34,983 nucleotides of DNA from Saprospiraceae bacterium. Its GTDB lineage: Bacteria > Bacteroidota > Bacteroidia > Chitinophagales > Saprospiraceae. Positions within the stretch are counted from its first letter, which is position 1. The number at the start of each line of letters is the position of its first letter. Shown in pieces: positions 1-34,983 of the stretch. The stretch spans positions 7,590-42,572 of the forward strand of contig JAHDHB010000001.1 of the NCBI GenBank assembly GCA_020631545.1, written 5' to 3'. The notes under the pieces were generated by a model. That model was not told the DNA's origin. It did not search any database and saw nothing but the letters and a program-made list of their open reading frames with translations. The position numbers were made by a program, and so were the translations under genes.

Positions 1-420
1 AGGTATATACATTTCTTTTTCATAGCAATCAATTTTTGTTTTTTAAATATTCATAAACATCCTTCAGTAAAGTCGAATTATAAATAACGCAAGTTAAGAA
101 AGGATACTTGCTTGTTTCAAAGTTAGGAGTAAAATTCCATTTATTTAATTCTTCCTTGTTATTTTTTAAAGTACATAAAAATGAAAGATTTCAGTTCACA
201 AAAAAACTGTATCAAAAACACAAAGAATCGAACCACAATCACCAATTAATCAACAATAAAAAAATTAAAACAAGCTAAAATATATTCTTCAAAAAAAATA
301 AAAATCATTTCCGTTTCAAATTTTAAAAATTTTGTAAAGCCTAATTTCCCTTTTATCTTCGACCTAAATAAAGGACGAATAACGGTGAGATAGGGCTATT
401 TTACTTGTTATCGACTTTAT

Positions 421-445
421 AAAAAAAGATCCCTACTTAAGGATC
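421..445 (-). terminator. Possible weak intrinsic terminator (minus)
   Basis: GATCC/GGATC 5-bp stem followed on minus strand by TTTTTTT. Confidence 0.4.
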
Positions 446-692
446 ATCCCCAAAAAAACAAGTTTTATTCTGATTTACCAGAAATGTAGTAAATCAGTAA
501 AACTAAAGTAGTGGTTAGGGTAATGGCTCCCTGTTCTTTTGCGTTTAGAAATAACTGTGAAAATTCAGGGAGCAGCCTTTGATTTAAAATTGTACTCCTG
601 TTCTAAGATAGTTTGGGTTTGGGCTCTACCTCTTCTGCGGTTTTCTAGAAACTAAGGAAGAGGAGAGTCCGTTGGCTTTTGTCTTGGCTTAT

Positions 693-723
693 AAAAAAAG
701 CCCCCTATCCGAAGATAGAGAGC
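693..723 (-). terminator. Intrinsic terminator of the 749..2095 gene
   Basis: On minus strand GCTCTCTATC-TTCG-GATAGGGGGC (10-bp stem with two G-U pairs, UUCG loop) followed by T7. Confidence 0.85.
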
Positions 724-748
724 CTTAGCTAATTATATGAAGAGTTCG

Positions 749-2095
749 TTATTTGTGCTTTTTCACAACTTTCTCAACGAACTGCTTTTTGCCATTGTTC
801 ATAATGACAAAGTAATAAGCAGCACTTAGGTTGCTAAAATCAACCGTTTTGGAGTTAACACCAGGATTAGGAATGATAACTTCTTGGAAAATAACCCGTC
901 CTAGTACATCTGTCAACCTATAAGTAATAGGGCTTCGGTCTTGTGCTTCATAAGCAATGGTGAAGATACCTTCACTAGGATTAGGAAAAATAGACGTAAT
1001 GCCAAATCCATCTTCTTGCAAACATCCTACGAATATCTTATCGGAAAGATCCGTTGTTCCATCTAAATCAACAACCACCAAACGATAATAACGGCTCAAG
1101 GAAGAACGAGTATCTGTAAAGCTATAAACGGCTCCTCCTTCGGAATTACCCCTAGGCTCAACTTCACCCAATGCTTGCCAGTTTTCGCCATCATTAGAGC
1201 TTTCTACACTAAAATGACTAACATCTGTTTCAGAAGAAGTTGCCCATTCCAAGCGATTTTGCTTGTTCTCATCACAGTCTCCCTTGAAATACGTCATTTC
1301 GACAGGAAGTGGCGTAGGACAAGTAGGATCGGTGGAAGCTAACACGGTTATCGGTGTGCTTGTTAGCTCTAGGCATTCTGTACCGAAAGGATTAACCGTA
1401 GCCCAGTTTGAACCTACCGTAATAGCGTCTATAGCTGCCGAAGCCGTAGCATCTGCCGTCAAGTAATTAATGGCATAAACAGAACAATTGGATTCCGATG
1501 TCGTCGAGTTATTCTTAGGTATGGTAAAGGCGGCTGAGACACCACCGATAGAAATTTCCTGCACCAACTCTGTTGCATTTCCTTCTGGTACATTACTACA
1601 TACCAACGCATAAAACATGGTATAATCAGGGTCTACATTTAGATCCGGTTGCATGTTTACGCTTATTATTCCATCTTCACAAGCCGTAAGCAAGGAGGGA
1701 GAACAGACGGTAAAATCATGCGGGCCAGCCATCCCGATTAAAGGATCGGCAGCAGCAGCATTTAGGTGAGTTAAGGTTGTTGGAGGTGAAGCAACGATGT
1801 CTATAGCGCTATTAGGACAAGCATTTAAGACATAAACGGAATAGTTTCCAAAAGCAACTCCAGAGAAATCACAATCTCCAGAATCATCCGATTGGATAAT
1901 ATTTCCTGCTCCATCAACTAAGTAACAAATGTTGGTATTGGCGGCATCGAATCCTGCATTAAGAAATGGCAGTGATTGGCCGGGTATATAGTCGCACTGT
2001 GCAAATGATTGTTGGATGCTAAAACAACAAAATAGAAACATCCAGCTTATCTCCTTGCAACAGAGTCGACTCAAAGCGTATATATTAAATTTCAT
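749..2095 (-). CDS. Secreted protein with FN3-like stalk module and T9SS type A C-terminal sorting domain
   Basis: 448 aa ORF; N-terminal hydrophobic signal; LPVEMTYFKG...LEWATSSETDVSHFSVESSNDGENW...YYRLVVVDLDG module, then SIFPNPSEGIFTI...YRLTDVLGRVIF...YYFVIMNNGKKQFVEKVVKK typical of T9SS CTDs. Confidence 0.85.
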   Translation of the reverse strand: MKFNIYALSRLCCKEISWMFLFCCFSIQQSFAQCDYIPGQSLPFLNAGFDAANTNICYLVDGAGNIIQSDDSGDCDFSGVAFGNYSVYVLNACPNSAIDIVASPPTTLTHLNAAAADPLIGMAGPHDFTVCSPSLLTACEDGIISVNMQPDLNVDPDYTMFYALVCSNVPEGNATELVQEISIGGVSAAFTIPKNNSTTSESNCSVYAINYLTADATASAAIDAITVGSNWATVNPFGTECLELTSTPITVLASTDPTCPTPLPVEMTYFKGDCDENKQNRLEWATSSETDVSHFSVESSNDGENWQALGEVEPRGNSEGGAVYSFTDTRSSLSRYYRLVVVDLDGTTDLSDKIFVGCLQEDGFGITSIFPNPSEGIFTIAYEAQDRSPITYRLTDVLGRVIFQEVIIPNPGVNSKTVDFSNLSAAYYFVIMNNGKKQFVEKVVKKHK

Positions 2096-2168
2096 GTCGT
2101 CTCTTAAAATTTAAAAATGAATTAATGCACGGCAAAGGGATATCTTTGCCCATGAGATAGCTGTAATG

Positions 2169-3260
2169 TTATTCTGGTGCTATAGTTCCAGGGTTTGGCA
2201 TACAAGCAGTAGGCACCATTACATTAAAGTAAGTACAAAAATCACAAGAAGCTCCTGCCGTACCGTCTGTCAATACGATATAACAAGTATTGGCTGGTAA
2301 AACATCATTCACACTTAGATCGGTACCCAAAATAATACGGGTAAGGGATTGAGAATTATAACAGGCATCGCCAGGATTTCCAGCTCCATCAGCCGTTTTG
2401 AAGTAAGAAAAATCAACACAAGCTGAGCCTCCTGCACAATCGTTCAAACCCGCTCCTAAGAAAATTTCTCCAGGCTCCGTTCCAGTACAATATTGAAAGT
2501 AAACGGAAGCTTCAAAGGTACTTTGACCAGGAATAAGGGTAGGATCAGGATCACAACCGTTTGTTCCCATTCCTGAGCCTGCTGTTGAATTGATATTCGT
2601 ATAAACATTACCTGGGCTACCGATACTTCCATCATACATTAAAGGCTGTCCACAATGGTCATTGCTTGGACTACCACCATTGCCTAAATCTGGGCCAGGA
2701 ACGTTGGCAGCATCTCCCGTATTCGGATTCGCCATATTCGAAGCACAAGCAGCGCCGGTACTTGTATAAGTAAGGTCAAAACCTGCTTGCCCCGTTACTG
2801 CATTTGATTTAAAAACTAAAGTAAAACAATCTGAGGTAGAGGTATAAGTAACATCACTACCAGTTCCTGTATAAACTCTTGCAGCATACTGCCCAGGATA
2901 GATAGAGGATAAGGTCGTGTTTTGAGGTACATTCCCTTGGTTTCTATAAAGATTTTGGCCGTCATAAAACTCCAAGTAATCTCTATTGGCTTCAAGGTCA
3001 AAATTTACAGCAGTTGAAATAGGCATTCCATCTTCGGAACAAATGGTATACCTCCAAAGTTCGTTGTTGGTATAGTCACCACTAGCTCCGCCTGAATCAT
3101 AAATCGTTCCCGCACAGCCAAAGAAAGAAGCATCTGTACCAGCACAGTTCGCTCCAAGGTTAAGATCTTGGCTTGTAGCCAAATTCGTCATACCCAAACA
3201 TAGTAATAGGGTAAGTAAACATTCAATCATTTTCATAGTAAATTTCATTTGTTCGACCAC
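2169..3260 (-). CDS. Secreted CUB-like domain protein
   Basis: 363 aa ORF; signal peptide-like N-terminus; GTIYDSGGASGDYTNNELWRYTIC...YLEFYDGQNLY...CFTLVFKSNAVTGQAGFDLTYTS is CUB-like; no T9SS C-terminus. Confidence 0.7.
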   Translation of the reverse strand: MVEQMKFTMKMIECLLTLLLCLGMTNLATSQDLNLGANCAGTDASFFGCAGTIYDSGGASGDYTNNELWRYTICSEDGMPISTAVNFDLEANRDYLEFYDGQNLYRNQGNVPQNTTLSSIYPGQYAARVYTGTGSDVTYTSTSDCFTLVFKSNAVTGQAGFDLTYTSTGAACASNMANPNTGDAANVPGPDLGNGGSPSNDHCGQPLMYDGSIGSPGNVYTNINSTAGSGMGTNGCDPDPTLIPGQSTFEASVYFQYCTGTEPGEIFLGAGLNDCAGGSACVDFSYFKTADGAGNPGDACYNSQSLTRIILGTDLSVNDVLPANTCYIVLTDGTAGASCDFCTYFNVMVPTACMPNPGTIAPE

Positions 3261-4263
3261 AAAGATTTATTAGTTAAGAGTTTATAGTTAAGAGTTAGTA
3301 GTGTGCCTCTTTGCGAAGTATGGCTTTTCTTCTCTTAAATTGGGTCTGCGCTATTTGAGCAGCGTTAAACTTTTAACCACCAAGGTTTTGTTGGTCGTTA
3401 CTTGATTGAGCTTGATTCGAAAGATGGAGTATAAAGACTAGTTGTTCTACAACTAGTTTTATAGCGGTGTTCGGTCTCTTTCTTAATCATTTCAACCCGT
3501 TAGTGAAAAATGGGAATTAATAAAGTTTTAAGTTTTGTGTTTAAAAAGTTACGCCTAAAAAGACTTAGCAGCATTTTCCAAATACATAGCTTTAGCCCTT
3601 TCTAGCGTCGCCAAAAATTAGACGAAGAAATGAACTAAAGTCTCACTTTTCAATTTTGTAAAAAGTATGATTTTCAAGGAAAACACTAAGGTAAGGACAT
3701 AGGAATTGCCTGTGAATCAGGCCCCTTTCTATAGCTAAAGCATTTAAAAAAGAGACTCATTTCACTTATTTACAAAGCTCTAACCCCGTATGGGGTTACC
3801 TTTGCAAAAGAAAATTATAACAATAAATATGTCGAATAATTGGCTCTGATTAGAACGAAAATAAATCATTTTTTTTATCTCAACGGACATAAAAAATGTC
3901 AAAACACTTTCTTCTAATCGATATTTTACACAGCTAGTTGTTTAAGCCAATGGCGCTCTGGCAAAGAGCGAAGATACTATTACGGTTATGGGGGGCAAAG
4001 ATAGAAAACTTTCCTTCTTTTTCCAACCATGTCACTTATCTAGACGAACATGTTCGTAAAGACGTTGCATATTGCTTGAAAAAAAATAACGATTAATGTA
4101 ACTTTTAATGCGTTTATTTATCGAATGAGATAAAAGGATAAGATGTCTTCGAAGTTAGAATGCTATCGCTACAACATGGAGGCGAAAAAATAGGCGCAAA
4201 ACATTCTAGGCTCCTAAAGATTCTAGAATCCCCTAGTTTTTGAATAGGAGACAGAGAAAAGAT

Positions 4264-4298
4264 AAAGAGCTGGTAAACCTATAATTTACCAGCTCTTT
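4264..4298. terminator. Strong inverted repeat, probable terminator of the 4368..5069 gene
   Basis: AAAGAGCTGGTAAA-cctataa-TTTACCAGCTCTTT, perfect 14-bp stem. Confidence 0.75.
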
Positions 4299-4367
4299 AC
4301 TAGGATATGCTTACTGAGCTTTTTGAAAGACTTCATCGTCCTTCAAAACTCAAACGTTAATTTCATT

Positions 4368-5069
4368 TTACCATGTACTGATACTATAAGCTCCTCTACA
4401 TGGAAAAGTAATTACTGCGCCCAATTGATTACCACCACCAAATATACTAACCGAATTAGGAACACCAGCGCCACAGTTGCCTACAGTAGTACCGACCGTT
4501 TCTGAGATTCTATGCCTCCAAGGGTAAAACCAGAATGGTCTTATAGAAAGATCGACCTCTATCCCACAGCCGAAAGCTGCAAAAATTGTCAAATTATGAT
4601 CATAAGTGTTATAACTATGCGTAATCGTGCCGCCTCTATTAAGGTTCAGAGTGTTTACATCTAATTGAAGACTTACGGCATCTTCCTCTTGCGCTATAAC
4701 CTTAATTTCATAATGAAGATTTGGTTGTTTAATACGCCCCTCCTCTAAATTAGTCTCGCTATTTTCAAAATCCATATTGTCGTGCGCATCTGTAATTTGC
4801 TCCGATACACTATAAAGAGGAATCAAGCTGTAATTAGCGGCACTAAATTCAGTTAAAAGCGCCTCATCATCTGAAGAAACGGATAGGATGACTTTATTTT
4901 TACGGTTTACGCTTTGAAGTTCAATATCTTTTTGGAATTTCATTGGAGAAAGCGTAATCGTTTCTGGCAATTCATCTCCATTAGGTGCATTCATGCTTTC
5001 CTTTGCGCAAGAAGAGCAAATCAGTACTAGGATGGATAATCCTAGCAGCAAGTTTCTTGAGTTCATCAT
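4368..5069 (-). CDS. Hypothetical lipoprotein
   Basis: 233 aa ORF; lipobox-like LSILVLICSSCAKES; no recognised domain. Confidence 0.7.
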   Translation of the reverse strand: MMNSRNLLLGLSILVLICSSCAKESMNAPNGDELPETITLSPMKFQKDIELQSVNRKNKVILSVSSDDEALLTEFSAANYSLIPLYSVSEQITDAHDNMDFENSETNLEEGRIKQPNLHYEIKVIAQEEDAVSLQLDVNTLNLNRGGTITHSYNTYDHNLTIFAAFGCGIEVDLSIRPFWFYPWRHRISETVGTTVGNCGAGVPNSVSIFGGGNQLGAVITFPCRGAYSISTW

Positions 5070-5611
5070 AATGAATTAATTTAAATGTTGGGTGCTTACT
5101 CTATTCTGGCTTTTCAGCTTCCACCGTTTATAGTATCTTGGTTTTTAGGAATCGAGATAGTTCACGATAATACCCCTAAAACTTTAAGGGTAAGAGTTCT
5201 AGGTATTCAGACGATCTCGCCCCTATTTTTATTGTCGCTTTTCCAATTCTTGCCACATAGCAAAATTAAGTGGTCAGTTCTTATACTTCTACACCAAGTT
5301 ACAATACAGAATGAGTAAACAAGTCAATATTCCGTCATTTACAACACATTAACAAAAAAACCATTACAAAACATAAACACCTTCCATGAAATTAACTTAT
5401 AGTAAATTTAACATTTACACAACACACAAAAAGCTAGACATTAATCTTTTAAAGAAAGGCAAAAAGGACCTATCAAGCAGCAGAATTAATTCCTTCAATC
5501 CATATGATAGCCATGAATAACACCAAGTATGCAGACGGATTTTTCCAAAAATCGTTAGGAGACAGCCGCTTAAGTTTCCGTTTAGCCCTTACTACCGCTC
5601 TATAAGAACAA

Positions 5612-5649
5612 AAAAAACCGTCTGCCCAACAAGTTGGTAGACGGTTTTT
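5612..5649. terminator. Terminator hairpin downstream of the 5692..6123 gene
   Basis: AAACCGTCTGCCCAAC/GTTGGTAGACGGTTT inverted repeat (one bulge, one wobble) with flanking A/T tracts on both strands. Confidence 0.75.
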
Positions 5650-5691
5650 CGAATTTCGATATACTTTAACAACTCCAAGTGGAGCAACTTG

Positions 5692-6123
5692 TTACGTAGA
5701 TTTAGGTTTCAATAAAAGTCCGTTTCCTAAGTCTTTCTTTATCGTATAAACAGTATTCCCTTCATCATTGAGCGTAACGGTTACTTCCGTTTCGGTTTCT
5801 TTCCAATGCCCTTCAGTAGTTCCCAAAGTATCATCAGGATTGATGGTCGTTCTAGTAAGTGTACCGTCTTTTTTAAAGGTAAAACCAGCACGGGCACGTG
5901 CAGGAGGGAAATTGTAGGTAGAAGGCCGGTAAATTTCTAAAGCGTCTGTATCATTTTCAGCGGAATGCAACCAGCTTCCAATGATGGTTTCAACACCTAC
6001 TTGAGTTGTTGTTCCATTAGGTTGAGAAGTGGTTGTGGTGTCCGTAGGCGTATCCGTAGTTGTTCCAGTTTCAAAACATGCTGTAAGCGAGAAACTGATT
6101 AACAAGGCTAAAATAATTCTCAT
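5692..6123 (-). CDS. Small lipoprotein with Thr-rich linker and lipocalin-like C-terminal domain
   Basis: 143 aa; lipobox LLISFSLTAC; TTTDTPTDTTTTSQPNGTTTQ linker; IIGSWLHSAEND...FTFKKDGTLTRTT...GHWKET pattern typical of lipocalin-like bacterial lipoproteins. Confidence 0.6.
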   Translation of the reverse strand: MRIILALLISFSLTACFETGTTTDTPTDTTTTSQPNGTTTQVGVETIIGSWLHSAENDTDALEIYRPSTYNFPPARARAGFTFKKDGTLTRTTINPDDTLGTTEGHWKETETEVTVTLNDEGNTVYTIKKDLGNGLLLKPKST

Positions 6124-6389
6124 GATGAAGTTATGTTAATAAGGTAAGCAAAAAAATTGCTTAGGGTAAAAGATGGTTTTAGATTATGTCAACTGCAATT
6201 ACGAAAAATTAATTGATGTTTCAAAGTAATGGAGCACGAGTTTATGAAAATACATATGTTCCGAATACTTCATTTTGTTATAACTTTAGTAAAAAAAATA
6301 CTTTTGGGTGGAAACTGGACTTCGAGAAAGGAGGGATAATAAAAGCCTAAGAAATGAAAAAAATCAGGTAAAGCATGGTTATCAGGAAT

Positions 6390-6430
6390 AAAAAAAGCCC
6401 GGTCCCCTAACGTTTTAGGGGGAATCGGGC
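6390..6430 (-). terminator. Intrinsic terminator (minus)
   Basis: GCCCGATTCCCCCTAAA...TTAGGGGACCGGGC stem followed by TTTTTTT on minus strand; nearest upstream minus CDS stop is about 600 bp away. Confidence 0.7.
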
Positions 6431-7037
6431 CTTCTAATGACTAACTAACTACATTTTTAAGCCGTAGCGGCTATATCTTTGACGTCAACCTTTAAAAAAG
6501 GTCAACTATGTGCATCACACTAGTACAAATCAATTTTTCAATTAATTTGGATGCGGCCTAGGGCAATACATGCCCATAAAGCACACTCGTTATGGAGGAT
6601 AACTAATCGTACAGGAGGTAACACCAAAAAAATTAGGTGCAAACTAGGGTTTTTCTGGAGGAATTGAAAACCCATGGTAGCAGTCGAAACCTAGTGTTTA
6701 CGGAGCTTTGAGCTTTTTTTAGAAGCCCACAATAATCTGTCAGGAACGAAGAACAGCACAACTCTTTGTCTCGGCTACACCTCAAAGTTCGGAATATAAT
6801 ATTGAAAAATCAAACCGATTTTTTATTTCTTTATGATTTTTCATCAAATATCCTAGGTTATGTTATGTATTTTACTGCTTTTTCCCCTACGAATAAAGGG
6901 ATAGAGGACTAGATTAAGCACTTGAAGCGTTGAAAAATAAAAAATAGAAAAACTAAAAACTAGTGCCGTTTTTTTATGGCAGCTATATTTGATAAAAACG
7001 ACACTTAGTCGAAAAAAAACATCAAATTTTTTTATTA

Positions 7038-9977
7038 CTAATCTATCTCCTTGTCTTCTCTTCTTTTTTTGACTTCCTCAAATTCACTTAAGATTTGGGC
7101 TAGTTCAGACTTCAAATTCAACAATTTAGACGTAGTTTCATTGTTTTTGGAGTCTTTCATTTGAGCTTCCAAGGCCTTTAATTCTCGTTCGGTGTCCTCT
7201 AATTCTTTAGAAATCTGGAATTTTGCAGAGCCACCAGCAAGTTTTGCTCGCTCAAGTCGCAGATAGCCTAGCTTTTCTATCAAAACATCTCTAGAGTCCT
7301 TAATACTCGTGGCCTTCTCAGGATTTTCGTTTTCTTGAGAAACAATAATAAGCTCAATGATGACATTAATCAATTTTTCTAATCGCTTATTAAAAGCCGT
7401 AATTTCAGCTACCGTAGCTTCTGCCTTAGGCGCAATGGGCGATTCCTCCCCCAAATCCTTCTCTATAACCGTAATTCTTTCATCAAGCAAGTCTTCTAAT
7501 TCCTTCTTTTCAACCATTTTTTGGTGTTCCGCTTGGATTACACCAAACTCCTGGCCTAGGAATTCGCCTAATAACAAGTAGGCATCGAATTTTGTAGCGT
7601 CAAAGTTTGTCCACGTTAACGATTCAAAAGGAAATTCTTTAAATTTTGCTTGGTAATCGAACAACTCCTTTGGTGCATTATCCGTCATCATTGTTCTCAA
7701 ATAAAACACATTACTTTCCCTACCATTCTTGTATATAATTTTCCCCATACGAGAACAATCTTCACAAAACAAGCCCGAAGTTTCTTTATGTTCATAGACC
7801 GTCAGTTCCGAAAAATCCATTTCGATTCGCTCAATACCATAGTTTCTAGCGAGTGTCAAGGTCTGTTCTAAGCTATTTTCAGAAGATAAATATTGCTTAA
7901 TATCCGAGAAATCACAGATTACGATATTTTCTACTTGGCGGCGAATCAAGGGAATTAAGCCATAATTATCTCCACTATGGATACCGTCAGAGACATTGAC
8001 ATATCGAGAGCGTTCATCAAATAGACCTAAAAACTCTTTGATGAGATTGCGAAAAGAATGGTTAATGTGCCGTTTGGGTAACCCTTGCTGGTAGTAGATC
8101 GGATTATGGATCCAGCCACCTAAACGCAGGTTGAGGCAAGTAATCAAAAAGGATTGTGCCCAAAAATTGTAAATCCCCATACCAGAATGAACGATAGCCG
8201 CCGAATTGGTGATAGCATCTTGCAATTTGGTTCGACCTGCTTGATAAATATCCGTCTTTGCATAATTAGTGACTTCCGAACCACAATAATACTTTGCAAA
8301 CTCAAAGGGGTACGCTCTTCGTCTTCTACGGTCAGCTTCGATGGATTTGTGTACGTTTACAGCCGAATTGATGATATGATAAGGGCCAGAGAAATTATCG
8401 TCTCCTAAGTCCTGTACTTTCATCATGATATCGTTCCTCAAATTCCCCAGTTGTCCATTTGGCTTCCGTCCCTCCGTTACTAAAAAAGCGGAATAAACCT
8501 TTAGTTTTAGAAGGTTATGCAAATTGCTTCGATTGGCCTGGCTAAAGAAAAACAAGAATATCATCAAAGCCGTAGAAATTAGGAAGCAGTAATAAACGAA
8601 CCAAGTATTTTTTTCTATGAAAAAGATTAACAAGCGCGTCAAGCCCGAAAAGTAAAAACACATTACTAAGATAGCGAGGAAGTTAGAACCCCAAGAATAG
8701 ACACGCCCTTTCGGTGCTTTGGCTGGTGTTCCCAGTCCGATTTTAGATTTGCTGTAGGTCCAATAGACTCCAGCCAAAAACAGGAAAGTGGCTAATGCGA
8801 CAACCGTCACCCCGCCTAACAATAAAAAAACGAGTGTCAAAAGCGGTAGCACAATCATGGCTATCCAAAGGATAATGTTCGACCCTTTAACCCCACTTAT
8901 CGCAGCTTTTAACTCTTCAACGTTTAAAGAACGTAATTTTAGCTGATAATAGATAACAGACATGATATAAGTGCCCACGAGCATCCCCGTAGCTAAGGAT
9001 ATCGGAAACACAAAGACTAGCCAGTAATCAAAAATAGGAAAGACTCCTAGGCCCTGCAACAAATCATAGCCTCTAAACAAGCCGACTACAAAAATGACCG
9101 CATAGATAAAAATACCGCCTATCAGGATATAACGCTTGGCTTTTTTATTAATAAGGCTAGTGTGTAGGTTGTCATTTAGACTATGTCGGAGGTATTCACT
9201 ATGAAAAACGCTAAAGGCAACTCCTTGAACGAAAAGGAAAAGCAAGACTTTCAGACTTTCAGCGTTTACCGAATTTTTTATATTCTGAAAAGCCAAAAGC
9301 AAGTTATCAATATAAACTTGAATCCCAGGAAGAATTCCCCCTACCTTCAATTCCTCCGTATAATAAGAAAGCATGAAGTCATTCACAAATTGCTCGTCGG
9401 ATACTCCACTCAAGAAAGCAATGATGGAAGAAGCTAAAAAGAATAGAATACCGAAAAACACTATAGAGTTGAAGATCCACCCGCCTAACCAAGTGCCAAT
9501 CAAACTGTTGAAGTTGGTTCCTGACACCGTAGAGTCAGAAATAAACCCACGTACTCGCTTCAAGTGCATCATCTGTTCTTCCGCAGTAGGGAGTTCATTA
9601 TTATGATTTTGGCTACCGTCCTGCTTTGGCAAAAAAGGAGAGTTTTCAGCATCAACACCAAATTTGCCGTTCGCCGACTTACTTCCAGTCAACAAAGAGC
9701 TCAAGCAAGAAGTTACAAAACTACCACTAGAGACTGTGCTCATATAATCAAACCGACGAAAAAAACCTTGCTTCATCAAGGCACGGATAAAACCTAAGGA
9801 AACAATAGAACCACGCACGCCTCCACTAGAGAAGCAAATGCCCCATTTTCCTTTGGCTTCTTCTTCCGTTATATTATTGACTTTTCTCCGCTTTTTCAGA
9901 TAGGTTTGCTCAGCAATAATGATATCCGAAAATTTGGAGGTATAATCAGGGTAAATATTTTTGCTATTATCTTCCAT
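7038..9977 (-). CDS. Membrane-embedded patatin-like phospholipase with C-terminal coiled coil
   Basis: 979 aa; GGVRGS oxyanion-type motif, FDYMSTVSSGSF nucleophile region, VSDGIHSGDNYGLIPLIRR Asp-containing motif; several hydrophobic helices between the motifs; charged coiled-coil C-terminus. Confidence 0.8.
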   Translation of the reverse strand: MEDNSKNIYPDYTSKFSDIIIAEQTYLKKRRKVNNITEEEAKGKWGICFSSGGVRGSIVSLGFIRALMKQGFFRRFDYMSTVSSGSFVTSCLSSLLTGSKSANGKFGVDAENSPFLPKQDGSQNHNNELPTAEEQMMHLKRVRGFISDSTVSGTNFNSLIGTWLGGWIFNSIVFFGILFFLASSIIAFLSGVSDEQFVNDFMLSYYTEELKVGGILPGIQVYIDNLLLAFQNIKNSVNAESLKVLLFLFVQGVAFSVFHSEYLRHSLNDNLHTSLINKKAKRYILIGGIFIYAVIFVVGLFRGYDLLQGLGVFPIFDYWLVFVFPISLATGMLVGTYIMSVIYYQLKLRSLNVEELKAAISGVKGSNIILWIAMIVLPLLTLVFLLLGGVTVVALATFLFLAGVYWTYSKSKIGLGTPAKAPKGRVYSWGSNFLAILVMCFYFSGLTRLLIFFIEKNTWFVYYCFLISTALMIFLFFFSQANRSNLHNLLKLKVYSAFLVTEGRKPNGQLGNLRNDIMMKVQDLGDDNFSGPYHIINSAVNVHKSIEADRRRRRAYPFEFAKYYCGSEVTNYAKTDIYQAGRTKLQDAITNSAAIVHSGMGIYNFWAQSFLITCLNLRLGGWIHNPIYYQQGLPKRHINHSFRNLIKEFLGLFDERSRYVNVSDGIHSGDNYGLIPLIRRQVENIVICDFSDIKQYLSSENSLEQTLTLARNYGIERIEMDFSELTVYEHKETSGLFCEDCSRMGKIIYKNGRESNVFYLRTMMTDNAPKELFDYQAKFKEFPFESLTWTNFDATKFDAYLLLGEFLGQEFGVIQAEHQKMVEKKELEDLLDERITVIEKDLGEESPIAPKAEATVAEITAFNKRLEKLINVIIELIIVSQENENPEKATSIKDSRDVLIEKLGYLRLERAKLAGGSAKFQISKELEDTERELKALEAQMKDSKNNETTSKLLNLKSELAQILSEFEEVKKRREDKEID

Positions 9978-10956
9978 TCACATTTTGAGTGCTTGTTAAT
10001 CCTGTACCAGTTGAATGTTAAGGGCATTCTACTTTCTGCAATTTGAATTAACTATTTTTTAATTATTTGGGAGAGTATAAAGTTGGGCATACAACGGCCA
10101 AGCCGCGAATATAAGTGATCATTGTAAAAAGGAATGATTAACCTCTGACGATTTCATCAATCATAAATCGTATTTTTTCATTAATTTCTACTTATCGGAG
10201 TAAACTCATTCATTCTTTTAAAGTAAAAAATACTTGTATCAGGTCGTCAAAAAGAAGCTATAACATTCAGTATTTCGTTCAACTTCGCCGAAAAGTCCTT
10301 CGTCTTTTTCTAGCACTAGAAGAACAACTACTGAGAGACTCCTTCAAAAATCCGTAAATATAAACGATAGTAATAATAAAAATCCACCTTTGGACAATTT
10401 ATTTGCAAATTAATTATTCTTTAACACTACTAAATAGTGCTTGGCAAAAAAGGTAGGTATTAAGTATTTCAAGAAATGTACAAAAAAGAATTGACAATCG
10501 GCCAAATGGATATTAAACAATACCCAATGCAATATTTTTATATAAAACAGTCAACACCATTTTCTTTGGGGAAGCTTTCAAGTTACATTTATTTTAATCT
10601 CATTAAAATTCGGCTTAAATTTTCTCTAATGCGGCAAAGCCACTACGGTAGTAGGAAGCAGTAGGATATTCCTCCTTTCAGTGTTTGATGTTTACGCTCT
10701 TTATTCTTATCTCTTATACGAATAAATCGACACTAGTGTTGCTGTATTCCCCTATTTTTATATGACAATTATTTACTCCCTGATGTTTATCGGAAGAACT
10801 TAAGCGATCCAATAAAAACAACCTACTACTAAGGGACTGTAAAGAAATAAAGTTTGCAGCCCCAAGGTAAGAAAATGTTACGAACCCTTCAACTACATTC
10901 AATTTTTGCCCTCCTTTCTCCTCTCCATTTGTTATCTTTACAAGGATGCTATGAAT

Positions 10957-11090
10957 TTTCGACGCTGTCGCTTGAAAAGACACCTTGACAAGGGACATAG
11001 AACAAAAGATAATCCTCAATTATTCTTGAGCTTTATTTTTGCCAAAGAATGTATTTTAAAAAGTCTCACAATGTGAGCAAGCTAAACGGT
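10957..11090 (+). repeat. Copy 1 of dispersed intergenic repeat
   Basis: TTTTCGACGCTGTCGCTTGAAAAGACACCTTGACAAGGGACATAGAACAAAAGATAATCCTCA closely matches 32112 onward; downstream AAAGTCtCACaATGtGAG matches AAAGTCaCACgATGcGAG. Confidence 0.8.
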
Positions 11091-11220
11091 TTCAACACTT
11101 TCGCTTGATTTTTCGTTGAAGTTATTCAGAATTCTAAGCAGCTTCAGTGCTAACAAGCGTATTTTCCTATTACGAACTATGCTCGTTATGCTGTAACGAA
11201 TTCTAGTGAACAACGCTACG

Positions 11221-11240
11221 TTTCCCTTCGAAAAGGGAAA
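11221..11240 (+). promoter_or_regulatory. 5'-leader hairpin upstream of the metallopeptidase gene
   Basis: TTTCCCTT-CGAA-AAGGGAAA perfect 8-bp stem about 75 bp before the likely ATG at 11315. Confidence 0.4.
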
Positions 11241-11314
11241 GCTTTCTTATAGAAGACATGGCCGCCAACCTACCTTCTGTACCCATTAAGAACCAAACAC
11301 TTATCCCTGTACAT

Positions 11315-14176
11315 ATGAAAAAATATCTACTTTCTATAATCTTCCTTTTTACAAGCCTTCTTGGGTATAACCAAACCGTTGATGCGGACTTAATCGAACA
11401 ATTCAGTAATGAAACTGGAGCAAAAATAACGATCCATAGAGCTACTGGAGCGCCTAGTTTCATTCAATTTTCCCAAAAGAGCCCCTTAAAACTTAAAGGG
11501 ACAACTCTAGAAGAAAAAGCCAAACATTTTATGGTTGTTTACAACGGCCTATTTGGGTTTCGCAAAAACATTGATGAATTGAGTTTGACCGATGAAATCA
11601 CCGATGAATATGGGATGAATCACATCACCTTACACCAACATTATCAAGGAGTTCCTATATATGATGGCCTTCTGCGCTTTCATTTCAATCAAGTGGATGA
11701 ATTAACTGCCGTAAATGGTGTTTTTATACCCAATATCAACTTAAATACAACGCCAAATCTTACACCAGCAGAAGCTCAAGCTAGCGCTATTTCTCATGTT
11801 TATACTCAAACTAACACGGGGAACATAGGAGCTCTGAACGCTGCTAACAACACATTGCATGTTTTTCGACACGGCTTAGTGCAAGGTATAAAAGCACATA
11901 ATTATTTAGCATACGAGGTAGAAGTGGTAGGAAATGGCGTTCGAGAGTTTGTATTTATTGATACACAAAAAGGTAAAATCATTGAGCAATTCACGGGAAC
12001 CTTTGATTTATTGGACAGACAGCTTTACGAAACGAGTAATAACCCCGGCAATTTAATTTGGTCCGAAGGGGACAATTTCCCAGGTTCACTAGATGAATGG
12101 GAACAAAATGAAATTGAGGCGGCTGGACACATGTATTATCTATTTACTCATACCTTTGGGTATGTTTCTTACGATAATGCAGACGCTCCAATGGTTACGG
12201 TTCATGAAGATCCGACTATTTTTTGCCCGAATGCAACGTGGAACGGCACCTCAGCGAATTATTGCTTTGGTACAGCCTCTGACGATGTTGTCGCTCACGA
12301 GTGGGGGCATGCTTACACGGAAAACACCAGCAACTTAGTGTATCAATGGCAGCCAGGCGCACTTAATGAGTCTTATTCCGACATCTGGGGCGAAGTCGTG
12401 GATTTATATAATGGGTATGATGATGCTGGAGAAAATCCATCTCCTCGCACAAACTGTATTAATAGCCAGCGGTGGAAAGTAGGAGAAGGCGCCACAAGTT
12501 TCCCTGGCCCTATCCGAGATATGTGGAATCCGAATTGTGAAGGGGATCCTGGAAAGGTTTCAGATGCAAACTACCATTGTGGAACGAATGATTTCGGAGG
12601 AGTTCACTCGAATTCTGGAGTACCTAATCATGCTTTTGCTTTGATGGTGGATGGCGGAACGTATAATGGGCAAACCATTGCTGCACTAGGTATGACAAAG
12701 GCTGCACACATCCACTGGCGTGCTCAACGGTTTTACTTGACGTCTACTAGTGATTTTAGTGTAAATGCTGCCGCGCTGGAAACGGCATGTGCTGATTTGG
12801 TGGGCATGAACTTAGAAGGATTGACCATGACCAATACGCCTGTTGGGCCTTCTGGAGAGGTGATTACTACGGCTGATTGTGTAGAGGTTACTAAAGCTAT
12901 TTTAGCGGTAGAAATGGCCGATGCGCCTAGTTGTGGTTTTACGCCGTTATTGAGCAAGCCTGCACCGAGTCTTTGTGCTGCTGGAGAAGCGCCTAATGTT
13001 TTATATATCGAAGATTTTGAGGCGGGTATCGGCAGTTGGCTTGTGACTCAAGAACCTTCCAATCCTGCTACATGGGATCCTCGTGAATGGGTTTGGGAAA
13101 CTTCCTTGCCTAGCTCTAGGGCTGGTGCTGGTCTTTTTGGCCCAGATCCCATTCCTCTAGGCGACTGTGCCACGGATTTGGATAATGGAATTATTCGCTT
13201 AGAAAGCCCTACCATCACGATTCCTCCTACAGAGACAGGACCTTTTTACTTGTCTTTTTATCATTATGTGGCAACAGAAGCTTCTTGGGATGGTGGCAAT
13301 GTTAAATACAGTCGAAATGGTAGTACTTGGCAGTTAATTCCTGGTTCTTCCTTCGTTTTTAACGGCTATAATGGAACCTTAAATACAGCAGGCCAAGGCA
13401 ACGACAACCCGCTCGCAGGGCAGGTTTCTTTTAATGGCTCCGATGGTGGTTCGGTCACAGGTAGTTGGGGCGAAAGCCAAATTAATCTAAACACACTAAA
13501 CGCTGTTCCTGGAGATAACTTCCAATTCCGCTTTGAATTGGGTACGGATGGTTGTAATGGGCTAGATGGCTGGTATTTGGATGATATTTCACTCTTTAAT
13601 TGTGCAGCGACTTTACCTATTGAGCTCATCGATTTCACCGCTAGGGCTAAAGATGATAACGCCCTCCTTGAATGGGCTACCGCAATGGAAATCAACAACC
13701 GTGGATTCGAAATCCAGCGTAGTCCTGATGAAAACCGATGGGAATCGCTAGGTTTTGTCGAAGGAGCAGGTAATTCGAACGACCTAATTAACTATACTTT
13801 CATCGACGAAGCTCCTAAATATGGCGATAACTACTACCGTCTCAAACAATTAGACTTGGATGGTCAATACAGTTATAGTGAAGTGGAAGTGGTGAAATTT
13901 ACAAGGGGAATTGGGGAAGGTATCCTTGTTTATCCATTACCTTTTGAGGATGGTTTTTCTATCCTTATCCCCGGGCTTTATGGTGCGGATGAAGAAGTGG
14001 TCGAAATAGAGCTTTTTGATGTTTCTGGCAAGCGTCTCTTTCAATATTCTACGACCGCAGCAGAGAACGTCCCTGTAGAACTTACGGGCTTAACGTCTTT
14101 CGCTGTTGGGGTTTATTATGTACGCGTAAAAACGAAGGATCGGATGTTTGTGGAACGTTGTGTGAAAGTGGAGTAG
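11315..14176 (+). CDS. Secreted M4 (thermolysin)-family metallopeptidase with propeptide, jelly-roll-like domain and T9SS CTD
   Basis: ORF 11258..14176; start probably at 11315 (MKKYLLSIIFLFTSLLGYNQ signal peptide). VVAHEWGHAYTE (HExxH) and NESYSDIWGE zinc-ligand motif; FTP-like propeptide; FEAGIGSW...WYLDDISLFNC domain; LPIELIDF...YYRLKQLDLDGQ module and T9SS C-terminus. Confidence 0.92.
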   Translation: MKKYLLSIIFLFTSLLGYNQTVDADLIEQFSNETGAKITIHRATGAPSFIQFSQKSPLKLKGTTLEEKAKHFMVVYNGLFGFRKNIDELSLTDEITDEYGMNHITLHQHYQGVPIYDGLLRFHFNQVDELTAVNGVFIPNINLNTTPNLTPAEAQASAISHVYTQTNTGNIGALNAANNTLHVFRHGLVQGIKAHNYLAYEVEVVGNGVREFVFIDTQKGKIIEQFTGTFDLLDRQLYETSNNPGNLIWSEGDNFPGSLDEWEQNEIEAAGHMYYLFTHTFGYVSYDNADAPMVTVHEDPTIFCPNATWNGTSANYCFGTASDDVVAHEWGHAYTENTSNLVYQWQPGALNESYSDIWGEVVDLYNGYDDAGENPSPRTNCINSQRWKVGEGATSFPGPIRDMWNPNCEGDPGKVSDANYHCGTNDFGGVHSNSGVPNHAFALMVDGGTYNGQTIAALGMTKAAHIHWRAQRFYLTSTSDFSVNAAALETACADLVGMNLEGLTMTNTPVGPSGEVITTADCVEVTKAILAVEMADAPSCGFTPLLSKPAPSLCAAGEAPNVLYIEDFEAGIGSWLVTQEPSNPATWDPREWVWETSLPSSRAGAGLFGPDPIPLGDCATDLDNGIIRLESPTITIPPTETGPFYLSFYHYVATEASWDGGNVKYSRNGSTWQLIPGSSFVFNGYNGTLNTAGQGNDNPLAGQVSFNGSDGGSVTGSWGESQINLNTLNAVPGDNFQFRFELGTDGCNGLDGWYLDDISLFNCAATLPIELIDFTARAKDDNALLEWATAMEINNRGFEIQRSPDENRWESLGFVEGAGNSNDLINYTFIDEAPKYGDNYYRLKQLDLDGQYSYSEVEVVKFTRGIGEGILVYPLPFEDGFSILIPGLYGADEEVVEIELFDVSGKRLFQYSTTAAENVPVELTGLTSFAVGVYYVRVKTKDRMFVERCVKVE

Positions 14177-14212
14177 TAAATGTTCAAGTGCTAGAAAAGC
14201 ACTTACAAACGA

Positions 14213-14258
14213 CGTTTTTCTGTAACCCCTGAATTAATTCAGGGGCTACAGAAAAACG
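14213..14258. terminator. Long bidirectional terminator between convergent genes
   Basis: CGTTTTTCTGTAaCCCCTGAATTAATTCAGGGGcTACAGAAAAACG, near-perfect palindrome. Confidence 0.8.
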
Positions 14259-14357
14259 CATAAAACCTTGGTTATCTTAAGATAACCAGTTCTTCTTCCA
14301 AGAATGAAGCACTAGTTACCCCGTCAATATCTCACGGAGAATACTTGAAGATGCTAC

Positions 14358-15533
14358 TTACTCGTACTTGAAATTCTTTGATTTTGCTTGTTCTCTAACG
14401 GCTTTGATGAGGACATTATCCAGTGTTTGCTTTTCTGCATTGTTTTTTTGTTCTTTGGCAATGAACTCCTTTCTCTTGGTGTTCAGGGTATTGATTTCTG
14501 CTTGGATTTTCTCTCGCTCTTCCTTCTTTTCGACTAGATATTCTTTACGCTCCTCCTTATCCATTTTCTGCATTTCTTCTGGAAGTGCTTCTTCTTCTAC
14601 TTCCTCTAAAAACTCTTCATCACTAGAAGCTGCATCAATCAGATCCCATTCTTCATTTTTGTATTGTGCAGAAGATTTGGAAACCGCCCGTTCCACAGAA
14701 TTAGCTGCACTGAAAGAAGAGGCGTTGGCGTCTTGGACTTCCTGCCGAGCTTTTCGTTTTTTACCTTCTGCGCCATAACTGATGTACGTGGAATTTAAGG
14801 ATTGATTGAGTTCCAATATTTTATCATCATAAGGCGTAGGAATATGAACGACTTCATCGTCTTGATTGATATTCATGTATTTGCCATCAGCACAATCCGC
14901 ACCATCTTTCCAGTGCGTTTCAACTCCTTCTTCGTAAGCACCACAATGGATGGTATTTATCATAATGCCTTTAGTTATCGCTTCTTTACAAGCCGTTTTA
15001 TAGTTATAAGGTCCTTGGTCATAAGGCTCATTACCAGCAATAATGATGAGTTTTAAGTCATTATTATTCGTCGTCCATGCCAAGTCTTTAGCAGCATCAT
15101 GGACAACTTGTCCACAGTATTCATCACCTCCATTGGTGCTTAATTCAAATAACTTTTCAGAAACTAAGTCTAAATCTGCACTAAGCGGAACAATCTGACG
15201 CACATAGCCTTGTTCTACTGAAAGCGTAGAGTTGCCGTATTCATAAAGCGCTATTTCGATAGTTGGAATTTTTCCATCTTGCTTGGTGGTAGCCAAATCA
15301 TTGACCATTTTCCACAGTTGTGATTTTGCTTGGTTGATGAGGCCATCCATGCTATTACTCGTATCTAATAATAAGGCTGCTTGAATACGAGGTTTTTTAT
15401 CGTCTGAAGAAGTACGGCTGGTAAGTTCTACCGCTTCTTTAGTCAAAGAATTACTAGTACCTGACTGAGTCGCACAGCTAAAGATAAAAACGAATAAGGT
15501 CAGTAAGGATAGATTTATGGTTTGTCGGTTCAT
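14358..15533 (-). CDS. VWA domain lipoprotein
   Basis: 391 aa; lipobox LLTLFVFIFSCATQ; AALLLDTSNSMDGLINQAKSQLWKMVNDLA MIDAS-type DxSxS motif; Glu/Lys-rich C-terminal coiled coil. Confidence 0.85.
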   Translation of the reverse strand: MNRQTINLSLLTLFVFIFSCATQSGTSNSLTKEAVELTSRTSSDDKKPRIQAALLLDTSNSMDGLINQAKSQLWKMVNDLATTKQDGKIPTIEIALYEYGNSTLSVEQGYVRQIVPLSADLDLVSEKLFELSTNGGDEYCGQVVHDAAKDLAWTTNNNDLKLIIIAGNEPYDQGPYNYKTACKEAITKGIMINTIHCGAYEEGVETHWKDGADCADGKYMNINQDDEVVHIPTPYDDKILELNQSLNSTYISYGAEGKKRKARQEVQDANASSFSAANSVERAVSKSSAQYKNEEWDLIDAASSDEEFLEEVEEEALPEEMQKMDKEERKEYLVEKKEEREKIQAEINTLNTKRKEFIAKEQKNNAEKQTLDNVLIKAVREQAKSKNFKYE

Positions 15534-15771
15534 AATTAGGGAATAGGCTATTGAAAGAACAAAAATGCGCTGTTCTTTGGATGATTTATGAATAATGCAG
15601 GTTAAAAAGTTACGAAAAATGAAAGAGCATACGCTTATCAGGCATGAATTCTTTCCTTTATTTAATTAGATGCTATGATTTTCTTTTTTGGTGGATAGTG
15701 TCATGTTTTTTTTATTCAAAAAATGAATCAAGGATAGACTTTTCCTATTTCCTCCCCTAGGAATAAGACCT

Positions 15772-15800
15772 AAAAAAAGCCGCCCTAAAACTAGGACGGC
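15772..15800 (-). terminator. Intrinsic terminator of the 15851..18004 gene
   Basis: GCCGTCCTA-gttt-TAGGGCGGC stem (one mismatch) then TTTTTTT on minus strand. Confidence 0.8.
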
Positions 15801-15850
15801 TTCTGGGACAACAGTAAAAACATTCTTATCAAAAACAGGAATGCTCTTAC

Positions 15851-18004
15851 CTAGTGTTTTATAAACTTGTAAACACTACCTAGTTCATCACGTTTTACCG
15901 TAATAAAGTAAATGCCTGGGTCTAAATCAGTAGCATCAAGTTGTAGGAAGTTTTCACCTTCTACTAAAGTATAGACTTTTGACTGAACAACCTGTCCAAG
16001 AGCATTGGTAACCTCAAAATCAACCATTTCATCGGCATAACCAAGGATACGTACTTTGGCGTCTCCCTTGATAGGGTTAGGGAAAACAGTAACATTTCCC
16101 GAGATTCTATCCAAAGAGACATTTACAATATTACTATAAGTGACAAGGCCGCTTAAGCCAATCAACTTTAGACGGTAATAGTTTTCACCGTACACAAAGT
16201 CTCTATCAAGGTAGTCGTATTCAGTAAGAAGATTAGGTTCTCCCTCAGCAGACATTTCGGCGATGGACTCAAAAGAGATACCATTTTTTGAATGCTGAAT
16301 TTCGAAAATGTCGGCATCTACTTCCGAAAGTGTAGCCCAATCTAACTGAATTCCTTCACGTTCTTTATTCGCAGTAAAATAGAGTAATTCGATAGGGAGC
16401 AATGGCTCACCAATAGATTCCGTTGAGCCTAAAGCAAAACTAGAAAAACCATCAAAGAATCTTGCCCTAAAAGAATATCCTCCACTAATAGCATTCACCG
16501 TCGTAGTTTCAAAACTTCTAACATCGGCAGCTTGGATGTTATCAAAAGTACTATTCGTTTTAATGATCCTCAAGTCAAAAAGGCCACGTCCTGTAGCTGC
16601 CATCCAACCATTAATTTCATCTGTTGTATAATATAAGGTCACCCAATATACGCCTGTAGCAGAATTCGTTTCAGGCGTAACATTATAAGTTTTTTCGGTA
16701 ATATAGTCCGCAACGTCAGCACTCCATGCTTCTACAGCACCAAGCCCAGCTCTATTAATACTCACTGATGTACATCCATAATCCATGGTACCAGAACTAT
16801 TTTCCAGTTTCATCATGATGTTTCCAGTAGTTTCGTCATAATATTCAATGGTAGAACTAGGGTTTAAGCTAGTTTGTGTAGGCGATGAACTAAGAGCAGT
16901 TTCAATAGTTTTAGGAGCTACTTTTCCAATAAAAGAAACATCGTCAAACAAAAACCAACGATCATCAAGACCCTCAAATTTAAATTTAACGTAGAAGGTA
17001 GATTGTCCAACAGCTTCTGCTGTAAAATCAATACCCCCATACAGTGGATTCGATGTACAAAAATTAGACGGAAATACACTACCATCAAATTTAGTCGTAA
17101 AATTAACCCCATCCGTACTGTACTGAATAGACACCAAATCATTCATCCCCGTACAATATTGCAATTCGAAATTAAATCCAATACTATCATACCCCATACA
17201 ATTGATAGGAGCAAAAATTAGTTCGGTAGATTCAGGAAGTCCATCAGCAGTAGCCCCAGAATCAAAAGCCACAAAACCGTTAGTCTCGGTAGTAAAGCCA
17301 CCAAGTCCAACGGTAATACCAAATCCAGCAGGCTTAGTCTTTGTATATTCAAAGGTTCCATTTCCAGCAATCAATTCATTATTTTGCCAAAAATAAGGAA
17401 TACCACCAATGAAATCCTCTTCAAAAAACGTTTGAACAGTACCAACAGGTACAATAGGCACATCATTATCCCTAATGTAAAGAGTATATGTTTGATTAGC
17501 AGCGCCTTTAATGGCATCTCCTGAATCAATCGTATAATCTAGAACGATATCTTCAAGACTTTCTACATTATTGTCATCATAAACCACAACAGTAATAGTC
17601 TGATTATCTGTCATTCCAGCAGGAAACGTTACGGTAAGATCATTAATCAAATAGTCCGCTTCAGCTGGAAGCGTTTGGGCAGTTCCACTTGCGGTCAAAG
17701 TAATTTCAACATCCGTGGAAGGTGCTGTAGAGATTGCCATTTCCAAGGTGATAGAACCAGAGCTAATGCAATCTTGGGTTTGTGTAGTAAATTCTCGAAC
17801 AAGGCCAGCTACTTCTACAAAAGAAATTTCTGCCACTAATTGGTTCTTAAATTCTGGAGTCTCTTCGCATTCTAGTTGAGTACTACCAACTTGTATTTGT
17901 TGAGTAGGAGAACGATTGGGGGTGCAATCTCCTTTTGCTGTCACATTATTGGACAATAAAAGGCTGAAAAACACAAATAGGAGTAGATAAAATTGTCTTA
18001 TCAT
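15851..18004 (-). CDS. Secreted protein with Calx-beta-like segment, FN3-like module and T9SS CTD
   Basis: 717 aa; signal peptide; ITLTASGTAQTLPAEADYLINDLTVTFPAGMTDNQTITVVVYDDNNVESLEDIVLDY Calx-beta-like; LPIELLYFTANKEREGIQLDWATLSEVD...YYRLKLIGLSG; VFPNPIKGDAKVRI...GIYFITVKRDELGSVYKFIKH. Confidence 0.85.
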   Translation of the reverse strand: MIRQFYLLLFVFFSLLLSNNVTAKGDCTPNRSPTQQIQVGSTQLECEETPEFKNQLVAEISFVEVAGLVREFTTQTQDCISSGSITLEMAISTAPSTDVEITLTASGTAQTLPAEADYLINDLTVTFPAGMTDNQTITVVVYDDNNVESLEDIVLDYTIDSGDAIKGAANQTYTLYIRDNDVPIVPVGTVQTFFEEDFIGGIPYFWQNNELIAGNGTFEYTKTKPAGFGITVGLGGFTTETNGFVAFDSGATADGLPESTELIFAPINCMGYDSIGFNFELQYCTGMNDLVSIQYSTDGVNFTTKFDGSVFPSNFCTSNPLYGGIDFTAEAVGQSTFYVKFKFEGLDDRWFLFDDVSFIGKVAPKTIETALSSSPTQTSLNPSSTIEYYDETTGNIMMKLENSSGTMDYGCTSVSINRAGLGAVEAWSADVADYITEKTYNVTPETNSATGVYWVTLYYTTDEINGWMAATGRGLFDLRIIKTNSTFDNIQAADVRSFETTTVNAISGGYSFRARFFDGFSSFALGSTESIGEPLLPIELLYFTANKEREGIQLDWATLSEVDADIFEIQHSKNGISFESIAEMSAEGEPNLLTEYDYLDRDFVYGENYYRLKLIGLSGLVTYSNIVNVSLDRISGNVTVFPNPIKGDAKVRILGYADEMVDFEVTNALGQVVQSKVYTLVEGENFLQLDATDLDPGIYFITVKRDELGSVYKFIKH

Positions 18005-18640
18005 GTCTATTTAAGTTAAAAAATGTGATAATAGTTTTCTTTACAGACGAGCTCAAAAATACTACTTTTATTGCTACTTTCATCATTTAAATGGGCTCTC
18101 TTACTTAAAAAAAAACTAATTCTAAACAGCAATATTACTTATATCCTGTTTCCTTTGAAAACTAACAAACTAAACATTTAATCATGTCACTTAACCCAAA
18201 TTAGCAAGATTGACTTTTAGCGTGAAATTTAAAGATCCCCCCTCAAAAAATAAACATCCCTTCATAAAGCATAAATCAAATTATAATCATATTGAGACTA
18301 TCACTCGAACAGGCAGTTTAACAACTGACATCAACCAGTTCGCCCTTAACCACAGGAGAAGAAAACAATTCATTAATCTAAACAAAATACTTTAACCACA
18401 AATAAAGAACAAGTTAACTACAACAAAAAAACGGTAAAACAAGTGGCGCTTAAGGCAATTAGTTTACACCTATCCTATCGAAAATAAGGATACCCCTCGT
18501 TGGTACATACGCTTTGAACGCTCGTTCTAGTTATTCATGAATTATTCATGCTAAATATTACTAGGAGTATTTTCCTTTTATTAACTTCGCAACTTGTGTT
18601 TTATAGTTCTTACGCCTCTTACCATATTAAGGGGGCAAAA

Positions 18641-19729
18641 ATGAAGATGATGAACAGTAATACTTATGTAGCAATAATGGCTGGAGGAATAGGCAGCCGA
18701 TTCTGGCCCGGTAGTAGAGAAAGCCGCCCTAAGCAGTTTTTAGATATCCTTGGCGTTGGAAAATCCTTGATTAGATTGACTTTCGAACGTTTTTTACTCC
18801 TCTGCCCGAAAGAAAACATTTTCATTCTTACTAATAAACAATATCGCGAACAAGTAAAAGAGCATTTACCAGAATTGGAGTATAGCCAAATTATTTGTGA
18901 GCCTTCGCGCAATAATACGGCTCCTTGTGTGGCATATACGGCCTTCAAACTACAAGGCCTAAATCCGAATGCCAATTTTGTAGTAGCCCCTTCCGATCAC
19001 ATCATCCTGAAAGAACAGGCTTTTGTGGATTATCTTAAAAAAGCGCTAGAATTTACGGCTAACAACAACGCTCTAGTCACACTAGGTATTCAGCCTTCTA
19101 GACCAGATACTGGATATGGCTATATCAATTACGAAGCAACTTCTAACGATGGCGTACACAAGGTTGTAAAATTCACTGAAAAACCCAATTTAGAGAAGGC
19201 TAAGACATTCTTAAAAAGTGGTGATTATGTGTGGAATGCAGGAATTTTTATTTGGAATGTAAAACACATCCTTAATTCTTTCAAAGAAAATGCTCCTACG
19301 ATTTATGATTTATTTGATGGAATTCGAGGAGACTTAAATACAGCGAAAGAACAGGCCGTCATTGACGAAGTGTACCCGACTTCTCCCAATATATCTATCG
19401 ATTATGCTATTTTGGAGAAAGCCAATAACGTCTACACCATCCCCTCTGAATTTGGTTGGTCTGATTTAGGTACTTGGAATTCACTCCACGCTGAAGCACC
19501 TAAAGACGAGAATCAAAATGTGGTGAATAGTGATAACATTTTGCTCTACAATGTAAATAACTGCCTAGTACGAGCACCAAAAGACAAATTGGTCTTACTA
19601 AAGGATATGGAAGACTTTATCGTGGTTGACGAAGGCGATGTCCTACTCGTTTTCCCGAAGTCCAAGGAGCAAGAAATAAAACCACTCACTAAGGAAATTC
19701 GAAAACTGAAAGGCACACGATACTTGTAA
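18641..19729 (+). CDS. manC: Mannose-1-phosphate guanylyltransferase
   Basis: VAIMAGGIGSRFWPGSRESRPKQFLDILG nucleotidyltransferase signature, FVVAPSDHIILKE, TGYGYINYE, KFTEKPNLEKA, WNAGIFIW; track ORF begins at 18548 but conserved sequence starts after ATG 18641. Confidence 0.9.
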   Translation: MKMMNSNTYVAIMAGGIGSRFWPGSRESRPKQFLDILGVGKSLIRLTFERFLLLCPKENIFILTNKQYREQVKEHLPELEYSQIICEPSRNNTAPCVAYTAFKLQGLNPNANFVVAPSDHIILKEQAFVDYLKKALEFTANNNALVTLGIQPSRPDTGYGYINYEATSNDGVHKVVKFTEKPNLEKAKTFLKSGDYVWNAGIFIWNVKHILNSFKENAPTIYDLFDGIRGDLNTAKEQAVIDEVYPTSPNISIDYAILEKANNVYTIPSEFGWSDLGTWNSLHAEAPKDENQNVVNSDNILLYNVNNCLVRAPKDKLVLLKDMEDFIVVDEGDVLLVFPKSKEQEIKPLTKEIRKLKGTRYL

Positions 19730-19820
19730 ATCAAGGAGATATACCGATTTAGAGAAACACACCTTGAGGTTTGCCTTTCTCAGGAATACTATTTTAGTTT
19801 TAGAGAACAGCATATGCAAG

Positions 19821-19854
19821 AACGGATCAACCACACTTGTGATTGATCCGTTTT
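19821..19854. terminator. Bidirectional terminator between convergent manC-like and prs genes
   Basis: AACGGATCAA...TTGATCCGTTTT inverted repeat in 160-bp convergent gap. Confidence 0.75.
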
Positions 19855-19892
19855 AGAAGATTTTCGTTTACTATTCCATATCTACGGAAAGC

Positions 19893-20849
19893 TTAAACAT
19901 CAAACAAAGTGCCTGTGCGCTCACTAACGAAGAGTGCTGAGATAGAACGGTGCTCATGCGTATAGCGTATAGCTCTAGAAAACAAGCGAGCAACGGACAA
20001 TACTTTAATTTTTTCCGATGGCTTTTTGATTGGTAAAGTATCACAAACGACCAATTCTGTTAACACTGAATTTTCGATGTTTTCATAAGCATTACCCGAT
20101 AAAACAGGGTGTGTGATTAGTGCGCGAACACTCTTTGCTCCTTGCTCCATAATGGTTTTAGCAGCACGACATAAAGTACCTGCGGTATCGACTAAATCAT
20201 CGACTAAAATCACATCTCTCCCCGACACATCTCCTATGACGGTCATCCCTGCCACTTCATTCGCTTTTTTGCGCACCTTATCACAGATAACTAACTCTGT
20301 TTTAAAGTACTTAGCATAGGTTCTTGCACGCTTCACGCCTCCTACATCAGGCGCAGCAAAAATGGTATCCTCCGAGACAAAACCTTCCAAGTAAGGAATG
20401 AAAATAGCTTCTGCCTTTAGATGATCAACAGGAATATCGAAAAACCCTTGTAGCTGATCGGCATGCAAATCCATTGTCATAATTCGGTCTACTCCAGCAG
20501 CTTGTAAGATATTGGCCACTAGCTTTGCACCGATGGCTACTCTAGGTTTATCTTTCCGATCTTGCCGTGCATAGCCATAATAAGGAATAACAGCCGTGAT
20601 GTAGCCCGCAGAAGCTCGCTTAGCAGCGTCTATCATCAGTAAGAGTTCCATCAAGTTATCTGTAGGTGCAAAAGTAGATTGGATGAAAAAAGTGTAGGCA
20701 CCTCGTACAGATTCTAGGATATTGGCTTGCAATTCGCCATCGCTAAAACGCTGAATATTAACGTTGCCCAAAGACAAGCCATAATGATCTGCAATTTTAT
20801 CAGCGACATACTGGGAGGCGGTTCCCGAGAACAATTTTACTTCGGTCAT
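19893..20849 (-). CDS. prs: Ribose-phosphate pyrophosphokinase
   Basis: 318 aa; FSDGELQANILESVRG, YYGYARQDRKDKPRVAIGAKLVANIL, MDLHADQLQGFFDIPVDHL, DVILVDDLVDTAGTL PRPP-binding motif. Confidence 0.96.
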   Translation of the reverse strand: MTEVKLFSGTASQYVADKIADHYGLSLGNVNIQRFSDGELQANILESVRGAYTFFIQSTFAPTDNLMELLLMIDAAKRASAGYITAVIPYYGYARQDRKDKPRVAIGAKLVANILQAAGVDRIMTMDLHADQLQGFFDIPVDHLKAEAIFIPYLEGFVSEDTIFAAPDVGGVKRARTYAKYFKTELVICDKVRKKANEVAGMTVIGDVSGRDVILVDDLVDTAGTLCRAAKTIMEQGAKSVRALITHPVLSGNAYENIENSVLTELVVCDTLPIKKPSEKIKVLSVARLFSRAIRYTHEHRSISALFVSERTGTLFDV

Positions 20850-20925
20850 GACCTTTTTTTTGATGCTTTTGGCCTAGTAGCACTTGATTAAAAATACCAC
20901 AAGGACTTCCGTGAGTGTTATGCCA

Positions 20926-20933
20926 CAAAGCTA
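20926..20933 (-). promoter_or_regulatory. Candidate Bacteroidota -7 box for prs
   Basis: TAGCTTTG on minus strand (TAnnTTTG), 77 bp upstream of prs start. Confidence 0.45.
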
Positions 20934-21167
20934 CGAAATAATTGTTTGAAGATTAAGAATATAGTGAAAGGATTGAGGAGGATTCTCCTGAATGGATTCT
21001 GTGGTTTAGTTTTTAATCAGCGATAATGAGGATAGACCGAATACACAGCAAAATTCATTGATCACTACAAATGAAAGCATTATTAACAAGAATAGTTGCA
21101 ATATTCTTAAAAAAGCATTAAATTAGGAAAAATAATCTCCACCTTTTATCCACGAAAAAACAATCCT

Positions 21168-22127
21168 ATGTACAGAAATTTAACTACTCTATTTATTTTC
21201 TTCTTAACCTTACCAAATGTTTGGGCACAAGCTACCATTTGGGCTCCAGAAGGAGCAACGTGGGTATATTCTAGGCTTACGGCTGTCGAACAATCGTTTA
21301 TTATATTACGATATGAAAAAGATACACTTTATGAGGGGCAATTGGCCAAAAAAATCAACTTTTCAGGCTTTGCAATAACGGGTTCAGGTCCCGATACCGC
21401 CTACACTCCAGAGATAATGCTAAGCAGCCAATATTTTCACCAAGATGGTGAAATCGTAAAGTGGTACAACGATGGTGACTATAAAACGATATATGATTTT
21501 TCTACTCAGCCAGGGGAAGGATGGGAATTAAAAGAAAATTCCTTTTACACTTGCGACAGCAACCCCTTACAACCATCTGACTCCATTTATGTTACGAGTA
21601 TCGACACAGAAATACTAGATGGTAAATCCTTTGATGTAATAACTATTGGTGCATCTGATTATTGGTCTATTGGCAGTCAAATTGTTAAGGGAATAGGCTC
21701 ATTACAAACGCCTTATCCTATTCCTGCTCCAGCAAGTTGTGCAGATATAGACGGCGCTGTTGGACGCCCTGAAGCCTTAATGCTTTATTATGATGACAAT
21801 ATAGGTTGCTTAGATCGAAGTAGTGGATATTTGAGTTGTTCAAAAATAATTACCTCGACTAAGAATGCCTTTTGGAACTCCACACCTTCATCGTTCACGC
21901 TTGCTCCTAACCCTACGAATTCCTATTTAAATATTACAGCCGATATTTCTAAACTAAATGGTTTTTCGTATTCCATTTATGACGTAGATGGTAGATTACA
22001 AGACCAGCAGACCAGCATTAATAATCGAAAAATAAATGTAACTACTCTACAAAGAGGCGTATATTTCATCGTGTTTAATGACAAAAATGGTGCTACCCTA
22101 ACCTTTAAAATCTTAAAAAATGAATAG
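21168..22127 (+). CDS. Secreted protein with T9SS C-terminal sorting domain
   Basis: 319 aa; signal peptide MYRNLTTLFIFFLTLPNVWAQ; C-terminus FTLAPNPTNSYLNITADISKLNGFSYSIYDVDGRLQDQ...GVYFIVFNDKNGATLTFKILKNE. Confidence 0.82.
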   Translation: MYRNLTTLFIFFLTLPNVWAQATIWAPEGATWVYSRLTAVEQSFIILRYEKDTLYEGQLAKKINFSGFAITGSGPDTAYTPEIMLSSQYFHQDGEIVKWYNDGDYKTIYDFSTQPGEGWELKENSFYTCDSNPLQPSDSIYVTSIDTEILDGKSFDVITIGASDYWSIGSQIVKGIGSLQTPYPIPAPASCADIDGAVGRPEALMLYYDDNIGCLDRSSGYLSCSKIITSTKNAFWNSTPSSFTLAPNPTNSYLNITADISKLNGFSYSIYDVDGRLQDQQTSINNRKINVTTLQRGVYFIVFNDKNGATLTFKILKNE

Positions 22128-22282
22128 CAAATTTTGTTTCAAATGATTACCATATTTTTTAGCCCTAGCGGCTCACCCCATAAGCAACTGAACCACTAGC
22201 ACTTGTACTCAAAAGTAAGCGCAATACCAAATACGACAGAGGACTTTTAGCTGCCTACTTTGAAGATCTCTCTTTCAACACC

Positions 22283-25200
22283 TTACACCTTATCAGATTT
22301 ACTTAACGATTCACTTGTAGACTCCTCTTTTTTCCAAAGAGGAAGCGTGACAATAAACTTGGCTCCGTTTCCTTTTTTAGAAACGACCTGAATGGTTCCA
22401 TTGTGAGATTCAACAATTTTATGCACAATCGCCAGCCCTAAACCTGCTCCATCACCTTCCTTTTCTTCTTGTTTGAAGAGAATAAATATCTTATCTTGAA
22501 AACTTTGACTTATTCCTACCCCCTTGTCTTTAACACTAAAAACAAGGGAATTAGCAACCACCTTAAACTCAATTTCAATTTTAGGCGAGGTATTGGGTTT
22601 TGCAAATTTTAGGGCATTACTAAGTAAATTTTGAAAAACTTGCTTTAGCAAATAGTCGCTACCAACCACAAGACGAGGCTTTCCAATTATCTTAACTTCT
22701 GCATTAAGGGCGTTGATTTTGTTAGAGAACTGCACCAGCGTCTCGTCAACAATAGTACGCAAGTTAACCGGTTTAGCGGGAACTTCATTGACAAAGAATT
22801 TGATATAATCTTGAAACCCATCAATCAATTTGTGCATTTGTCGGGTACTTTGGATAATATACCCCATGTATTCTTCTGATTCTGGCCCCAACTGTTTATT
22901 CCTTCTTGCCAATAATTGTGTAAACCCCGTAATATTTCGCAAAGGCTCTTTTAGATCATGTGAAATCATGTAAATAAAATGCTCAAGAGAATCATTGGAT
23001 AATTTCAAATGCTGACCTCTTTCTTCAAGCTGATTCAACACATTGACCAACTCACTATTTTCAATAAATAAAGTAATGGAGTCCTTTACAGCACCCTCCC
23101 GGCCTACCATAGGCTTATTGATGAGCATAAAATTTCGATTATCGAACCTTAGTGTTCTATTAAATGATTCACCACTAATGATATCTTCAACAATTTTTTT
23201 TACCCCTGGAATATTAGAAAAAACTTCTTGAAAAAGTTTTCCAGTTAAATTTTCCTCCGGCAAATTTTTATTGAAAAAAGCACCGTTCGCATGGCTTATT
23301 CTACCCTTTTTATCTAGTGATACCAAAAAAATGGGAAGATTATTCAACAAGGAGGTAAGGTAAGCTTTTTGCTGAGCGATTTCATCCTCTGCTCTTTTTC
23401 GTTCATCGTTTTCTTCCTTGAGTTGTTTGGTCAAACTCTTTAAACGTCTCGCTTCTTTTAAGGATTCAATATTAATAAACGTAAGTAAAATCCCCTCAAT
23501 AACATTACTAGAAGATCGATGAGGAATAATTCTTAATAAGAACCATTCACCATCAAGGTTATTAATCTCATACTCCTTGGGTTGCAAAGTTCTAAAGACT
23601 TCTTCAATATCCCGCTCCAACTTTTTAGGCTCTGGAATATTAAGGGAAAAATCAGATAAAGAACGACCAAAATCTACCTTTTTAAGGGCAACAATCGGCT
23701 TAACAGCAGCATTAAACCGTCTTATTTTTAAATTCCCATCAAGGAAAATAATTCCAATATTGATATTATTAAGAAGATTGGTTAGATCGTCATTTAGAAC
23801 AGAAAGTCGATTGATATAAGCCTGATGTTCTGCATTTACCGTATTAAGCTCTTCATTAAGAGATTGTAACTCCTCATTAGTACTTTGTAATTCCTCATTA
23901 GCAGATAGTAGCTCTTCATTTGAAGTTTGCAGCTCTTCGATAGTAGTTTGTAAATTCTCTCTACTAATTTGAAGCTCTCCTTCCAAATCAGAAATTCGCC
24001 CCATCATGGCCTCATCTAGTTCAAAATTAGACATTTGCTTGATAGTATCGGTTGATCCTATCTGTTTATTACCTACCTTTTGAAGAACAATAAGAATGAA
24101 TCGCTCTTCTGTACGATTTTCAACAACGACTTTAACTGATAAATCTATCCTCCGTTTTTCATCTTTTTCTACGAGAACATCCTTATAAAAAACTTCCTCA
24201 TTGTCTTTAACAGCCTTATTAATCGCGGTTACTAAGGAAATTCCTAGATTTCCCACAGCTAAATCCATTACATTCCAAGAAAGATTCTTTTGAGAAGGAA
24301 ATTTCAAGTAAGGATTTACATCTCCAAAAATATGAATAATATTACAATTCGTATCAACAAGCAAACTAGCTAATTCAAATTTTTCTGTTAATGCTTGGCT
24401 ATAAAGCCGTAGAAGCTGATCTTCAAATATTTGAGCATAGCCATTCGTATAAACAGGAACACGATTTCGCCTAATCCTAGTAACGGTAGGAGCCTGAAAA
24501 CCAAATCGTTGAACAGAGTAAGAATGCTGATTAAGCTTAAACAAACGCTCTTTTCTAGCAGAAGCGGTAAATCTATCTTCAAATTCTGCTGGTATCGTTT
24601 CACTACTCCCCAGAAATAATACTCCCCCTTTAAGCAAACTATAAGAAAAAACTTCAAAAACCCTGTCCTGCAATTTTTTATTCATGTAAATAAGCATATT
24701 CCTACATGAAACAAAATCGATTCGATTAAAGGGAGGATCTCCTACGACATTATGGTAAGAGAAAACAATCATTTTTCGAATTTTTTGAGAAATTTGATAA
24801 TTTTCCCCGTCTTTAATAAAGTTCTTTTCAAGCCTTTCAGAGCTTAATGTAGCTACTAGGCTTTCAGGATAAGCCCCCTTTCTAGCAAAGTCTAAAGCGC
24901 GTTTATCAATATCTGTAGCAAATATTTTCACATTCAACGTCTTGTTCAATTCCAACATACATTCATTAATCGTGATGGCAATCGAATAAGCCTCTTCCCC
25001 TGTAGCACAAGCAGTTACCCAGACCCTAAAATCTCCATCATCAATCTTTATAATGTATTCTAACAACAACGTTTTTAAAGCTGCAAATGATTCCTCATCT
25101 CTAAAAAAACTAGTAACACTAATTAGGAATTCTCTTTGAAGAATAGCAGGTTCGTTTGGCGTAATCTCCAAATAAGCAAGGTAGTCTTCAATTGTATTTA

Positions 25201-25960
25201 AATTGTTCACGGATATCCTACGCTTAATCCTCCGTAACAAGGTATTCTCTCTATAATTCGAAAAATCAATATTGGTAGAACGTTGTACTAGCTTTAAAAT
25301 CTCTGATAAAGCATTCTGAGGCAATAGTCCCTTTTCTATCTGCTCATTTACATCTGTCTTTTTATCAAAACTGAATATGAACCGGATGATTTCCGACGGC
25401 ATTTCATGAGGCAGCAAGACATAATCCACCAATCCCGTTCTGATGGAGTTATTCGGCATACTAGAGAATTTAGCATCATCAGGATCTTGTGCCATTACCA
25501 TACCTCCGTACTCCTTGATCATCCTTATACCACTTGTGCCGTCACTCCCTGAACCTGAAAGAACGACTGCAATTGCTTTATCTTTCTTGTCTTGTGCTAA
25601 TGAGCGGAAGAATATATCTACAGATAAGTTAGGTGTTTTGGATTGAAGCCGATCTGTCGTTAAAAAAACGCCATTATGTATGGTCAAATTTTTACCTGGA
25701 GACATCAAATAGACATAATTCGCACGAACTTTCTCTTTATCTTCAGCCCTTTTTACTTTCAGTACAGTTTTCTTAGATAAAAGTTCCGTCATCAAACTTT
25801 TATGTACAGGAGACAAGTGCTGTATGATTACATAGCAAATATTCTCATGAGATGGGCAGTGATAGAAAAATGTTTCTAAAGCTTCTAACCCTCCAGCAGA
25901 AGCGCCTACTGCTACTACAAAAATGTCCTTTTCCGTTTTTTGTTCAACAACCATATACAA
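22283..25960 (-). CDS. CheB-CheR-PAS-histidine kinase fusion protein
   Basis: 1225 aa; [17 protein letters not shown] (CheB-type), [17 protein letters not shown]...[19 protein letters not shown]...CRNMLIYM (CheR), [35 protein letters not shown] coiled coil, two PAS-like segments, [19 protein letters not shown] (H box), [35 protein letters not shown]. Confidence 0.93.
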
Positions 25961-26189
25961 GAATACTTAGCTCATATTTGTAAAAAAATTTCCAGAATTA
26001 CAAATTTATAAATAATTTTTAGGTCTAATCCTAAAATCGCCCACATTATTTATACGAATCTACTAGCGAAAGCCACTAATCAAGCTAGTAGTTCAACGCA
26101 TAAGTAGCTTTCAAGCGAAAAGAAACTAAAGAAGAAATTTGGAAAAGATGAACAATGGAGAGGTAAAATCACTCAAGAAATTAAACGAT

Positions 26190-26286
26190 AAAAAGGATGG
26201 GACGAGGCCGGAGAAGCCTCGCCCTCCTACGGGTTAGGGAAAATTTCTTGAAGTTTTTCGTGTTTTCAAGAATTGCACTCAAAACT
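26190..26286 (-). ncRNA. Candidate small RNA (about 95 nt) with own promoter box and intrinsic terminator
   Basis: Minus strand: TATATTTG (26292-26299) matches TAnnTTTG; 8-bp hairpin TTCTTGAA-N12-TTCAAGAA (26245-26272); terminator GGGCGAGGC-ttctccg-GCCTCGtCCC (26199-26224, one bulge) followed by TTTTT (26190-26194). Confidence 0.45.
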
Positions 26287-26291
26287 CATTA

Positions 26292-26299
26292 CAAATATA
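26292..26299 (-). promoter_or_regulatory. Candidate -7 box for the small RNA candidate
   Basis: TATATTTG on minus strand. Confidence 0.4.
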
Positions 26300-26820
26300 G
26301 ACACAATAATGGACAAAAGCACAATTCGCATTTAAAATAAATAAAATTATTTAAATAAAAATCTCTAAAATTTATCTTTTTTGCTTGTGTCCATCTTAGG
26401 ATACAAAGTTTATAAAACAATACGCACAACACCTACAACCAACAGAATAACAATCGTTTAAATATCAATTTTACAACCAAAACACTTCTTAAAACCTACA
26501 AAAACCCAAGGATATTCCCTCAAAAATGGTTATAAAAAACTCTAATTTCCCAGTATCTTGCAATCATAATAACAAAGAAATATGACATAGACGGGATATT
26601 TCCAAGCTAAAATTCAAGTGAAAAGTCACTTTTATTGAAGCTTTTATCTAGAAAATGTTCTAGATAATAGTTTACACTACAAAAGCATGAATTCATAATT
26701 CATAAATAAAATAGTAGCCCTAACCACAAAAATTAAATCAGTTCTCCATTTGGGTTGGGGATAATGTTTAGCCCTGCTTTTTTAAGCCAAGATTACGCCC
26801 ACACAGGAATAGTTTCTAAA

Positions 26821-29199
26821 TTATTCGGATTTTTCAATCGAGGAAATCCTCACCTCAAAATTATCCATTCGAATAGGTGCATCCCCCAAATTCAAGCCAT
26901 AAACTTTTAATATCACTCCTTGATTTTCAAACAATTCAACAGGAATTTTCGTTTCAAGATAAACCATTCCCCACGTTTTATCTTGTGTCAAAGTTCTAGG
27001 AATATTCACCGTTTGATAGTGCAACGATTTGCCTTTTTCTTCCAAACTCAACACTAAATTTGCCCTAGCACGAGGCGATTTCCAACATCTCGCCTTGGCT
27101 ATAATTTTAACGCTAGCAGCAGAATCCAACAACAAACTATCCAAGGGGTAGATAAATGTAGGCGAATAGGTCTGAGCGCCTAAAAATATAGCTTGTTGAC
27201 CAGCATAAACGACTTTGTCATCTAGTAAATCCGTTCTTGGAGTCCAATAGTTCACTCCTTGCTCGAAGTCATTTTTTGAAGAAAGCAATAATTTTTCCCG
27301 AACTACTTCTGTGGTATCTTTTTGGAATAAAGAAAAATCGTCAAAGAGCATCAATTCCCAGCGCAAACCAATTTTCTCCTTCACTACATCATAATTCGTA
27401 CATGTAAATCGGATTTTTTCAACTTGCGGTTCTAGAACTGCCATTTCGGGACGCCGAATGAAAGGATTTACCCAAATCCCAGAAGGCATAGAAGAGGGAC
27501 TCAAACGGTAACTAAGTTCCTGACCATCTGACAATAAGTAGTCGATGTAAAACGCTTCATCTTTATAAACCTTACTTTTCAACCATCGCAAAAACGTACC
27601 TTCGACCTCAAGTCCTACACGCAAAATTTCTCCTTGTTTTTTAGGAATATCTATCCATTCATCCCAAGCAGCTTCTTGCTCATAGGTGTTTGACTCCTTA
27701 ACGATTGCAGCCTTTTCCTTCTTCTTAAATAGTAAAACTTTAGTCTCTTTTCTTAGCAGTTCGTAGTGCCTAAAAATACTTAGGACGGTATGAGGTTCTT
27801 CATTCAATAAATATTTTTTATCCGTAGAGGGAAATGTACCTCCCCTTCGGTCATCTTCCAAGTGCCACAGCAGGAATTCAGGTGCTTTGTCCGAAGCAAA
27901 ATGACGAGCATTCAACTTATCCAGCTCTTCATTAAATCGCAAATACTGCAAGGTGGGACGAGGTTGCCAATTCAAATCATTCGCAGGAATATAGGCCAAT
28001 TCCCAAGGGTATGCATCCACCGTTTGCCCACCGATTTGCTCCTTCATAGAAGCAGATAATTCTAAGGATTTCAAAGCTTTAGCAGATTCCTTCTGTGCTT
28101 GCTTTTCTATTAAATCAATGTTGTTTAATAAATGAATCGTTTTATTGACTTTGAATAACGCCCAATTCCGCTCAAAATATCCGTGAACATTCGGGATATT
28201 CAAGTAAAAACATAGCAGGGAAAAACCCATTACCAACACGGGTAAAGGTCGGAGTACTTTACTGACAACCACGACAAAAGCATAGAAGAGCAGCAAAAAA
28301 CTAAAAAAGGCTTGAACATGGGAAACATCTTCTCGTATCATTCCATGTTTCCAAGCAGCAAAAAGCGGCATCGCAAAAACTAAATACAATAGAAAAACAA
28401 GTTTATTCCTTAATAGAAAGGGTAAACTCGCCCAAAGGATAAATGCTAGCCCTATCAACCACCAATTATTCGTAGGATATAAGGCAAAACCTGAAAGTCC
28501 TTTCCCCACGATTTGTGCCGTACCTGACCAAAAATGAAGTAAAGCACTAAAATCCTTAAACAGCAATAAACCTATGACTACCAAGGTTATGCTATAGGAC
28601 AACATAAATACTATCACCGTTTTCCAATCCTTTTCTACTAACCATAAGTACGCACTGTAAACACAGATGATCGAAAAAGTGATAACACCTATAGATGATT
28701 TGATGTAAAATCCGACTGCGGCAAATAATATGGCAGGCAATAACCAAGCAAAACGCTTAGTTTTATGGTGTAACAAAACCGCTGCGACGAGTAATCCCGT
28801 TAAAATAAAATCCAAAGACAAAAAGCCAACCAGAAAAAACACTAATAGACTATATAACAACCACTTGCTCCTATCGATTATCCGTCCAATCCAAAGGAAA
28901 TAAAAGAGAAAAAAACTACGCAATATAGCCGAAAACAACAAGCCTAGTTTAAAATTCTGCCCAATCGGTAGCGGATCTTTCAAAAATCCCAAAGGCCCAT
29001 AAGTAAACGTTAGCTGACCAAAGGAAGCCGTATCTTGATGAAATAGCTCATTTAATGCCCAAAAACACGAAATATCTAACCCTACACCATATATTGGGAT
29101 ATGCCAAGGAAAAGCACAAAACAATATGAGCATGCTTCCGAGAAGGGTAAAAGCTAAATCCTTTAGCAGTTGCTTAGAATATGTTTGATGTTTTTTCAA
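26821..29199 (-). CDS. Large multi-TM membrane protein, possibly GT-C-like, with soluble C-terminal domain
   Basis: 792 aa; many hydrophobic helices in the first half (FTLLGSMLILFCAFPW, LLYSLLVFFLVGFLSLDFILTGLLVAAVLL) and a soluble C-terminal half; enzymatic family not recognised with certainty. Confidence 0.6.
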   Translation of the reverse strand: MKKHQTYSKQLLKDLAFTLLGSMLILFCAFPWHIPIYGVGLDISCFWALNELFHQDTASFGQLTFTYGPLGFLKDPLPIGQNFKLGLLFSAILRSFFLFYFLWIGRIIDRSKWLLYSLLVFFLVGFLSLDFILTGLLVAAVLLHHKTKRFAWLLPAILFAAVGFYIKSSIGVITFSIICVYSAYLWLVEKDWKTVIVFMLSYSITLVVIGLLLFKDFSALLHFWSGTAQIVGKGLSGFALYPTNNWWLIGLAFILWASLPFLLRNKLVFLLYLVFAMPLFAAWKHGMIREDVSHVQAFFSFLLLFYAFVVVVSKVLRPLPVLVMGFSLLCFYLNIPNVHGYFERNWALFKVNKTIHLLNNIDLIEKQAQKESAKALKSLELSASMKEQIGGQTVDAYPWELAYIPANDLNWQPRPTLQYLRFNEELDKLNARHFASDKAPEFLLWHLEDDRRGGTFPSTDKKYLLNEEPHTVLSIFRHYELLRKETKVLLFKKKEKAAIVKESNTYEQEAAWDEWIDIPKKQGEILRVGLEVEGTFLRWLKSKVYKDEAFYIDYLLSDGQELSYRLSPSSMPSGIWVNPFIRRPEMAVLEPQVEKIRFTCTNYDVVKEKIGLRWELMLFDDFSLFQKDTTEVVREKLLLSSKNDFEQGVNYWTPRTDLLDDKVVYAGQQAIFLGAQTYSPTFIYPLDSLLLDSAASVKIIAKARCWKSPRARANLVLSLEEKGKSLHYQTVNIPRTLTQDKTWGMVYLETKIPVELFENQGVILKVYGLNLGDAPIRMDNFEVRISSIEKSE

Positions 29200-29370
29200 T
29201 AAATAGCTTTTTTAATCACAAGTAACCTGTTACAAAAGTGCGAAGCACTCCTCTCCAAGCACCTACTTTTTTGAACACAAATAGGCGGATATGAATCCAA
29301 ATTCCCCAAATGAATTCGGGTACAACAGAAATGCTTCCACCATACTAACAAATACCTCAAGCAAAATGCG

Positions 29371-29378
29371 TAACTTTG
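29371..29378 (+). promoter_or_regulatory. Candidate -7 box upstream of the FAD oxidoreductase gene
   Basis: TAACTTTG(C) matches TAnnTTTG(C), 69 bp upstream of the ATG. Confidence 0.45.
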
Positions 29379-29446
29379 CGCGCAAAATAAGCATTTAATC
29401 TGTAACGATAGGGAAAAACTCCTTACGTTATTCAATACATAAATAA

Positions 29447-30874
29447 ATGAAAGTAGCCGTTATCGGTGCTGGTCCAGCGGGAATTACTGCCGCTTATGTC
29501 CTTACTAAACGTGGAATTTCGGTCGATCTCTATGAAGCTAGTGACGAAGTAGGTGGTATGTCTAAAACCATTGACCTTTGGAATCAAAAAGTGGATATTG
29601 GTCCTCATCGTTTTTTTAGTAACGACTTAAGAGTGAATGAGCTATGGCTAGAAGTAGCTGGAGAAGATTATGAAATGGTGGATCGCTTGACTCGCATTTA
29701 TTACAAGAAAAAATTCTTCTATTATCCTTTAAAGCCCTTCAATGCCCTTTTCAACCTTGGGCCCATCAAAGCGGCCATTTGCTTAGGGAGTTATGTGTTG
29801 GAACGCCTCAAACCTACTCCTCAAGATGGCTCTTTTGAAAATTGGGTGACAAGTCGTTTTGGCCGACGTCTTTTTGAAATCTTCTTCAAAACCTATAGTG
29901 AAAAGCTATGGGGAATTTCCTGTAAAGAGCTAGATGCTGATTTTGCAGCACAGCGAATCAAAAAACTTTCCTTATTTAGTGCTATCATCAATGCTTTTCT
30001 TGGGGGGAGAGGAAATAAACACAAAACGCTTGTCGATCAATTTGCTTATCCAACAGAAGGAACAGGCATGATCTATAAAAGAATGGCGGAATACATCCAA
30101 GCCAATGGCGGACAAGTACACATGAAGTGCCCCGTAAAACAAGTACACACCGAGCAGCAAGTTGCCAAGGCTTTGACACTTGAAGATGGAACGTACAAAA
30201 CCTACGACCACATCATTTCGTCCATGCCTTTAACGCTCTTAGTCAACCGACTAAATGAAGCACCAGCACCTGTAAAAGAAGCTGTTAACTCCCTGAAATT
30301 CAGAGACACTGTTCTCGTATATTTAAAAGTAGAAAGCACGGATACTTTTCCTGATAATTGGCTATACGTCCATTCTCCTGACCTAAGAATGGGGCGTGTG
30401 ACGAACTTTAGAAACTGGGTGCCTCAGCTCTACGGAGAAGAAAAAAGTACCATTCTAGTCCTAGAATATTGGTGCTATCGAGATAAAGATGAGTTTTGGA
30501 AATGGGAGGACGAACGCTTGATCGATTTGGCAAAAAAGGAAATTCGTGCCACTGGTTTGATAGGAAAATCAGACATCTCTGCTGGTCATATTTACCGAAT
30601 CCCTCGTTGCTATCCCGTTTATAATCAAGGCTATAAAGAACGTCTAGAGCCTGTTGTAGATTACTTAAAAACGGTAAAAAATCTTTCGGTTATAGGGCGT
30701 TATGGCGCTTTTAAGTACAACAACCAAGATCATAGTATTTTGATGGGATTACTAGCGGCAGAAGGCTTAGCCACAGGAAAAGCAACTAATCTTTGGGATA
30801 TCAACACGGATTACGATACTTATCAAGAAGCCTCTGTTATCACCAAAACCGGTCTCCAAAAATTGGACGCTTAA
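29447..30874 (+). CDS. FAD/NAD(P)-dependent oxidoreductase of the UDP-galactopyranose mutase/protoporphyrinogen oxidase-like superfamily
   Basis: 475 aa; VAVIGAGPAGITAAYVLTKRGISVDLYEASDEVGGMSKT dinucleotide-binding motif; IDLWNQKVDIGPHRFFS; C-terminal IGRYGAFKYNNQDHSILMGLLAAEGL. Confidence 0.85.
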   Translation: MKVAVIGAGPAGITAAYVLTKRGISVDLYEASDEVGGMSKTIDLWNQKVDIGPHRFFSNDLRVNELWLEVAGEDYEMVDRLTRIYYKKKFFYYPLKPFNALFNLGPIKAAICLGSYVLERLKPTPQDGSFENWVTSRFGRRLFEIFFKTYSEKLWGISCKELDADFAAQRIKKLSLFSAIINAFLGGRGNKHKTLVDQFAYPTEGTGMIYKRMAEYIQANGGQVHMKCPVKQVHTEQQVAKALTLEDGTYKTYDHIISSMPLTLLVNRLNEAPAPVKEAVNSLKFRDTVLVYLKVESTDTFPDNWLYVHSPDLRMGRVTNFRNWVPQLYGEEKSTILVLEYWCYRDKDEFWKWEDERLIDLAKKEIRATGLIGKSDISAGHIYRIPRCYPVYNQGYKERLEPVVDYLKTVKNLSVIGRYGAFKYNNQDHSILMGLLAAEGLATGKATNLWDINTDYDTYQEASVITKTGLQKLDA

Positions 30875-30941
30875 GGCTAAAAAACATGCTCAAACACACC
30901 AAAACACCAAGCAGAAGCATCCATAAAAGTAGCAATACCGC

Positions 30942-30949
30942 TAATTTTG
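30942..30949 (+). promoter_or_regulatory. Candidate -7 box upstream of the DUF4837-like gene
   Basis: TAATTTTG matches TAnnTTTG, 38 bp upstream of the ATG. Confidence 0.4.
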
Positions 30950-30986
30950 TAATTTGGCCATCGTTAACGACAAAACATAAATAACC

Positions 30987-32069
30987 ATGTTTCTCTATAA
31001 AAAATCCATCCTATTCCTCTTAGTAGTCGCAACACTAATGCTTTGCCTATCAAGCTGTAGTGAATCGCAACGTAAAGGTTTTGAAATCAAAAACAACGCA
31101 CTTGGCAAGGCGGGTGCAGTACTGGTTGTGGCAGAAGATAATCTTTGGAATGGCATGCTCGGCGATTCTGTCCGGAATTTCTTGGAAAAACCTTTTGGAG
31201 TCTTACCGCAAAATGAACCTTCGTTTGACATCAAGCACGTTGCAGGCGAAAAATTTAAAGGTTTTAATAAAGAGTTTCGCGCCATCGTCATGCTTGCTGT
31301 ACTTTCGGATGGACAAAATGCCTCTCGTCAACTCATTGAACTCCTAGGCCCTGAACGCGTCGAAAAGGCAAAGACGGATACTTCTTTTAATTCCATCATG
31401 CTTGAAGATTTATGGGCGAAGGGCCAAAAAATATTTTTCTTCTTTGGCCAAACGGAAGCTCAAGTAGCCGACGCCTTTTCCAAACGCCAACAAACCGTCA
31501 TCAATACGGTTTCAGCAATGGATGTTATTCAGCTTAACGCCAATAACTATCAAGGGGGGAAAAATGAGTTGTTGAATAAAAAAATCAGTGAAGACTTGGG
31601 TGTCAACATTACTTTACCCAGCAATTTTGAACTCGCCGTTTATGATAGCCTCAACCAAGCCATGTGGGTGAGAAAAGAGACCGGCAGTACCAGTAATAAT
31701 GTCTTGATTCAAACCATTCCTTACAAGGAACAAAGCCAATTGACAAGAGAAAATCTTATCGCTATTCGGGACAGCCTAGGAAAAAACTACATCACTTCTG
31801 CCGCTGAAGATGCTTATATGATGACGGACAAGAAAAACCTCGAAATCCGATACAATGAGTTGCAAGTCAATAATAATTTTGCTATTCATGCTCAAGGTAT
31901 TTGGAAGCTACACAATGATTTTATGGGAGGTCCGTTCACAAGTTATCTCGTACATCATCAAGATGGAGGAAAACTCGTTTTCATTGATGGTTTTGTCCAT
32001 GCTCCAGGGAAGCCTAAGCGACCGCTTCTTCAACAAATGGACTTGATTATCAATAGTATTAATTTTTAA
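30987..32069 (+). CDS. DUF4837-like lipoprotein
   Basis: 360 aa; lipobox LMLCLSSCSES; GAVLVVAEDNLWNGMLGDSVRNFLEKPFGVLPQNEPSFDIKHV and HNDFMGGPFTSYLVHHQDGGKLVFIDGFVHAPGKPKRPLLQQMDLI resemble this Bacteroidota-specific family. Confidence 0.75.
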   Translation: MFLYKKSILFLLVVATLMLCLSSCSESQRKGFEIKNNALGKAGAVLVVAEDNLWNGMLGDSVRNFLEKPFGVLPQNEPSFDIKHVAGEKFKGFNKEFRAIVMLAVLSDGQNASRQLIELLGPERVEKAKTDTSFNSIMLEDLWAKGQKIFFFFGQTEAQVADAFSKRQQTVINTVSAMDVIQLNANNYQGGKNELLNKKISEDLGVNITLPSNFELAVYDSLNQAMWVRKETGSTSNNVLIQTIPYKEQSQLTRENLIAIRDSLGKNYITSAAEDAYMMTDKKNLEIRYNELQVNNNFAIHAQGIWKLHNDFMGGPFTSYLVHHQDGGKLVFIDGFVHAPGKPKRPLLQQMDLIINSINF

Positions 32070-32111
32070 TGGCGGATTTTGAACCACATAAGAGATTTAA
32101 GAACCTAAGAG

Positions 32112-32240
32112 TTTTCGACGCTGTCGCTTGAAAAGACACCTTGACAAAGGACATAGGACAAAAGACAATCTTCATTAGCTATTGGGATTTATTTTTTTTG
32201 TCAAAAAATTATCGTGAAAAGTCACACGATGCGAGAAAAC
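32112..32240 (+). repeat. Copy 2 of dispersed intergenic repeat
   Basis: TTTTCGACGCTGTCGCTTGAAAAGACACCTTGACAAAGGACATAGGACAAAAGACAATCTTCA, direct-orientation match to 10957 onward. Confidence 0.8.
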
Positions 32241-32303
32241 CAAAGGGGGAATAAGCTTTGACGAAATAAAATCGACGTTGAAGAACCTATAAGTAGTATA
32301 ATT

Positions 32304-33341
32304 ATGGACGTAAAACGCACGGAACTTGGACAGTTGGGAGAATTTGGACTTATTGAACATTTGACCAATGGCCATTCTCCAAGAAACAAATCGACGATAA
32401 AGGGCATTGGAGATGATGCAGCGGTATTGGATCATGAAAATTTCCAAACGGTTGTTTCTACCGATATTATGGTCGAAAGCATCCATTTTGATTTGGGCTA
32501 TACGCCTCTAAAACACTTGGGGTACAAGGCGGTAGTATCAAATTTGAGTGATATCTATGCCATGAATGCTACGCCTAAACAAATCACCGTTTCCCTAGCG
32601 ATTTCAAATCGTTTTTCGGTCGAAGCTTTGGAAGAACTTTATGCAGGTATTTATAAGGCTTGCGATTATTATAACGTTGATCTTATCGGAGGAGATACCA
32701 CATCTTCCCTTAAGGGGCTTTTCATTTCCATTACAGCCATAGGCCAAGGAGAAAAGGATAAATTGGTTTACCGAAATGGGGCTAAAGTAGGGGATTTGTT
32801 ATGTGTTTCTGGTGATTTGGGTGCAGCCTATCTAGGCCTCCAAATTCTAGAACGTGAAAAACACATCTACAAGGATTTCCCAGAGATGCAACCCGTTTTA
32901 GAAGGCAATGATTACATTCTACAGCGTCAATTGAAGCCAGAAGCAAGACGAGATATTATCGACCAATTTGCTAAATCGCAGCTCGTACCTACGTCCATGA
33001 TCGACGTTTCTGATGGTTTGGCCTCTGAGATTAGACATCTATGCCACCAATCAAAAGTCGGTGCATTTATCGAAGAAGGAAGTGTACCAATCCACCCAGA
33101 CGCTTACCAGAAAGCCATTGATTTTCAGCACGATCCAATCACTTGTGCTTTGAGTGGTGGTGAGGATTACGAATTGCTCTTCACCATTCATCCACTTGAT
33201 GCGGATAAGGTTAAATTTATGCCCGACGTCGTTATCTTAGGGGAAATTGTAGACAAAAACGACGGCATCCACCTACATTCCAAAAGCGGTCGAAGGCATC
33301 CTATCATCGCTCAAGGATGGCAACACTTTTCTAATAGTTAA
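32304..33341 (+). CDS. thiL: Thiamine-phosphate kinase
   Basis: 345 aa; GIGDDAAVLDHENFQTVVSTDIMVESIHFDLGYTPLKHLGYKAVVSNLSDIYAM, GGDTTSS, SMIDVSDGLASEIRHL, ALSGGEDYELLFT. Confidence 0.95.
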   Translation: MDVKRTELGQLGEFGLIEHLTNGHSPRNKSTIKGIGDDAAVLDHENFQTVVSTDIMVESIHFDLGYTPLKHLGYKAVVSNLSDIYAMNATPKQITVSLAISNRFSVEALEELYAGIYKACDYYNVDLIGGDTTSSLKGLFISITAIGQGEKDKLVYRNGAKVGDLLCVSGDLGAAYLGLQILEREKHIYKDFPEMQPVLEGNDYILQRQLKPEARRDIIDQFAKSQLVPTSMIDVSDGLASEIRHLCHQSKVGAFIEEGSVPIHPDAYQKAIDFQHDPITCALSGGEDYELLFTIHPLDADKVKFMPDVVILGEIVDKNDGIHLHSKSGRRHPIIAQGWQHFSNS

Positions 33342-33429
33342 GAGTTAGTAGGGAAGAGTTAAGAGTTGCCCTTACGGCCTATTTGATGACCTTACTCCTA
33401 ATCTCTAAGTTCCAATTCCTTTAGAAAAA

Positions 33430-34056
33430 ATGAAAAAAGTAAACGAATATTTTCCTGACCTTTCAGAGCAACAAGTAGCACGTTTTGAAGCACTTGAACC
33501 ACTCTATCGGACTTGGAATGAACAAATAAATGTAGTTTCTCGTAAAGATATTGACAACATTTACTTGCATCATGTCCTTCATTCTATGGCTATGGCCAAA
33601 GTTGTTAAATTTGTTCCGGGAACGACTGTAATTGATTTAGGGACGGGAGGTGGTTTTCCAGGTATTCCTTTAGCCATTTTATTCCCTGAAGTGAAGTTTC
33701 ATTTGATTGATGGAACTCGAAAAAAGCTAAAAGTCGTGGAGGCCGTCGCAGAAGCTCTTGAGTTAGAAAATGTGAATGTACAGCATGTTCGAGCAGAGGA
33801 ATTCAAGCAGAAAGCGGATTTTGTCGTCAGTCGTGCTGTGGCTAAATTAGATAAGCTCTTTGCTTACAGTGAGCGTCTCATCAGCAACAAGCAAAAAAAT
33901 GCCTTACCCAATGGCTTACTTGCTTTCAAAGGTGGACTTGTCAAGGAAGAAATCAAACTACTAGGACGTGGTGCGTATACGGAAATCTACCCCTTGAAAA
34001 AAATGTACAAGGAGGAATACTTCGAAGAAAAATCTATCGTGTATGTCCAATGGTAG
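33430..34056 (+). CDS. rsmG: 16S rRNA (guanine(527)-N(7))-methyltransferase
   Basis: 208 aa; WNEQINVVSRKDIDNIYLHHVLHSMAM, VIDLGTGGGFPGIPLAILFPEVKFHLIDGTRKKLKVVEAV, VVSRAVAKLDKL, LAFKGG. Confidence 0.96.
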   Translation: MKKVNEYFPDLSEQQVARFEALEPLYRTWNEQINVVSRKDIDNIYLHHVLHSMAMAKVVKFVPGTTVIDLGTGGGFPGIPLAILFPEVKFHLIDGTRKKLKVVEAVAEALELENVNVQHVRAEEFKQKADFVVSRAVAKLDKLFAYSERLISNKQKNALPNGLLAFKGGLVKEEIKLLGRGAYTEIYPLKKMYKEEYFEEKSIVYVQW

Positions 34057-34202
34057 CGAGAATTAAGAATTAGGAATGACGAATTAAGAGTTGTCGTTTT
34101 TGCTAATTATCCCCTTGATTTAATGGGAAAGGGGCTTTTGAATTTAAAGCTGCTTACAACTACAATACTTTTTCTTAGAAGTTTATAAATGCCTTGCTTT
34201 TC

Positions 34203-34283
34203 TTATTTACTAGCAAGTCGATGCATAAAATCATCTAAAGGGTAGTCGTAATTTTCGGGCAATGTAGGAATTGTACTTGACAT
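34203..34283 (-). pseudogene. Truncated N-terminal remnant of the tandem coiled-coil paralog family
   Basis: Minus translation MSSTIPTLPENYDYPLDDFMHRLASK* matches the start of the 34349..34726 protein (MSSTSPKLPENYDYPLDDFMHRLVNG); homology stops after codon 23. Confidence 0.75.
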
Positions 34284-34348
34284 TTTGCTATGAGTTGTGA
34301 TGAATTCATGTTTTTACTCGGAATAACAAATCCTTAGAATTGGACAAG

Positions 34349-34726
34349 CTAAAAGAATTTTCGTACCATTTCAATAGGAAAATTAAGGATTTGAGCAATT
34401 TCTTCCATTGAAAATCCTCTATCTGCCAATTTTTTAATGGCAGAGATTTGATCTGTTTTGATTTTTTGGGCTTCTTCTTCTGCTATTCGCTTTTCTTCTT
34501 CTGCTATTCGCTTTTCTTCTTCTGCTCTCCGTGTTCTTTTTTCTGCTCTCCGTGTTCTTTTTTCAGCTCTCCGTGTTCTTTTTTCAGCAGCTTTTCGTGC
34601 TTTTTTCTCCTTTTTACGCCCTTTTTCGACCAACTCATCAAGTCCGAAACCGTTCACAAGTCGATGCATAAAATCATCTAAAGGGTAGTCGTAATTTTCG
34701 GGTAATTTAGGACTTGTACTTGACAT
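34349..34726 (-). CDS. Short coiled-coil protein with heptad repeats and conserved C-terminal helical tail
   Basis: 125 aa; EKRTRRA x3 and EEEKRIA x2 heptads; C-terminal ISAIKKLADRGFSMEEIAQILNFPIEMVRKFF resembles the tail found on Rpn/PD-(D/E)XK-transposase-like proteins. Confidence 0.65.
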   Translation of the reverse strand: MSSTSPKLPENYDYPLDDFMHRLVNGFGLDELVEKGRKKEKKARKAAEKRTRRAEKRTRRAEKRTRRAEEEKRIAEEEKRIAEEEAQKIKTDQISAIKKLADRGFSMEEIAQILNFPIEMVRKFF

Positions 34727-34791
34727 TTTGCTGTGAATTGTGATGAATTCATGTTTTTACTCGGAATAACAAATCCTTAGAATTGGACAAG

Positions 34792-34983
34792 CTAAAAGAA
34801 TTTTCGTACCATTTCAATAGGAAAATTAAGGATTTGAGCAATTTCTTCCATTGAAAATCCTCTATCTGCCAATTTTTTAATGGCAGAGATTTGATCTGTT
34901 TTGATTTTTTGGGCTTCTTCTTCTGCTATTCGCTTTTCTTCTTCTGCTCTTCGTTTTTCTTCTTCTGCTCTTCGCTTTTCTTC
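34792..34983 (-). CDS. Third tandem paralog, C-terminal part only (runs off the window)
   Basis: Near-identical to the 3' part of 34349..34726 at about 443-bp spacing, with a different heptad set (EEEKRRA-type); truncated by window edge. Confidence 0.7.
   Translation of the reverse strand, partial: EEKRRAEEEKRRAEEEKRIAEEEAQKIKTDQISAIKKLADRGFSMEEIAQILNFPIEMVRKFF

Follow-up and report, generated by a model that had tools for sequence, protein, structure and literature searches.

The window, the whole stretch of 34,983 nucleotides of Saprospiraceae DNA that was analysed, ends within a locus that is probably an Rpn toxin–antitoxin system (phage-defence type). In it, an RpnL nuclease gene is followed by stand-alone RpnS copies, one intact and one truncated. 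This reading best explains the anatomy of the array, its family, a conserved internal start codon with its signal, purifying selection, and the recurrence of the arrangement in other genomes. The system is of a known kind, Rpn L/S with stand-alone S, and its variant features are a 7-aa repeat and a multi-copy array.

Array anatomy and the adjoining nuclease gene

At its right end the window has 300-nt direct repeats, spaced 443 bp apart. They are 98% identical and lie on gap-free sequence, which confirms the tandem minus-strand copies described in the initial annotation. A chance origin of the array is excluded by the 211 bp that are identical between copies. The copies, their repeats and the spacers described below are on the minus strand. 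Sequence comparison identified copy A (34203–34283) as a truncated stand-alone copy of 26 codons (MSSTIPTLPENYDYPLDDFMHRLASK) and a stop, in which the homology ends at '...catcgacttg'. Copy B (34349–34726) is an intact, 125-aa stand-alone RpnS-like gene with a head, heptads, and a helix-turn-helix-like tail. The remnant and the intact frame are thus both present as had been claimed. The 21-bp repeats of copy B (34472–34585) encode EKRTRRA three times, EEEKRIA twice, and EEEAQKI. The sequence taken to be a third copy, copy C (34792–34983), is also present. As assembled, however, it is not a separate gene but the 3′ end of the nuclease gene (heptads, tail, and stop), which runs on outside the window. 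Its 21-bp repeats (34915–34983) belong to the EEEKRRA type, which recurs in the nuclease part beyond the assembly gap discussed below, and read EEKRRA-EEEKRRA-EEEKRIA-EEEAQKI at the window edge. Heptads of differing type, as originally proposed, can be read out in both arrays.

A 35-bp spacer (34757–34791) separates the stop codon of the nuclease gene from copy B, and the same sequence (34314–34348) lies between the copy B stop and the start of the copy A homology. The presumed translation initiation region is located 5′ of the copy B ATG (34727–34756). At 28 of 30 positions it agrees with the nuclease gene's internal-start region, in which this sequence encodes KHEFITTHSK. The 211-bp block (34738–34948, identical to 34295–34505) comprises the last heptads, the tail, the spacer, and the first bases of the next head. 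Near identity had been claimed for both ends and the spacer. It holds for the tails and spacers of neighbouring copies, which are identical, but not for the heads of the nuclease gene and copy B, whose divergence is old (about one synonymous change per site).

The edge copy continues rightward across a gap of 100 N into a gene that lies on the minus strand and encodes a nuclease domain at its N-terminus. This gene occupies L005 885–2167 (window-equivalent 34795–36077, minus strand), with its start near L005 2167. The gap (L005 1074–1173) falls inside its heptads; the length of 100 is nominal and hides both the true length and the exact number of heptads in the nuclease. EEEKRRA heptads flank the gap on either side, and their lysine codons alternate between AAA and AAG, so that one gene across the gap is the simplest reading. 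This codon pattern favours a nuclease array running through and disfavours the alternative in which copy C is a third stand-alone gene whose head the gap conceals. A whole-genome DNA search showed no further array copy to the right.

Extending the contig thus located, on the same strand, the full-length Rpn gene that had been suspected further right. Such a gene, with the copies as mere decayed fragments of it, had been named as the case that would overturn the original interpretation. The gene was found, but only the 26-codon copy is decayed; copy B is intact, with a conserved internal start codon and purifying selection. Beyond the nuclease gene, the rightward neighbours (DUF1501/DUF1800-like, deacetylase, and ExbD-like genes, named by eye) are ordinary.

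The Rpn nuclease and its predicted antitoxin part

Judged by its sequence, the nuclease gene is of the Rpn type (YhgA-like, PD-(D/E)XK), with predicted DNA cleavage. It scores 21.2 bits against PF04754 (YhgA-like, Rpn; gathering score 21), which matches 8 of 11 of its own paralogs and 17 of 23 relatives at E<0.01. The NCBIfam model TIGR01784 stays below cut-off for the nuclease gene, and its match to copy B (E 6e-4) is below the curated cut-off. The same genome has about 14 full-length or nearly full-length Rpn paralogs. Residues D12, D67, E87, Q89, and R99 are invariant in 11 paralogs and have the order and spacing (a D-D-ExQ-R pattern) of D11, D63, E82, Q84, and R94, the catalytic residues mutated in RpnA (PMC5350276). 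The full-length model of a relative (pLDDT 86) has a mixed helix/strand N-domain. Foldseek gave no significant match to this model in the PDB; the best was EcoO109I, a restriction nuclease (E 0.06). PADLOC gave no convincing match, only weak repeat-driven ones, and no defence-gene neighbourhood was seen at the locus. The tail had been thought to be Rpn-like, and it does share homology with the C-terminal region of the neighbouring Rpn nuclease gene and of its paralogs. Copy B has no match to any named antitoxin family. Pfam families of eukaryotic coiled-coil proteins (FGF-BP1, CAF1A, etc.) match it below cut-off and through the repeats, and these matches were rejected. Sequence matches in the PDB are 8vd6 'CAP REPEAT' and designed helical proteins.

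In Escherichia coli, Rpn genes encode RpnS within themselves, from an internal start, and RpnS binds and blocks RpnL (Zhong 2023; PMC10327210). The long helix of RpnS has 4-aa repeats in variable number, and in RpnAS it is the first helix of a three-helix bundle (PDB ID: 7TH0; PMC10327210). Inhibition was lost when RpnC-S or RpnC-L was extended by one repeat, and separate downstream copies, RpnES (ypaA) and rpnCS, are already known (PMC10327210). Copy B aligns to the nuclease gene from KHEFITTHSK-MSS onward, and its start is the Met at the matching internal position. Its AlphaFold model has one helix (29–102) followed by two short helices. This is the RpnS plan of a long repeat helix and two short helices, with a repeat unit of 7 aa and not 4. 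Copy B fits a stand-alone rpnS in being intact, C-only, downstream, on the same strand, preceded by a start signal, and under selection. We infer that each copy represents the RpnS antitoxin portion of an Rpn gene in stand-alone form. The copies are predicted antitoxins; this function is transferred from E. coli on the grounds of homology and anatomy. The earlier description as a coiled-coil length-variant family is right about the length-variant repeats and undersells copies that would be stand-alone RpnS-type parts. Copy B had no match among 50,697 phage records, which speaks against phage-encoded S proteins, and the array had no match in two same-genus genomes.

In the mechanism that we propose, the same C-terminal part is probably also translated separately from the internal ATG inside the nuclease gene. 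Binding of RpnS to the matching RpnL helix would block cleavage. The number and type of the 21-bp repeats would set the helix length and hence the pairing specificity. Copies would be made, lengthened, and swapped when unequal recombination runs through the repeats and the identical spacers. For the host, which is Saprospiraceae-like judging by its nearest named relatives, we infer translation, antitoxin activity, and the specificity rule.

The E. coli loci rpnE/ypaA and rpnC/rpnCS share with the Saprospiraceae locus a full-length nuclease gene and, downstream in the same orientation, a stand-alone C-terminal antitoxin part that begins at an internal start with a ribosome-binding signal. In rpnE/ypaA, the repeat number also differs between nuclease and copy (18/18 parsed strains). 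The E. coli repeats are 4 aa long and the S parts 56–88 aa, whereas the Saprospiraceae repeats are 7 aa (21 bp) and copy B is 125 aa. The Saprospiraceae locus further differs in having two stand-alone units, one truncated, a recently homogenised spacer and tail, and a Bacteroidota-type start signal. RpnAL/RpnAS of E. coli K-12 has the PD-(D/E)XK domain with the same catalytic pattern, the internal start, and the C-terminal long helix with short helices; sequence similarity is low. Cyanobacterial Rpn-like/DUF4351 genes (for example L118, L133, L147) also have an internal ATG with a Shine–Dalgarno sequence, mostly GAGGAGG, and several have downstream stand-alone S copies. They differ in their 4-aa GKEI/LEQG-type repeats and in belonging to another tail family.

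Repeat units, recombination, and repeat-number mismatch

Among relatives with a detectable array, the repeat unit is 4 aa (51), 12 aa (5), 7 aa (4), or 8 aa (3), and more rarely 14 aa (2), 11 aa (2), 6 aa (one), or 3 aa (one). Nearly all of these lengths would roughly keep helix phase. The family in the window is of the 7-aa kind, and the presumed specificity ruler would thus not be limited to 4-aa steps. The window heptads are rich in E, K, and R (68–76% charge) and contain 2–5% large hydrophobic residues. This composition suggests that they may form one stiff helix instead of a classical coiled coil. Repeats of 21 bp also occur elsewhere in the window (23849–23950), in a 1225-aa ORF (22283–25960, minus strand) that is apparently a CheB/CheR-PAS-histidine kinase fusion; its heptads are the usual coiled coil for proteins of this type.

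Recombination in the heptads, as initially suggested, fits the identical tails and spacers, the divergent heads, and the different heptad types. The identity of 34738–34948 and 34295–34505 points to recent homogenisation or duplication and fits unequal exchange anchored in the repeats and spacers.

Repeat length differs in 12 of 16 measurable nuclease/stand-alone pairs, across phyla. Both copies are present at E. coli rpnE/ypaA in 20 sampled strains, and the repeat number matches in none of the 18 that were fully parsed. The extra residues (L154–L176) are 0/4, 20/0, 4/16, 32/16, 20/4, 32/4, 20/8, and 32/24. Variation among strains of the kind that the initial annotation asked about for the heptads is thus seen at this E. 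coli locus. Independent variation predicts about 8% matches. The observed zero is close to this value, which rules out a reading as selection against matching; the counts show decoupling. The E. coli ypaA gene is annotated as a pseudogene or hypothetical protein, yet its Shine–Dalgarno sequence, start, and frame are intact. Given the 12/16 pairs and the 18/18 E. coli strains with differing repeat number, most stand-alone copies are expected to be mismatched to their neighbour. If its repeat length differs, the stand-alone copy of the window probably does not neutralise the neighbouring nuclease. More likely, its partner is another allele or one of the 14 or so paralogs of the genome, or it acts as a donor of C-termini.

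It is possible, if somewhat doubtful, that donation is the main role: the copies would then be a store of heptads and tails that are passed to the nuclease gene and change its specificity, and their translation would not be needed. The 211-bp tail and spacer identity of copy B and the nuclease 3′ end, next to heads that differ, agrees with this. So do the E. coli strains without ypaA (L163, L164), in which rpnE ends in a ypaA-type tail; by its sequence, the tail of the stand-alone copy has become the nuclease tail. Zhong et al. describe such fusions (PMC10327210). However, the conserved start signals and low dN/dS reported below suggest translation, and donation can be a side effect.

We also consider it imaginable, at rather low probability, that stand-alone RpnS genes form an immunity bank against Rpn nucleases other than the neighbour (paralogs, transferred alleles), so that repeat mismatch is the point and not decay. 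A candidate example is contig C611 of the same genome (L060 3645–4678), where two tandem S genes stand behind only about 40 residues of nuclease domain. One lacks heptads and is about 80 aa long, counted from the internal Met, whereas many heptads and a 100-N gap are present in the other; between them, dS is 0.19 and dN 0.12. These are candidate solitary antitoxins, and would be such of the immunity kind if the bank is real. One added repeat kills RpnC inhibition, yet stand-alone S copies, in E. coli and in other phyla, mostly differ in repeat number from the nuclease beside them.

Internal start, selection, and recurrence

A Met lies 10–32 aa past the nuclease domain in 80 of 83 non-redundant full-length relatives, compared to 10–53 of 83 in windows of the same size within the nuclease domain. 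A Shine–Dalgarno-like 4-mer is present in the 20 nt before this internal ATG in 42/43 genes from outside the Bacteroidota, versus 8/193 other in-frame ATGs. The Bacteroidota (39 genes) show no such excess before the internal ATG. Here, the frequency of A at −13 to −10 is 0.85/0.87/0.77/0.67, versus 0.27/0.24/0.18/0.14. In Flavobacterium, A at −14 to −11 is an initiation signal of Bacteroidetes (PMC6847099), and the A-rich stretch before the internal ATG is, from its sequence, this known signal. Fisher tests on the start signals are extreme, but the relatives are not independent. The Bacteroidota signal is found at the level of the family; the internal-start context of the window nuclease gene itself (TCATCACAACTCACAGTAAA) conforms to it less well. 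The occurrence of signals across phyla, Shine–Dalgarno sequences in Cyanobacteria and others and A-rich stretches in Bacteroidota, points to a gene-within-gene design as a general trait of the family. The internal Met and the start signals are new support for the RpnS reading, as are recurrence, selection, and the repeat-number mismatch.

Sufficient flanking sequence was available for 110 full-length loci. In 21 of these, a C-only match lies downstream in the same orientation; a few of the 21 are weak or partial. The dN/dS ratio is below 1 in all 18 alignable nuclease/stand-alone pairs (0.19–0.63). When the heads of the window pair, the nuclease gene and copy B, are compared, dS is 1.07 and dN 0.115, a dN/dS of about 0.11; the whole-length value for this pair is affected by the 100-N gap. 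Free drift would raise a pairwise ratio to about one half or more, and copy B is therefore most likely under constraint.

These results bear on the idea that the copies are a by-product, in which tandem duplication of the 3′ end of the gene left non-functional fragments with a chance open frame. Copy A is truncated, and degenerate copies occur at C406 and C31. At C31 (L068, minus strand), a full-length Rpn-like gene is followed after 10 nt by an S copy without 23 repeat residues, and then by a third, degenerate copy in another frame. Such debris would suit a by-product, but the low ratio in the window heads at a dS of about 1 and the 18/18 pairs below 1 would not. Moreover, the ATG and upstream signal are kept in most stand-alone copies. 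C-only matches are common downstream, whereas N-only matches are rarer, and most of those seen represent full-length paralogs in tandem. We therefore regard a by-product as improbable.

Mis-assembly of the 21-bp repeats, as the source of the 443-bp units or of the link to the nuclease, is very unlikely. There is a 100-N gap in the heptads, and comparable gaps interrupt other Rpn repeats of the same genome; however, no gap interrupts the stretch that holds copies A and B and the edge copy, the three are distinct in sequence, and the same architecture is found in many genomes, including complete E. coli chromosomes. A coiled-coil structural protein family independent of the nuclease, which the helical, repeat-rich composition might evoke, is refuted with near certainty by the homology of head and tail to the C-terminal part of the adjacent nuclease and its paralogs.

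Some Cyanobacteria have full-length Rpn-like genes in tandem, two to four per array (L125, L133, L110). Full-length relatives are also carried by 62 cyanobacterial plasmid records, 25 of which are predicted to be conjugative.
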